From Deltaproteobacteria bacterium (lineage in GTDB: Bacteria; Myxococcota_A; Polyangia; Fen-1088): a stretch of 52,382 bases of DNA. Of this stretch, positions 1 to 52,382 are shown in pieces (within the stretch, counting starts at the first letter, position 1; every line of letters begins with the position of its first letter). The notes under the pieces were generated by a model that saw nothing but the letters and a program-made list of their open reading frames with translations, was not told the origin of the DNA and made no database searches. The stretch lies in contig JAFGPX010000313.1 in the NCBI GenBank assembly GCA_016935975.1, positions 1-52,382 on the forward strand, given 5' to 3'. The position numbers were made by a program, and so were the translations under genes.

Positions 1-912
1 GGCCGGATCACATGCGCCGCTCGATTCCTTCTTGTCCTCGGTGGCCGGGGTCGAGATTTGAATGCGAACCGGATTCTTGTGGTTGGCGCCAATCTTTGCC
101 TTGAACTGAATGCCGACGTAGGCGCTGACATCGACGGGCTTCGCCTGGGACTTCCCGGGAGCAAAAGTGCCGCCGAGGATGAACTCGGCGCCGGCGCCCC
201 AGTCCGTGAATCCGGACCCGGTGATGTGCAGCGCCTTGGGTCCACAGGTGCCGCTGCCGCCGTCCTCGACCGCCAACTTGATGGTACCGCTGGTCGCGTC
301 GTGATACGCGTCCCACAAGGCTCCGGTCAACCCGCTCTTGGCCACGTCCCGCACCGCCATGGTCCCATCGTCGAAGTTCGAAACCGTACCGGCGTTGGTG
401 CACTCGCCGACCGCGGTGCTTCCGCCCGCGCCGGTGCCGCCGGCACCCGTCCCACCGCTACCAGTCCCACCGGCACCACTACCGCCGGCGCTGGTGCCGC
501 CGGCCCCCGTTCCGCCGGCACCTGTCCCACCGGCACCACTCCCGCCGGCGCGCGTGCCGCCGGCGCCCGTTCCACCGGTGCTGGTGCCGCCGGCGCCCGT
601 CCCACCGCTACGCGTGCCGCCGGCGCCCGTTCCACCGGTGCTGGTGCCGCCGGCGCCCGTCCCACCGCTACGAGCGCCGCCGGCGCCTGTCCCGCCCGCG
701 CCGGCTCCACCGGTGGTGGTGCCGCCGGCACCGGGACTCTTGCTTCCACCGCCACCACCCGCGGCGGGGCTACCTCCTTGGCTTTGGCTACCGCCTTGGG
801 CTTGGCTGCCACCCGAGCCCGTGCTCCTGGAGGAAGGCGAACACCCGATTGCCAGCGAACCGACAAGCCCCGCTACCAGCGAAAGAACGAGGGATGATTG
901 TCGTGACATCAT
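1..912 (-). CDS. Gly/Thr-rich secreted lipoprotein with C-terminal beta-type (carbohydrate-binding-like) module, 3' end outside window
   Basis: The gene reads leftwards from ATG-ATG at 912-907 and stays open to base 1, so the C-terminus is missing. The N-terminus is a lipoprotein signal (MMSRQSS, a hydrophobic run, then LAIGC with the lipobox Cys). A long low-complexity linker of GGTGAGGT-type units follows, encoded by a 60-bp tandem repeat. After about residue 165 the composition changes to an ordinary domain, beginning SFD-type text with DDGTMAVRD and later GSGTCGPKALHITGSGF and WGAGAEFILGG. This resembles the jelly-roll modules appended to many myxobacterial secreted proteins, but sugar binding is inference. 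GGAG sits 5 nt before the start, so this gene has a Shine-Dalgarno-type start. Likely outer-membrane anchored. Confidence 0.75.
   Translation of the reverse strand, partial: MMSRQSSLVLSLVAGLVGSLAIGCSPSSRSTGSGGSQAQGGSQSQGGSPAAGGGGGSKSPGAGGTTTGGAGAGGTGAGGARSGGTGAGGTSTGGTGAGGTRSGGTGAGGTSTGGTGAGGTRAGGSGAGGTGAGGTGAGGTSAGGSGAGGTGSGGTGAGGTGAGGSTAVGECTNAGTVSNFDDGTMAVRDVAKSGLTGALWDAYHDATSGTIKLAVEDGGSGTCGPKALHITGSGFTDWGAGAEFILGGTFAPGKSQAKPVDVSAYVGIQFKAKIGANHKNPVRIQISTPATEDKKESSGACDPA
551..672. repeat. 60-bp tandem repeat in the lipoprotein linker
   Basis: Bases 551-612 are identical to 611-672 (62 bp, period 60), encoding two 20-residue GGTGAGGT-type blocks. Less perfect units extend through about 420-735. 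DNA-level identity rather than only protein similarity suggests recent duplication or homogenisation. Confidence 0.85.
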
Positions 913-1329
913 GACCACTCCACTTGGGGAAGGAGGAACCGCGACGCCCCGCTCTTCGCGGGGGCCGCAGACTACAAGGTCTAACACTTGGCTGACCCTA
1001 TCCGGGAGGGCCTGGGAAGAACAAACGCCCTTTTTCCGTCGCCGCATCGCGTCCCAGGGTGCCTGGTGACGCCTTGCCGTATCGACCAGGCCCCCGTAGC
1101 CGGCGGCTCTCGTGGGGTGGTCGGGATGAGTCATGTCGGACATCAGGGCGCCCTGTGCCGGAAGTGGATCTTCTCGAATCGCCGTGCGATCAACCGGCTC
1201 CGTCTTCTCAGCTTCTACTGCCGGGAAGTCGCGTGAAGCCCGCGTGGCCCAGATGCGTAGACGCCCCGACCGATTTCTGGAAAAGGACGCGGTCCGCACG
1301 AAGTTACTCGGCCGCCGCCTCGCTTTGCC
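913..1329. other. intergenic region upstream of the first lipoprotein
   Basis: No convincing gene. It carries the GGAG ribosome-binding site of the leftward gene starting at 912 and separates it from the 3' end of the hydrolase gene at 1330. I see no clear intrinsic terminator or repeat. Confidence 0.5.
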
Positions 1330-2586
1330 CTACTGGTCCATGTTCTTGCGGTCGATGACCCAAGCGCTGTCCGTGCACAGCTTGCAGTCCGCGCCGTAGA
1401 ACCACGGCCTGAGCTCGGTATCGCCGAGCAGATGCACGCGCATCCAGGCGGTGAACGCGGTGTCGGCGACGCTGAGGGTGCTGCCGCCGCGGCTCATCCA
1501 ACTGCCGTGGTCGACGGTGGTGAGCTCTGCGTACATGGCCGGGAGGGTGGTGACGGCGTTGAGCGCGCTCTTGGCGCCGCTGCAGCCCACGAGCGTGTCC
1601 AGTGTGCCGCAGAAGAACATGGCCGGTCCATGCAGGTTTCGCTGCACGTTGGCGCCCTCGATCGGAATGCTGGTCGTGATGTGACTGTCCCCGGATGCCG
1701 TGGTGGTGGCCATGGCGCCCTGCGAGTGGCCGGTCGCCCCGATGTGGGTCGTGTCGATGCGGTGGTACAGCTTGCTCGACGGATCCTCGTTCTGCTCTAG
1801 CACCCACGTCACGCCCACGACCATCGGCGGCGGATTCCCCCGGGCCACGTTCTTGCTGTTCGAGCCGATTACGACAATCCCGTGCGAGGCGAAGTTCTTG
1901 AGGAGAGTCCCGTACATGCTCGGAGTGGAACCCGTGCCGTTGCCCCAGGTGATCACGGGATGGCAAAGCTCGACCTCTGCCAAGTTCTCCGGCCGGAACA
2001 TGGTGAAGCGCGGCACGACACCAGTACTCTCGTCGGGTTCCCCGGCCTCCGGGCCGACGTCGTTCTCGGTGATGGTCTTGTACGGTCCGGCCTTCGAGGG
2101 ATCGGCCGTCGGCCACGCGCCGATGACGCAGCCGTCGCCGGGCGTGGTGCCGCCTCCGTCGACCGCCCCTCCCGCTCCCGTGCCACCAGCCGAAGTCGCG
2201 CTCGTGCCACCGGTTCTGGCGCCGCCGGTCCCCGCGCTCGCCCCGCCCCTGCCACTGCGGCCGCCGCTCGCCCCGCCCGCAACGCTGCCCCCGGTTCGGC
2301 TGGACGAACCGCCGGTTGCGCTGCTGCCGCCGGTTGCGCTGCTCCCGCCCGAGGCGGATGCCCCGCCGCTGCCGGTGGCCCCGCCCGACGCTGCTGGTGT
2401 GGTGGCACCGCCCGAGCCGGTCTGACTGCCGCCGCTTCCGCCCGAGTCCGACCCGCCAGACCCTGCAGGCGGGCTCGTGGTTCCACCCGAGCCGCCGCCG
2501 CTTTCGCTGGGACTGCTGCAGCCCCAAGCGCCGAATGCAAAGACCACAACAAGTAGGAGTTTCCTGGAGATGTCTACCGAGTTCAT
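1330..2586 (-). CDS. lipoprotein alpha/beta-hydrolase (polyester-hydrolase/dienelactone-hydrolase-like)
   Basis: 418 aa. The signal peptide ends in a lipobox (GAWGC, Cys23), followed by about 130 residues of Gly/Ser/Ala-rich linker. The C-terminal half is an alpha/beta hydrolase: nucleophile elbow GATGHSQGAM with Ser near 288, a probable acid in CGTLDTLVGC near 330, and a histidine in VDHGSWM near 361, giving a Ser-Asp-His order. VITWGNGTG near the domain start is a plausible oxyanion loop. The arrangement recalls cutinase/PET-hydrolase-like and dienelactone-hydrolase-like families; substrate cannot be read from sequence. AGGA lies upstream of the ATG. The two Cys flanking the Asp loop could form a disulfide. 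It shares the Gly-rich linker style of the adjacent lipoprotein. Confidence 0.85.
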   Translation of the reverse strand: MNSVDISRKLLLVVVFAFGAWGCSSPSESGGGSGGTTSPPAGSGGSDSGGSGGSQTGSGGATTPAASGGATGSGGASASGGSSATGGSSATGGSSSRTGGSVAGGASGGRSGRGGASAGTGGARTGGTSATSAGGTGAGGAVDGGGTTPGDGCVIGAWPTADPSKAGPYKTITENDVGPEAGEPDESTGVVPRFTMFRPENLAEVELCHPVITWGNGTGSTPSMYGTLLKNFASHGIVVIGSNSKNVARGNPPPMVVGVTWVLEQNEDPSSKLYHRIDTTHIGATGHSQGAMATTTASGDSHITTSIPIEGANVQRNLHGPAMFFCGTLDTLVGCSGAKSALNAVTTLPAMYAELTTVDHGSWMSRGGSTLSVADTAFTAWMRVHLLGDTELRPWFYGADCKLCTDSAWVIDRKNMDQ

Positions 2587-2893
2587 CGAGCCATTCCTCC
2601 GAGCAGACAGATTGTCCTTCCCATTAGAGGGAAAGGTCCCGTCGAAATGGGTCAGAAAATCCCGCGGCCGGGAAGGACGGCTGCCCGCCCTGGGTTCGCA
2701 GGACTGACGCTCGTACCGTCTCGCTGCGGCTTCTTCCCAACCCGCACACGCCGGACACGGGGAAAGATCGCGAGGAACAAAATGTACGGAGGCGGACAGA
2801 ATTGCAAGATGTTGTTGTTCCTCCTGCTCTGTTTCTCGGGTTTTCCCCGCGTATTGCCCATCGAACAGTTGCCATGGGCGCTAGACTGCACAG
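2587..2893. other. divergent intergenic region
   Basis: Holds the 5' signals of the leftward hydrolase gene (AGGA ribosome-binding site next to 2586) and of the rightward gene at 2894. Less GC-rich in 2760-2880 than its surroundings. No gene or repeat seen. Confidence 0.5.
2882..2887 (+). promoter_or_regulatory. -10-like hexamer, leaderless type
   Basis: TAGACT, 6 nt before the ATG at 2894; transcription would begin at or next to the start codon. Confidence 0.5.
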
Positions 2894-3508
2894 ATGCGGC
2901 TTCGCGATTGCGGAATGGCCCTGGCTCTCTCGTTGTCGGTGGAAGGTGTAATCGAAATTGCGTGGGCGGAGTCGCAAGAAGGCGCGGCCAAGGCTGGCCC
3001 GGCGGGTGCTGTGGCCGGCGCACCGCCAGCCGCCAAACCCGCGGCAACGGTCGGCCAGGCATCCGTGCCTGACGACGCCGGCAGGGGGGTCACGGTCACG
3101 GCCAAGGAGCTTCTGCCTTGCTCCCGCCGCCGGCCACGCGGCGTGACCGGATTCTGGCAGCCCGAGCCTTCACTGGTCGCCAGAATCGACGCCGAGCTTC
3201 CGCGCGTTCTGCTCCGTGACCCGGAGGCGCGGCGGTCGCTGTTGCCCTTTGGCCGGTATCACAGGCAGTACGTCGGCTTTCTGCGCGGCAAGCGACGGAT
3301 GGTCTACGTCAACGCCTTTCCGGTCGCCGACGCGGTCGAGCTGCCCGGTTGGCAGGAGAGCCTCGTCGTCGCATGCGACGGCGGCGGCCGCTTCTGGGGC
3401 ATCGAGTACAGCGTGGCCAAGGCCAGGTTCTCGCACTTCGCCGTCAATCGCAAAGACGGCGCCGTCAAGCACGCCGTGGTCGAAGACGAGGGCGGGAAGA
3501 CGCGCTGA
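2894..3508 (+). CDS. hypothetical exported protein
   Basis: 204 aa, not recognised. The N-terminal 25 residues are weakly hydrophobic (MALALSLSVEGV) and end at an AWA-type signal-peptidase site, so export is plausible. An Ala/Pro-rich stretch follows, then a compact domain from about residue 75 with RGVTGFWQPEP, a conserved-looking YHRQYVGFLRGKRRMVYVNAF block and a Gly/Phe-rich end (GGGRFWGIEYSV). No catalytic signature is evident. The start is supported by the TAGACT hexamer 6 nt upstream. The stop is 6 bp from the stop of the convergent MBL-fold gene. Confidence 0.6.
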   Translation: MRLRDCGMALALSLSVEGVIEIAWAESQEGAAKAGPAGAVAGAPPAAKPAATVGQASVPDDAGRGVTVTAKELLPCSRRRPRGVTGFWQPEPSLVARIDAELPRVLLRDPEARRSLLPFGRYHRQYVGFLRGKRRMVYVNAFPVADAVELPGWQESLVVACDGGGRFWGIEYSVAKARFSHFAVNRKDGAVKHAVVEDEGGKTR

Positions 3509-3514
3509 ACCGGG

Positions 3515-4495
3515 TCAAGGCGCCGACGTTTCCCGGCCGTGCACGTCGCAGCTCTCGCCCGGGCGCAGCACGAAGAGCCGGTCGAGCAAGCCGCGCTGTC
3601 GGCACAGGTCGACGAGCCACGCCAAGGGCTCGTCGATGGGCTCGTAGCCGACGGGGAAAGAACCGTAGGCGACGGGCACCAGCAGCTTGGCCCCGAGATC
3701 GATGAAGGCTTGCACGGCGTCGAGCGGCGACATGTGGTCGTCGCGCATGCCGGGCGGTTCGTAGCCGGCGATGGGCAGGAGCGCCACGTCGGGATGCAAG
3801 CGGCGGCCGATTTCTTCGAAGCCGGAGAAGTAGGCGGTGTCGCCCGCGCAGTACACGTTGGCGCCGGCGCACTTCACGATGTAGCCGCAGGACGGCCGCC
3901 ACGCGCGGTTGATCGGTCCCCGCCGGCCGTCGTGCCTGGCCGCCACGGCCGTGACCTCGACGTCGTTGTGCTCGAACGATTGGCCGGGCTGAAGCTCCAC
4001 GACGCGGGCAAAGCCGAGCCGCTGGACGAGCGACTGGCAGCGGGCCGGCAAAACGATCGTCGCCCGTCTGGGCAGCTTGCGCAAGGTCGGCAGGTGCAGG
4101 CGGTCGCGGTGCGCGTGCGTGATGAGGATCAAGCTGGTGTCCGCCCTATCCGCCGTTGCCAGGCTGGCGGCTTCCTTGCGCCTCACCCCGAGCAGGAATT
4201 CCCCGAAAAAGGGGTCGACAAGCACGCGCGCGCGACGGGTGGTGAGCATGACCGAGGCATGGCCCACGAAGGTGACGGCGATGTGCCCGGGCAACGGGTG
4301 CGGCACCTCGCGCGTGTCGAACCGGCGCGGCCGGCTCACGAGCCGGCGCAGCGCTTGCCGCAGCAAGCGCAGGGCCAGCACGCGCGCCGTGCTGCTCTCG
4401 AATGCCCCGCGGACCCTGCGCCGGTGCTCGTGGTCGAGCTCCTTGGCGCGCTCGATCACCTGCCGTTTCCAGTCGTCCTCTCCGGGCAAGACCAT
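3515..4495 (-). CDS. metallo-beta-lactamase-fold hydrolase (NAPE-PLD/UlaG-like) with altered metal ligands
   Basis: 326 aa, apparently cytoplasmic. The MBL fold is shown by FVGHASVML, VLVDPFF, ITHAHRDR (His127, His129, Asp131), AARHDG (His188), YCAGDTAYF (Asp219) and DDHMSP. In the NAPE-PLD-like branch the first motif normally reads HxHxDH and the late ligand is a His in an HWGTF-type motif. Here these are Arg132 and Tyr277 (PVAYGSF). Site 1 therefore looks complete while site 2 has lost two ligands. Family function could be a phosphodiesterase/phospholipase; activity here is uncertain. The start is supported by TAGTCT 8 nt upstream. Confidence 0.8.
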   Translation of the reverse strand: MVLPGEDDWKRQVIERAKELDHEHRRRVRGAFESSTARVLALRLLRQALRRLVSRPRRFDTREVPHPLPGHIAVTFVGHASVMLTTRRARVLVDPFFGEFLLGVRRKEAASLATADRADTSLILITHAHRDRLHLPTLRKLPRRATIVLPARCQSLVQRLGFARVVELQPGQSFEHNDVEVTAVAARHDGRRGPINRAWRPSCGYIVKCAGANVYCAGDTAYFSGFEEIGRRLHPDVALLPIAGYEPPGMRDDHMSPLDAVQAFIDLGAKLLVPVAYGSFPVGYEPIDEPLAWLVDLCRQRGLLDRLFVLRPGESCDVHGRETSAP

Positions 4496-4503
4496 GGCCG
4501 CCT

Positions 4504-4509
4504 AGACTA
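4504..4509 (-). promoter_or_regulatory. -10-like hexamer, leaderless type
   Basis: TAGTCT on the minus strand, 8 nt before the ATG at 4495. It shares the short divergent gap with the plus-strand hexamer at 4553. Confidence 0.5.
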
Positions 4510-4552
4510 CCGACTCCGGCCGCCGGGGTCGACCTCTACCCTCGCTTCGGGC

Positions 4553-4558
4553 TATGCT
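4553..4558 (+). promoter_or_regulatory. -10-like hexamer, leaderless type
   Basis: TATGCT, 8 nt before the ATG at 4567, with a weak -35 (TCGACC, 4529-4534) 18 bp upstream. Confidence 0.55.
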
Positions 4559-4566
4559 GCCGGCCC

Positions 4567-5256
4567 ATGCGAAGACTCTATCTGCTCATGGCCATGGTCA
4601 CCCCCCTCTTTCTCGCCTGCGCGTGCAAGAAGTCCTCGGACAAAGCGGCCGCGCCGTCCCCGTCGCCCGCCGCCGCGGCCCGACTCTCGCTCGACAAGCC
4701 AAACACCTTGAACCTGCGCGCGCCCGACGTGTTTCGCGCCAAGTTCGCCACCTCAAAGGGCGACTTCGTCGTCGAGGCGCACCGCGACTGGGCGCCGCTC
4801 GGGGCCGACCGCTTCTACAACCTGGTCAAGGCCGGCTACTACGACGAGACGCGCTTCTTCCGCGTGGTCCGTGGTTTCATGGCCCAGATCGGTATCCACG
4901 GCAAGCCCGAGCTGAACACCATCTGGCGCGAGCAACGGATTGCCGACGATCCGGTGGTGAAGTCGAACACACGCGGCTTCGTCTCGTTCGCCACAGCCGG
5001 CCCGGGCACCCGCACCACCCAGTTCTTCATCAACTACGCCGACGGCAACAGCCGCCTGGACAGCATAGGCTTCTCGCCCTTCGGCCAAGTGCAAAGCGGC
5101 ATGGAGGTGGTCGACAACCTCTACGCCGAATACGGCGAAGGAGCGCCCCAAGGCCGGGGCCCCAACCAAAGCCGCATCCAGAACGAGGGCAACGCGTATC
5201 TGGTGCGCGACTTCCCGCAGCTCGACTTCGTGAAGGAAGCAACGATTCTGCCCTGA
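4567..5256 (+). CDS. cyclophilin-type peptidyl-prolyl isomerase, lipoprotein
   Basis: 229 aa. The signal peptide ends in a lipobox (FLACAC), then a short Ala/Pro/Ser linker. The cyclophilin domain is recognisable from FATSKGDFVVEAHRDWAP, ADRFYNLVKAGYYDETRFFRVVRGFMAQIG and GPGTRTTQFFINY, with the usual catalytic-face Arg, Phe and Gln positions (RVVRGFMAQ, TQFFINY). It should catalyse prolyl cis/trans isomerisation during folding of exported proteins in the periplasm. The open frame continues upstream, but the ATG at 4567 is chosen because it gives a proper lipoprotein signal and has TATGCT 8 nt before it. Confidence 0.93.
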   Translation: MRRLYLLMAMVTPLFLACACKKSSDKAAAPSPSPAAAARLSLDKPNTLNLRAPDVFRAKFATSKGDFVVEAHRDWAPLGADRFYNLVKAGYYDETRFFRVVRGFMAQIGIHGKPELNTIWREQRIADDPVVKSNTRGFVSFATAGPGTRTTQFFINYADGNSRLDSIGFSPFGQVQSGMEVVDNLYAEYGEGAPQGRGPNQSRIQNEGNAYLVRDFPQLDFVKEATILP

Positions 5257-5306
5257 AATCCCCCTGTGCGCGCTCTCGCCCACTTGCGGCTCGGGTGGGG
5301 GCTTGC

Positions 5307-5312
5307 TACCGT
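5307..5312 (+). promoter_or_regulatory. -10-like hexamer, leaderless type
   Basis: TACCGT, 7 nt before the ATG at 5320; it favours that start over the ATG at 5341. Confidence 0.45.
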
Positions 5313-5319
5313 CGATACC

Positions 5320-5574
5320 ATGCCGCTTGGGCCCACGAACATGCGCGCTCTCCTGACCCTGGCCGTGGCGGCGAATTCTCTCCTCCCGGCATGCTCCTCG
5401 GGCGATCTGCGCGACATGAACTACGGCACGGACGCGGGCCAGGGCTTCGTGCCTCCCGACACGGGGCCGCGCGCCGACCTGCCGCCCGACACCCCCGCCG
5501 ACCAGACCGCGGCCTTGGATGGTGGCGGCGCAATCGATTCGTCCGTCGACTCGACGTTCGACGAGAACGGCTAG
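5320..5574 (+). CDS. small hypothetical lipoprotein
   Basis: 84 aa. A short hydrophobic N-terminus ends in SLLPACSSG, a lipobox-like Cys, followed by an Asp/Pro-rich acidic tail (PPDTGPRADLPPDTPADQ) with no domain. Two starts are possible, 5320 or 5341; 5320 has a TACCGT hexamer 7 nt upstream. It is probably an outer-membrane-anchored peptide-like lipoprotein; function unknown. The gene ends 19 bp before the next start, so cotranscription is possible. Confidence 0.55.
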   Translation: MPLGPTNMRALLTLAVAANSLLPACSSGDLRDMNYGTDAGQGFVPPDTGPRADLPPDTPADQTAALDGGGAIDSSVDSTFDENG

Positions 5575-5593
5575 GAAGGCAGAAGTCTTTCCC

Positions 5594-7711
5594 ATGGCGT
5601 CACCTAGCTCCGCTGGCTCGGCCGAATGGGAAGGAGGCTCTCTCGGTGAGCTGGTGGCCGCTCTACAGGCGAGCGCGTTGCCCGTCCGCATCGAGGTGAT
5701 CGCGCCGGGGCCCATGGGCAGCCCCGCGGGCGAGGTGCATCTCATCGCGGGCGGCCTGGCGGACGCCTTTGCCGGCAGCCTGCGCCGCGACGACGCGGTG
5801 GCGGCATTGCAGCGCCTCGAAGGCGTGCGCTTCGTGGTCGAATGCCGGCTGCCCGATCCGGCGAGCGGATCGCTCAGCCAGCCTGGACCCGCCAAGGGCA
5901 GCCTCAAGGAGCGTCCACTGGCCTCGCTCATGCGCTACTGCGAGGACTACGTGCTGACCTGCCGCATGGATATCGGCCGCGGCGCGGAGCGGGGCACCGT
6001 CCACTACAAGCGCGGTGAGTTGGTCGGCACCACGGTCGACGGCAAGGAAGCCGACGACCGCCTGCCCGACATGCTGGCGTGGCCGGACGGCTCGTACGAG
6101 ATCGTCCTTCCGGCTCCCGAGCTGCCGCCCGTGCCCGGGCGCAAGCGCGACGGCCAGGCCCCTGGCCGGGTGGCCGACGCCGCGGCAGAGCGGAAACGCC
6201 CGTCCACCCTGCCCATGGTGCCGGTCGCGCAGGCCTGGGCCGGGGCCGGAACCTCGCCGCCCGTCAGGCCCGGTGCGAGGGCAGCCGAGTACACGGTGCC
6301 GTTCGAGCCGGCCAAGGCCGCGGCCGCCGCGCAGGCCGCCGCTGCGGCACCGGCCAAGTCGGCGCTCCGGCCCACGGCCACGCCGGCAACATCGGCACCT
6401 CTGCCCGCAGCCCCGCCCTTCAAACCCGCGCCGCGCCCCGCGCTCTCGACAGCCAAACCCACGCCTCTGCCAAATGCCCCACCCTTCCCCTCCCTGCGAC
6501 TGGGGCCACCGCCTGCCGCTCCAGCAACGGCCGGAGAACCCGCGCCTGCCGCGGCCGCGCCTCCAGCATCGGAAGCCTCGTTTCCGGCCGAGACTACCAA
6601 GCGCGGCATACCGGCGGTTCCGGCCGCTTCGCCCGCGGCAACGGCGCACAGCCCGGCGTCGGCCAGGCCGTATGTCCCGGCACCGGCCAAGCCTGCGCAG
6701 AAGCCGCAGGCAGCGGCCACGCCAAGTCCTCCCATCTCTGCCTTGTCCACGGGTGTGGCCAAGCCCGCGGGTGCGCCGATATCCCTCAAGCCCCCGGCAC
6801 CGCTTTCGTCCCCTGGCGCGCAGAAGCCCGCGGCGCCGCCGTCTTCCGGCGTGCCGATATCGCTCAAGCCCGCGGCGCGGCCGTCTTCCGGCGCGCCGAT
6901 ATCGCTCAAGCCCGCGGTGCCGCTCTCGGCCATCGGCGCGCAGAAGCCGGCGGCGGCTATCGCTGCCAGCCCACTAGGCGCAGCCAGGCCCGCGGCGCCG
7001 GCATCTTCGGCCGCGCCCGCTTCGCCCAACCCGCCGGCTCCGCTGTCTGCGAGCAAGCCGGCCGTCGCGCCGGCCCAGACAGGGGAGGCCAAGCCACCGG
7101 TTTCGGCCAAGGCGCTGCCTGGCCAGGCGCCGGCCAAATCCGCAGCGGCGGCTTCCCCGACTGCGCCTGCCTCTCCAGTCACCCTGTCTCGGGTGGGAGC
7201 GCCGGTAGCCGCGCCGGCATCCGGCCAGCCCAAGGCCGCGGCCCAACCCACGGCGGCCGAGGCCGCGCCGGCCCAGCCCAAGCCCAGCCCGCCGCCCGCG
7301 GCCGGCCAGGCCCAGCAGGCACCCGAGCCAGCCTCGCCGCCGGCTCGCCCGTCCGGAGGTGGGCCGACCCCGGAAACTCCGACGCCGTCGCTGCGAGCTG
7401 GCAAGCAACCGACCGCCCCGTCGAACGATCTCAAGCCCACCTCCGGAACCATCGAGGCGAAGCCGAAACGCGCCGTTTTTGTCCGGCCCGCGCTCGCGCC
7501 AGTCGAAGTGGCTGCGGAGCCGAAGGTCGCGCCCCGGCCAGCTACGCCAGCGCCCGTCTACCCACCCAGTGCGCGCCGGCCGCGCACCGCGGCCCGCAGG
7601 AGAGCGCCAGAGCGGCCGGTCCGCGTGTACGTGCTTTTCGGCCTGGCCATCGGACTGGGCATCGTGCTGGCCTACTGGCTCTACTGGTCGATGCCCCTCG
7701 GGCCGCGCTAG
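5594..7711 (+). CDS. DUF4388 (PATAN)-like protein with very long Pro/Ala linker and C-terminal membrane anchor
   Basis: 705 aa. Residues about 10-180 resemble DUF4388/PATAN: SLGELVAALQ, then LMRYCEDYVLTCRMDI, GTVHYKRGELVG and LPDMLAWPDGSYEIV, the layout seen in myxobacterial gliding and regulatory proteins. About 450 residues of Pro/Ala/Ser/Lys low complexity follow, including repeats of PISLKPxxPLSS. The end is basic (RRPRTAARRRAPERP) and then one transmembrane segment (YVLFGLAIGLGIVLAYWLYW) 6 residues from the C-terminus, so it is tail-anchored with the PATAN domain in the cytoplasm. The start follows an AGGAAGG-like sequence. The long linker could span or reach from the inner membrane; role unknown. 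Confidence 0.75.
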   Translation: MASPSSAGSAEWEGGSLGELVAALQASALPVRIEVIAPGPMGSPAGEVHLIAGGLADAFAGSLRRDDAVAALQRLEGVRFVVECRLPDPASGSLSQPGPAKGSLKERPLASLMRYCEDYVLTCRMDIGRGAERGTVHYKRGELVGTTVDGKEADDRLPDMLAWPDGSYEIVLPAPELPPVPGRKRDGQAPGRVADAAAERKRPSTLPMVPVAQAWAGAGTSPPVRPGARAAEYTVPFEPAKAAAAAQAAAAAPAKSALRPTATPATSAPLPAAPPFKPAPRPALSTAKPTPLPNAPPFPSLRLGPPPAAPATAGEPAPAAAAPPASEASFPAETTKRGIPAVPAASPAATAHSPASARPYVPAPAKPAQKPQAAATPSPPISALSTGVAKPAGAPISLKPPAPLSSPGAQKPAAPPSSGVPISLKPAARPSSGAPISLKPAVPLSAIGAQKPAAAIAASPLGAARPAAPASSAAPASPNPPAPLSASKPAVAPAQTGEAKPPVSAKALPGQAPAKSAAAASPTAPASPVTLSRVGAPVAAPASGQPKAAAQPTAAEAAPAQPKPSPPPAAGQAQQAPEPASPPARPSGGGPTPETPTPSLRAGKQPTAPSNDLKPTSGTIEAKPKRAVFVRPALAPVEVAAEPKVAPRPATPAPVYPPSARRPRTAARRRAPERPVRVYVLFGLAIGLGIVLAYWLYWSMPLGPR
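6770..6960. repeat. internal tandem repeats in the PATAN-protein linker
   Basis: Units containing GCCGATATC(C/G)CTCAAGCCC recur at about 6775, 6853 and 6894, encoding PISLKP blocks alternating with QKPAA blocks. The repeats are in frame. Confidence 0.7.
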
Positions 7712-7771
7712 CCCACGTTGCCAGAACTTGCCCGTCCGCCGGGATGGCGCTTTAGTGCTAGCGAGCCCGCC

Positions 7772-8518
7772 GTGAGTCTTCTCTCCCAAATCGTAGCTGT
7801 CTACCGCGAAACCAGGAAGCCCAAGGACATCCTGTGGGACCGTTTCGTCGCGCGGCCGTTGGCCAGCGTGTTGCTGCTGCCGCTCGGCAAGACCCGGATC
7901 ACGCCCAACCAGGTCACCTTCCTGTCTCTCGTCGTCTTCGTGGCCGCTATGGCTCTGCTCGCGCTTCAGCCCGGCCACCTCTGGCTCATCGTCGCGGTCG
8001 TCGTGCTCGAGCTGTCCTACGTGCTCGATTGCGTCGACGGACAACTGGCCCGACTGCGCCATCGCTCGTCACCGGTGGGCGCGCACCTCGATTTCTTGAT
8101 GGACGAGCTCAAGGCGTTCCTGCTGGTCGCCGCTTGCGGCATCCGTCTGTGGCGCCGGGACGGCCACGAGCTGTGGCTGGTCGAGGCCTTGCTGGGCCTC
8201 GCGGTCGTGGCCTGCGCCATCAGCCTGACCACGTTCATGCGCCGTCCGGAGTACTTGACCGCGACCGGCGCGCCCAGGCCCCAGGCGGCGGGCGACTATG
8301 GCGAGGGCTTCGCGCGGCAGGCAGTGCCGGCCCGGCCGACTTCGGTCCTCGGATTGCTGGAAGATCTCGGCCGTTTTCTCATTCACTACCCGAGCTACAT
8401 CCTGTTTCTCGCGCTGGCCGACCGGCTCGATGTCTTCCTGCACGTCTATCTCGCCGTCACCGCGGCCTATGCCGGCCGCTCGCTGCTTGCCGTGGCGCTG
8501 AAGTTGGGCCGTTCGTGA
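7772..8518 (+). CDS. CDP-alcohol phosphatidyltransferase family membrane enzyme
   Basis: 248 aa, GTG start. The complete CDP-alcohol transferase signature DG-x2-AR-x8-G-x3-D-x3-D is visible at residues 89-111 (DGQLAR, Gly103, Asp107, Asp111). TRITPNQVTF before TM1 is also typical. Several hydrophobic segments place it in the inner membrane. The family moves a phosphoalcohol from a CDP-alcohol to an acceptor (lipid or polyol). The stop overlaps the start of the nucleotidyltransferase gene (GTGA at 8515-8518), which argues that the partner makes the CDP-alcohol used here. The head group is not identifiable. Confidence 0.9.
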   Translation: MSLLSQIVAVYRETRKPKDILWDRFVARPLASVLLLPLGKTRITPNQVTFLSLVVFVAAMALLALQPGHLWLIVAVVVLELSYVLDCVDGQLARLRHRSSPVGAHLDFLMDELKAFLLVAACGIRLWRRDGHELWLVEALLGLAVVACAISLTTFMRRPEYLTATGAPRPQAAGDYGEGFARQAVPARPTSVLGLLEDLGRFLIHYPSYILFLALADRLDVFLHVYLAVTAAYAGRSLLAVALKLGRS

Positions 8519-9321
8519 AATCCGACTGCAGGAAAGCCGTCATCGTCGCCGCCGGTCGCGGCCGTCGCCTCGGCGGCAAGACGGACGAGGTTCCCAAATG
8601 CATGGTGCGCGTGGGCGGGCGTCCCATCCTGCACTGGCAGCTGCGTGCCCTGGCCGCGGCCGGCATCGACCAGGTGACGATCGTCCGCGGCTACCTGGGC
8701 CAGCGCATCGACGCGGGCGAGATCCCGGTGCGTTTCGTCGAGAATCCCGACTGGGAGAGCAACAACATCCTGGCCTCCCTGATGTACGCGGCAAGCGAGC
8801 TCGCGGGGGGCTTCTACTTCTCCTATTGCGACATCGTCTATGCGCCGGCGGCCGTGGCGCGGCTCGCGGCTGCGTCTCGCCAGCCGGGCGCCGAGGCGTC
8901 GCTGGTCGTCGACCGCGGCTGGGCGACGACCTACGCGGGACGCTCCCTGCATCCGGTTTCGGAGGCAGAGCTGGCCTTGGTGGAGAGCGGGGGCGGGCCG
9001 AGCCGGATCCGGCAGGTGGGCAAGCAGGCCGTGGCCGCCGCGCAAGCCGCCGGCGAGTTCATCGGGCTCGCGCATTTCTCGGAAAGCGGCGCGGCCAAGC
9101 TGGCGAGGATCTGGCGGGACGCGCTCGCCGGGCCGGGCCTAGACGCCCCCTTCGGTCGGGCCAAGACCCTGCGCCAGGCCTATCTGACCGATGCGCTCAA
9201 CGCCATGATCGCGTCGGGCGACAACCTGGCCCCGGTGTTCATCGACGGCGGCTGGCGCGAGATCGACACGGAGCAGGATCTGGCCGCCGCCGAGCGCGCC
9301 GTCGCCGAGTGGGCGGGCTGA
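8515..9321 (+). CDS. nucleotidyltransferase (cytidylyltransferase-like) coupled to the CDP-alcohol transferase
   Basis: 268 aa, GTG start overlapping the upstream TGA. Nucleotidyltransferase fold: IVAAGRGRRLGG loop, PKCMVRVGGRPI, and FYFSYCDIVY carrying the metal-binding Asp. VENPDWESNNILASLMYA is close to the NTP-transferase motif of inositol-phosphate and phosphocholine cytidylyltransferases. Because it is translationally coupled to a CDP-alcohol transferase, the likely reaction is CTP plus a phosphoalcohol to CDP-alcohol; the alcohol is unknown. Near the C-terminus DGGWREIDTEQDL is a common NTP-transferase ending. An alternative role in sugar activation is less likely. Confidence 0.85.
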   Translation: MKSDCRKAVIVAAGRGRRLGGKTDEVPKCMVRVGGRPILHWQLRALAAAGIDQVTIVRGYLGQRIDAGEIPVRFVENPDWESNNILASLMYAASELAGGFYFSYCDIVYAPAAVARLAAASRQPGAEASLVVDRGWATTYAGRSLHPVSEAELALVESGGGPSRIRQVGKQAVAAAQAAGEFIGLAHFSESGAAKLARIWRDALAGPGLDAPFGRAKTLRQAYLTDALNAMIASGDNLAPVFIDGGWREIDTEQDLAAAERAVAEWAG

Positions 9322-9346
9322 GGCGAGCGGCGCAGTCGCGGACTGC

Positions 9347-9352
9347 TATCAT
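9347..9352 (+). promoter_or_regulatory. -10-like hexamer, leaderless type
   Basis: TATCAT, 8 nt before the GTG at 9361, within the short gap after the preceding gene. Confidence 0.5.
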
Positions 9353-9360
9353 CTGGTTTG

Positions 9361-10263
9361 GTGGCAGCCGAGGTCCCGACCGAAGCCGTGGTGCGCGCCT
9401 CCCTCGACCGGAGGCAAGCCGAGAGCTACTCCTTGGTTCTCGAGGCCATGGCCATTCCGCACCGGGTGGTTCCGACCGATGCCGGCTTCGCGCTGACCGT
9501 GCCGCCCCGCATGGTGGCATCCGCCATCGCGGCCCTCGACGCCCAGGAGCGCGAGGTCGCCGAAGGGCCGCTGCGCGAGGCGCCGGTCCCGGACCACGGA
9601 CCGTCCTTCGTCGGCGTGGCCATGGTCGTCACCATCACTGCCTTCTTCGTGGTCAGCGGGCCGCGCGCCGGCGCGGACGTGGGGGGCTGGTTTCGCCTCG
9701 GCAGCGCCATGGCGCAGAAGATCGTGCGCGACCACGAGCTGTGGCGGGCCGTGACGGCGCTGTGCTTGCATGCCGACGCCATGCACGTGGCTGGCAACGC
9801 GGTGGCGAGCCTGGTCTTCGTGACCGCTCTAGGCCGGTGGCTGGGACCGGGCGTCGCCCTGCTCGCGACCTTGCTGGCAGGCGTCGCGGGCAACCTTCTG
9901 ACCGCCTTTCTCTATGCGACCACGCACAACTCGGTCGGAGCCTCGACGTCGACCTTCGGCGCGCTCGGCGTGCTGGGCGGCTTGCAGTTCGTACGCCGTT
10001 TTCGGGACGCCAGCGTCGGCCGCTTTCGGCGGGCGCTGCTCGGCATCGCGGCGGCGCTCGGCCTTCTGGCCATGCTCGGCATGGGCGAGCGCTCGGACGT
10101 GGTCGCGCACGCCACGGGGCTCGGCTTCGGGGTGCTGGCCGGCGTGGGTCTCGGTCTGCTCGTCAAGCGCCCCGTGCGCGGGCTCGGCCAGGCCTTGTGC
10201 CTGCTCGCCACGGTTTGCCTCCTGTGCGGTGCCTGGCTGCTGGCTTTTTGGGGCCATCGCTAG
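9361..10263 (+). CDS. rhomboid-family intramembrane serine protease
   Basis: 300 aa. An N-terminal cytoplasmic domain (about 80 residues, reminiscent of the alpha/beta N-domains of some rhomboids) precedes about six transmembrane segments. Rhomboid signatures: WRAVTALCLHADAMHVAGNAV (residues 128-148), the nucleophile in GASTSTFGALG (Ser195) and the partner in VAHATGLGFG (His249). A Ser-His dyad therefore looks intact, although the usual GASG is GAST. It should cleave transmembrane proteins within the inner membrane; substrate unknown. The GTG at 9361 is preferred to TTG at 9358 because TATCAT lies 8 nt before it. Confidence 0.87.
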   Translation: MAAEVPTEAVVRASLDRRQAESYSLVLEAMAIPHRVVPTDAGFALTVPPRMVASAIAALDAQEREVAEGPLREAPVPDHGPSFVGVAMVVTITAFFVVSGPRAGADVGGWFRLGSAMAQKIVRDHELWRAVTALCLHADAMHVAGNAVASLVFVTALGRWLGPGVALLATLLAGVAGNLLTAFLYATTHNSVGASTSTFGALGVLGGLQFVRRFRDASVGRFRRALLGIAAALGLLAMLGMGERSDVVAHATGLGFGVLAGVGLGLLVKRPVRGLGQALCLLATVCLLCGAWLLAFWGHR

Positions 10264-10264
10264 C

Positions 10265-10270
10265 TACACT
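10265..10270 (+). promoter_or_regulatory. -10-like hexamer, leaderless type
   Basis: TACACT, 6 nt before the GTG at 10277, immediately after the rhomboid stop. Confidence 0.5.
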
Positions 10271-10276
10271 GCCCGC

Positions 10277-11689
10277 GTGACCAGCGACCTTCAGAAACAG
10301 AACCCCACGCGCCTGCGCAGGAGCATCGCGGCTCTGCGCGAGGAATTCGCAAGCAAGCTGGCGGCCCTGGTGGCGCTGCCGTCCGTCAGCGTGGAGCCCG
10401 GCCGTCACGGCGACGTGCGCCGCTGCGCCCGTCTGGCCTGCTCGTACCTGCGCGACCTCGGCGCGCAGGCCGCCGTCATCGAAACCGGGGGACTACCCTT
10501 GGTCTGGGGACGGATCGTGCAAGACCCCGCCTTTCCCACGGTGACGGTCTACAACCACCTCGACGTGCAACCCGCCGACGGCGATGGCTGGCGCACCTCG
10601 CCCTTCGCCCTCGCGCGCGTCGGCGATCGCTACTTCGGCCGCGGCGCCACCGACGACAAGGGACCACTGCTGGCAGCGCTCTTCGGGGCCCGCCTGGCGC
10701 TCGCCGCGTCCGTGCGGCTCAACTTCCACTTTCTCTGGGAATGCGAGGAGGAGATCGGGAGCCCGAGCTTCGCGGTGGCGCTCGCTGCCCTGGCCAAGGG
10801 ATCGCGGCAGCGGCCAGCCCTGCGCACGGATTCCGTCGTGGTGTCCGACACCATCTGGCCCTCGGCCCAGAAGCCCGCCATCGCCTACGGCCTGCGTGGC
10901 CTGCTCGGCTTTCTCGTGCGCCTGCGCACGGGCGAGACGGCCGTGCATTCCGGCACCACGGGCGGCGCCGCTCGCAACCCCGTGGCCGAGCTGGCGGCGC
11001 TACTGGCCGGGTGCCACGAGGCCCGCACCGGGCGGATCCACATCCCCGGTTTCTTCGACGAAGTCCGCAAGCTGCGTCCGGCCGAGCGGCGCGAGCTGGC
11101 CCGTTCCGGGCTCGAGGTTGCGGCTTTTCGCAAGGCGCACGGCCTGCGCAGCCTGCGGGTTGCGGACGACCGGAGCTTGGCCGAGGCCATCATGGCCCGA
11201 CCCACCTTCGAGGTGCACGGCATCGTGGGCGGCTACGGCGGCCCAGGGATCAAGACCATCGTGCCCCACGAAGCCGAGGCCAAGCTATCGTGCCGGCTGG
11301 TGCCCGGGCAGCGACCGCGGCAGGTTTTCCGACGCCTGCGGCGCTTCATCGCAGACAAGTGTCCCGACGCCGAGGTGGTTTTCGAGTCGGCGCTCGAACC
11401 CTATCTTGCCGACTCAGAAGGTCCTTTCTTGCGGGCCGCCGGACGCGCCATGCGGGAGACCTTCGGCCGCCAACCCGCGCTCACGCGCGAGGGCGGCTCC
11501 ATCGGCGCGGTGGTCACCATGGCGCAGATCCTGCGCAAGGAGGTCGTGCTGCTCGGTCTGTCCTTGCCGGAGGACGGCTACCATGCCCCCAACGAAAGCT
11601 TCGCCTGGCCGCAGGCCGGAGGCGGTATCGAGCTTTTCTATCGCTACTTCCACCACCTCGCCGCCCTCGGTCGAGGTAGGAAGGGATAG
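10277..11689 (+). CDS. M20-family metallopeptidase (dipeptidase/carboxypeptidase-like)
   Basis: 470 aa, GTG start. M20 metal-binding motifs are intact: YNHLDVQPADGDGW, GRGATDDKGPLLAAL and LWECEEEIGSPSF, with a late YHAPNE histidine. The lid/dimerisation domain is in the middle (GGAARNPVAELAAL, FEVHGIVGGYGG). It resembles the ArgE/DapE/CPG2 dipeptidase group and the carnosinase-like dipeptidases. No signal peptide, so it is probably cytoplasmic. The frame is open well upstream, inside the rhomboid gene; the GTG is chosen from the TACACT hexamer 6 nt upstream and the start of M20 homology soon after. Confidence 0.9.
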   Translation: MTSDLQKQNPTRLRRSIAALREEFASKLAALVALPSVSVEPGRHGDVRRCARLACSYLRDLGAQAAVIETGGLPLVWGRIVQDPAFPTVTVYNHLDVQPADGDGWRTSPFALARVGDRYFGRGATDDKGPLLAALFGARLALAASVRLNFHFLWECEEEIGSPSFAVALAALAKGSRQRPALRTDSVVVSDTIWPSAQKPAIAYGLRGLLGFLVRLRTGETAVHSGTTGGAARNPVAELAALLAGCHEARTGRIHIPGFFDEVRKLRPAERRELARSGLEVAAFRKAHGLRSLRVADDRSLAEAIMARPTFEVHGIVGGYGGPGIKTIVPHEAEAKLSCRLVPGQRPRQVFRRLRRFIADKCPDAEVVFESALEPYLADSEGPFLRAAGRAMRETFGRQPALTREGGSIGAVVTMAQILRKEVVLLGLSLPEDGYHAPNESFAWPQAGGGIELFYRYFHHLAALGRGRKG

Positions 11690-11699
11690 CCCCAACGCC

Positions 11700-11745
11700 G
11701 GTCACTTGTGCTTCCGCGGGCCCCCGTGCCCTCTGTGGTTGCCGG
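11700..11745. repeat. possible degenerate half of the CACAGAG dispersed repeat
   Basis: The run ending in CCCGTGCCCTCTGTGGTT resembles the right arm of the elements at 19022 and 31815, but no left arm is recognisable. Weak. Confidence 0.25.
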
Positions 11746-11768
11746 GTTGCAGAGCGGCAGCCCGCGGG

Positions 11769-11774
11769 TATGTT
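11769..11774 (+). promoter_or_regulatory. -10-like hexamer, leaderless type
   Basis: TATGTT, 6 nt before the ATG at 11781, with TTGCAG 16 bp upstream as a possible -35. Confidence 0.55.
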
Positions 11775-11780
11775 TCGGTG

Positions 11781-12224
11781 ATGGCCGAGGTGTCCGACAA
11801 GGCAGCGCCGGTCAGTCGGCGCACGGCGTGGAAGATCCTGCTCACCGTCGCGGTTTTGGCCAGCGCCATACTCGGGCTTGTGTGGGCCTCGCTTGGCGAA
11901 GGCGCCGAGTACTACAAGCACGTGGACGAGGCGCGCGCCAGCCAGACGCGCCTTGCCGGCAAGCGCCTGCGCCTGCACGGCAACGTGGTGCCAGGCACCA
12001 TCGTCCACCAGGCCGGGACGCTCGACTACCGCTTCGCGCTGGAGAGCAAGGCGCCGCGCGCGCACGCCACCATGACGGTCGAGTTCCACGGCATCGCGCC
12101 CGACCTGTTCAAGGAGGGCGCCGAGGTCGTGGCCGCGGGCGTGCTCGGCAGTGACGGGCGACTCAAGTCCGACCGCATCGAAACCAAGTGCCCCTCGAAA
12201 TACGAGGCGCAGAGGCAAGAGTAG
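11781..12224 (+). CDS. ccmE: CcmE-type periplasmic heme chaperone, CxxxY variant
   Basis: 147 aa. One N-terminal transmembrane anchor (about residues 17-36), then a small OB-fold-like domain (LRLHGNVVPGTI, LDYRFALES, VEFHGIAPDLFKEGAEVVAAGVL). In classical CcmE the heme-attaching residue is the His of HDENY. The equivalent position here is Cys137 in KCPSKYE, leaving CxxxY with Tyr141, the type known in the CcmE of some deltaproteobacteria and archaea (system I*). It should carry heme covalently for cytochrome c maturation. No other ccm gene is in the window. The start is supported by TATGTT 6 nt upstream. Confidence 0.87.
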   Translation: MAEVSDKAAPVSRRTAWKILLTVAVLASAILGLVWASLGEGAEYYKHVDEARASQTRLAGKRLRLHGNVVPGTIVHQAGTLDYRFALESKAPRAHATMTVEFHGIAPDLFKEGAEVVAAGVLGSDGRLKSDRIETKCPSKYEAQRQE

Positions 12225-12308
12225 CGGGATCCACCCCGGAGGCGCGGAGGCCGTGGGTCCGATCTGTGTGCAATTGGGGCGGGCAGCATGTAGAACCCCG
12301 AGCGAGCC

Positions 12309-13487
12309 ATGCCGGAGAAGCGCCCAACGCCGCATGCCAGCAAGACGGGGGACGTGGGTCACAACCACGCGCTCGACGGGCTGCGCTTCTTTGCCTTCCT
12401 GCTGGTCTTCTTCTTTCACGCCCTGCAGAAGAGCCCCTGGGGCAATTGGCCGATCATCCGCTTCGGCTACCTCGGCGTGCCCATCTTCTTCGTGCTCTCC
12501 GGCTTCCTCATCGGCGGCATTCTGCTCGACCTCAGGGACAAGCACCGCCCGGGCTTCGGCCTTGCGGCCAAGCTCAAGACCTTCTACATCCGGCGCGCCC
12601 TGCGCATCTTCCCCGTCTACTATCTCTTCATCGGCATCCTGGCCTTGCTGCTCGCGATGTCGGGCCGGCCGGATCCGGTGGCGCGCGACAGCTTCTTCTG
12701 GCACCTCGCGTACCTGACCAACTTCCGTTCCTTCTTCGCGGGCATGGACAATATCCGCCAGGCCCATTTCTGGAGCCTGGCGGTCGAAGAGCACTTCTAT
12801 CTGCTGGCGCCCCTGGTGGTGCTGCTGGCGCGTCCGCGCACGCTGGCGGGTCTTTTGGCCTCCATCATCGCCGCCGTGGCGGTCGCGCGCTATGCGATCT
12901 ACGCGACCGGCTCGGCGCGCGACTTCTGGGTGCTGTCGCCCATGCAATTCGATCTGCTCGGTCTCGGCATCGCCACGGCCATCATCGAGCGCAAGGGCAG
13001 TTGCCTCGGCATCGATGCGCGGAGGCTGCGCATGCTGGGGCTTCTGTCCGCGGTGTTCTTCGTCCTTTTTGTCAGGCGGTTCTACCTGGGCCGCCCCGGC
13101 ATCGGCATCTGGTACGCGACCTTCGGTCCGCTCTCGCTCGGTGTGGCCACGGCCGCGCTGGTGCTGACCCTCTGGCAGCGTCCAACCTGGCTGGCCGCGC
13201 GCTTCCTTGCCTTGCGGCCCTTCGCCTACTTCGGCCAGATCAGCTACGGGCTCTATCTCTTCCATCCCAACTGCCTCGGGTGGAGCGAGCAGTACTACGG
13301 CAAATACAACCTGCCCAACACCTTCGTCGGGCTTGTGGCGACACTGGCGGTCGCCATGCTTTCCTGGCACACGTTCGAGAAGCCCATCAACAACCTCAAG
13401 AACCGCTTCCACTACGCCGGCAAGCACAGGGCCCCGAAGGCGCCCGACGAACCATCCCTGGCCCGCGTCCCTGCGCACGAAACCTAG
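12309..13487 (+). CDS. acyltransferase 3 (OafA/YrhL-like) membrane O-acyltransferase
   Basis: 392 aa with about ten hydrophobic segments. The family is recognisable from LDGLRFFAFLLVFFFH (catalytic-region His), GVPIFFVLSGFLIG, RRALRIFPVYY and FWSLAVEEHFYLLAPL, ending with ISYGLYLFHP. These inner-membrane enzymes transfer acyl groups, often acetyl, to sugars of lipopolysaccharide, peptidoglycan or exported glycans. The acceptor is unknown. The stop shares the CTAG at 13484-13487 with the stop of the convergent permease gene. Confidence 0.9.
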   Translation: MPEKRPTPHASKTGDVGHNHALDGLRFFAFLLVFFFHALQKSPWGNWPIIRFGYLGVPIFFVLSGFLIGGILLDLRDKHRPGFGLAAKLKTFYIRRALRIFPVYYLFIGILALLLAMSGRPDPVARDSFFWHLAYLTNFRSFFAGMDNIRQAHFWSLAVEEHFYLLAPLVVLLARPRTLAGLLASIIAAVAVARYAIYATGSARDFWVLSPMQFDLLGLGIATAIIERKGSCLGIDARRLRMLGLLSAVFFVLFVRRFYLGRPGIGIWYATFGPLSLGVATAALVLTLWQRPTWLAARFLALRPFAYFGQISYGLYLFHPNCLGWSEQYYGKYNLPNTFVGLVATLAVAMLSWHTFEKPINNLKNRFHYAGKHRAPKAPDEPSLARVPAHET

Positions 13488-14971
13488 ACGTACTTCAGGC
13501 CGTCGACGACCTGCTGTCGCGACGCCCGCCTGGCGGGGTAGAGCGTGGCCAGCAGGCTGATGATCTGGGTCGCGCCGGCCACCAGGAGGATCTCGTGGGC
13601 GGAGATCTCGACCGGTAGCTCGGCGATGAGATACACCTTGGGGTCCAGGGGATACCCGTAGAGCGCGGCCAGGCCGCACAGAGAGAGGCCGAAGACGATG
13701 CCGAGGCCGGTGCCCACGAAGCCTACGATGCTGCCCGCAACCAGGAACACGCGCAGAAGCGAGCCGCGGCGCGCGCCCATGGCGGCGAGAATCGCCACCT
13801 CGCGCACCTTGGACAGCACCACCAGCATGAGCGAGGCAAGTATGTTGAACGCCGCCACCACGATAATGAGCACGAGCAGCAGCGAAATGATGAGCTTCTG
13901 CATGGCCAGCGCCGTGAAGAGGTTCTTGTTCAGGGTCTTCCAGTTGATGATGCGCCGGTCGGGGCCGAGGCGGTTCTCGACCTCTTCCTCCATGCGCAGA
14001 GCCAACATGGCGTCCGAGAAGCGCAGCTCGACGCCGAAGATCGACTGGCGCGCATTGCCGAGGCGTTCGGCGTCTTCGAGCGGAATGAAGCCGAGGTGCG
14101 CGTCGTATTCCTGGAACCCGAACGAGGTCATCCCTACCACGCGAAAGGTGTAGGCGCTCGGTGTCGACTCGATGACGCCGGAAAACGGCACCAGCACCTG
14201 GACGCAATCGCCGACCGCCTTGTGCAACTTGCGGGCGAGATCGGCCCCGAGAACGAGACGGCCGACCAGCTCCTCCGGCGCCGCCGCGTCCATGCCCGGG
14301 CAGGTGGCCGGCCGCCCGAGGTCGTCGACCGAGCCGGCCACGAGCGCGCGTCTCAGCTCCGGCACGCCTTCGGCGACGTCGACGCCCTTGAGGTTTGCGC
14401 CGATCTTCCCGATCATCACCTCGCCGGCCGTGAAGCTGAAGCGCGAGGTGCGCACGAGGCCGGGAAAGCCTTCGAGGACGGCCCGCACCTTCCTGGCCTC
14501 GCGCGCGGCCTCTTCCACGTCGCGTTCGAGGCCGTACGCGGTGACCATGAGGTGCGCATTGACGGCCTGGACCTTGTCCTGGAACTCGCGCGCGAAGCCG
14601 CTGGTCACCGACAACACGACGACCAGCGAGGCCACGCCGAGCATCACACCCACGGTGGAGACGGTGGTGAAGACCGAGAAGAAGCGCAGGAGAACCAAGA
14701 GAATCGTCGCGAGCAGGGCGACGAGGGCGATGATCACGGCGACGGTTTCGGCGGTCCGGGAATGGTGGCGCGCGGCCAGCATGACTAGGAAGTCGGCCAG
14801 GGTGACCCCCAGCGCGACGAACGGTCCGATGCGCACCGCCCGCGACCAACTCCCGCGCCGTAGGTAGCGCGTGCCCACGAAGCGTTCGAAGCGGAATCCA
14901 GCGAGCAGGAGCACGCTGGCCAGAAGGGCCAGAAGCCCGAGCGCCAGAGTGCCTGCGATGAACGGGTCCAT
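13484..14971 (-). CDS. LolC/LolE-family ABC transporter permease
   Basis: 495 aa. It has an unusually long N-terminal membrane part: TM1 near residues 5-25, additional helices near 70-115, then the classic LolC/E region (VGVMLGVASLVVVLSVTSGFAREFQDKV), a large periplasmic domain (about 145-350), and three C-terminal TMs of FtsX type (KLIISLLLVLIIVVAAFNILASLMLVV, REVAILAAMGARRGSLLRVFLVAG, ending ATLYPARRASRQQVVDGLKYV). LolCDE extracts lipoproteins from the inner membrane for outer-membrane delivery, which fits a genome rich in lipoproteins. The ATPase partner is not adjacent. TAGCTT lies 9 nt before the ATG. Confidence 0.85.
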   Translation of the reverse strand: MDPFIAGTLALGLLALLASVLLLAGFRFERFVGTRYLRRGSWSRAVRIGPFVALGVTLADFLVMLAARHHSRTAETVAVIIALVALLATILLVLLRFFSVFTTVSTVGVMLGVASLVVVLSVTSGFAREFQDKVQAVNAHLMVTAYGLERDVEEAAREARKVRAVLEGFPGLVRTSRFSFTAGEVMIGKIGANLKGVDVAEGVPELRRALVAGSVDDLGRPATCPGMDAAAPEELVGRLVLGADLARKLHKAVGDCVQVLVPFSGVIESTPSAYTFRVVGMTSFGFQEYDAHLGFIPLEDAERLGNARQSIFGVELRFSDAMLALRMEEEVENRLGPDRRIINWKTLNKNLFTALAMQKLIISLLLVLIIVVAAFNILASLMLVVLSKVREVAILAAMGARRGSLLRVFLVAGSIVGFVGTGLGIVFGLSLCGLAALYGYPLDPKVYLIAELPVEISAHEILLVAGATQIISLLATLYPARRASRQQVVDGLKYV

Positions 14972-14980
14972 GCACGGCGC

Positions 14981-14986
14981 AAGCTA
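14981..14986 (-). promoter_or_regulatory. -10-like hexamer, leaderless type
   Basis: TAGCTT on the minus strand, 9 nt before the ATG at 14971. Confidence 0.5.
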
Positions 14987-15110
14987 CGGGAGACGCGCTC
15001 TCGGGTCAAACGGTCAGAGGCTGCGTGTCGGGCCGCGGGACGGCGCGGCCATGGTGGTGGCCGGCACGACCTTCTGCGGCTTGCACGCGCGCCCGGGTCT
15101 GTCGCGTTCC

Positions 15111-15140
15111 TTGACAGGCCTCGCCGCCGCCACATACCGT
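15111..15140 (+). promoter_or_regulatory. sigma70-like promoter
   Basis: Consensus TTGACA at 15111-15116, an 18-bp spacer and TACCGT at 15135-15140, 9 nt before the ATG at 15150. One of the few in the window with a perfect -35. Confidence 0.7.
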
Positions 15141-15149
15141 TCTAGGGCA

Positions 15150-16124
15150 ATGCGCTTGTATCGAGCTTTCCGCCAGGTCGCAGTCGGGATGGCTTTCTTG
15201 ACGGCAGCGCTCGCTGGGGACGCCCTGGCCGGACGCAACGACCTCAAGCTCGTCAACCTCTGCCCGCAAGCCGCCTCGCAGGAATGCACTTGGGTCGAGA
15301 GAGACGCAAGTGGCGCCGTCACGGGCGTGAGCATCGATTCGGGAGGCAAGAGCCGCTTCCGTAGTCTGATGTCGGAGCTGGGGGTGGTCCTGGCGCCGCG
15401 CATCCCGATGCCGGCCGGTAGCCTCGGCTTCGCCGGATTTCTGGTCACCGGGGAGATGGGGATCACGCAGATCAGCCGCAACCAGGACTACTGGGATGGC
15501 GTACGCGCCGTCGCTCCCCAGACCCCGAATCTCGGGCGGCCCGACTCCGTCCTGACCACCCTGGGCGTGTTCCTGCGCAAAGGGATCTGGCTGCCGGTGC
15601 CCGCGCTCGAGCTGGGTGGCGGCGTGGTCAATCTGCTGGATTCGCAGATGCTCTCCTGGCAGGCATACAGCAAGTTCGCGTTGCACGAGGGCTTCCACAA
15701 TCTCCCCATCCCGTCCTTGTCGGTGCGCGGCGCCTTCGCCTACCTGACCGGCACCGACCAGGCCAACCTGGGCACGCTGTCGCTCGACGTGCTCGTCTCC
15801 AAGGGCTTTGGCGTGCTCAAGACCGCGCGCATCGAGCCTTTCGGAGGCTGGAGCCTGCTCCTCATCACGGCGAGTGGCAAGACCATCGATTTCACTCCGC
15901 TGTCCGATACCGATTGGCAGGCAAACACCGCCTTCCCCGGTCAGGAAGTCATCACCCGCCATCGCGTGTTCGGCGGTGCCAAGCTCAAGTTCGGGCTGCT
16001 GGCCGTCATCGCCCAGTACGAACTGTACCTGGCTGGACACAGCCGGGACGAGAGCGTGGTCTCGGCGGTCGACCGGAGCGGGAAGCAGAGCGCCTTCTCG
16101 CTCAGCCTGGGCCTGGAATTCTAG
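15150..16124 (+). CDS. outer-membrane beta-barrel protein, unknown function
   Basis: 324 aa. Signal peptide (VGMAFLTAALAGDALAG), then alternating hydrophobic beta-strand patterning throughout (LGFAGFLVTGEMGITQIS, SVRGAFAYLTG, KLKFGLLAVIAQYELYLAG), ending in LSLGLEF, the terminal Phe recognised by the BAM complex. A Cys pair lies in the first 20 residues of the mature protein. No family was recognised. It has its own consensus promoter and is followed by a hairpin that can act as a terminator. Confidence 0.8.
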   Translation: MRLYRAFRQVAVGMAFLTAALAGDALAGRNDLKLVNLCPQAASQECTWVERDASGAVTGVSIDSGGKSRFRSLMSELGVVLAPRIPMPAGSLGFAGFLVTGEMGITQISRNQDYWDGVRAVAPQTPNLGRPDSVLTTLGVFLRKGIWLPVPALELGGGVVNLLDSQMLSWQAYSKFALHEGFHNLPIPSLSVRGAFAYLTGTDQANLGTLSLDVLVSKGFGVLKTARIEPFGGWSLLLITASGKTIDFTPLSDTDWQANTAFPGQEVITRHRVFGGAKLKFGLLAVIAQYELYLAGHSRDESVVSAVDRSGKQSAFSLSLGLEF

Positions 16125-16147
16125 AACCCCGCTAGGGTTCCCATTCC
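16115..16147. terminator. bidirectional terminator-like hairpin
   Basis: GAACCC (16124-16129), 5-nt loop, GGGTTC (16135-16140), flanked by an outer GGAAT/ATTCC pairing. It lies between the convergent beta-barrel and PhaR-like genes and overlaps the stop codon of the former. Confidence 0.6.
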
Positions 16148-16148
16148 A

Positions 16149-16403
16149 TTAGTGCGACGGCAGACCGCTGCGAATAATGCGGCGCAGTCCTTCGACGGGC
16201 AGCCTCGGCCCGCGCTTCTCCTCCTCGAAGATGATCTGGGCCATGGTGGCTGCGGTGAGATCCTGCTGCGTGTTCTTGTCGATGACCTTGATTTCGTCGC
16301 CGTTGCGAATCAAAGCGGCGATCTGCTGCAAGGTCACGTAGTGGGAATCCTGGGTGTCGTAGAGCTTGCGGTTCGAATACCGCTTTATCGTGCGTGTCGT
16401 CAT
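16149..16403 (-). CDS. polyhydroxyalkanoate synthesis regulator DNA-binding-domain protein (PhaR N-terminal type)
   Basis: 84 aa. The text TIKRYSNRKLYDTQDSHYVTLQQIAALI followed by VIDKNTQQDLTAATMAQIIFEEE matches the PhaR N-terminal DNA-binding domain almost along its whole length, without the C-terminal PHA-binding part of full-length PhaR. Such short versions are common outside PHA operons and may act as small transcription regulators. An in-frame ATG five codons upstream (16418) is possible; the start at 16403 is preferred because homology begins directly there. No pha genes are in the window. Confidence 0.87.
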   Translation of the reverse strand: MTTRTIKRYSNRKLYDTQDSHYVTLQQIAALIRNGDEIKVIDKNTQQDLTAATMAQIIFEEEKRGPRLPVEGLRRIIRSGLPSH

Positions 16404-16517
16404 GCGGGTATCATGCAACGTAACCCGAATGCGTCAAGAGCGATTACGTACTGGCGCGCAATCAAAGCCGATTTTCGCGATCGGTCGCTTGGCCCGTCGG
16501 ACGAGGCCCGCGCCCCG

Positions 16518-16748
16518 CTAGCTCGACTGGTCGCTCGGCTTGTTCGGAGCGGGCTTCTCCGGCTGGGGCTCCGCGTTGCTCTCGGGCTTCTTGGGAGCCA
16601 CCTCGATCTCGTTCGCGCTGGTGACCGCGCGCTTGAAGTTCTTGATGGCCCGGCCAAGTCCATCGCCCAGCTGGGGTAGCTTGCTGGCGCCGAAGACCAC
16701 CATGACCACCACGAAGATGAGAATGATTTCGCCAGTGCCGAGTCCCAT
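16518..16748 (-). CDS. tatA: twin-arginine translocase TatA/E subunit
   Basis: 76 aa. Single N-terminal transmembrane segment (EIILIFVVVMVVFG), the FGASKLPQLG hinge, then an amphipathic helix (LGDGLGRAIKNFKRAV) and an acidic/Pro-rich tail, the complete TatA/E architecture. It forms the pore-associated oligomer of the Tat pathway for folded proteins. No tatB or tatC nearby. A TATAGA hexamer lies 18 nt upstream, so this gene has a short leader. Confidence 0.93.
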   Translation of the reverse strand: MGLGTGEIILIFVVVMVVFGASKLPQLGDGLGRAIKNFKRAVTSANEIEVAPKKPESNAEPQPEKPAPNKPSDQSS

Positions 16749-16838
16749 GGGCCAACCCAGGGGCAGTCTATACCATCCCCGGCAGGAGCGGGCAAACCCT
16801 CTGCGGTAGGGTTTCTTGGTAGGCCGAGCCAGTTCCGC

Positions 16839-16844
16839 TACGAT
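16839..16844 (+). promoter_or_regulatory. -10-like hexamer, leaderless type
   Basis: TACGAT, 8 nt before the ATG at 16853. Confidence 0.5.
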
Positions 16845-16852
16845 CCTGTTTC

Positions 16853-18982
16853 ATGCGGCCATCGCAATGCGCTGCCTTGTTCCTTCTCTTGCCGGCCGGC
16901 CTCTCCTGGCCGGCAGCGGCGAACGACTTCGCCAGGGCACGTATCGGCAAGCGCCCGTCGCTGCAGGCCAGCAACCTCCGCGCCAAACCCGACGAGCGCA
17001 GGGCCGTGCGCGGGATTGCGCTCGAAGACGCCGAAACCTGCGAGAGCCCAGAGCTGCGGGCCGTGCGCCGCTTCGAGGAGGAGGCATTCCCCAGAGCAGG
17101 CGACTCGCTCTTCCTGCCGGAAGAGGACGACGTCCCGCAGCCCTTGCCGCCCGGGCTCGAGGGCCGCTGGGGCGGAACCGGCGACATCCCGCGCGAGCTG
17201 CGCAGCCCGGAACACGGCACGGCCTCGCCCCCGCCGAAACCCGGCGAGGCATGGCTGAACCGACTCACGCTGCCCGATCTGCCGGTGCGTTGGGAGCCGC
17301 AGGTCGTGCGCTACCTGGAGTTCTTCAAGAGCGATCCCAAGGGCCGCGCCACCATGGCGATCTGGTTGCGCCGCATGGGCCGCTACCGGATCCTCATCGA
17401 GCGGCGGCTCGACGAGCAGGGTTTGCCGCGGGATCTCATCTACCTGGCGATGGTCGAAAGCGGCTTCGATCCGGGGGCGACCTCGCTCAAGAGGGCGGGC
17501 GGCATATGGCAGTTCATCCCCGCCGCCGCCCGGGCCTACGGCCTCGAGGTCAGTCGCTGGCTCGATGCGCGCCGCGATCCCGAACGCGCGTCCGAGGCCG
17601 CGGCCCGCATGCTCAAGGATCTCTACGTGCGCTTCGGCTCGTGGCCGCTGGCCTTCGCCGCCTACAACGCGGGCTACGGCGCCATCCTCCGCTCCATCGC
17701 GCGCTTCAACACCAACGATTTCTGGGAATTGGCCAGGCACGAGGCCGGCCTGCCTTGGGAAACCACGCTCTACGTGCCCAAGATCCTGGCCGCCGCCATC
17801 ATCGGCCGCAACCTCGAGGCCTTCGGCTTCGCCGATGTCGTGCCGGATCCGCCTTGGGAATTCGATCGGGTCGAGGTTTCGTCGGGGACGTCCTTTGCGA
17901 CCCTGGCCCGCGCCGCGGGCACCCGGCCGGACGTCATCGAGAATCTGAACCCGGAATACGTCCGAGGCCGCGTGCCGCCGGATCGGCCCGCGGTGGTGCT
18001 GCGCGTTCCACTGGGCGCCGGGGCTGCGTTCGTCAAGGCTGCTGGCGCCGCGCGCTCGGGGGAACGTTTCCAGAAGGTGGTTTTGCGCTTCGGCGAGAGC
18101 ATCGAGGAACTGGCCAAGGCGCGCGGGTGTTCCGTGCGCGAGATCAAGCGCCTCAACGGGGTCAAAGACACGTCGGAGCTGCGCGGAGGCATGACCATCT
18201 TGGTTCCCGCTCGCACGACGCCCGTGCCACCTCCCGCCGCCGCGTCCCCATCGGCCGACGGCGACGACTCCATCCTGGTGGCGGTTCCGGAGCGTTCTTT
18301 TGCCTACCCCGGGCGCGAGCGCGTTTTCTACCGCACGCGCGATGGCGACACTTTGGACGACATCGCGGCGGCCTTCGACATCGCGCCCGACGACATCGTC
18401 GAGTGGAACAACATCGACCCCGAGGCCAAGCTGCAGGCCAAGCTCATCTTGCAGCTTTTCGTGGCCGAGGGATTCGACCGGGCGTCCGTGGTGTTGCTCG
18501 ACCCCGACAAGGTACGCGTGGTGACCCTCGGCTCCGAGGAGTTTCTCGAGCTCGAAACCGCGCGGCGGGGCAAGACGCGCCTCTTCTACTCGGCGCGCGC
18601 GGGCGACACCTTGGCCAAGATCGCCAAGCGCTATGGGCTCGCGCCCGGTGACCTGGCCCGAGTCAACCGCCTGTCCGCCAACAGCGAGCTTCGCGAGGGG
18701 CAGAGAGTCGTCGTCTACTCGCCCACCCCCGAACTGCCAAGGGAGGTCACTACCAGGGTCACGGGCGTCGCCAGAAAACCGGCTCTGGCCGTGAGGGAAG
18801 CCGCGCGCGGGGGTGGCAAGTCCGCCTCGTCCAAGCAGGACAAAGGGGGCAAGCGCGTAGCCGCCAACAAGGGCCCAAACGGCAAACGGGCGTCAAGCCC
18901 GACGCCGGCAACCAAGAACGGCCGCCAGACTGCGAAAGCCCCGAACGGCAACGGCAAGAAGACCGCGGGCCGCAAGCGCTAG
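16853..18982 (+). CDS. LysM-containing lytic murein transglycosylase (MltD-like)
   Basis: 709 aa. Signal peptide, a low-conservation N-region to about residue 140, then an SLT family 1 transglycosylase domain: LIYLAMVESGFDP with catalytic Glu202, GGIWQFIPAAARAYGL and AYNAGYGAI. Four LysM-like segments follow at about 345-385, 410-455, 495-540 and 580-625 (clear GDTLDDIAAAF and GDTLAKIAKRYGL). The C-terminus is a long Lys/Arg/Asn-rich tail that may contact nucleic acid or cell-wall polymers. It cleaves peptidoglycan glycan strands in the periplasm. Confidence 0.92.
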   Translation: MRPSQCAALFLLLPAGLSWPAAANDFARARIGKRPSLQASNLRAKPDERRAVRGIALEDAETCESPELRAVRRFEEEAFPRAGDSLFLPEEDDVPQPLPPGLEGRWGGTGDIPRELRSPEHGTASPPPKPGEAWLNRLTLPDLPVRWEPQVVRYLEFFKSDPKGRATMAIWLRRMGRYRILIERRLDEQGLPRDLIYLAMVESGFDPGATSLKRAGGIWQFIPAAARAYGLEVSRWLDARRDPERASEAAARMLKDLYVRFGSWPLAFAAYNAGYGAILRSIARFNTNDFWELARHEAGLPWETTLYVPKILAAAIIGRNLEAFGFADVVPDPPWEFDRVEVSSGTSFATLARAAGTRPDVIENLNPEYVRGRVPPDRPAVVLRVPLGAGAAFVKAAGAARSGERFQKVVLRFGESIEELAKARGCSVREIKRLNGVKDTSELRGGMTILVPARTTPVPPPAAASPSADGDDSILVAVPERSFAYPGRERVFYRTRDGDTLDDIAAAFDIAPDDIVEWNNIDPEAKLQAKLILQLFVAEGFDRASVVLLDPDKVRVVTLGSEEFLELETARRGKTRLFYSARAGDTLAKIAKRYGLAPGDLARVNRLSANSELREGQRVVVYSPTPELPREVTTRVTGVARKPALAVREAARGGGKSASSKQDKGGKRVAANKGPNGKRASSPTPATKNGRQTAKAPNGNGKKTAGRKR

Positions 18983-19021
18983 AGCACCAGACGGCTTGCA
19001 GGGAGAATGCTACCCGGATTC

Positions 19022-19130
19022 TTCACCACAGAGCGCACAGAGGGCACAGAGAGCACGGAGGCCGGACGGGAATGGGCTCTCCGGATCTGGACCCGAGCTT
19101 CTTTGCACGCCCCTGTCTTTGTGGTTTCGG
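19022..19130. repeat. CACAGAG-type dispersed repeat element, copy 1
   Basis: The left part contains tandem CACAGAG units (from CACCACAGAGCGCACAGAGG); the right part ends in CCCCTGTCTTTGTGGTT, an imperfect inverted match. The core CCGGATCTGgacCCGAGC is shared with the copy at 31815. It lies between the transglycosylase stop and the RluA start. Confidence 0.7.
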
Positions 19131-19182
19131 GGGCGACGAAGCCCAGAATCACGCGGCTCTCATGCCGCGCGCGCTAGCCACC

Positions 19183-20178
19183 ATGTCGCCCAAGCAAGAG
19201 AGCGAACCGGTGTCAGGCCCGCTTCTCGTCGATGCGAGCGAGGCCGGCCTGCGCGTCGACGCCTTCCTCGTTGGTCGCAAGATGCTGCCGAGCGCGTCGG
19301 CGGCGCGTCGGGCCGTGGCCGCGGCGACCGTCCGGGTCAATGGCCGCCTGGCCAAGAAGGGAGCGCGCCTAGAGCCCGGCGACACCGTCGACCTGGGCGG
19401 CGATCTTGTGGACAAGCCCGTGCTCGTGCCTCTGCCGCACCTGCCGCTCGCCGTGCTCTACCAGGACGGCGACATGGTGGCGGTCGACAAGCCGGCACTG
19501 GTGCCTTCGCACCCGCTGCGACCGGGCGAAGGCGCCACGGTCGCAGCGGCGCTCGTCGCCCGTTTCCCGGAATGCGCTCTGGCCTCGCCCGACCCGCGCG
19601 AGGGCGGCCTGGCCCACCGCCTGGACGTGGCCACGTCCGGCGTGCTCTTGGCGGCGCGCAGCCGCGAATTCTGGTACCGCCTGCGCCACGCCCTGGCCGA
19701 GCCGTCGTGCGAGAAGCTCTACCTCGCCGAGATCCGAGGTGCCTGGCCGAGCCCCGAGCGTGGCACCAAGGACTTCGTGCTCGCTGGCCCGCACCCGCGA
19801 AGCTTCGTTGTCACGGCGCCCATCGGCCGTCGGGGCCGGCGCGGCGACCGGGTCAAGCTCGCCTCGGGGCGGGAGCCCCTTTTGGCGCGCACCGAGATGA
19901 CCCTGCTCGAAGCCCGCGGGGACTTGGCCCTGGTCGAGGCCCGTCTGTCGCGCGGCCGGCCCCACCAAGTGCGTGCCCACCTCGCCTACCTCGGCACGCC
20001 GGTCCGGGGCGATCCGATCTACGGCGAGGCCGTGGCCGACCGCGGCCTCGGACTGCACGCCTGGGCGGTGTCCTTCTTACACCCCGCCGCCCGCCGCCCG
20101 CTGCGCATCGAAGCGCCTCCGCCCCCCTGGGCGCAGGCCTACTCGAATTGGGCCATGCTCGTCTCGACGAGAAGGTAG
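19183..20178 (+). CDS. RluA-family pseudouridine synthase
   Basis: 331 aa. An N-terminal S4-like RNA-binding domain (VDAFLVGRK..., ARRAVAAATVRVNGRLAKKGARLEPGD) leads into the RluA catalytic domain with AHRLDVATSGVLL (catalytic Asp in HRLD), EKLYLAEI and RPHQVRAHLAYLGTPVRGDPIYG. It converts uridines in rRNA or tRNA to pseudouridine. Earlier in-frame ATGs lie inside the upstream repeat element, so 19183 is chosen as the closest to homology. The last 40 bp overlap the 3' end of the convergent kinase gene. Confidence 0.88.
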   Translation: MSPKQESEPVSGPLLVDASEAGLRVDAFLVGRKMLPSASAARRAVAAATVRVNGRLAKKGARLEPGDTVDLGGDLVDKPVLVPLPHLPLAVLYQDGDMVAVDKPALVPSHPLRPGEGATVAAALVARFPECALASPDPREGGLAHRLDVATSGVLLAARSREFWYRLRHALAEPSCEKLYLAEIRGAWPSPERGTKDFVLAGPHPRSFVVTAPIGRRGRRGDRVKLASGREPLLARTEMTLLEARGDLALVEARLSRGRPHQVRAHLAYLGTPVRGDPIYGEAVADRGLGLHAWAVSFLHPAARRPLRIEAPPPPWAQAYSNWAMLVSTRR

Positions 20179-22331
20179 AGCGTGCGATAGAAGGTCAGAA
20201 GCTCGTCGGGCGAGGCGAAGCGGCTAGCCCAATCTCGCAGAGTGAGGCTACCGTCGAGCAACCCCAGCACCTCGCGCGGCGTGGGGCCGAGCCGGAAGGC
20301 TTCGGGGTTGACGCGCGGGTTGGGCATGGCACGTGGGTGGAAATCCATGAGCGTTTCGAAGTGGTCCACCAAGAAGTCGTAGCTGAGCGCGACCACGCCG
20401 GCGCCCAGGATCTCGAAACTGGAGAGGCCGAGAGGGAACGCCTCCATGGGATTGCGTAGCCCGCGGTAGTAGTCGTAAGATCCCTCGGTCCAGGTGAAAA
20501 GCTCCATCACGCGCTCGCGTACGTGCTGGGAAAGCAGGCGGAATACATCGAGCGGTCGCATGAAACCTAGTCCCACCAGGGCCTCGCCGAACTTGCCGCC
20601 GAAGTGAGGGCTCTCGATCAGGGCTCGCTCGAGATCGGCGGAGCGCAGAAAGCCGCGGGTGACTAGGTACTCGCCAAAGCGGTCGCCGGTCATGTTCGAG
20701 TTGACCGATTCCGGTGCACCGCGCACGAGGTAGACATCCTTGTATTGGCCCTGCTTGCAGAAGCGCAGAAGCCCGGTGTCGGCGGCAACCGCCAAGTCGG
20801 CGATGGCGCGCATGGGCGAGATAAGGGACAAGTCGCCGCTGTTGTCGGGCGCGGTCCCTTCCGGGATCGCGGGAGCGGCTGCCTCGCCTCCGCCTGAGAT
20901 CCCGGGACCGGTACCGGACGCGTGGTCCGGCATCCCGTCCAGAGTGAGCAGGTGGTTGGCCGAACCGTCGTCCGGTCCGGGGTAGGAGGGCATGCGCCGC
21001 CGCTCGAGGGAGCGCGCTGACTCGTAGGACCGCGGCGGCTCGGGCGAATGCGCCGGCTCGGGCGTGGCCAGGAGGTTGCCAGGCGGCCCGCCCAGGGGTC
21101 CGGCCGGCCATACCGGAGCGTCTTCGAGGTCCGGCTTCTCGTACTGGTCGAGCCCTACCAAGGACACCGCTCCTGCAAAGGCATCGTCGAGCGCGGTCGT
21201 GACCTCGACCGTTGGCGGCGTCTTGCTGACCTGGCGCCCGGGTGGCCGCGCATCTGGCTCCGCGGGTGCGATCAACGACACGCGCGGGACGGGTGGCGGC
21301 GTGACCGGCCCCGGTGGGGGCTGCGGGCTGGCTTCCTTGATCTCCCACCTACGCGCCCCCTCGTTGAGCCGCGTTAGCGCGTCGGGGCCGGGATCGAAGA
21401 GATCGGCCATGAAAGAGCCCAGATCCGGCGGCCCCACGCGCATGCCGAAGTGGAACTGCAAGTCCTCCAAGGCGTCGCGGAACTCGGCCGCCGTCTGGAA
21501 GCGCTCGTCGAGCCCTTTGGCCAGGGCCTTGCGCACGATGGCGTCGAGGCGGGGCGGCATGTCTTTGCCGTACTTGTCCCAGCGTTCGAGACGGCCGTCG
21601 CGCACCATGAGGAGCACGTCGAGATCGTTGGGCGCGGTGAAGAGGCGCTTGCCCATGAGCATCTCGGCGAGCACGATGCCCACCGCGAAGATGTCGCTGC
21701 GGCCGTCGAGATCGCCACCGGTGACCTGCTCTGGCGACATGTAGCCGTATTTGCCCTTGAGCGTGCCGGCCTGGGTTTTGGACTCGCGCTCCTGCGCGTG
21801 CGCGATGCCGAAGTCCCCCAGCTTCACGTCCCCGCGCCGCGCGATGAACACGTTGGAGGGCGAGATGTCGCGGTGAACGAGATGCATGGATCTGCCGTCG
21901 CCGTCCTTGGCGTTGTGCGCGTAGTCAAGGGCATCGAGCACCTCGGCCGCGATGAACATGCAGATGGGAACGGGCAGGCGCACGTGCTTCTGCGCCGCGG
22001 CCCTCAGGAGACCCAGGCCGTCGGACCCCTCCACGTATTCCAGAGCAATGAAGTACTGGCCCTTCTCCTCGCCGAAGTCCGTCACTTGCACGATTTTCGG
22101 GTGGACGAGCTGGGCGGTCAGCTTGGCCTCGTCGATGAACATGGACACGAAGGTCTTGTCCGCAGCGAGGTTGGGCAGGATGCGCTTGATGACGAGCAGC
22201 TTCTCGAAGCCGTGGGCGGAGACGATCTTGGCCTTGAAGACCTCGGCCATGCCCCCCGTCGCCAGGCGCTGCACCAGGGTGTAGCGGCCGAACTGCGAGG
22301 GAAAACCGGCCTCCTTTCCCTCGACAGGCAT
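20139..22331 (-). CDS. Ser/Thr protein kinase with C-terminal DUF4388/PATAN-type region
   Basis: 730 aa. Kinase domain about residues 14-290: Gly loop LATGGMAEVFKA, Lys49, HRDISPSN (153-160), DFG (173-175) and YMSPEQ. The HRD loop Lys is replaced by Ser, as in the HRDxSPxN subgroup common in myxobacteria. A Pro-rich linker follows (about 330-500), then a helical C-terminal part (about 505-730; GDRFGEYLVTRGFLRSADLERAL, FGEALVGLGFMRPLDVFRLL) typical of PATAN-associated regions. No transmembrane segment is evident. Divergent from the PP2C gene at 22422, a likely kinase/phosphatase pair. TAAAGT lies 9 nt before the ATG. Confidence 0.9.
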   Translation of the reverse strand: MPVEGKEAGFPSQFGRYTLVQRLATGGMAEVFKAKIVSAHGFEKLLVIKRILPNLAADKTFVSMFIDEAKLTAQLVHPKIVQVTDFGEEKGQYFIALEYVEGSDGLGLLRAAAQKHVRLPVPICMFIAAEVLDALDYAHNAKDGDGRSMHLVHRDISPSNVFIARRGDVKLGDFGIAHAQERESKTQAGTLKGKYGYMSPEQVTGGDLDGRSDIFAVGIVLAEMLMGKRLFTAPNDLDVLLMVRDGRLERWDKYGKDMPPRLDAIVRKALAKGLDERFQTAAEFRDALEDLQFHFGMRVGPPDLGSFMADLFDPGPDALTRLNEGARRWEIKEASPQPPPGPVTPPPVPRVSLIAPAEPDARPPGRQVSKTPPTVEVTTALDDAFAGAVSLVGLDQYEKPDLEDAPVWPAGPLGGPPGNLLATPEPAHSPEPPRSYESARSLERRRMPSYPGPDDGSANHLLTLDGMPDHASGTGPGISGGGEAAAPAIPEGTAPDNSGDLSLISPMRAIADLAVAADTGLLRFCKQGQYKDVYLVRGAPESVNSNMTGDRFGEYLVTRGFLRSADLERALIESPHFGGKFGEALVGLGFMRPLDVFRLLSQHVRERVMELFTWTEGSYDYYRGLRNPMEAFPLGLSSFEILGAGVVALSYDFLVDHFETLMDFHPRAMPNPRVNPEAFRLGPTPREVLGLLDGSLTLRDWASRFASPDELLTFYRTLYLLVETSMAQFE

Positions 22332-22340
22332 CAGGTCCTC

Positions 22341-22346
22341 ACTTTA
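22341..22346 (-). promoter_or_regulatory. -10-like hexamer, leaderless type
   Basis: TAAAGT on the minus strand, 9 nt before the kinase ATG at 22331. Confidence 0.45.
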
Positions 22347-22421
22347 ACACGTTGCCGGGTCAAAAGTACCTCGTTCCCCTGTGCTGGGGCAGAGGTTTCG
22401 TAGTACCATGAAACGCAGCGC

Positions 22422-23177
22422 ATGCGAACTCTGTCCTACGGCAAGTCGGATGTCGGTCGCCGCCGGCCGCACAACGAAGACAGCATGCTTTTCGACGACG
22501 AGCTGGGCCTCTACATCGTTTGCGACGGGGTCGGCGGCAACGCCAAGGGCGAGGTGGCGAGCGCGGAGTCCGTGGAGCTAGTCCAGTCTTGGGTCAGGCG
22601 CTGGCGCAAGACGCTGGCGGCGCACGTCGCGGAGCCGACACCCGAGAATGCGGGCCTGGTGCGCCGCCTGCTCGAAAGTGCCGTGCAGTCGGCCTGCTAC
22701 ATGGTCTTCGGCATGGGTCAACAGGACCCTCGCCAGAAAGGCATGTCGAGCACGCTTTCGTCGCTGCTTGTCAGCGCCAACACGGCCTTCATCGCGCAGG
22801 TCGGAGATAGCCGCGTGTACCTCTGTCGCGACGGCAAGACGGCGCAGCTCACCGAGGATCACACCCTAGTCAACTTCCGCCTGAAGCTCGGGCTCATCAC
22901 CGCCGAAGAAGCGGCGAATTCGCCGGGCAAGAACGTCATCACCCGCGCGGTGGGCCATCAGGACTACGTCGAGGTCGACACCATCGAGCTCGAAACCGAG
23001 CCGGGGGACCGTTTCGTGCTCTGCTCGGATGGGCTGCACGGCTACCTCATCGAGGGCGAGATCGACGGCCTGCTGCAAGGCGATCGCGAGGCCGTCACCA
23101 ACCGCCTCATCGAGCTGGCCAACGAGCGCGGCGGCCGCGACAACATCACCGTGGTGATCTGCGACATCGAGGCCTGA
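22422..23177 (+). CDS. PP2C-family Ser/Thr protein phosphatase
   Basis: 251 aa. PP2C motifs in order: SDVGRRRPHNEDS (metal-binding region), YIVCDGVGGNAKGEVAS, GMSSTLSSLLV, IAQVGDSRVYLCRDG, LTEDHT, VITRAVG, FVLCSDGLHGYL and GGRDNITVVI. It should be a cytoplasmic Mg/Mn-dependent phosphatase acting on phospho-Ser/Thr. Divergently placed 90 bp from a Ser/Thr kinase, suggesting that they act on the same targets. Overlapping hexamers TAGTAC/TACCAT lie 12-15 nt upstream. Confidence 0.93.
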   Translation: MRTLSYGKSDVGRRRPHNEDSMLFDDELGLYIVCDGVGGNAKGEVASAESVELVQSWVRRWRKTLAAHVAEPTPENAGLVRRLLESAVQSACYMVFGMGQQDPRQKGMSSTLSSLLVSANTAFIAQVGDSRVYLCRDGKTAQLTEDHTLVNFRLKLGLITAEEAANSPGKNVITRAVGHQDYVEVDTIELETEPGDRFVLCSDGLHGYLIEGEIDGLLQGDREAVTNRLIELANERGGRDNITVVICDIEA

Positions 23178-23190
23178 GCGCGGCCGAGCG

Positions 23191-23853
23191 CTACCGCCGC
23201 CCGGTCCTGCCGAGCATGCGGCGGAGAACGCCGGGGTCGCAGACATCGCCTAGAAGCTCGATGGTCTTGAAAACCGCCCGGCGAGCGCGCGCCTGGCTGT
23301 CCTCGGCGGTAGCCAGCAGCACTAGCCGGTCCCTGCCTGCGTCGGCACGGCGCTGCTCGTCCGGGATCATCTCGCTCGACAGCAGCGTAGCGGTGGCCTC
23401 GTCACCTCGCTCTCGGCAAACGGTCAACAGGGCATCTAGCCTGGCCACCGCTGCCCCTCCCACGGTCAGAAGGCCCGCGGCCGCACGCTCCTCGCTGGTC
23501 TGCAGGGAGCGAAGGAAGGCGAAAAGCTTGGAGTAGCCGCCCTCTCGCGGATCGTACGACCCGGGTGCGAGGCCGAGGGTGGCGAGTCGATCTTGCAGTC
23601 GGCCGTACTGGCGGGCGTGGACACCACATTGACTGCCGAGGAGTATTTTCATTTCCAGGGATTCGGAATCGGCAATCCAGATCGCGGCAGCTTCGATGGC
23701 CTCGATGGTGAGCTTCGCCTCCATCCGCAGCATCTCGGCAATGCTGGCTTTGTCCGCAGCCAAAGCCGGCAGGTAGCTGGAAGCCACCAGTCCGCGAAAG
23801 GATTCCTGGTTCTTGAACTCGGTTTCGGCGACGAAGACTTCGGCACTGGCCAT
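23191..23853 (-). CDS. ferritin-like helical protein with degenerate metal sites
   Basis: 220 aa, almost all alpha-helical. Segments such as EMLRMEAKLTIEAIEAAAIWIADSE, VHARQYGRLQDRLATLGL, RSLQTSEERAAAGLL and MIPDEQRRADAGRDRL have the spacing of a four-helix ferritin-like bundle. The usual ExxH pairs are incomplete: the first His follows Gly-Val rather than Glu, and the second DE(A)RH reads DEQRR. It is therefore either a metal-free relative or a different helical family. The start at 23853 has AGAAGGA about 10 nt upstream. Confidence 0.5.
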   Translation of the reverse strand: MASAEVFVAETEFKNQESFRGLVASSYLPALAADKASIAEMLRMEAKLTIEAIEAAAIWIADSESLEMKILLGSQCGVHARQYGRLQDRLATLGLAPGSYDPREGGYSKLFAFLRSLQTSEERAAAGLLTVGGAAVARLDALLTVCRERGDEATATLLSSEMIPDEQRRADAGRDRLVLLATAEDSQARARRAVFKTIELLGDVCDPGVLRRMLGRTGRR

Positions 23854-24173
23854 AAGCGAGGGGATCCTTCTCTTCCGGGAAGCCCCCGTCAAGCAAAGGT
23901 TGCTGGCGCGGGGCCTAGGGGCGCGGAAAGGCCTTCGGCACGCGAGTCCACCGGCCCCCAGGCGGTTCATCCCTTGTGCATCGCCATCGTCCTGACCGCT
24001 GATCTCTGCTCGGTGCGCAGCATCGCCCGCTGCGGGGGCACGGCCTACATGCCCACCCCCTACCCGCGCGTGCTGCGCGCCCCGTGCGGGCGCTCGATTC
24101 TCAACTTGCCGCCGTCGGATTTCGGAGGGCGGCGGGGGCGCGATGACTCCGCAATGGGGCGAAGAGAGCCCTC
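23854..24173. other. intergenic region
   Basis: 320 bp between two leftward genes. It contains the ribosome-binding site for the gene starting at 23853 and short C-rich runs near 24050. I see no gene, tRNA-like fold or repeat. Confidence 0.45.
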
Positions 24174-24695
24174 CTACCTCACGACGCGCAGCTGGGGCCG
24201 CCGGCGGCGGGAGTGAAGGTGCATGGCCACCTCACCGGCCGCGAACTCCTCGGGGCTTGGCACGGAACGAAGCCCGGGACCATCTTCCCGGAAACCGTAG
24301 CCGGACGACCTGCGCGCCCGCTCTCTCGGTGGCAGCTCGACCAAGCCGGCCGACGTCGGCGTGGCGACGGCCACGTCCTCGGGCAGATCCTCGCGGTAGA
24401 GGACGCCGCAGCCGTTGGTGCAGCTTACCGCATAGACCGCGCTCCACGGCACGTAGGTTCGGTGCGGAACGCGGGCGAAAGACAGCGTCGCGCTGACGCC
24501 TGCCTCGGTCACCTCGAGATCCGTGATGGGGATGGGCATGTTGCGTCCATACTGGAGCACGAGGTGTGCCTGCGAGGAAAAGGGCGCCGGCACGACCACG
24601 CCAGGGCATCGAGCGTCTAGGTGCAGCGAGGCCCAACCCGCGCGAAGTAGTGCAAGAAAGGCATCCCTTTTTGACGGTCTGTCGCTTTCGTCCAT
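24174..24695 (-). CDS. sspB: SspB-family ClpXP adaptor-like protein
   Basis: 173 aa. Residues about 10-110 follow the SspB fold: DAFLALLRAGWASLHLDAR, CPGVVVPAPF, LVLQYGRNMPIPITDLEV, ATLSFARVPHRTYVPWSAVYAV. The VPW-AV motif is characteristic. SspB delivers ssrA-tagged and other substrates to ClpXP. The C-terminal tail is basic and variable (HSRRRRPQLRVVR), whereas classical SspB ends in a ClpX-binding motif. GGAG 6 nt before the ATG at 24695 selects that start over an upstream in-frame one. Confidence 0.82.
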   Translation of the reverse strand: MDESDRPSKRDAFLALLRAGWASLHLDARCPGVVVPAPFSSQAHLVLQYGRNMPIPITDLEVTEAGVSATLSFARVPHRTYVPWSAVYAVSCTNGCGVLYREDLPEDVAVATPTSAGLVELPPRERARRSSGYGFREDGPGLRSVPSPEEFAAGEVAMHLHSRRRRPQLRVVR

Positions 24696-24891
24696 GCTCG
24701 GCTCCTCGCCTGACAAGGATTTGCCGGTGTCTTGTTGTACCCCTCCTCCACCCGGCTTTCCAGGCCAACTTGGTGTGACGGCCATCTCGGGACGCAGTGC
24801 ACAACCAAGGAATCACGCGGGAAGTGCGCAGCTTTCGCCAATTGAACCAAGACGTCGTCGAAGAACTCCGGACGCCGGGCCTATCAATCTA

Positions 24892-24897
24892 TATAAT
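24892..24897 (+). promoter_or_regulatory. consensus TATAAT -10 element
   Basis: TATAAT in a locally AT-rich stretch (CTATCAATCTATATAATG), 21 nt before the ATG at 24919, implying a leader of roughly 15 nt. No good -35 at 17 bp. Confidence 0.6.
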
Positions 24898-24918
24898 GCC
24901 CCTACCTTGGCAGTAGAC

Positions 24919-26001
24919 ATGAGTCGCCCGAGTCTGTTCTCAACTTCCTCGCCGGTCGCCCAGCCACCCCCGCGGGCGCTCTCGGGCTGGCGCGCGCGCC
25001 TGGCGAGCGATCCCATCCCGCGCCTCCTGCGCGAGGGAACGCCAAGCGTGCTGGCCCGCGTCCGTCGCGACCTCATCGACGACAGCGAAGCGCCCACCGC
25101 CGAGGAGATTGCTGACTACAACGAGGTGAAGGCGATCCTGCGCAAGCTGGAGAAGGACGGTAGCTTCGCTCCGCGTGCGCCGGAGAAAGAGCTGGGGGGC
25201 CACAAGTTCGCCAGATGCTTGGCCACCCTGCGCGCCCTCGATCGGCTGGCCGATCTCGGCTTGCGCGTCGAGGGCAAGGGCGGCGTGAGCCAGCAGTTGA
25301 ACAAGATCGCGAGTTTCCTGCTGGCTTCCCAGGGTAGCGATGGCGGCATCGCGGATCTGTCCCTTGGCGAGAGCCCGCGGGGCCGCGGCAAGGCGGTGGC
25401 TCTGCATTTCCAGGGTTGGGCGCTCTCGGCGTTGTGCCGCGCCGGCTTCGAGAACGACGAGCGCGTGGAGAAGGGCACGCGCTACCTGCTCTCCCTGCGC
25501 CAGGACGACGGCGGCTGGGCCTGGCGTGGCGTGCGCACCGATTCCGCGGCGCGTCCGTCGAGCCACCTGGTGACCGGCATGGTCCTACGCGCTTTCGCCT
25601 CGTCGAGGGAACGGCGGGGCTCGCGCGAGGCCAGGCGCGCGGCCGAGCTTCTGGCCACGCGTTTTCTGCAGCCTGATCGTTACGAAGATCGCAAGGCCGC
25701 ATTCTACTGGGAGATCCTCTCCGAGCCCCGCTTCTACACCGATGTTCTCGACGCGCTCGACACCATCACCTCCATTGGGCTCGGCAAGGAGAACTCCGGC
25801 GTGCGCACAGCCGAGGCCTATCTGCGCTCGCGCCAGGCCAAGGACGGTCTTTGGTACCCCGGGACGCCGGTCAAGGGCGACAGCGCGCTGTCGCGGGCTC
25901 CTTTGCGCGAGACGGCCAAGACCCAGAGAGACGCCAAGGACGTGGCCGATGCGATTGGCTTGACCTTGCGCGTGCTGGTCGTCTTGCGAAAGATCAACTA
26001 G
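24919..26001 (+). CDS. squalene-cyclase/prenyltransferase-repeat (alpha/alpha-barrel) protein
   Basis: 360 aa. Repeats of the terpene-cyclase alpha6-barrel type are visible: IASFLLASQGSDGGIADLS, GTRYLLSLRQDDGGWAWRGV, AEAYLRSRQAKDGLWYPGTPV, each resembling the QW motif pattern Q-x-x-DGxW. The DxDD motif of squalene-hopene cyclase is not seen, and the protein is about half the usual length, so it may bind or act on a different ligand. It ends 10 bp before bioB, which suggests cotranscription. No signal peptide. Confidence 0.7.
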   Translation: MSRPSLFSTSSPVAQPPPRALSGWRARLASDPIPRLLREGTPSVLARVRRDLIDDSEAPTAEEIADYNEVKAILRKLEKDGSFAPRAPEKELGGHKFARCLATLRALDRLADLGLRVEGKGGVSQQLNKIASFLLASQGSDGGIADLSLGESPRGRGKAVALHFQGWALSALCRAGFENDERVEKGTRYLLSLRQDDGGWAWRGVRTDSAARPSSHLVTGMVLRAFASSRERRGSREARRAAELLATRFLQPDRYEDRKAAFYWEILSEPRFYTDVLDALDTITSIGLGKENSGVRTAEAYLRSRQAKDGLWYPGTPVKGDSALSRAPLRETAKTQRDAKDVADAIGLTLRVLVVLRKIN

Positions 26002-26011
26002 AAGAAGCTCC

Positions 26012-26959
26012 GTGGCCAAGTACTCCGTGCCCGAGCTACGGGCGATTCACGATCTCCCCATCCCCGACCTCATCCACCGGGCGCAGCAGGCGCATCGCCA
26101 GCACCACCTCCCGAACGAGGTGCAGCTCTGCTCGTTGCTCTCGGTGAAGACCGGCGGTTGCTCCGAGGACTGCGCGTACTGCCCGCAGTCGAACCACTAC
26201 GACACCGGCCTTCAGCGCAGCAGGACGCTCGAAGTCGCCGAAGTCGTCGCGGCAGCGCGAAGGGCGCAGGCTGCCGGCGCCACGCGCTTCTGCATGGGTA
26301 CGGCGGGAAGGAACCCACAGAGTGGCGAAGCCTTCGCAACCCTTCTGGCCATCGTGCGGGCGGTGCGCGGGTTGGGTATGGAGGCGTGTCTCACCCTGGG
26401 CATGCTGGACGACGAGCAGGCCGCGCGCCTCGCGGAGGCCGGACTCACGATCTACAACCACAACGTGAACACGTCGCGCGAGTTCTACGGCAAGATCGTA
26501 ACGACCCACAGCTACGACGATCGGTTGGCGACGCTTCGGCGCGTAAGCCGGGCCGGCATCAAGGTGTGCAGCGGCGGTATCATCGGCATGGGCGAGTCCA
26601 TCGACGACCGCTGCGCCATGCTGGCCACGCTGGCCAATCTCGAGCCGTCGCCCGAGAGCGTGCCCATCAACGCGCTCGTGCCCATCAAGGGCACGCCGCT
26701 CGCCGAGCGGCCGCCCGTGGATCCCCTCGAGATGGTGCGCATGATTGCCACGGCCCGCATCGCCATGCCGGCCGCGCGGGTGCGCCTTTCGGCCGGCCGG
26801 GCCGCGCTGTCGCGCGAGGCGCAGGTGTTGTGCTTTGTCGCGGGTGCGAACTCCATCTTCTTCGGGGAAAAGCTCCTCACCACCGGCAATGCCGACGTGG
26901 ACAGCGACCACGAGCTGCTGCGCGACGCCGGCCTGCGGCCCGCCCCGCCCGGGCATTGA
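26012..26959 (+). CDS. bioB: biotin synthase (radical SAM)
   Basis: 315 aa, GTG start after AGAAGAAG. Radical-SAM motif CSEDCAYC (Cys50, 54, 57) and the [2Fe-2S] ligands FCMG (Cys94), ACLTLGML (Cys126), VCSGGIIGMGE (Cys186) plus the late Arg in RVRLSAGR are present. It inserts sulfur into dethiobiotin. Two positions differ from E. coli: NHNLDTS reads NHNVNTS (Asp to Asn153) and the Arg of TTRxY reads His166. A downstream multi-hairpin region separates it from convergent plsY. No other bio gene in the window. Confidence 0.9.
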   Translation: MAKYSVPELRAIHDLPIPDLIHRAQQAHRQHHLPNEVQLCSLLSVKTGGCSEDCAYCPQSNHYDTGLQRSRTLEVAEVVAAARRAQAAGATRFCMGTAGRNPQSGEAFATLLAIVRAVRGLGMEACLTLGMLDDEQAARLAEAGLTIYNHNVNTSREFYGKIVTTHSYDDRLATLRRVSRAGIKVCSGGIIGMGESIDDRCAMLATLANLEPSPESVPINALVPIKGTPLAERPPVDPLEMVRMIATARIAMPAARVRLSAGRAALSREAQVLCFVAGANSIFFGEKLLTTGNADVDSDHELLRDAGLRPAPPGH

Positions 26960-26963
26960 CAGG

Positions 26964-27037
26964 AAACCCCTGGGAGGGCTCCCGTGCCCTCCCGCGGTTT
27001 CGCTTCGCCGGGGCAAGCCCGGCCGCGTCGACGCGGC
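26964..27037. terminator. triple-hairpin bidirectional terminator region
   Basis: Three perfect dyads: GGGAGGGC/GCCCTCCC (26972-26979 and 26986-26993, with an outer AAACC/GGTTT), GCCGGG/CCCGGC (27007-27012 and 27018-27023), and a 16-bp palindrome, GCCGCGTC/GACGCGGC (27022-27037). It lies between convergent bioB and plsY. Confidence 0.65.
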
Positions 27038-27040
27038 AAT

Positions 27041-27619
27041 TCAGGCGCGATGCTCTTCGCCGCGCAGGAGGCGGCCGAGGTTCGCCTTGTGGCGCACGAT
27101 CACCAGGGCCGCCACCACGACGGCGAAGACCAACCGCGGCGGCGTGCCCAGCTGCAGGAGCCAAAGGAACAGGGGATAGCAGGCCACGGCGAAGAGAGAC
27201 CCGATGGAAACGATGCGGAAGGCGGCGTACAGGACCACGAAGGTGCAAAGGCACAGCAGGGTGGGCAGGGGCGCCAGCGCCATGCCCGCGCCGAGCGAGG
27301 TGGCCACGCCCTTGCCGCCGCGGCCGCGCAAGAAGATCGAGAACACGTGACCGAACACCGCAGCTAGCCCGCTCAGCGCGGGCAACCACGGTTCAGCCAG
27401 CCACTGGCCGCAGACCAGCACGGGCAGGGCGCCCTTGCCGGCATCCACGACGAGCACGAAGGTCGCCCATTTCCTGCCCAGCGCCCGGCTCACGTTGGTC
27501 GCTCCGATGTTGCCGCTGCCCACCTTGCGCAGATCCACGCCCTTGGCTCGTGCGACCAGCACGCCCGTTGGGATCGAGCCCAGCAGAAAGGCGGCGAGGA
27601 GCACGGCCAAGATGAGCAT
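27041..27619 (-). CDS. plsY: glycerol-3-phosphate acyltransferase PlsY
   Basis: 192 aa, polytopic. PlsY motifs: GSIPTGVLVAR, KVGSGNIGATNVSRALG, DAGKGALPVL, GHVFSIFLRGRGGKGVATSLG and the late VIVRHKANLGRLLRG. It transfers acyl from acyl-phosphate to glycerol-3-phosphate, the first step of phospholipid synthesis, at the inner membrane. Two in-frame ATGs exist (27628 and 27619); the second is chosen because TACAAT lies 7 nt before it and homologues begin MLILAV-like. Confidence 0.93.
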   Translation of the reverse strand: MLILAVLLAAFLLGSIPTGVLVARAKGVDLRKVGSGNIGATNVSRALGRKWATFVLVVDAGKGALPVLVCGQWLAEPWLPALSGLAAVFGHVFSIFLRGRGGKGVATSLGAGMALAPLPTLLCLCTFVVLYAAFRIVSIGSLFAVACYPLFLWLLQLGTPPRLVFAVVVAALVIVRHKANLGRLLRGEEHRA

Positions 27620-27626
27620 GGGGGCC

Positions 27627-27632
27627 ATTGTA
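27627..27632 (-). promoter_or_regulatory. -10-like hexamer, leaderless type
   Basis: TACAAT on the minus strand, 7 nt before the ATG at 27619; it overlaps the upstream alternative ATG. Confidence 0.5.
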
Positions 27633-27740
27633 GATCAGGCCGGCCATTGGCGGTCACGTTCGCGGCCAAGGATGGGGACGGCGCGGCCCGATCGGCGATC
27701 CTCGGTGGTGAGCAGGGGCGGCTCCTGATAAGAAGAGCCC

Positions 27741-28226
27741 GTGGAGCGACCACGGCCCGAAGATCTCGACGCGCAGCTGCGCGAGGCGGCCTTCGTGTGC
27801 GATTTCGTGCGCGTGCGCGACCTTCTGGCCAGGGGAGCCAACCCCGACGTCCGCGACGACGACCAACGCACGCCGCTGCATCAGGCCGTGCTGGGCAACA
27901 GCGTGGGCTTGGTAGGCCTCTTGCTCGAAGCGGGCGCGAGCATCGACGCCAAGGACAGTCACGGCTACACGCCGCTGCATTTCGCCGTCGAGGAGCACGC
28001 GCGGGAGATCGTGCGCATCCTCGTGGGCAAGGGCGCCGACGTGAATGCGCGCGACGAGGACGGCAGCTCGGTGCTGTGGCGGGCGGTGGCGGCGGCGCGC
28101 GGCCGCGACGACATCGTCCGCTTCCTCCTCGAAAACGGCGCTCGTTCCGATCTGGCCAACCATGCCGGCGTCACGCCGCAAGAGCTCGCTTCGCGGCTCG
28201 GCAGTCGCGCCCTTTCCTCCAACTGA
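27741..28226 (+). CDS. ankyrin-repeat protein
   Basis: 161 aa, GTG start, about four ankyrin repeats: LREAAFVCDFVRVRDLLARG, DDQRTPLHQAVLGNSVGLVGLLLEAGA, HGYTPLHFAVEEHAREIVRILVGKGA and DGSSVLWRAVAAARGRDDIVRFLLENGA. No signal or membrane segment; a cytoplasmic protein-interaction module. Its stop is 3 bp before the DUF2723 gene, so both are probably translated from one message. Confidence 0.9.
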   Translation: MERPRPEDLDAQLREAAFVCDFVRVRDLLARGANPDVRDDDQRTPLHQAVLGNSVGLVGLLLEAGASIDAKDSHGYTPLHFAVEEHAREIVRILVGKGADVNARDEDGSSVLWRAVAAARGRDDIVRFLLENGARSDLANHAGVTPQELASRLGSRALSSN

Positions 28227-28229
28227 GCC

Positions 28230-30368
28230 ATGGGCAAGCGCAAACGAGGCAGAGCCAGAAGCGCGGCGCCGACATCGCCGGCGCCTTTGCCGCAAGGCCA
28301 GGCGGCGCCTACCGTCCAGGGGCGCTGGCTGGCGCCCCTCGTCGCCTTCGCGGGCCTGTTCGCGCTCTACGTCGTCACCTTGGCGCCCTCGGTGGTGGGG
28401 GGCGACTGCGGCGAGCTCACGGCGGCGTCCCTCACCGGCGGGGTGCCCCATCCGCCGGGCTATCCGCTCTTCGCCATGCTGGCGCGCGGGTTTGCCTGGC
28501 TGCCGCTCGGACACTCGCCGGCATGGCGCGTGAACTTGCTGTCGGCATTCGCCACCGCAGGGGCCGCGGCCGTGTTGTGCGCCACCGTCCAGCTCTGGAC
28601 GCGCGAGGCCGCTGCCGGTCTGGTGGCCGCGGCGCTTTTCGGCACGAATGAGCTGGTTTGGCGGCACGCCACCGCGGCCGAGGTCTTCGGGCTCAATGCG
28701 CTTTTCGTGGCCTTGGCCTTTTTCCTTTGGCTGTCGGTCGAGCGCCCGATCGAGGCCGCGACGGCCCGCCGTCGCGTCTTCGCCTTGTTCCTCGTGTGCG
28801 GACTGGCCATGTGCAACCACCACACCTTCGTCTTCGTCGGAGCCCCGCTGGCCCTGCGTTCGCTCTGGGTGTGCAGGCGCAGCCTCGGCGCGCGCGGCTT
28901 CGCGCTCGCCTTGGCAGTCGGGCTCGCCGGGCTTTCGCCCTATGCCTATCTCTGGGTGGCCTCGCACTCGCAAGCCGCGGTGTCGTGGGGGGCCCCGATG
29001 ACGTTCGACGGATGGCTGGCCCACATCCTGCGCCGCAACTACGGCACGTTCAGCTTGGGCCGGGCCACGAAAGGCGGCGCCTTCGTCCGCGGGGGGACTT
29101 TCGTTCCCACGCTCTGGCTGATGCTCGGGCACGCGTTCCCGCGCTTCTTCTGGATCGGGCCTCCGCTCTCCGTGCTGGGCTTTTTCGCGGCCATCAAAGC
29201 CCGGCACGAGCGCAAGCTCGCCTGTGTCCTTCTCGCCGTGCTCGGCGGCTATGTTCTCGTCTTCTGCGCTCTCTCGAATCTGTCGCTCGACAAAGGGCTC
29301 TACATCACGGTGCTGTCCCGATTCTGCATCCAGAGCGACCTCGTGTTGGCCATGGCCGCCGGTGTTGGCTTCGCTCGGCTCGCGCGGATCTTGCGGACGC
29401 GCTGGCCGGCCATCGGGCGACGTGCGCGTTTCGCGCCCGGGTGCGGGCTCGTGGTTCTCGCCATCGGCATCCTGGCTCACGGGCGCGAGTGCAACCAGCG
29501 CGGCAACCATGTGTTCGCCGACTTCGTGACCACGGCCTTCGCCTCGCTGCCCGAAAACGCCATCGTCATCACGATGGGCGACCACCTGACGGGTTCGGTG
29601 TTCTACTTCCGCGAGGTCGAGAAGCTGCGCCCCGACATCATCCATCTGGATCGCGAGCTTCTCGGCTTTCCCTGGTACGGTGAACGCAAACGCCGCTTGC
29701 ACCCCGATTTCTACTTGCCCGAAGGTCGCTACGGCCGCAACGGTTGGCACGTCAAGAAACTGCTCGATGGCAATCCCCGGCGGCCGCTGGCGGTCATCGA
29801 CCGGCTCGAGACCTGGGACGAGAGCTGGAAGGACGGTTACAAGCTGGCCACCTTTGGCCTCGTCCATCGGCTGCTGCCGGCCAGCCAGTACCCGAGCTAC
29901 GAGGAATGGCTGTCTCGTGATCGCGCCGCGAGGAAGGACTACGACGTCGGGCCCGCGCTCGCGGCGCGCGTGGGCTCCTGGGAGACCATGGTCGGCGAGC
30001 TGGTGTTGACCGCGCAGGCCGGCCGCGCGCACGTGGCCCTGCTCTACAGCAAGGACAACGGCTACAAGCCCGGACCGGCGCGCACGGCGATCGACCTGCT
30101 CGAGGACATCATCGCCAAGGCGGGCGGTGACGAGGATCTCGGCATCCGGCCTGTCCCGGGGCTGCGTCCCTTCATGGTTTCGGCCAACATCTGGAAGGAT
30201 CTGGGCATCAGCTACGAGGTGCTCTCCAGGAGCGAACCGTCGTTCCTTCCACGCGTTGCCATCGCCTACGAGAAGTTCGTCGAGCGCGCGCCGCCCGACG
30301 ACAAGGATGTCCCCACCGCCCGCGAGTACGTGAAGGCGCATCGGCCGGCCCGCTCCGGTCGGCCTTGA
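28230..30368 (+). CDS. DUF2723 (TMEM260-like) membrane glycosyltransferase candidate
   Basis: 712 aa. After a basic N-terminus, multiple TMs carry the DUF2723 signature TLAPSVVGGDCGELTAASLTGGVPHPPGYPLF (residues about 50-85), with the conserved acidic residues in the first loop and HPPGYP. The C-terminal third is soluble (NAIVITMGDHLTGSVFYFREVEKLRPDIIHLDRELL). DUF2723 belongs to the GT-C-like superfamily; human TMEM260 is a protein O-mannosyltransferase. A role in extracytoplasmic glycosylation is inferred. Cotranscribed with the ankyrin gene. Confidence 0.85.
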   Translation: MGKRKRGRARSAAPTSPAPLPQGQAAPTVQGRWLAPLVAFAGLFALYVVTLAPSVVGGDCGELTAASLTGGVPHPPGYPLFAMLARGFAWLPLGHSPAWRVNLLSAFATAGAAAVLCATVQLWTREAAAGLVAAALFGTNELVWRHATAAEVFGLNALFVALAFFLWLSVERPIEAATARRRVFALFLVCGLAMCNHHTFVFVGAPLALRSLWVCRRSLGARGFALALAVGLAGLSPYAYLWVASHSQAAVSWGAPMTFDGWLAHILRRNYGTFSLGRATKGGAFVRGGTFVPTLWLMLGHAFPRFFWIGPPLSVLGFFAAIKARHERKLACVLLAVLGGYVLVFCALSNLSLDKGLYITVLSRFCIQSDLVLAMAAGVGFARLARILRTRWPAIGRRARFAPGCGLVVLAIGILAHGRECNQRGNHVFADFVTTAFASLPENAIVITMGDHLTGSVFYFREVEKLRPDIIHLDRELLGFPWYGERKRRLHPDFYLPEGRYGRNGWHVKKLLDGNPRRPLAVIDRLETWDESWKDGYKLATFGLVHRLLPASQYPSYEEWLSRDRAARKDYDVGPALAARVGSWETMVGELVLTAQAGRAHVALLYSKDNGYKPGPARTAIDLLEDIIAKAGGDEDLGIRPVPGLRPFMVSANIWKDLGISYEVLSRSEPSFLPRVAIAYEKFVERAPPDDKDVPTAREYVKAHRPARSGRP

Positions 30369-30421
30369 GCCATCGGCCATGCCGGCGTTGCGGCAGCGAT
30401 GCACAAGCGTCGCTTGCCTGG

Positions 30422-30427
30422 TAGAGT
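30422..30427 (+). promoter_or_regulatory. -10-like hexamer, near-leaderless
   Basis: TAGAGT, 10 nt before the ATG at 30438. Confidence 0.4.
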
Positions 30428-30437
30428 CCTTCCCACC

Positions 30438-31814
30438 ATGCGCAGATTCCCGCTTGGCCTTCTCGTCTTCGGCCTGGTCTGCTCGTCAACCGCGCTGGCC
30501 CAGGAAGAGATGATCACCGACGTGCGCGTGCTCAACGCCGTACGCACGGACGAGGAGACAGTGCGCTCCATCGCCGGCATTTCCATCGGCGACGCCTTGC
30601 GCCCCGACACGCTCGACGTTGCCCGCGAGCGCCTGCACAGCGCGGGGCTCTTCGCCGACGTGAACGTGTACTGGGAGCCCTACCGCGACGGCGTGCGCGT
30701 CGTCATCGCGATTCGCGAGAAATTCCCCTGGGCGCCGGTGCCCACCTTCTCGTACTCGCCGGGCAACATCTCGGCCGGCGGCGTCCTGGCCCACGGCAAC
30801 CTCTTCGGCCGGGGCAAGCGCGGACTGCTCGGCGGACGCATCTCCAACGTCGATTCGGGCTTTCTGGTGGTCTACGACGATCCGGCGTTCTGGGGCTCGT
30901 GGGGCTTCTTCACCGTCAAGGGCAAGTTCCAGTCGCAGATCATTCCCGAGTACAGCAACGTCTACGACCTGGACTTGCCGCTGGCGCCCCTGCGCAAGAC
31001 CAGGCTGCGTTCCTACGGCTTCGACGTCAAAGTCGGCATCGCCTGGTTTCGCAAGGTGCGCACCTCGTTCGGCTGGAACATCGACCAGAACGAAGTGCGC
31101 TGGTCGAGCGCGAACGAGGACAATCCCTTCGCCGTCGCCGCCTTCGCGAACGGGACGCCGCTGGCCGCGACCAACGCGCGGCGGGGCAACATCACGGGCA
31201 ACCTGACCTTCGACTTCCGCGCTCGCCAGCACGCCGTCATGTTCGGCAATGCCCTGGGGTTCAACCTCGAGTACGCGGCCCCGCGCTGGGGCAGCGAGCT
31301 CTGGTACTGGAAGGCCAGCGCCGAGTACGAGCACGGCATCCGCCTGTGGAAGCGGCACAACCTCATCCTGCGGGCCGGGGCCATCACCGGCGAAAACCTG
31401 CCGTTCTGGTCGGAGAACTCGGCCGGGGGCACGAATCTGCGCGGCTACCTCTACCGGCAGTTCCAGGGCGACACCCACCTGCGCACCCAGGTCGAGTACC
31501 ACTTTCCCCTTTTCAGCATCTGGAGCCTCGACGTGCGCGGCCTCATCTTCAACGACGCGGCGGCGATCTGGTTCCGCAAGCTGCCCGAGCCGACGCTCGA
31601 CGGGAGCGCGTACGTCACGCGCGGCGACGGACGCCAGTTCTTGCCGCCGGCCTACCTGCGCCAGGGCTTTCTCCGCCACGAGGACATCCACACCTCGGCC
31701 GGCGCCGGCCTGCGCTTCTACCTGCGCAGCGTGGCCGTGCCGCTGGTCGGCGTGGACGTGGGCAACGGCATCGGCACCAGGGACGTGCGCGTCGTCCTCG
31801 TGGTCGGCGCGTAG
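30438..31814 (+). CDS. Omp85/TamA-like outer-membrane protein with one POTRA domain
   Basis: 458 aa. Signal peptide (GLLVFGLVCSSTALAQ), one POTRA-like domain (ITDVRVLNAVRTDEETVRSIAGISIGDAL...LDVARERLHSAGLFADVNVYWEP), then a beta-barrel of roughly 370 residues. GGTNLRGYLYRQFQGD corresponds to the Omp85 loop-6 RGY motif, here with R-G-Y intact. BamA usually has five POTRA domains and TamA three; a single one suggests a specialised insertase or secretion pore. The start at 30438 gives the proper signal peptide and is 10 nt after TAGAGT. Confidence 0.87.
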   Translation: MRRFPLGLLVFGLVCSSTALAQEEMITDVRVLNAVRTDEETVRSIAGISIGDALRPDTLDVARERLHSAGLFADVNVYWEPYRDGVRVVIAIREKFPWAPVPTFSYSPGNISAGGVLAHGNLFGRGKRGLLGGRISNVDSGFLVVYDDPAFWGSWGFFTVKGKFQSQIIPEYSNVYDLDLPLAPLRKTRLRSYGFDVKVGIAWFRKVRTSFGWNIDQNEVRWSSANEDNPFAVAAFANGTPLAATNARRGNITGNLTFDFRARQHAVMFGNALGFNLEYAAPRWGSELWYWKASAEYEHGIRLWKRHNLILRAGAITGENLPFWSENSAGGTNLRGYLYRQFQGDTHLRTQVEYHFPLFSIWSLDVRGLIFNDAAAIWFRKLPEPTLDGSAYVTRGDGRQFLPPAYLRQGFLRHEDIHTSAGAGLRFYLRSVAVPLVGVDVGNGIGTRDVRVVLVVGA

Positions 31815-31914
31815 GAAGAGATCACAGAGCACACAGAGGCCGGAAGACAAGGGGGTTCCGGATCTGAGATCCGAACCCTTTTCTTCTCAGTGTCCTCCGT
31901 GTTCTCTGTGGTGA
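31815..31914. repeat. CACAGAG-type dispersed repeat element, copy 2
   Basis: Left arm CACAGAGCACACAGAGG (31823-31839) pairs imperfectly (15 of 17) with the right arm CCTCCGTGTTCTCTGTG (31894-31910). The core CCGGATCTGagatCCGAAC matches copy 1 at 19022. It fills the gap between the convergent Omp85 and TrpB2 genes, so it may also act as a terminator. Confidence 0.75.
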
Positions 31915-31923
31915 GCTATGCGA

Positions 31924-33318
31924 TTACCATTTGCCGGACTTGCGCGCCTCGGCCTTGGGCATGGAGGCCAGCTTGGCCAGGTTCTCCAAGATTTCGGATT
32001 CCGGCATCTCGTAGTCGATCAGCTTGCCCGTCAGATAGGCGTCGTAGCCGGTGAGATCCATCAAGCCGTGACCGCTGTAGTTGAAGAGGATCGTCTTCTT
32101 CTCGCCCGTCTCGCGGCAGGCCACCGCCTCGTCGATCACCGCGGCGATGGCGTGGCTGGTTTCCGGAGCGCAAATCATGCCCTCGGTCTTGGCCCAGATC
32201 ATCGCCGACTCGTAGCACTTGATCTGCCCGTACGCCTTCGGCTCGAAGAGCCCCTCGACGATGCCCTGGCAGACGAGAGGCGCCATGCCGTGGTAGCGCA
32301 GGCCACCGGCGTGGATGGGCTTGGGCACGAAGGTGTGCCCGAGCGAGTGCATGGGCAGAAGCGGCGTCATCCTGGCCACGTCGCCGTGATCGTAGACGAA
32401 CTTGCTCCTGGTCATCGTGGGGCACGCCGTCGGCTCGACGGGTATGATCTTGATCTTGGCACCATGGATCTTGTCGTAGGTGAACGGGAAGGCGAGCCCG
32501 GCGAAGTTGCTGCCGCCGCCGGCGCAGCCGACAATGATGTCAGGTAGCTTCTCGCCCGCCTTCTTGAGCTGTTCCTTGGCCTCGAGGCCGATGATGGTCT
32601 GGTGGAGCAGGACGTGGTTGAGCACGCTGCCCAGGGCATAGCGTGTCTGCCCCGAGGGGTCGGTCACCGCGGCCTCTATCGCCTCGCTGATGGCGATGCC
32701 GAGGCTGCCCGGGGTGTCGGGCATCTTGGCCAGGATGGCGCGGCCGGCGTCGGTCTCGCTCGACGGGCTGGCCACGCAATTCGCGCCCCACACCTGCATC
32801 ATCGCCTTGCGGAAGGGCTTCTGGTCGTAGCTGATGCGCACCATGAAGACCTTGCACTCCAGGCCGCCGACCAGATTGCAGGCGAAGGCAAGGGCGCTGC
32901 CCCACTGCCCGGCGCCCGTCTCGGTGGTCAGACGCTTGATGCCGAATTGCTTGTTGTAGAAAGCCTGGGCAACCGCCGTGTTGGGCTTGTGGCTGCCGGG
33001 CGGGCTGACACTTTCGTCCTTGTAGTAGATCTTCGCCGGGGTCTTGAGGTAGCGCTCGAGGTACACGGCACGGCGGAGAGGCGACGGTCGCCAGCGGTAC
33101 AGAATGTCGAGCACCTCGGGCGGGATGTCGATCCAGCGCTGGGTACTGACCTCCTGCTCGATGAGGTTCATCGGAAAGACCGGCGCCAGCATCTCCGGTT
33201 TGACCGGTCCCCCGTCGGGACCGAGCGGCGGCAGCAGCGGCGTCGGTAGATCCGCGGCGAGGTTGTACCACTTGGTCGGGATCTCGTTTTCGGAGAGCAG
33301 GATCTTGACGTTGTTCAT
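31924..33318 (-). CDS. trpB: tryptophan synthase beta chain, TrpB2 type
   Basis: 464 aa. PLP enzyme: SPPGSHKPNTAVAQAF with the Schiff-base Lys (about residue 111), TTETGAGQWGSALAFA, CAGGGSNFAGLAFPF and the C-terminal NYSGHGLMDL. Length and the N-terminal WYNLAADLPTPL text mark TrpB2, which condenses indole with serine and often works without TrpA; no trpA is here. Two ATGs are close together; AAGGA abuts the first (33327) but is 8 nt from the second (33318), so the second is preferred. Confidence 0.93.
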   Translation of the reverse strand: MNNVKILLSENEIPTKWYNLAADLPTPLLPPLGPDGGPVKPEMLAPVFPMNLIEQEVSTQRWIDIPPEVLDILYRWRPSPLRRAVYLERYLKTPAKIYYKDESVSPPGSHKPNTAVAQAFYNKQFGIKRLTTETGAGQWGSALAFACNLVGGLECKVFMVRISYDQKPFRKAMMQVWGANCVASPSSETDAGRAILAKMPDTPGSLGIAISEAIEAAVTDPSGQTRYALGSVLNHVLLHQTIIGLEAKEQLKKAGEKLPDIIVGCAGGGSNFAGLAFPFTYDKIHGAKIKIIPVEPTACPTMTRSKFVYDHGDVARMTPLLPMHSLGHTFVPKPIHAGGLRYHGMAPLVCQGIVEGLFEPKAYGQIKCYESAMIWAKTEGMICAPETSHAIAAVIDEAVACRETGEKKTILFNYSGHGLMDLTGYDAYLTGKLIDYEMPESEILENLAKLASMPKAEARKSGKW

Positions 33319-33756
33319 CTTTTCCATCCTTGAGAAGAGTGAAAGGCGCCGTCAAAACGGCCCGGCAGGGACGGCCATACTAAGGGACAGGCCCCCGCCA
33401 ACACAAGGAGGCGGAAGGCTCCCCGATCCCGCGATAGCCGCGGGAGGTCGTGGCTGCACACCTGGCCGCGGCCGGGGCCGGAGAGATCACCGTCGGCTGC
33501 GGCCAGGACCACGACGACCACCTCCCGCCAGCGCTCCGGACGGGTGCGTGGTGCGATCACGGAAAGGCATGTCTTTCGGACTGGTTCGCGCTCTCGCTCC
33601 GCTTGTCGCGGGATTGCGCAAGCTCGGGCAGTGGGGATCTCTGCTCTGGGCACGCCCTCCGGCGACCGCTCCTCGCGAACCATGCGGTTTCGGGACCGCC
33701 CTTGTTCCGGCACTATCTGGGATCTCCTCTCCTTGGCCCCGATGCGTGTGCGGAAT
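33319..33756. other. long intergenic region upstream of trpB
   Basis: It contains the trpB ribosome-binding site (AAGGA) and, further up, a perfect hairpin TCCCGCG/CGCGGGA with a 5-nt loop at 33427-33445. No leader peptide or T-box-like sequence was recognised, and no gene. Confidence 0.45.
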
Positions 33757-33840
33757 CGTAAATTATTGAATTTATTACCGAATACCCATAATGGCGGAAA
33801 TGTATTCAAAGGTCGCATCAAGTAGTATAATGTATGCAAG
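33757..33840 (+). promoter_or_regulatory. AT-rich promoter island with dyad
   Basis: About one third G+C by hand count, in a window mostly near two thirds. It contains a dyad, GTAA/ATT arms against AAT/TTAC arms, centred on 33768 (33758-33778), with the nested TAAATT-attg-AATTTA. Perfect TATAAT at 33826-33831, 9 nt before the ATG at 33841. Confidence 0.7.
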
Positions 33841-34398
33841 ATGCGATCTTCACGGTTTCTTCTTCTTCCTGGCATCTTTGCGCTTTCGGTCGGTTGCTCG
33901 GCCGCCACTTCGCAGAGCATCCACCCGACCACGACGCGCGTGCGCTCCGCATCGGTGACCACGAAGCGGGCGCACGGCAAACCCACACGTTCCAGACCCG
34001 GGCCGGTCGAGGCGTCGCTCGCCAGCCGTGGCATCCGTTTCGGCACCGATGGCTCGGCACGGGCGCTCTTCGCCTTCGTGCGCGAGCATTTCCCGACGAT
34101 TCCGGCCCACAGCGCCAGCCGCGGCGACGTGCTCTTCTTCGACATGGGCGACGGGTGCGGAAGCCACGCGGGGCTCGTCGAAACCGTCGAGCCCAGCGGC
34201 CGCATCGGCTTTCGCGAGCGGCGCGACGGCGATACTCGCCACAGCTATGTCACGCCCCGCGAACCGGCGGTGCGGCGCGATGGCCGGGGCAGGATCCTGA
34301 ACACCTTCCTGCGACCCAAGCGCTTGGACGACGGTCCCGAGCGCACCTACTTCGCGGGGCAAATGCTCTGCGCGGTCTTTCGCGTCGAGACTCGCTAG
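33841..34398 (+). CDS. lipoprotein with NlpC/P60- or CHAP-like domain lacking an obvious catalytic Cys
   Basis: 185 aa. Lipoprotein signal (LLLPGIFALSVGCSA, Cys19), a basic linker, then a domain with RGDVLFFDMGDGCGSHAGLVETV, GRIGFRERRDG and LNTFLRPKRLDDGPERTYFAGQMLC. GDVLFF followed by SHxGLV matches the second half of NlpC/P60 and CHAP amidase domains, including the catalytic His. The region where DCSG would be expected reads GTDGSARALFAFV, without Cys, so it may be inactive or have a different chemistry. Expressed from an AT-rich promoter unlike its neighbours. Confidence 0.65.
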   Translation: MRSSRFLLLPGIFALSVGCSAATSQSIHPTTTRVRSASVTTKRAHGKPTRSRPGPVEASLASRGIRFGTDGSARALFAFVREHFPTIPAHSASRGDVLFFDMGDGCGSHAGLVETVEPSGRIGFRERRDGDTRHSYVTPREPAVRRDGRGRILNTFLRPKRLDDGPERTYFAGQMLCAVFRVETR

Positions 34399-34549
34399 CC
34401 GCGGCGCGGTCGCGTGGAGAGCCGCCGAGCTTCGCGCGGCGCGGACCATCGCGCGCGGGCATGGAAGCCCTTGCACGGAGGCTCGCAGGGGTTGCATGGC
34501 AACGTTTTCTGCGCTTGCCACCCCGGCCACCTTGACCGACTCTAGGGGC

Positions 34550-35884
34550 ATGATCATCACCTTGCGTGAAGCCCGGGCCGAGGCGCGAAAGCTGCGCGAG
34601 CAGGGGGATTTCGCGCGCGCCCTCACCGTCTACCAGCACATTCTCGCGGCGGTTCCCCTCGACTACGAGGTGCGCATGCTGGTGGCCGACGTGCTCGTCG
34701 AGGCCTGCGAGTCTGAAGCCGCAGCCCAACTCTATCGCACGATCGCCATTCACGACATCCGGGCCGGGCATCCGCTGCCCGCGCTCGTCGGTTGCCAGGC
34801 CCTGGCGAAGCTCGGCCGACCCATTGGCGACATCGAGGCCCTGCTGGTCCAGACCTATGCCTCGGGCTCGCCGTACCTGGCCCGTTTTGCCATCCGCCCG
34901 GCGCCGGTCGATCCGAACACCAAGTTCGAATCCGGCAGCATCGCCAGCCCGAAGTCGCTGCAGCACGCGGCCGAGCACGCGCTGCGCGCCGCTCTCGATC
35001 TCTCTGTCTACGTCGGCTACCAGGAGCAGTACCATCCGCTGCCCTTCCTGTCCGAGCTGTCGCAGGAATCCTTCATCGCGGTGGCGCGCACGCTCGCCGT
35101 CCTGCGCCTCAAGCACGGGCAACTCGTCATGCGCCAGGGCGATGTCGGCGATTCGCTCTTCCTGGTGGCGAGCGGAGAGCTCTTGGTGTTCGTGGACACC
35201 CCGCAAGGGCCGAGGGACGTGGCGCGTCTGTTCGAGAACACGCTCTTCGGCGAGATGGCCTTGATCACCGGTCAGCCGCGCACCGCCTCCGTGGCCGTCG
35301 TGGGCGAGGCCGATGTCATCCAGGTGAGCAAGGCGGCCTTGCTGCAGGTCATGCTGGCGGTCCCGTCGGTGCGCGACGCGCTCGATCGCTTCTCGCGCGA
35401 GCGCCTGATCAAGAATCTGCTGCAGACCTCGCCGCTCTTCGCGCCGTTCACCAAGTCGCAGCAGGGGGAGCTGCTGCGCCACTTCGAAGGGCACGAGATC
35501 GAGGCCGGCGTCGATGTCATCACCGAGGGCGAACCGGGCAAGGGACTGTTCCTCATCCTCTCCGGCGAGGTCGATGTCCTCAAGGATGCCGGAGGGTCCT
35601 CGCCGGCGACGCTGGCGCACCTCAAGAGCGGCGACATGTTCGGCGAGATGTCGCTCGTCACCGACCAGCCCACCACCGCCACGGTGCGCGCGACCTTGCC
35701 CACGACGGTGCTCTTCTTGGCGCGCGAATACGTGGAGCGCTTGGCCGCGGCCGTGCCGGAGATCGAGGCTTACTTCGAGGAGCTGGCCATGAACCGCGCG
35801 CGCGACAACACCATGCGCAAGGAACGAGGCGCGGTGCCGGCCGAAGCGGTCGAGGTCGATCTCAGCGACATCGTCCCGGTCTAG
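34550..35884 (+). CDS. protein with TPR-like N-terminus and two cyclic-nucleotide-binding domains
   Basis: 444 aa. The N-terminal helical part (REARAEARKLREQGDFARALTVYQHILAAVPLDYEVRML) is TPR-like. Two CNB domains follow at about 170-290 and 295-410: QGDVGDSLFLVASGELLVF with FGEMALITGQPRTASV, and EGEPGKGLFLILSGEVDVL with FGEMSLVTDQPTTATV. The Arg in QPRTA of domain 1, which contacts the cyclic phosphate in cAMP-binding domains, is Thr in domain 2, so domain 2 may bind differently. No HTH, so it is a cytoplasmic sensor or scaffold. It could read a signal from the cyclase at 46565. Confidence 0.88.
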   Translation: MIITLREARAEARKLREQGDFARALTVYQHILAAVPLDYEVRMLVADVLVEACESEAAAQLYRTIAIHDIRAGHPLPALVGCQALAKLGRPIGDIEALLVQTYASGSPYLARFAIRPAPVDPNTKFESGSIASPKSLQHAAEHALRAALDLSVYVGYQEQYHPLPFLSELSQESFIAVARTLAVLRLKHGQLVMRQGDVGDSLFLVASGELLVFVDTPQGPRDVARLFENTLFGEMALITGQPRTASVAVVGEADVIQVSKAALLQVMLAVPSVRDALDRFSRERLIKNLLQTSPLFAPFTKSQQGELLRHFEGHEIEAGVDVITEGEPGKGLFLILSGEVDVLKDAGGSSPATLAHLKSGDMFGEMSLVTDQPTTATVRATLPTTVLFLAREYVERLAAAVPEIEAYFEELAMNRARDNTMRKERGAVPAEAVEVDLSDIVPV

Positions 35885-35907
35885 CGAACGCAGCCTGGCC
35901 TTGTCTG

Positions 35908-36546
35908 TCAGCCGCCGTCCGAAGCGCGATTCTCGCGCAGGCGCTCGAAGGCCTCCTGCCGCACGCGCGGGTCCGGATCGCGCAACTCGCGAATGAGGCT
36001 GTCGCGCGTCAGCCGGTCTTCGCCCCGTCGCTCCCCCGGTCCGGCCTCTCCCCGCTCCACGGGGAGAGGCGGCCGAGCGGAGAGCGGCGGGTGAGGGGCG
36101 TCTGGCGAGAGCGCAAATCTCGGCGGGCGTGGGGCCGACGCGGCGCTGGCTTTCCCGGGGGCAGACCAGAAACCATGCACGCGCTCGGCGCGCTCGATGC
36201 TGATCCGGGTTTCCATCACCAGATCGAGCGCGGTGCGTAGGCGGCCGTCACTTCTAGGGTGTTCGAGGAGCAGGATGAGATCGGCATCGCTCCAGTCGTC
36301 GGACGTGGCGCGATGGGGCTCGTGCTGGGCCAGCTTGGCCTTCAGGGCGAGGATTTCGGCCCGGGGGTAGAAGGCCGCCCGCATGGGGCCGCGCACCGAG
36401 CGGAGCAGGCCCTGGTGCTCGAACTCGCGGACCTTGAACTCGCTGGCGAAACCGAGGACAGCGGCGGCCTGGCGGCGAGTCAGGTACCCTTCGCAGCCCG
36501 CCGGCCGGCGAAGCTGTTTGCGAACCGTCAACGGAGTGCGTGGCAT
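35908..36546 (-). CDS. DNA-binding (MerR/excisionase-like HTH) protein with embedded REP-like hairpin
   Basis: 212 aa. An HTH-17/MerR-like segment at about residues 18-70: GYLTRRQAAAVLGFASEFKVREFEHQGLLRSVRG then FYPRAEILALKAKLA. The middle is low-complexity Pro/Arg-rich, encoded by a repeat-like sequence that includes a perfect hairpin. The C-terminus (RDSLIRELRDPDPRVRQEAFERLRE) looks like a HEAT-type helix. The start at 36546 is supported by TATCGT 8 nt upstream. Upstream lies an array of CCATCGG direct repeats, a candidate operator. Confidence 0.65.
   Translation of the reverse strand: MPRTPLTVRKQLRRPAGCEGYLTRRQAAAVLGFASEFKVREFEHQGLLRSVRGPMRAAFYPRAEILALKAKLAQHEPHRATSDDWSDADLILLLEHPRSDGRLRTALDLVMETRISIERAERVHGFWSAPGKASAASAPRPPRFALSPDAPHPPLSARPPLPVERGEAGPGERRGEDRLTRDSLIRELRDPDPRVRQEAFERLRENRASDGG
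36044..36070. repeat. perfect REP-like hairpin inside coding sequence
   Basis: Arms GCCTCTCCCCG (36044-36054) and CGGGGAGAGGC (36060-36070) with a 5-nt loop, followed by GCGGGTGAGGGG-type sequence. This resembles common bacterial intergenic CCTCTCCCC/GGGGAGAGG repeats but here is translated in frame. Confidence 0.7.
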
Positions 36547-36554
36547 CGCCTTCG

Positions 36555-36560
36555 ACGATA
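36555..36560 (-). promoter_or_regulatory. -10-like hexamer, leaderless type
   Basis: TATCGT on the minus strand, 8 nt before the ATG at 36546. Confidence 0.5.
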
Positions 36561-36596
36561 GGCCAGCTCTGCGGGGAGGCAAGTTTTCGCCAACTT

Positions 36597-36771
36597 CCAT
36601 CGGGGTTGCATCATCCTCAGGGCGGCGCACAACGCGCGCGCCCCCATCGGAGGCGCGCCAGGCTGCATCGGACTTCCATCGGGATTCTCACGGGGGCGAC
36701 ATCCCAGGGAGATCGGATCTCCATCGGACTCCCATCGTCCGTTGCTCGCATCTAGCTCCGCTCTCCATCGA
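36597..36771. promoter_or_regulatory. array of CCATCGG direct repeats (candidate operator)
   Basis: CCATCGG or one-mismatch copies at 36597, 36644, 36665, 36676, 36721, 36732 and 36765. Two pairs (36665/36676 and 36721/36732) are 11 bp apart start to start, about one helical turn, forming near-identical CATCGGACT(T/C)CCATCG blocks 56 bp apart. The array sits in the divergent gap between the HTH gene and the DUF1517 gene. Confidence 0.6.
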
Positions 36772-36876
36772 AGTCTGGGCTGGCGCCAGGGCAGCCCGGC
36801 GGCGCGGCCTCGCTGGCATCGGGCTTTGCCTTTGCGCGAGCGGGCCGCTAAGCTCTCCGGACCCCAGGGCCCCATC

Positions 36877-37833
36877 ATGCGCGTGCTTCGCTTCCTTTTT
36901 CTCGCTTGCGTCCTTGCCTTTGCCAGCGTCGCCTACGCCGGCCCCAGATCCGGGAGCAGCTTCGGCGGCTTTCGCGGCTTCCGCTCGAGCCCGATCAGCC
37001 GATCGGTTCCGGGCGGCCTTTCGCGCGGTCTTTCCAGCGGTCGGAGCAGCTTCGGCGGTGGCTCGAGTTTCGTTTTTCTGCCCAGCTTCGGTTGGGGCTA
37101 CGGCGGGATGGGCTACGGCGGCGGCATGGGAATGCTGGGCAACCTGGTGCTGGTCGGGATCGTTTGTCTGGGCGCGATCATGGTGGTGCGCTCGATCCGG
37201 CGAGCCTCCCAGCGAGGTGCGCCGACCTATCGCGCAGAATACGACGACTACGACGATGCCTCCCGGTCGATGAATCGCTGCTATGTCTACAAGGTGCAGC
37301 TTGGCATCGGCCGGTCGGGCCGCGGCATCCAGAAGCGGTTGGAGGAATTCGCCACCACGGGCGACACCGCGACCGAGCTGGGGCTCGCCGAGCTCTTGCG
37401 TCAGACCGCGTTGGAGATGATGCGCGAAAAGGATGCTGTCCGCTACGGCTTGGTCGAGCCGGGCGGTCCGTACAGCCTGACCAACGGCGAGGCCAAGATC
37501 AATGGCGCCGCCATGGCCGAGCGCTCGCGCTTCCAGGTCGAACGGGTGCGCGGGGCGGGGGGCCAAGTCAGACGCTCGGACGCCGCTGCCTCGGTGGGCG
37601 GCGAGGCGCTCGAGTTCCTCGTGGTCACGGTCTTGGTGGCGACCCGGGAGCCGCTTTCGAGCCTGCAGAAGATCGAGGACCGCGCGGGGCTCGACGCGGT
37701 TCTGGCCGAGCTTGGCTCCGTGCCGGCGAGCAACCTCCTCGGCTTGGAGGTGGTGTGGACCCCCGCCGACCCGGAAGACTCCCTGACCGAGACCGACCTC
37801 ATGGTCACCTATCCCGAGATGCGGAGCTTGTGA
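36877..37833 (+). CDS. DUF1517-like membrane protein
   Basis: 318 aa. Signal peptide (FLFLACVLAFASVAYA), a Gly/Ser/Phe/Arg-rich segment (SGSSFGGFRGFRSSPISRS), a hydrophobic TM (MLGNLVLVGIVCLGAIMVV, about residues 87-105), then a cytoplasmic domain of about 200 residues with QLGIGRSGRGIQKRLEEFA, ALEFLVVTVLVATREPL and LLGLEVVWTPADPEDSLTETDL. This is the DUF1517 layout. Function unknown. Co-oriented and 1 bp from a DUF350 gene; this pairing suggests a membrane complex. It may be controlled by the CCATCGG array upstream. Confidence 0.82.
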   Translation: MRVLRFLFLACVLAFASVAYAGPRSGSSFGGFRGFRSSPISRSVPGGLSRGLSSGRSSFGGGSSFVFLPSFGWGYGGMGYGGGMGMLGNLVLVGIVCLGAIMVVRSIRRASQRGAPTYRAEYDDYDDASRSMNRCYVYKVQLGIGRSGRGIQKRLEEFATTGDTATELGLAELLRQTALEMMREKDAVRYGLVEPGGPYSLTNGEAKINGAAMAERSRFQVERVRGAGGQVRRSDAAASVGGEALEFLVVTVLVATREPLSSLQKIEDRAGLDAVLAELGSVPASNLLGLEVVWTPADPEDSLTETDLMVTYPEMRSL

Positions 37834-37834
37834 C

Positions 37835-38068
37835 ATGCCGCCGCTTTCCCCGGCCCCTCTGTGGCGCATGATCCTCGATGTCACGCTCCTCGGGGTCACG
37901 GGCATCGTGCTGCTCATCCTGGGCTACTACATCTGGGAGGTGGTGACTCCCTACAACTTGCGGCGCGAGCTGCAGGACAACAAGAACGTGGCGGTCGCGG
38001 TGGTCGCGGCATCGTTCATCGTCGGCATGGCGCTGGTGCTGGCGGCCGCCCTGCTGCGCAATCGATGA
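37835..38068 (+). CDS. DUF350 small membrane protein
   Basis: 77 aa, two transmembrane segments (ILDVTLLGVTGIVLLILGYYIW and VAVAVVAASFIVGMALVLAAAL) separated by VTPYNLRRELQDNKN, the DUF350 pattern in which the NxAVA motif begins the second helix. The start lies 1 bp after the DUF1517 stop, implying coupled translation. Function unknown; DUF350 proteins often occur in two- or four-TM forms next to envelope genes. Confidence 0.85.
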   Translation: MPPLSPAPLWRMILDVTLLGVTGIVLLILGYYIWEVVTPYNLRRELQDNKNVAVAVVAASFIVGMALVLAAALLRNR

Positions 38069-38165
38069 GAGCGGCGAACCCGTACCCTGTTTCCCCGCCG
38101 AGAGCGTGGCTTGATCCCCGCGCTGCGTGCGGATAGATTGGTGCAGAGTATGGGTGCCCGCGGCG

Positions 38166-39989
38166 ATGCATAAGCTGCTCATCGAGGACGACGAAGGGAA
38201 GACGGTCGCCGTTCCTCTCATTCGCGAAGAAATCACCATCGGCCGGATGGAGGGCAACACCGTCCGCCTGACCGAGCAGAACGTTTCCCGGAAGCACGCG
38301 CGCTTGCTCCTGCGCGATGGGGTGCTGAGCATCCAGGATCTGGGCAGCTACAACGGCACGAGTCTGAACGGCAGCGCCCTGTCCGGCATGGCCACGCTGA
38401 AGGATGGCGATGTCATTCTGATCGGCGACTACCGCCTGGGCATTCAAGAGGAGAAGCCCGACCACGCCGAAGCCCCGGCGTCGGCGGCGGCCGTGGCGGC
38501 CGCGGGATCACCCGCGGCGGCGGCTGCCCCCGTCAAGGACGCGCTGGAGGGGCAGCCTACGATTCCCATCAGCACGATGGCCGCGCCGTCCGCTCTGGGC
38601 GAGCTTCCGGCTCGGCTTGCGATGGTTGGCCGCTTCATGGCCGGCACCGAGTTCGTTCTCGACCGGCCGTCGCTCGTCATCGGCCGCACCCCCGAGAACG
38701 ACATCGTCATCAACCACAAGTCGATCTCTCGGCACCACGCGAAGATCGTGCGCGACGGCGCTCGCTACGTCATTCTGGATCTGGAAAGCGCCAACGGCGT
38801 TCGCGTCGGCGGTGTCGACCACGAGCGGGTCGAGTTGCAGGCCGGTGACGTCATCGAGCTCGGCGAAGTCCGTCTGCGCTTCTTGGTCGGCGACAGCGCC
38901 CTTTATGACGAGCCGGTCCTGTGGTACCGGAACAAGGGCAAACTGGCTGCGGTCGCCGGGGCAGGCGCCCTGGCTTTGGGTGTCCTGCTCTACTTCTCCT
39001 TCTCCGGCGGCTCGGGGCACCGGACCAAGGTGGAGCCTTTGCCGAGCGCGCCGGTGGTCGCTCCCGTGGTGCAGCCAACTCCGTCCGTGCCGCCGCCGGC
39101 ACCTGCGGCCGCGCCGAAACCCGCAGAGCCCGTCGTGCCCACCGCGGACCTGCTGGCGGACGCCAGGCAACGCGCCCAAGCGGAAGAATGGGAGGAGGCG
39201 CTCGCGCTTGTGGCCAAGGCCGAGGCGCAGGAGCCAGGCTCGGCCGACGCGGCCAACCTGCGCAAGGCCATCGATGCGGAGAAGCAGTACAGCGAGAAGT
39301 TCGCGGCCTTGCAGGCTTCTTTCGCCAAACAGGACTTCGATGCCGTCGTGCAAGGCGCGCAGGAGATCCCCCAAGAGAGCATGTACAAACCTCGCGTGGT
39401 CGAGCTGTACGACAAGGCCCAGGTCCGCTTCGTGGCTGTCCACCTGGAGGCCGCCGCGGCCAAGCTGGCCGCCAAGGACTGCGACGAGGCCCGCCGCGAA
39501 GCCGAGCTGGTGCTTGGCGTCCAGGCGAAGCACAAGAAGGCCGCCGCCATCGTCAAGCGCTGCGAGGCCATGGCCGCCGCGCCCAAGGCGGCGCCTGCCG
39601 CTGAGAAACCCGAACCGGCCGCGCCCAAACCCACGCCGCGCCGTGCGGCCGCGTCGCCCGCGGTGGCGGCCAAGGCGGCCGGGGCCAAGCCGGGCCGTGC
39701 CAGAGCGGCCGAAAGCGCCAAGCCCGAGCCTGCGCCCGCGGCCGATGCCGAGAAGCTGATCAAGGACGCGCAGCAGGCGTGGCTGCGCGGACAACACGCG
39801 GCAGCCATCGAGGCCGCTCGAAAGGCTCTGCGCGTTAAGCCCGGTCTCACCAACGCGTATCAGATCATCGCCATCTGTTCATGTGCCCTGCGCGATGCCT
39901 CTGGTGCGGCCAAGGCCTATGAGAAGCTCGACGAGCGCAACAAGCTCTACGTGAAGTCGTCGTGCCAGAAGAACGGGATCAGTTTTTGA
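38166..39989 (+). CDS. double-FHA-domain protein with single membrane span and TPR-like C-terminus
   Basis: 607 aa. FHA1 at about 1-95 (ITIGRMEGNTVRL, VSRKHARLLL, DLGSYNGTSLNG) and FHA2 at about 150-245 (LVIGRTPENDIVI, ISRHHAKIV, DLESANGVRVGG), each with the Arg, Ser-Arg-x-His and Asn residues that read phosphothreonine. A TM follows (LAAVAGAGALALGVLLYFSFS, about 258-280), then a Pro linker and a TPR/helical part (ADLLADARQRAQAEEWEEALALVAKAEAQEPG and a C-terminal TPR). The FHA part is cytoplasmic and is a likely reader of the window's Ser/Thr kinases. Confidence 0.92.
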   Translation: MHKLLIEDDEGKTVAVPLIREEITIGRMEGNTVRLTEQNVSRKHARLLLRDGVLSIQDLGSYNGTSLNGSALSGMATLKDGDVILIGDYRLGIQEEKPDHAEAPASAAAVAAAGSPAAAAAPVKDALEGQPTIPISTMAAPSALGELPARLAMVGRFMAGTEFVLDRPSLVIGRTPENDIVINHKSISRHHAKIVRDGARYVILDLESANGVRVGGVDHERVELQAGDVIELGEVRLRFLVGDSALYDEPVLWYRNKGKLAAVAGAGALALGVLLYFSFSGGSGHRTKVEPLPSAPVVAPVVQPTPSVPPPAPAAAPKPAEPVVPTADLLADARQRAQAEEWEEALALVAKAEAQEPGSADAANLRKAIDAEKQYSEKFAALQASFAKQDFDAVVQGAQEIPQESMYKPRVVELYDKAQVRFVAVHLEAAAAKLAAKDCDEARREAELVLGVQAKHKKAAAIVKRCEAMAAAPKAAPAAEKPEPAAPKPTPRRAAASPAVAAKAAGAKPGRARAAESAKPEPAPAADAEKLIKDAQQAWLRGQHAAAIEAARKALRVKPGLTNAYQIIAICSCALRDASGAAKAYEKLDERNKLYVKSSCQKNGISF

Positions 39990-40064
39990 GCCCTTCGCGA
40001 TCGGCATCGTTACGCAGGGCAGTCCAACCGAGGGGAAATCCGTGGTATCTTAGCGCTTCCCACC

Positions 40065-40475
40065 ATGGGCAACGAGGCGACGCCGCTCATCCGACTCGTG
40101 GCAGCCGTCATCGAACGTGACGGCCGCTATCTCATCACCCAGCGCCGCCCCTCCGCCGTGCTGCCCGGGCTCTGGGAGTTCCCGGGAGGTCGCGTGGAGG
40201 AAGGCGAGACGGACGAGGAAGCCCTGCGCCGCGAGCTGCGCGAACGGCTTGGCGCCGAGGTCTTGGTGAAGGCCCGCATGGCGCACCGGGTTCACCGCTA
40301 TGATGGCTATTCGGTGGATCTGAATCTGTTCCATGCCGACATCGCACCAGGGCAGGAGCCCCAGGCCGTGCGCGTGGCCGAATTGCGCTGGGTGCCGTCG
40401 AACGAGTTCGAGAAGTACCCGTTCCCCGCCGCCGACCAAGCCACGACCGACCTGCTGCTGGGTTTCCGGCGGTGA
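40065..40475 (+). CDS. Nudix hydrolase (MutT/8-oxo-dGTPase-like)
   Basis: 136 aa. Begins LIRLVAAVIERDGRYLITQRRP, then LPGLWEFPGGRVEEGETDEEALRRELRERLG, the Nudix box. Relative to MutT (RELQEEVG) the second Glu of the EE pair is Arg (RELRERLG), removing one usual metal ligand. Otherwise the short MutT layout is complete (LRWVPSNEFEKYPFPAAD). It may hydrolyse oxidised nucleotides or other nucleoside diphosphate derivatives; specificity unknown. TATCTT lies 13 nt upstream of the ATG. Confidence 0.88.
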   Translation: MGNEATPLIRLVAAVIERDGRYLITQRRPSAVLPGLWEFPGGRVEEGETDEEALRRELRERLGAEVLVKARMAHRVHRYDGYSVDLNLFHADIAPGQEPQAVRVAELRWVPSNEFEKYPFPAADQATTDLLLGFRR

Positions 40476-40505
40476 TGGTGGCGCGCAAGGCGCAGTCGAT
40501 GGCGG

Positions 40506-40985
40506 CTACGAGCCTGGCGCGCAGAACTTGACGACGGTGCTCTCGTTCGCGTTGGCCAACAGAGCGATGCTGCCGTAGGTGCTCTGGCTCGAGGGCCGGC
40601 CTTCGACGCCGGCCTCGCGGCACACATAGCCGCCGCGGCAGTCGCCGTTGCTGCCGCACTTCTTCTCGCAGTAGCGGCGCTCGGACGCGCGCGGGACGCA
40701 GAAGCCATCGGGCAGGCAAAGCTCGCTGCTTGAGCAAGCCGCGTCACTGGCGCAGGGAGCGCCGGGCGAGTCGTAGGGGAAGATACGAATGCAGACCGCC
40801 TCGGACGGGCACGACCGCTCGTCGCAGCCGTTGATCGTGCAGTACCCGCCGGGCTGAGAGAGATCGCAATCGCGGGTTCCGTCTTCGGCGCAGTCGACGT
40901 TCGTGGTGCACGGATCGCCGATCTCCTTGCCGCAAGCCGGGGCCAGCAATGCGAGAAACCAAAAAGCTGCGAAGGCGCGAGGCAC
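40506..40985 (-). CDS. Cys-rich secreted lipoprotein
   Basis: 159 aa from a GTG at 40985, chosen because it gives a compact lipoprotein signal (RAFAAFWFLALLAPACG). The mature part has about 17 Cys in repeated small motifs (GDPCTTNVDCAEDGTRDCDL, GAPCASDAACSSSELCLPDGFCVP, YCEKKCGSNGDCRGGYVCREAG), typical of myxobacterial disulfide-rich EGF- or Dickkopf-like surface lipoproteins. Function unknown. GATACT lies 6 nt before the GTG. An earlier in-frame ATG exists but adds an improbable basic extension. Confidence 0.72.
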   Translation of the reverse strand: MPRAFAAFWFLALLAPACGKEIGDPCTTNVDCAEDGTRDCDLSQPGGYCTINGCDERSCPSEAVCIRIFPYDSPGAPCASDAACSSSELCLPDGFCVPRASERRYCEKKCGSNGDCRGGYVCREAGVEGRPSSQSTYGSIALLANANESTVVKFCAPGS

Positions 40986-41107
40986 GGGCGGAGTATCTGC
41001 CACAAACCCGCGGGGAATCAACGCAGGAGTGCCCCGAGGGCCGGGGGCGCCAGGAAACCGAGAACCCCACCGTTCGCGGCCGTGCCTACCATGGCCCGGC
41101 TTTGGGG

Positions 41108-41113
41108 TATTCT
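41108..41113 (+). promoter_or_regulatory. -10-like hexamer, leaderless type
   Basis: TATTCT, 8 nt before the ATG at 41122. Confidence 0.5.
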
Positions 41114-41121
41114 GCCCCGCC

Positions 41122-41595
41122 ATGGTTGCCTATCTCGGATTGGGATCGAATCTCGGCGACCGCCAGGCCGAGATCACGGCCGCCGTGAGCGCACTGGCCA
41201 GGGCAGGCCGCGTTGCCGCTACCAGCGCGCTTTACGAGACCGACCCCGAGGGCGGCGCGCGCCAGCCCTGCTACGTCAACGCTGCCGTGCGGCTGGAAAC
41301 CTCGCTCTCCGCGCGCGCGCTGCTTAAGGCTTGCCTCGACATCGAGCGCGCACGCGGCCGCGTGCGGTCTTCGGGTGCGTGCAAAGGCCCACGCCTCATC
41401 GATATCGATGTGCTGCTCTACGGCGCGGAGGTCATCGCCGAGCCGGGATTGCGCGTCCCCCATCCGTTGTTGCTCATGCGGCCCTTCGTGCGTATTCCAC
41501 TCGCGGACGTGGCTCTGCCGGGCCTGCGGCACCCGGGCAACGGCGAAGGGCTCGATCTTTGCGTCCCCGACGCGACCGTGCGCCGGATTGACTGA
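41122..41595 (+). CDS. folK: 2-amino-4-hydroxy-6-hydroxymethyldihydropteridine pyrophosphokinase
   Basis: 157 aa. HPPK motifs: AYLGLGSNLGDRQAEI, SALYETDPEGG, YVNAAVRLETSL, GPRLIDIDVLLYG (the metal-binding DxD) and VPHPLLLMRPFVRIPLADV. It transfers pyrophosphate from ATP to 6-hydroxymethyl-dihydropterin in folate synthesis. The start is fixed by homology and by TATTCT 8 nt upstream. Convergent, 3 bp from the TerB-like gene. Confidence 0.94.
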   Translation: MVAYLGLGSNLGDRQAEITAAVSALARAGRVAATSALYETDPEGGARQPCYVNAAVRLETSLSARALLKACLDIERARGRVRSSGACKGPRLIDIDVLLYGAEVIAEPGLRVPHPLLLMRPFVRIPLADVALPGLRHPGNGEGLDLCVPDATVRRID

Positions 41596-41598
41596 TGC

Positions 41599-41979
41599 CT
41601 ACTTGACCTCGTTTTCGCCAGCCGGCGGCTCCTCGTAGCTCACATCGAGCTTCCATTCCCGGGCCAGCCAGTCGAGGAGGGTGCTTTCGCGGCCTTCCAC
41701 GGTGTCGGCCATGGCGGCTTCGATCACCGTGCCGTAGATGATCTCGCGTGCCTCCTGGCGCACGATCTTGGCCAGGAACGCCCGCAGCGCCTTTTCATCG
41801 GTGAGCCGCTTGTCCACCTCCTCCACCGCCGCGCGGTATTCCTCCTCCCCCAAGGCCTCGACGATGGTGTCGATCTCCTTCTTCTCGTCGGCCGTCACCT
41901 GGCCACTGGCCATCACCACGAACTCCAGAAGTCCTGCGAGCGCAACCTGTTCGTCTTTGTTGAGGTCGGCAAGTTCCAT
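41599..41979 (-). CDS. TerB-like helical protein
   Basis: 126 aa, mainly helical and acidic: LADLNKDEQVALAGLLEFVVMASGQVTADEKKEIDTIVEAL, then ALRAFLAKIVRQEAREIIYGTVIEAAMADTV and STLLDWLAREWKL. The placement of Asp/Glu at helix ends (SGQVTADEKKEI, DTVEGRESTLLD) matches the TerB/tellurite-resistance helical fold, which binds metal in some members. The start is set by a textbook AGGAGGT 4 nt upstream, the strongest ribosome-binding site in the window. Function unknown. Confidence 0.72.
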   Translation of the reverse strand: MELADLNKDEQVALAGLLEFVVMASGQVTADEKKEIDTIVEALGEEEYRAAVEEVDKRLTDEKALRAFLAKIVRQEAREIIYGTVIEAAMADTVEGRESTLLDWLAREWKLDVSYEEPPAGENEVK

Positions 41980-41982
41980 CGG

Positions 41983-41989
41983 CACCTCC
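41983..41989 (-). promoter_or_regulatory. consensus Shine-Dalgarno sequence
   Basis: AGGAGGT on the minus strand, a few nt before the ATG at 41979; a contrast to the many apparently leaderless genes here. Confidence 0.7.
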
Positions 41990-42071
41990 TGGCTCGATGG
42001 TACACCAAGGCCTGGGTGTCCGCGCCGGGCGAGGTGCAGAGAATTCGCGTGAACCACGTCGACTTGCCGGC

Positions 42072-42077
42072 GATACT
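42072..42077 (+). promoter_or_regulatory. -10-like hexamer, leaderless type
   Basis: GATACT, 8 nt before the ATG at 42086. Confidence 0.45.
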
Positions 42078-42085
42078 TGGCCCCG

Positions 42086-43111
42086 ATGGCCATGAACGCG
42101 CGCAAGAACATCGTCATCACCATGGGGGATCCTGCGGGGATTTCGGGCGAGGTGATCGTCAAGGCCTTTGCCGCGCTGGCGCGGCCCAAGCGCACGCTGG
42201 CCAAGGAGGTGGTCGCCCTCGCGGGCAAGCGGCGGGCCAATCTGTACGTGGCCGGCGACGGCAACGTGCTCGTCCGATCCCAGCGCATCGTCCGGGACGA
42301 AGCTCCCATCGAGCGCGTCGAGGACTTTTCGTCCGCCTTCGTGCCGCCCGGCCGTATCCGCTTGTTCGAGCTTGGCCGGATCCCACTATCCGAATTGCGC
42401 TTCGGCGTGGCCAGCTATGGCCGGGATCAGCTTCGCTACCTCGACTTCGCCATCGAGAAGGCACGACGGAAGGCCATTGCCGCCATCGTGACCGGACCCG
42501 TGACCAAGGAGGCGGTGGCCAAGGCTCTGCCCGGATTCGTAGGCCACACCGGCTACCTCGCCGAGCAGCTCGGGGTGCGCGACGAGCGCATGGCCTTTCT
42601 GACTCCGGAGTACCTGCTGGCCCTGCAGACCACGCATGTTCCTCTCGCAGACGTGGCCCGGAGCCTCACCCGTGCCGGCATCGTCACCACCATCGCCATG
42701 CTGGCGGCGGCCGGGCGCAAGTACTACGGGCGCAAGCTCCCCGTGGCCGTGCTGGGCGTCAACCCGCATGCCGGCGAGCACGGCCTGCTTGGGCTGGAGG
42801 AGGACCGGGTCATCCTGCCTGCCATGGCGCAGGCGCGCGCCCAAGGCTGGCCCTGCGACGGACCTTTTCCTGCGGACTCGTTCTTCATCTCGCGCGTGAA
42901 GAACTACAGACTGATCGTGGCCATGTATCACGATCAGGGCCTGGTGGCCGTGAAGCCGGCGTTCCCGCGGGTTTCCGTCAACGTCACCTTGGGGCTTCCC
43001 GTGGTGCGCACCTCCGTCGATCACGGCAGCGGCTACGATATCGCCGGTCAGGGCAAGGCCGACGCGACCAGCATGCTCTACGCCATCAAAGCGTCGCTGG
43101 AGATGATCTAG
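42086..43111 (+). CDS. pdxA: 4-hydroxythreonine-4-phosphate dehydrogenase-family protein
   Basis: 341 aa. PdxA motifs: NIVITMGDPAGISGEVIVKAF, AAIVTGPVTKEAVAKA, GHTGYLAEQL (metal-binding His), VLGVNPHAGEHGLLG and MYHDQGLVAVKP, with DHGSGYDIAGQGKAD near the end. It oxidises and decarboxylates 4-phosphohydroxy-L-threonine in pyridoxal phosphate synthesis with NAD. A 45-residue segment near residue 30-75 (LARPKRTLAKEVVALAGKRRANLYV) is longer than usual. Three starts are close (42077 TTG, 42086, 42092); 42086 fits GATACT 8 nt upstream. Confidence 0.92.
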   Translation: MAMNARKNIVITMGDPAGISGEVIVKAFAALARPKRTLAKEVVALAGKRRANLYVAGDGNVLVRSQRIVRDEAPIERVEDFSSAFVPPGRIRLFELGRIPLSELRFGVASYGRDQLRYLDFAIEKARRKAIAAIVTGPVTKEAVAKALPGFVGHTGYLAEQLGVRDERMAFLTPEYLLALQTTHVPLADVARSLTRAGIVTTIAMLAAAGRKYYGRKLPVAVLGVNPHAGEHGLLGLEEDRVILPAMAQARAQGWPCDGPFPADSFFISRVKNYRLIVAMYHDQGLVAVKPAFPRVSVNVTLGLPVVRTSVDHGSGYDIAGQGKADATSMLYAIKASLEMI

Positions 43112-43116
43112 CCGAG

Positions 43117-43488
43117 CTACTCAAGGGCCCGGTATGCCGCGCGGCGACGGGCACCACGGCAGTAGGCGCGCAGCATGCGCTGGTGCAACCGGGCCATGTC
43201 CGTGAAGCGCACGCCGAGGCCGTAGGAGTAGTCATCGTGAGCGTCGCGGCAGGTTTCGCCGGCAACCCAGATGGTTTCTCCGAAGACGGGTAGCTCGATT
43301 TCCAAGCCGATGGGCGTGCGCGGGGGATAGGGATGCTGCGGAAGCGCCTGGAGATAGAGCCCGCTCTCGCTGATGTCGGTTGTCAGGGCGCGCTGCGGGC
43401 GGTCCATGACGTACGTGCTGACGTACATCTCGAGCGGGATGCGAGCGTCGAAACGCCGGTTTCTTAGAAATGGTGCGTAGTAGATCAT
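43117..43488 (-). CDS. PilZ-domain protein (c-di-GMP binding)
   Basis: 123 aa. The RRFDARIP box supplies the RxxxR-type motif and TTDISESGLYLQ the D/N-x-S-x-x-G motif, the two halves of the PilZ c-di-GMP site. The rest (GLEIELPVFGETIWVAGETC, YGLGVRFTDMARLHQRML) is the beta-barrel and closing helix. It is probably a free-standing c-di-GMP receptor of the MXAN-type PilZ group. It has its own sigma70-like promoter and GAGG ribosome-binding site. Convergent with pdxA, 5 bp apart. Confidence 0.92.
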   Translation of the reverse strand: MIYYAPFLRNRRFDARIPLEMYVSTYVMDRPQRALTTDISESGLYLQALPQHPYPPRTPIGLEIELPVFGETIWVAGETCRDAHDDYSYGLGVRFTDMARLHQRMLRAYCRGARRRAAYRALE

Positions 43489-43515
43489 GTCGGCCTCAAG
43501 GTGGTTTCATGTAGG

Positions 43516-43544
43516 ACAATAAACCACAAAGGTCTACACGTCAA
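43516..43544 (-). promoter_or_regulatory. sigma70-like promoter of the PilZ gene
   Basis: On the minus strand, TTGACG (43544-43539), a 17-bp spacer and TATTGT (43521-43516). The predicted leader is about 20 nt and includes GAGG. Confidence 0.75.
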
Positions 43545-43551
43545 ATGATGG

Positions 43552-43630
43552 AATGGGTTGCCCGGAAGGCCACGGTTTCCGGAGCACCACGGGGACCGAA
43601 TGGGCCGCAGTTCTCCGACTGCAACCCATT
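43552..43630 (-). other. structured multi-stem element / candidate 3' structure
   Basis: Perfect 10-bp closing arms AATGGGTTGC (43552-43561) and GCAACCCATT (43621-43630) enclose hairpins CCGGAA/TTCCGG (43562-43567, 43577-43582) and GCAGT/ACTGC (43607-43611, 43618-43622; shares two bases with the closing arm). It begins 7 nt after the stop codon of the leftward binding-protein gene. Confidence 0.55.
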
Positions 43631-43637
43631 GTAATTC

Positions 43638-44540
43638 CTAGCGTTTCAGGTTGCCTAGCGCCGGGAAGGACGTGACGGGCTGCATAACACGAACGGGCGG
43701 CAGGTCGCCGCGCGTTCTGGCCTTGGCGACCCACTCTATCGCCGCGCCGGACGAAGGCGGCATGATGACCGTGGCTTTGATGCGTCCCTCCTTCACCAGG
43801 CGCTGGCCGAAGGTCTGCGAGCCGTCGCAGCCGGTGATGCTCACCGTGGCGAGCGGCAGATCCTTGCGTGAAGAGGCGTCACGCAGCGCTTGGCGAATGC
43901 CGAGCGCCATCTCGTCGTTGTGACCCACGAACATGTTGGGCAGCTCGGCGTCGGGGACAAGCTCTTCCGACCAGCGTTCCACGGCCATGCGGGCGCGCTC
44001 GCTGGTCCAGTCCGCGTTGAGCTCGATCACGCCGAAATCGTCGCCTAGGACCTCTTTGAGCCCGCCGAGACGCCTCTGGGCCATGGCGGTGTTCATGGGG
44101 CCGGTCACGCACAGAACGCGACCCTTGTCGCCGACCAGGGTGCGCACCTGGCGGCCGTGGATGCGGCCGATCTCGGTCTGATCCGAAGTGACGGCGAAAA
44201 CGGCGCGATTCGGATACTGCGCGTGGATCTCGTCGATGAACGTGCCTTCGTTAAGCAGCGCGCAGTCGAGATCGGCCTCGGCGGCTTCGCGCAGAACCTC
44301 CGGCAAGCCCTCGTCGCGCACGGTGCTGACGAGCACCGCGACCAGCTTCGTGGACGCCCGGTTCTTGATGGCTGCGCGTATCTGCTCGACTTGCCGGATG
44401 GGATCGTTCTGTGCCGACTCGATGGCGATCTCGAAGCCGGACCGCTTGGCTTCCTTGATGCCGAGCTCCTTGAGACGCTGCTGATAGTCGTTGTCCGAAC
44501 TGCGCAAAAAGAGCCCGATGGTTCCCAGCATGGAAGCCAT
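43638..44540 (-). CDS. cytoplasmic periplasmic-binding-protein-like (type I, sugar-binding fold) protein
   Basis: 300 aa. A complete type I binding-protein fold: LGTIGLFLRSSDNDYQQRLKELGIKEAKRSGFEIAI, ndp-like QNDPIRQVEQIRAAI, AVTSDQTEIGRIHGRQVRTLV, GPMNTAMAQRRLGGLKEVL and FVGHNDEMALGIRQAL. This matches ribose/galactose ABC binding proteins and LacI effector domains. There is neither a signal peptide nor an N-terminal HTH, and no transporter genes adjoin it, so it is probably a cytoplasmic ligand sensor. The exact start is uncertain (44540 or 44531). Confidence 0.75.
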   Translation of the reverse strand: MASMLGTIGLFLRSSDNDYQQRLKELGIKEAKRSGFEIAIESAQNDPIRQVEQIRAAIKNRASTKLVAVLVSTVRDEGLPEVLREAAEADLDCALLNEGTFIDEIHAQYPNRAVFAVTSDQTEIGRIHGRQVRTLVGDKGRVLCVTGPMNTAMAQRRLGGLKEVLGDDFGVIELNADWTSERARMAVERWSEELVPDAELPNMFVGHNDEMALGIRQALRDASSRKDLPLATVSITGCDGSQTFGQRLVKEGRIKATVIMPPSSGAAIEWVAKARTRGDLPPVRVMQPVTSFPALGNLKR

Positions 44541-44630
44541 ATTGGCACAGAACCGGGGCTCTCTTCGAGAGGCTATTCGAGCCTTTTTGCAGTTGCGCAG
44601 GGCAAGACGTGCATCCGCCACCGGCTCGTG

Positions 44631-44636
44631 GATAAT
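44631..44636 (+). promoter_or_regulatory. -10-like hexamer, leaderless type
   Basis: GATAAT, 8 nt before the ATG at 44645. Confidence 0.5.
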
Positions 44637-44644
44637 GGCCACAA

Positions 44645-45679
44645 ATGCAGACGATGATTCTGGCTGCCGGCCGTTCCACGCGACTCGGCTCGATCGGGCT
44701 AGCCCTGCCCAAGCCGCTCCTGCCCGTGTGCGGGTACCCCGCCATCACCTTCGCCATCGAGCTGTGCCGGCGCGCCGGGCTCCTCGACGTCATCGTCAAC
44801 TTGCACCACCACGGCGACAAGGTCGGGCAGCTCCTAGGCGACGGTTCGGGCTTCGGGGTTCGCCTGCGCTACTCGCACGAGGAGGAGCTGCTGGGCACGG
44901 GCGGCGCGCTGTGGAAGGCACGACCCATGTTCGGGCCCGGGCCGGTTCTGGTCATCAACGGCAAGGTGGCGGCGGACGTCGATCTCAATCAGGTCATCGC
45001 GGCGCATCGCCGGGCGCCGGAGGGCACGCTGGCCACCATGGTCCTGCGCGACGATCCCAACCCGGAGCTATGGGCTCCCATCGGCGTGGATCCCACCGGC
45101 GCGGTGTTCAGTATTCGCGGCAAGCGCGGGGATCGCACAGCCCTGGGCTCGATCCTGCCGCGCATGTTCGTCGGCATCCACGTCATCGAGCCGGCCCTGC
45201 TCGACCGCCTGCCCGAGGGAGTCTCGGACATCATCGGCGACGCCTACATCCCAGCTCTCCTCGATGGCTGCCGCATCAGCTCCCTGACCATGGAGGGCTA
45301 CTTCGCCGAGCACTCCACACCCGAGCGCTACCTGGCCGGCAACTTCGAGCTGCTCCAGAAGCCGGAGATCCTGCCACAGGCTCCCGGGCCGCTCGCCGGC
45401 ATCGATCCCGGCGCGCAGGTCGACGCGAGCGCCACCGTCAAACCGCCGGTGCGCATTGCCGCGGGCGCGGTCATCGAGGCAGGCGCCGAGGTGGGGCCGC
45501 TGGTCGCAGTCTCCCCTGGCGGCCGCGTGGCTGCGGGAGCCCAGGTCGCCCGCAGCGTCGTGTGGCCCGGCGCCACCGCCACGGGCAAGCAGGTCGGCGC
45601 CGTCATCGGCCCCGGCTTCGTCTACATCGCCGAAAGCACCCCGGGGCCGCAGGCCGTGGCGCCCGAAACGATACCCTGA
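44645..45679 (+). CDS. NDP-sugar nucleotidyltransferase with C-terminal left-handed beta-helix
   Basis: 344 aa. N-terminal Rossmann-like nucleotidyltransferase: MILAAGRSTRLGSIGLALPKPLLPVCGYP, HEEELLGTGGALWKA and LVINGKVAADVD. The normally conserved Asp of the NGD motif is Lys (INGKVAADVD), with Asp residues shortly after. The C-terminus (about 245-330) has hexapeptide-like turns (VDASATVKPPVRIAAGAVIEAGAEVGP) as in GlmU/GMPP left-handed helices. It should activate a sugar 1-phosphate for envelope polysaccharide. Sugar and nucleotide are not predictable. TAT-like GATAAT lies 8 nt upstream. Confidence 0.88.
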   Translation: MQTMILAAGRSTRLGSIGLALPKPLLPVCGYPAITFAIELCRRAGLLDVIVNLHHHGDKVGQLLGDGSGFGVRLRYSHEEELLGTGGALWKARPMFGPGPVLVINGKVAADVDLNQVIAAHRRAPEGTLATMVLRDDPNPELWAPIGVDPTGAVFSIRGKRGDRTALGSILPRMFVGIHVIEPALLDRLPEGVSDIIGDAYIPALLDGCRISSLTMEGYFAEHSTPERYLAGNFELLQKPEILPQAPGPLAGIDPGAQVDASATVKPPVRIAAGAVIEAGAEVGPLVAVSPGGRVAAGAQVARSVVWPGATATGKQVGAVIGPGFVYIAESTPGPQAVAPETIP

Positions 45680-45845
45680 TCCAGACGTCGAACCCGGAAG
45701 GTGCGAAGCCGGATCTGCGGCGACGGCGAGCCGCACACGCGCGCCAGCCGGCGCCAGGTCACGGGCCGATCGTAGTGCGAAAGGCGCGCCGGGTGGCAAG
45801 GGGTGGCCCAAGAACCTTCTGCTGCGCCAAAAGCCTGCGTGGTGC

Positions 45846-45851
45846 TAGCAT
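45846..45851 (+). promoter_or_regulatory. -10-like hexamer, leaderless type
   Basis: TAGCAT, 6 nt before the ATG at 45858; likely promoter of the PASTA-cyclase pair. Confidence 0.5.
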
Positions 45852-45857
45852 CCGGCC

Positions 45858-46565
45858 ATGGCGATGAGAGATCTATTCGGTGCGGCCGTTGTGGCGGCCG
45901 TGGTATCGGCAGGAACAACCTACGCGCTGCAGCGCACGATGTCGCAGCAGGATGCTGTCGAGGTGCCCTCGGTGCTCGGGCTGCCGGGGCAGAGCGCCCG
46001 CGAGCTGGTCGAGAGCCGTGGCTTCATGTTCGTGGTGGGCGAGGAACGAGAGGAGGCGAAGACCCCGGCGGGCACCGTGGTGGCGCAGAAGCCGCTGCAA
46101 GGCTCGCGCATCGAGCGCGGCCAGCGGGTGGAGGTGGTGCTGGCCAAGGCGCCGGCGCCGGTCAAGATGCCGGGCTTGGCCGGGCTGGAGTTGGCCGACG
46201 CGAAGGCGCGCATCGAGGCGGCGAAGCTGGTGGTAGGCAAGGTCACCGAGGAGAACAGCGACGAGGTCAAGGCCGGCAGCGTGATCTCGCAGGTTCCGGC
46301 CCAGGGTGGCGAGGCCAAGGTGGGCACGGCGGTCGACCTCGTGGTCTCCAAAGGGGTAGCCACGATCGCGGTTCCCCAGGTGGTCGGGCGCTCGCTCGGC
46401 CGGGCCAAGGCCGACCTCGTCAAGGCGGGCTTCGCGGTCGGCACCGTGAAGGCGCGCTACGACGAGGATCGCAGCGACGGGCTCGTCCTCGACCAGAATC
46501 CCGCGGCCGACCAGCAGGCGGCCAAGGGCTCGGCCGTGGATCTGATCGTGAACCGAACCGACTGA
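45858..46565 (+). CDS. membrane-anchored protein with three PASTA domains
   Basis: 235 aa. N-terminal TM (LFGAAVVAAVVSAGTTYAL), then three PASTA repeats: VEVPSVLGLPGQSARELVESRGFMF, VKMPGLAGLELADAKARIEAAKLVV and IAVPQVVGRSLGRAKADLVKAGFAV, each with a GTVVAQKP, GSVISQVPAQG or GLVLDQNPA half. PASTA domains usually sense peptidoglycan fragments or beta-lactams on the outer side of kinases and penicillin-binding proteins. Here no kinase is attached; the adjoining gene, coupled by a one-base overlap (TGATG), encodes a nuclease-like/cyclase protein, which suggests that this is its envelope sensor. Confidence 0.9.
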   Translation: MAMRDLFGAAVVAAVVSAGTTYALQRTMSQQDAVEVPSVLGLPGQSARELVESRGFMFVVGEEREEAKTPAGTVVAQKPLQGSRIERGQRVEVVLAKAPAPVKMPGLAGLELADAKARIEAAKLVVGKVTEENSDEVKAGSVISQVPAQGGEAKVGTAVDLVVSKGVATIAVPQVVGRSLGRAKADLVKAGFAVGTVKARYDEDRSDGLVLDQNPAADQQAAKGSAVDLIVNRTD

Positions 46566-47815
46566 TGCCAGACTCCGCAAAACCGAGCGCGCCAATCCAC
46601 TTCCTTCGCCAGCTTCGTCTCTTTCTCGAGGAGCTGTGTTGCGAGATCGCTCGCTTCCAGGTGGTGGGGCACCATGGCCTGGGCGCGGAAGCAGTCACGG
46701 TGGCGCGCGAGGTGGACCTGGGCGTGCCCGGCGCCTTCGCCGACGTGGTGGTGCGCGCACCCGGCCGGCCGCCGTTCTTCCTCGAGGTCAAGGTCGGCTA
46801 CGCGGCCGACCGCATGGTCGAGCACTTCGCGCGCAAGTACCAAGCCCCGTCGCCGGCCGTGCCCGGCGCCGACCGCGTGATCGTGGTCGTGGATCGCGCG
46901 GGGAGGCCGGACTTCCCCGAGCTCGAGGCGCGCCTGCGCAAGGCCGCGCACCGCGGGCTTGCGCTCGAATTCTGGGACGAGGAGCGCCTGCGCGCGCTGG
47001 TCACCCAGTGTTTTGGCGTGGGCCTGCCGGCCATGACGGACGAAGCCCTGGCCGACCTGCGCAACGCCATCGACGATATCAAGTGGCGCTGGGCGTTCGG
47101 CGAACGTCACGTCGAAAGCCCGCTCAAGACCTCGCTTCTGTGGCACTTCGGCTACTCGCGCCTGCTGCAGCTGCACAAGGTGCACGGCTTTTCGCCCGAG
47201 CAGATCCTGCCGCCGCGGCGCTTTCGCAACGCCGTGGTCCTGCTCGCGGATCTATCGTCGTTCTCCAGCTTCGTGCGCGACACGCGCGACGACGAGGTCA
47301 TGCGCGACGCCTTGACCACGTTCTACTCCGGCTCGCGCTACGCCGTGATCAACACCGGCGGCATGGTGTCGCAATTCGTGGGCGACGAGCTGCTGGCCCT
47401 GTTCGGCGTGCCGGACGTACAGGACGGCTACGCCCTGCGGGCCCTCGAGTGCGCGCGCTCTCTTCTGCACATCGGCAGCTCGGTGTCGAACCGTTGGCAG
47501 CGCGAGATCGATCGCGTGCAGCCCGCGGGTGGCGTGCACATCGGCATCGCCATGGGCGACATCCAGTCGGTGCTCTACCGCCCGTTCTGCCGCAGCCACG
47601 TCGGCGTCGTGGGCGACGCCGTCAACGTGGGGGCGCGGCTTTTAGCCCAGGCCGCGACCAACCAGATCGTGGTGTCCAACACCTACTTCCGCACCCTGCC
47701 GGATCGCGAGCAGGCGGCCTTCCAAGAACTGGAGCCGCTCGAGGCCAAGAACGTGGGACTCATCAAGGCCTGGAAGCTCGTGCAGCAATCGAGCTACTCG
47801 ACGCGCGGCGCATAG
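46565..47815 (+). CDS. PD-(D/E)XK nuclease-like domain fused to class III nucleotide cyclase domain
   Basis: 416 aa, soluble. N-terminal region (about 45-110): GAFADVVVRAPGRPPFFLEVKVG gives Asp60, Glu74 and Lys76, the D-Xn-ExK pattern of PD-(D/E)XK nucleases. Residues about 222-375 are a class III cyclase: VVLLADLSSF (Asp229), FVGDELLALFG (Asp274), VHIGIAMGD, and VVGDAVNVGARL with Asn354 and Arg358, so both metal Asp and the transition-state residues are present. The two base-selecting positions are Gln270 (usually Lys) and Gly347 (usually Asp or Thr), so ATP specificity is not expected. The start overlaps the PASTA gene stop by one base. Confidence 0.72.
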   Translation: MPDSAKPSAPIHFLRQLRLFLEELCCEIARFQVVGHHGLGAEAVTVAREVDLGVPGAFADVVVRAPGRPPFFLEVKVGYAADRMVEHFARKYQAPSPAVPGADRVIVVVDRAGRPDFPELEARLRKAAHRGLALEFWDEERLRALVTQCFGVGLPAMTDEALADLRNAIDDIKWRWAFGERHVESPLKTSLLWHFGYSRLLQLHKVHGFSPEQILPPRRFRNAVVLLADLSSFSSFVRDTRDDEVMRDALTTFYSGSRYAVINTGGMVSQFVGDELLALFGVPDVQDGYALRALECARSLLHIGSSVSNRWQREIDRVQPAGGVHIGIAMGDIQSVLYRPFCRSHVGVVGDAVNVGARLLAQAATNQIVVSNTYFRTLPDREQAAFQELEPLEAKNVGLIKAWKLVQQSSYSTRGA

Positions 47816-47825
47816 CGGGCGCAGG

Positions 47826-48341
47826 TCAAGGCTTGACGATCACGCCGCAGGCAATGCCGGCCCCAGCATTGCCATCGGGGTCGCTCTTCATGTCGTCGGG
47901 CTTGGCGTGGATCACCAGCGAGGTGCCGCCGTTGGCGAAAAGCGAGTGCGGTTCCGAGCCCAGGCTGACGCCCTTGTTGACGATGGTGGCCTTGGCCATG
48001 CCCTTGTCGTCGACCGTGATGTTGAGCATGTCGCCCGCGTGCGCACCCTCGGGATTCTCCAGGCCGTGTTTCTTGCCGTAGGGGTTGAAGTGCGGGCCGG
48101 CCGACTTGAAGTCCGGTCCCTCGCACTTGGCGTTCTGGTGGACATGGATGCCGTGCTCGCCCGGGGTCAGCCCCCTCAAGTTGAGCTTGAACGAAACCGC
48201 CGAGCCCATGGGTTTGATCTTCACGGTGCCGATGTCGGCGCCCTTGGCGTTCTTGACCGTGATGGTGATGCCCTTGGGCTTGGCCTGGCCAGCGGCCGGC
48301 AGAAACGCGGACAGGAAAAGGATGACGACCAGCTTGCGCAT
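47826..48341 (-). CDS. Cu/Zn superoxide dismutase-family protein, secreted
   Basis: 171 aa. Signal peptide (VVILFLSAFLPAAGQA). Metal ligands by family spacing: His66, His68 (HVH), His84 (GPHFNP), His92, His101, Asp104 and His145 (VIHAKPDD); Cys73 and Cys165 form the intrasubunit disulfide. The usual catalytic Arg of GGRIACG is Gly162 here (GAGIACG). It probably binds Cu/Zn in the periplasm, but dismutation may be weakened. The start at 48341 is preferred to an ATG four codons upstream because TATGCT lies 7 nt before it. Confidence 0.9.
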   Translation of the reverse strand: MRKLVVILFLSAFLPAAGQAKPKGITITVKNAKGADIGTVKIKPMGSAVSFKLNLRGLTPGEHGIHVHQNAKCEGPDFKSAGPHFNPYGKKHGLENPEGAHAGDMLNITVDDKGMAKATIVNKGVSLGSEPHSLFANGGTSLVIHAKPDDMKSDPDGNAGAGIACGVIVKP

Positions 48342-48348
48342 GTGCCGC

Positions 48349-48354
48349 AGCATA
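48349..48354 (-). promoter_or_regulatory. -10-like hexamer, leaderless type
   Basis: TATGCT on the minus strand, 7 nt before the ATG at 48341. Confidence 0.5.
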
Positions 48355-48417
48355 GCGCCGATGACGGCCGAGTCCACCGCGCCCATCGACCGGGCGATCC
48401 GCGCCACGCTGCTCCGC

Positions 48418-50820
48418 CTACTCCACGACCAGTGCGTTGAAGGCAGCCACGAGCTTGCGGCAGGCATCGAGCGCCGAGAACTCGGTTGCCTTGCGGCCGC
48501 CGGCGCCGTTGGCGAGCGCCACCACCTCCTCGGCTGCGGAGACGAAGTCCGTGGCGCCGCTCGTCTTCTCTAGGGCCTGCGGGGTGAGGCGAACGTAGTT
48601 CATGAAGGCCGAAAAGACTTGGTCGAGCTTGGCGCGCTTGTCCTCCACCGCCTGGGGATTGGGCGGCGATGCCTTGCGGCTGCGCAGCCATGACTGGGCG
48701 GCCAAGGCAATCCGCCGCATGTGCCAGGCCGGCTTCTGGCCTTCCTCCTTGCCTTGCCGCGACAGCTCTTCCACCTGCCATGCCGCGCGCGCGGCGAGAA
48801 ACTCGGCGCGGAACGATGTCGCCGCTCTGGCCAGCGTTTCCGGCTTGTGCGCCTTCTGGAGCGCGCCGAGGAAGGCCTCGGCGGCGGTCCGCAACTCGGG
48901 GAACGCGGGCTCGGTGTCTGCGGCCTCGGCGACGGCGAGTTGGCAGGGCCCCAACGCGTCATCGCCCGGCCGGCTACGGCCCTTCTTGGCATCGGCAGTC
49001 GCAGCGTCCGCCAGCGGCAGGCAATCGGCATAGCGGCCAAGCTTGGCGAAGGCACCGTCGATTTCCGCGGCCGGACGCGGGTTCTCCGGATAGTCGGTGT
49101 CGAGCTCGGCCGACAGGGGGGGCGGATCCGTCGGGCTCGGCACATCCAAGGTGTGGCTCAGGCGCACGCTGAGGGTCATCCCCGGCTTCACCGTGAAGGC
49201 AAACCTGCGGGTGATGCGTCCGGAGGCGGCCGCGTTCAGCACGTGCGGCCGCTCGCCGGTCGCATGGAGGGGCAGGACACCGGCGGTCACCGGGACATGG
49301 TCGATCTGCACGCTGGCCTCCTTGGGCTCGACGACCAGGGTCACCTTCTGGCTTCTGCCGAGCGCGGGCAAAAGGGGCGTCTTGCCTCCCGGGCCGAAGA
49401 TGCCGTACGCGAAGCGGGCGGCCACGGCCGCGAGAAGCAGGCCCACGGCGATGAGCAGCCATGGCCGCTTCTTGGGCGCAGCCCCGGATTCGGGCGGGGC
49501 CATCGTTCTTTCCCGAGGCGGCGGCGCCGGCCGCTGCACGGGTGTCACGAGGTCTCGAGGCGCTGCGGCTCGCTCGCGCGGGCTGGCCGCGGGCCGGGGA
49601 ACGAAACGCTCCGGTTCCGGCTGGGGCACGGGCCGGCTCGCGGGACTCGGACGGAAGGCCACCGACTGATCGAGATCGCCGGCCAGCAGTGGTGCCAGGT
49701 CGGCCTCGGGCGGCGGCGCAAACGGATCCGCGCCCGGCCTGGCCGCGCGTTTGCCGAGCGCCCGCGGCGCCGGTGTGGCTTCGCTCAAGACAATAGGCTC
49801 TCCGTCCGCAACCGCGGGCGCGGCGGGCGGGGGACCGGTGGCCACGGGAGCCAAGGTGATCTCCGCCTGGCCGCCCGCAATCTCGGCGCGCATGGCCGCG
49901 GCGCTCGGGAAACGCGCCCCGATGTCGCGCGACAAGGCGCGCGCGATCGCGGCTTCGATGGCGGGCGGGATGTCCGGCCGCAGCTCGCTCGGCTTCTGGT
50001 ATTTCCCCTCGAGGATCTGTCCCAGCACCTCGGGGTAGGTCTTGCCGAGGAACGGCGTGCGGCCGCAGAGCATTTCGTAGAGCACGACGCCAGCCGAGTA
50101 GATGTCGGTGCGGTGATCGATGGCGGTCACCTGGCCGATGGCTTGCTCCGGCGACATGTAGTACGGCGTGCCCAACACCGCGCCCACCATGGTGCCGGCG
50201 AACTTCGCGGTGGCCGCCGGCCCGGCCGCCTGCGGACCCAGGACCTTCGAGATGCCGAAGTCGACGATCTTGACGAAGTTGGACCGCTCCTCCTCGTTGA
50301 TGACGAAAATGTTGTCGGGTTTGAGGTCGCGGTGAACGATGCCGTTCTTGTGCGCGGCCCCAAGCCCGCTGAGCACTTGGCTCATCAAATCGATGGCCTG
50401 GGAAAGGGGCAGCTTGGGCGTCTGCTTGAGAATGGTCTCGAGCGAGCGGCCGTCCAGCAGCTCCATGACCATGAAGAGCAGCCCGTCCTTGGTGCGGCCC
50501 AGGTCGAATACGTCGATGATGTGGGCATGGCCGATGGCGCTGGCGGCACGCGCCTCGCGCTCGAAACGCGCGCCCATCTCCGCGTCGGCGCCCGCGCCCT
50601 CGATGAGGGTCTTGACCGCCACGCGCCGGCCGAGCGCCACGTGCAAGGCCTCGTACACCACGCCCATGGCGCCGCGCCCCAGCTCGCGCGTGATCTTGTA
50701 TTTTCCTTCCAGCAGCTCGCCTTCGCCCAGGGCCGGACGCGAGGGAGGCATGGCCCGTCCGGTTACCGGGCATTCTCTGGTGTCGGCTGGGTGTTCTCCA
50801 GCGCAGTGCGGACAAGGCAC
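48418..50820 (-). CDS. transmembrane Ser/Thr protein kinase
   Basis: 800 aa from a GTG. N-terminal short Cys motif (CPHC...CP, three Cys), kinase domain about 40-310: ELGRGAMGVVYEA, Lys70, HRDLKPDN (163-170), DFG (187-189) and YMSPEQ. All catalytic residues are canonical. A Pro/Arg-rich linker, a TM at about 455-480 (PWLLIAVGLLLAAVAARFAYGIF) and an extracytoplasmic domain of about 320 residues follow: a PEGA-like part (LVVEPKEASVQIDHVPVTAGVLPL), then helices. A receptor-type kinase signalling across the inner membrane. The start is supported by TATTCT 6 nt and CTGACA 29 nt upstream. Confidence 0.93.
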   Translation of the reverse strand: MPCPHCAGEHPADTRECPVTGRAMPPSRPALGEGELLEGKYKITRELGRGAMGVVYEALHVALGRRVAVKTLIEGAGADAEMGARFEREARAASAIGHAHIIDVFDLGRTKDGLLFMVMELLDGRSLETILKQTPKLPLSQAIDLMSQVLSGLGAAHKNGIVHRDLKPDNIFVINEEERSNFVKIVDFGISKVLGPQAAGPAATAKFAGTMVGAVLGTPYYMSPEQAIGQVTAIDHRTDIYSAGVVLYEMLCGRTPFLGKTYPEVLGQILEGKYQKPSELRPDIPPAIEAAIARALSRDIGARFPSAAAMRAEIAGGQAEITLAPVATGPPPAAPAVADGEPIVLSEATPAPRALGKRAARPGADPFAPPPEADLAPLLAGDLDQSVAFRPSPASRPVPQPEPERFVPRPAASPRERAAAPRDLVTPVQRPAPPPRERTMAPPESGAAPKKRPWLLIAVGLLLAAVAARFAYGIFGPGGKTPLLPALGRSQKVTLVVEPKEASVQIDHVPVTAGVLPLHATGERPHVLNAAASGRITRRFAFTVKPGMTLSVRLSHTLDVPSPTDPPPLSAELDTDYPENPRPAAEIDGAFAKLGRYADCLPLADAATADAKKGRSRPGDDALGPCQLAVAEAADTEPAFPELRTAAEAFLGALQKAHKPETLARAATSFRAEFLAARAAWQVEELSRQGKEEGQKPAWHMRRIALAAQSWLRSRKASPPNPQAVEDKRAKLDQVFSAFMNYVRLTPQALEKTSGATDFVSAAEEVVALANGAGGRKATEFSALDACRKLVAAFNALVVE

Positions 50821-50826
50821 CACGCG

Positions 50827-50855
50827 AGAATAACAGCACAGCGAAGCCCTGTCAG
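50827..50855 (-). promoter_or_regulatory. sigma70-like promoter, leaderless
   Basis: On the minus strand, CTGACA (50855-50850), a 17-bp spacer and TATTCT (50832-50827), with the kinase GTG 6 nt downstream. Confidence 0.65.
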
Positions 50856-51018
50856 CGAAGCGTCCTTCTCGGAGCACCGGCCGAGGCGTTCAAGGCCCGA
50901 CACCTCGGGTGGTGAATCCTCGACACCTGTCGCCTCGGGAGGGAAGCGGCGCATGTGTTTTCGCCAGCTTAGAGCGCGGTGCGGACTGGCGCGGGCCTTG
51001 CTGCAGAGGTCTTCCGCA

Positions 51019-51756
51019 ATGGAAGGTATTGTCACCGCTCGCCAGACCAACCGAATCACCGCGCCAGCCCGGCCGCGTACCGCCCCCGCCTTGGCCCTGC
51101 CCAAGGTTCTGCTGTGCGATCTGGACGGTACGCTCATCGACACCATGCCGGTGCTCGCTGACCTCGCCACCGAGGTCATGGTCGGCATGTACGGCATTCC
51201 CGACGTGTTGGGGCGCGAGCTCTACCTGGCCACCTGCGGCCTGCCCTTCATCGCGCAGCTCGAGGAGATCTTCCCGGGCGACGCCCGCAACCGGGAGGCG
51301 TCGAATCTGTTCGAGTCGGGCAAGCCCCTGCGCTGCGGCTCGGCGCGCATGCCGGCCGAAACGCGCGCGACACTCGTCGAGCTGCAGGGCCGCTGCGTGC
51401 GCATCGCGGTGTCCTCGAACAACGGCCGCGCCAACGTCGAGGCTTTCGCACGGAACGCCGATTTTCCCTTCGACCTCGTGATGGGGTACGGCAACGGACT
51501 CGCCAAGGGGCGGCCGCACGTGCAGATGGTCGAACGCGTCTTCGGCGTGGGCCGCGGCGAGATGCTCTTCGTCGGAGACTCTCTCCACGACGGCGAGATC
51601 GCTGCCTTGGAAGGCTTGCCCTTCGTGGGCCTGGCCGGCACTTTCTCGAAAGAGAGCTTCGTGCTCCGCTTCCCGGGTCTGCCCGTGGTGCATCGCTTCG
51701 CGGAGTTGCTCGACCTGTTCGCGGGCGAGCCGGCGGCGTTGGCCGCCAACTCGTAG
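51019..51756 (+). CDS. HAD-superfamily phosphatase
   Basis: 245 aa. HAD motif I LLCDLDGTLIDTM (nucleophile and acid Asp), motif II IAVSSNN, motif III Lys in GLAKGRPHV and motif IV FVGDSLHDGEIA. A small helical cap sits after motif I, as in phosphoglycolate-phosphatase-like members. It removes phosphate from a small metabolite. It lies 8 bp upstream of a cytidylyltransferase-like gene, so the substrate may be a polyol phosphate of the same pathway. The N-terminal 30 residues precede homology, so the true start could be further downstream. Confidence 0.85.
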   Translation: MEGIVTARQTNRITAPARPRTAPALALPKVLLCDLDGTLIDTMPVLADLATEVMVGMYGIPDVLGRELYLATCGLPFIAQLEEIFPGDARNREASNLFESGKPLRCGSARMPAETRATLVELQGRCVRIAVSSNNGRANVEAFARNADFPFDLVMGYGNGLAKGRPHVQMVERVFGVGRGEMLFVGDSLHDGEIAALEGLPFVGLAGTFSKESFVLRFPGLPVVHRFAELLDLFAGEPAALAANS

Positions 51757-51764
51757 GCCGTTTC

Positions 51765-52382
51765 GTGCACGCCATCTTGCTGGCCGCCGGACTGGGAAGC
51801 CGGCTTGGCGCTCTCACCCGGGATCTGCCCAAGGCCCTCATCCCCGTGGGCGGCAAGCCACTCCTGGCGCACGCTCTGGCCTTTGCGGCGCGGCTGCGGC
51901 CGTCGCGCATCGTGGTCGTGGGCGGGTTCTGTTTCCCGCTGGTCGAGCAGGCCCTGGCGGCTCTGCGGGGGGACTTGCCCGTTGCTCTGGTCGAGAACGC
52001 GCAGTTCCGCGACGGCAACCTGGTGTCGCTTCTGACCGCCAAGTCGCTCGTCGGCGAGGGCTTTCTGGTCATGAACGTGGACCACATCTACCGGCCGACC
52101 ATCGCCGACGTGGTTGCGCCGGAGGTCGAGCGCGTGACGGCGTTTGTCGACACGGATCGCCGGCTCGGCGACGACGACATGAAGGTCGAGCGCGGCACCG
52201 ATGGCCGGGTCGTCGCCATTGCCAAGACCCTGACCAAGTACGACTGCGGCTACGTCGGCATGACCCGCGTGCCGGAGGCGATGCTGGGGCGCTACTTCGA
52301 CGAAGCCGACCGGGCTCTGGCCCAGGAAGGCCGCGCCATTCACGTGGAGCGCCTGCTGGCGCGGCTAGCCAAGACGCCGGAC
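51765..52382 (+). CDS. nucleotidyltransferase (inositol-phosphate cytidylyltransferase-like), 3' end outside window
   Basis: 206 codons present, GTG start, open to the last base. AILLAAGLGSRLGALTRDLPKALIPVGGKPL is the NTP-binding loop; VENAQFRDGNLVSLLTA and FLVMNVDHIYRP resemble the NGxSL and MGDHVY motifs of inositol-1-phosphate cytidylyltransferases. The protein is related in plan to the one at 8515, which overlaps a CDP-alcohol transferase. With the HAD gene 8 bp upstream this looks like an operon that activates and then dephosphorylates a polyol. Truncated by the window edge. Confidence 0.82.
   Translation, partial: MHAILLAAGLGSRLGALTRDLPKALIPVGGKPLLAHALAFAARLRPSRIVVVGGFCFPLVEQALAALRGDLPVALVENAQFRDGNLVSLLTAKSLVGEGFLVMNVDHIYRPTIADVVAPEVERVTAFVDTDRRLGDDDMKVERGTDGRVVAIAKTLTKYDCGYVGMTRVPEAMLGRYFDEADRALAQEGRAIHVERLLARLAKTPD

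Follow-up and report, generated by a model that had tools for sequence, protein, structure and literature searches.

A class III nucleotide cyclase fused to an N-terminal domain with a predicted PD-(D/E)XK nuclease fold in scattered bacterial phyla

RESULTS AND DISCUSSION

The window (the whole stretch of DNA analysed here, 52,382 nucleotides) encodes a 416-amino-acid protein (positions 46565 to 47815, + strand) in which a class III nucleotide cyclase is joined to an N-terminal domain with a predicted PD-(D/E)XK fold, an assignment based on the open reading frame (ORF), 21 full-length relatives with the same fusion, and AlphaFold2 models. The fusion and its sparse spread over several phyla suggest a sensor by which contact with nucleic acid is converted to a chemical signal. 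Our preferred reading, to which we give a probability of a little under one half, is that a nucleic-acid-sensing N-terminal domain gates the output of the cyclase. The window comes from a genome of 5.4 Mb in 341 contigs, the close relatives of which are deposited as Myxococcales MAGs. A preliminary description, made from the sequence, had proposed a nuclease fold, a nuclease motif retained together with the cyclase, an unusual pair of base-selecting residues, a functional coupling to the PASTA protein encoded upstream, and a possible Pycsar-like defence role; the first three proposals stood up to the analysis, and the last two did not. All of the residues that it singled out (D60, E74, V75, K76, D229, Q270, D274, G347, N354, and R358) lie at the positions that it named.

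The N-terminal domain is predicted to adopt a PD-(D/E)XK fold

AlphaFold2 modelled the whole fusion, with the family alignment as input, at a mean pLDDT of 91 and a pTM of 0.90, and the N-terminal domain alone at a mean pLDDT of 89. The N-terminal domain (residues 11 to 150; 46595 to 47014, + strand) is followed by a two-helix linker (residues 159 to 207; 47039 to 47185, + strand; helices at 159 to 178 and 188 to 207), which might serve as a transducing element, and by the cyclase domain (residues 218 to 406; 47216 to 47782, + strand). The predicted order of elements in the N-terminal domain is helix 11-37, strands 45-51, 58-64, and 71-75, helix 81-92, strand 104-108, helix 117-127, strand 133-137, and helix 139-150 (alpha-beta-beta-beta-alpha-beta-alpha-beta-alpha), and it contains the alpha-beta-beta-beta-alpha-beta core of the PD-(D/E)XK fold. 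The active-site geometry was read from strand positions in the model: Asp60, the acidic residue of the motif (46742 to 46744, + strand), is located on strand 2, and Glu74-Val75-Lys76, the (D/E)XK element (46784 to 46792, + strand), ends strand 3.

A Foldseek search of this domain against the PDB returned EcoT38I as the top match (E value of 7e-4, probability of 1.0), and SfsA, NucS/EndoMS, SPO1766, EcoO109I, and YaeQ were among the other top matches; all six are PD-(D/E)XK proteins. Unrelated folds (APOBEC and RNase HII) appeared at weaker E values. The TM-scores were low (0.25 to 0.35), partly because the model contains two extra helices. With the core present, the motif residues on the expected strands, and restriction and repair nucleases as the best structural matches, the PD-(D/E)XK fold suggested in the preliminary description is well supported by the models.

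Residues 1 to 215 had no assignment in Pfam, NCBIfam, or PADLOC, and the nuclease reading therefore rests on motif conservation and fold. Kinship to Mrr_cat (PF04471) and to pPIWI_RE_REase (PF18154) was not supported, since neither hhalign comparison scored above column-shuffled controls. The pPIWI_RE_REase model did give weak sub-threshold matches, in the same register, in two relatives of different phyla, and a local alignment that was not significant placed D60 opposite an Asp and E74-x-K76 opposite D-x-K. For the NucS family, the few, fragmentary members present in the class did not suffice to build a profile. The sole PDB sequence matches of the N-terminal profile were acyl carrier proteins (best E value, 0.001), which fell outside the motif strands and were judged spurious.

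The nuclease motif is retained together with an intact cyclase

Conservation was examined in an alignment of 22 rows, two of which (L028 and L050) are identical and probably represent one gene, so that 21 are distinct. D60 and E74 are invariant (22/22) and K76 is present in 20 of the 22 rows, being replaced by Val in L033 and by Cys in L040. Other conserved columns of the domain include G78 and W137, as well as E22, E23, and K91, which are likewise invariant. In a separate alignment of 19 N-terminal domain sequences, D60 and E74 are among just 10 invariant columns. The invariance of these two residues indicates that the motif is not a chance occurrence, as does its location on strands 2 and 3 in a structure predicted independently. 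Nuclease catalysis by this domain, as predicted from the fold and the conserved motif, is probable. The two exceptions, L033 (2382 to 3623) and L040 (5256 to 6509), are sister sequences labelled Alphaproteobacteria (tree support, 100/98), which kept D60, E74, and all cyclase residues; they form a natural catalytic-variant pair in which Lys76 has been lost.

That loss would suit another explanation, namely that the PD-(D/E)XK domain has no catalytic role and acts as a scaffold, dimerising the protein or holding a metal or small ligand, in a cyclase whose regulatory fold is simply unusual. The remoteness of the fold similarity and the lack of a sequence link to an active nuclease family point the same way. 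However, 20 of the 22 members, some with no more than about 40% identity, have the complete E/D/ExK set, which exceeds what a scaffold would need, and we consider this explanation improbable.

The fusion is sparsely distributed across phyla

Whole genomes and 84,980 GTDB species were searched for the fusion; the GTDB scan relied on two strict peptide patterns and found at least 20 loci. The full-length relatives share 39 to 85% identity and belong to the Myxococcota, Alphaproteobacteria, Planctomycetota, Verrucomicrobiota, and Lentisphaerota. Within the class, the fusion is patchily distributed (10 of 318 genomes), and the N-terminal domain was detected at an E value of ≤0.001 solely as a fusion to this cyclase (10 of 308 genomes); the genome searches scored the best candidates per genome, and the absences are not absolute. 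Plasmids gave matches to the cyclase domain only. The tree has two main groups that do not closely follow phylum lines, which makes transfer or frequent loss likely. MAG contamination could account for single cases; it could not account for the named isolates that carry the fusion, Reyranella sp. CPCC 100927 and Vineibacter terrae CC-CFT640.

The cyclase half has an unusual base-selecting pair

The cyclase domain matches PF00211 with 27.7 bits (curated cut-off, 21.9), and its closest solved structures are CyaC (1wc0/1wc1) and Cya2 (2w01). The metal-binding residues Asp229 and Asp274 and the first base position, Gln270, lie between 47249 and 47386 (+ strand), and the second base position, Gly347, and the transition-state residues Asn354 and Arg358 lie between 47603 and 47638 (+ strand). 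D229, D274, and R358 are invariant (22/22), and N354 is present in 21 of the 22 rows. The exception for N354, L035 (7983 to 9173), has Lys at this position and keeps the nuclease motif; it has no in-frame ATG, GTG, or TTG upstream of the conserved N-terminus. Of the two halves of the fusion, the cyclase is the more strongly conserved, with a mean column identity of 52% for the whole protein versus 44% for the N-terminal domain alone.

Position 270 is Gln in 18 members, Lys in 3, and Asn in 1, and position 347 is Gly in 21 of the 22; the pair thus reads Q/G in the majority, K/G in a clade made up of Reyranella, Vineibacter, and L042, and N/T in L039. In contrast, all 13 ordinary cyclases of the same class that were compared have Lys with Thr or Ser, so that the pair is indeed as unusual as first proposed. 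It does not match the residues of adenylyl cyclases (Lys with Asp, Thr, or Ser), and it shares the Gly but not the Glu of the guanylyl cyclase pair of the Cya2 type, having Gln instead. The Cya2 pair is E/G, and the second site varies among guanylyl cyclases (PMC4215837). By sequence, Q270/G347 resembles this E/G pair more than the K/T pair of ordinary adenylyl cyclases, and it would be compatible with cGMP, cAMP, or a nucleotide with another base as the candidate product.

A base pair unlike that of adenylyl cyclases might also be expected of an anti-phage cyclase of the Pycsar kind that produces cUMP or cCMP, and the PADLOC PycC models do match the fusion protein (E value, 3e-11); the patchy distribution within the class would fit as well. 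However, seven ordinary class III cyclases from that class match these models far better (best matches, 1e-22 to 1e-34, versus 5e-12 for the fusion), so the match of the fusion carries no specific information, and on this control Pycsar membership is not supported. The specificity residues of PycC enzymes are different ones (PMC11224242). In the family loci inspected, the fusion has no PycTM- or PycTIR-like gene next to it, there is no conserved effector pair, and the neighbours are mostly of metabolic or general signalling type (see below). The fusion was also not found in the phage collection or, in a scan by cyclase motifs, in the viral_contigs collection, a result that by itself says little about a chromosomal defence gene. 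We regard a Pycsar-like role as very unlikely. More generally, a match to the PycC models of PADLOC, which ordinary class III cyclases also reach with strong scores, is not a reliable basis for a Pycsar call on its own.

No conserved neighbour accompanies the fusion

The gene directly upstream (45858 to 46565, + strand) encodes a membrane-anchored, single-pass protein with three PASTA repeats (Pfam E value, 1.2e-41). Its stop codon and the start codon of the fusion ORF share one base (TGATG), and the same order with a 3-base gap was found in the other genome of the same genus (G002), an arrangement that would agree with the proposal that the PASTA protein senses the state of the envelope and the fusion is its dedicated transducer. 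Yet these are the only 2 of the 22 family loci with the pairing. In the sister genus, the PASTA orthologues are located on other contigs than the fusion, and two of those genomes (G007 and G013) have the PASTA gene and no detected fusion; outside the genus, none of the family loci has a PASTA neighbour. The pairing is thus confined to one genus, the PASTA protein looks like a chance neighbour that is probably outside the system, and the coupling is the least probable of the readings that we weighed. PADLOC matches of the PASTA protein to PD-T4-6 were attributed to the repeats, and this assignment was rejected; the same protein matches the PASTA-kinase model.

For the remaining neighbours, ORFs called with a simple GC3 heuristic were compared all against all, and no conserved neighbour gene was found across the family loci. 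The neighbours examined mostly have metabolic or general signalling functions (FolB, a solute-binding protein, a CBS protein, a histidine kinase, an AFG1 ATPase, and a short-chain dehydrogenase). Without a conserved neighbour, the fusion looks like a stand-alone signalling enzyme.

Several individual genes were recorded alongside. In the window, a 462-amino-acid protein with TPR-like repeats and two cNMP-binding domains (34496 to 35884, + strand; PF00027, E value of 4.3e-39), a possible receptor, is encoded about 10.7 kb upstream of the fusion. An 819-amino-acid Ser/Thr protein kinase without PASTA repeats (48418 to 50877, - strand) is convergent with the fusion, with a Cu/Zn superoxide dismutase gene between them. 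In L039, and in this relative only, the end of the fusion overlaps a downstream gene (9341 to 12748, + strand) for a 1,135-amino-acid membrane protein that carries HEAT repeats and, at its C-terminus, a cNMP-binding domain; it is the only adjacent cNMP-binding gene that a local profile detected across the family loci. Related 240-amino-acid glutathione transferase-like ORFs are located divergently upstream of the fusion in L037 (7087 to 7809) and L038 (3168 to 3890), and a similar ORF lies further from the fusion in L033 (10258 to 11295).

A nucleic-acid-responsive cyclase is the preferred reading

Most class III cyclases are dimers in which an N-terminal sensor acts through a helical transducer, and the arrangement of the fusion (N-terminal domain, two helices, cyclase) fits this plan. 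We propose that the protein is a soluble class III cyclase regulated by its N-terminal module, a PD-(D/E)XK domain in which the metal and catalytic site has been retained. This module would bind nucleic acid, and in most members would probably cut it; binding or cleavage would alter the dimer through the two-helix linker and so set the output of the cyclase. The resulting cyclic mononucleotide would be read by the ordinary cNMP-binding proteins of the cell rather than by a dedicated partner. The genome of the window has 11 cNMP-binding matches, and the lack of a conserved neighbour fits a diffusible signal read by existing receptors. The low TM-scores, the missing profile link to the nuclease families compared, and the absence of K76 in two members count against a gated cyclase of this kind, and the conserved E/D/K residues argue, at the level of sequence, for catalysis rather than sensing alone. 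In a more committed version, the fusion would act as a single-protein alarm for nucleic acid, with an active PD-(D/E)XK nuclease physically coupled to the cyclase, and the binding or cleavage of DNA or RNA would directly yield a mononucleotide second messenger, possibly cGMP or a nucleotide with an unusual base; we hold this version to be possible but doubtful.

The main rival to a gated cyclase reverses the direction of control. The nuclease would be the output, and the cyclase half, by binding NTP or by way of the product that it makes, would control a PD-(D/E)XK nuclease that degrades nucleic acid, combining signal maker and effector in one protein. The PD-(D/E)XK nucleases NucC and Can1/Card1 are gated by cyclic nucleotides, the conservation of D60, E74, K91, and (in 20/22) K76 is as expected of a working nuclease, and L035 lost Asn354 while keeping its nuclease motif. 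However, the AlphaFold2 model contains no cyclic-nucleotide-binding domain, and N-terminal sensors are the usual companions of class III cyclases. In addition, conservation is stronger in the cyclase half, which is intact in the only clade that lost the nuclease Lys; this pattern favours a nucleic-acid-responsive cyclase over a cyclase-gated nuclease. We consider the latter unlikely, though less so than the scaffold.

Comparison with known systems

Class III cyclases occur with many kinds of sensors. In the open-access literature, we found no description of one with a nuclease-fold sensor and none of a restriction endonuclease-class III cyclase fusion. Should the fused domain indeed read nucleic acid, one protein would link the state of DNA or RNA to signalling by cyclic mononucleotides, and the occurrence of the fusion in the Reyranella and Vineibacter isolates makes the question experimentally accessible.

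CyaC of Spirulina and Cya2, a guanylyl cyclase of Synechocystis, share the cyclase fold and catalytic residues with the fusion (TM-scores of about 0.72 to 0.86, target-normalised), and the Gly of the E/G pair of Cya2 corresponds to Gly347 (PMC4215837). The fusion differs from both in having Gln rather than Lys or Glu at the first base position and a nuclease fold rather than a CHASE2, GAF, or PAS domain as its N-terminal module. EcoT38I, SfsA, NucS/EndoMS, the MmcB-like SPO1766, EcoO109I, and YaeQ have the same core topology as the N-terminal domain, with the acidic residue on strand 2 and the (D/E)XK element on strand 3, but the match is one of remote fold only, and none of them is fused to a cyclase. 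PycC of Pycsar is a class III cyclase and, like the fusion, departs from the canonical base residues, whereas the fusion scores below ordinary cyclases on PycC models and is without a paired effector. Cas10 of type III CRISPR systems likewise combines a nuclease domain (HD) and a domain that makes cyclic nucleotides (the cyclase Palm) in one polypeptide; its HD and GGDEF-like Palm domains, however, are unrelated in fold to those of the fusion, and it works in a guided complex.
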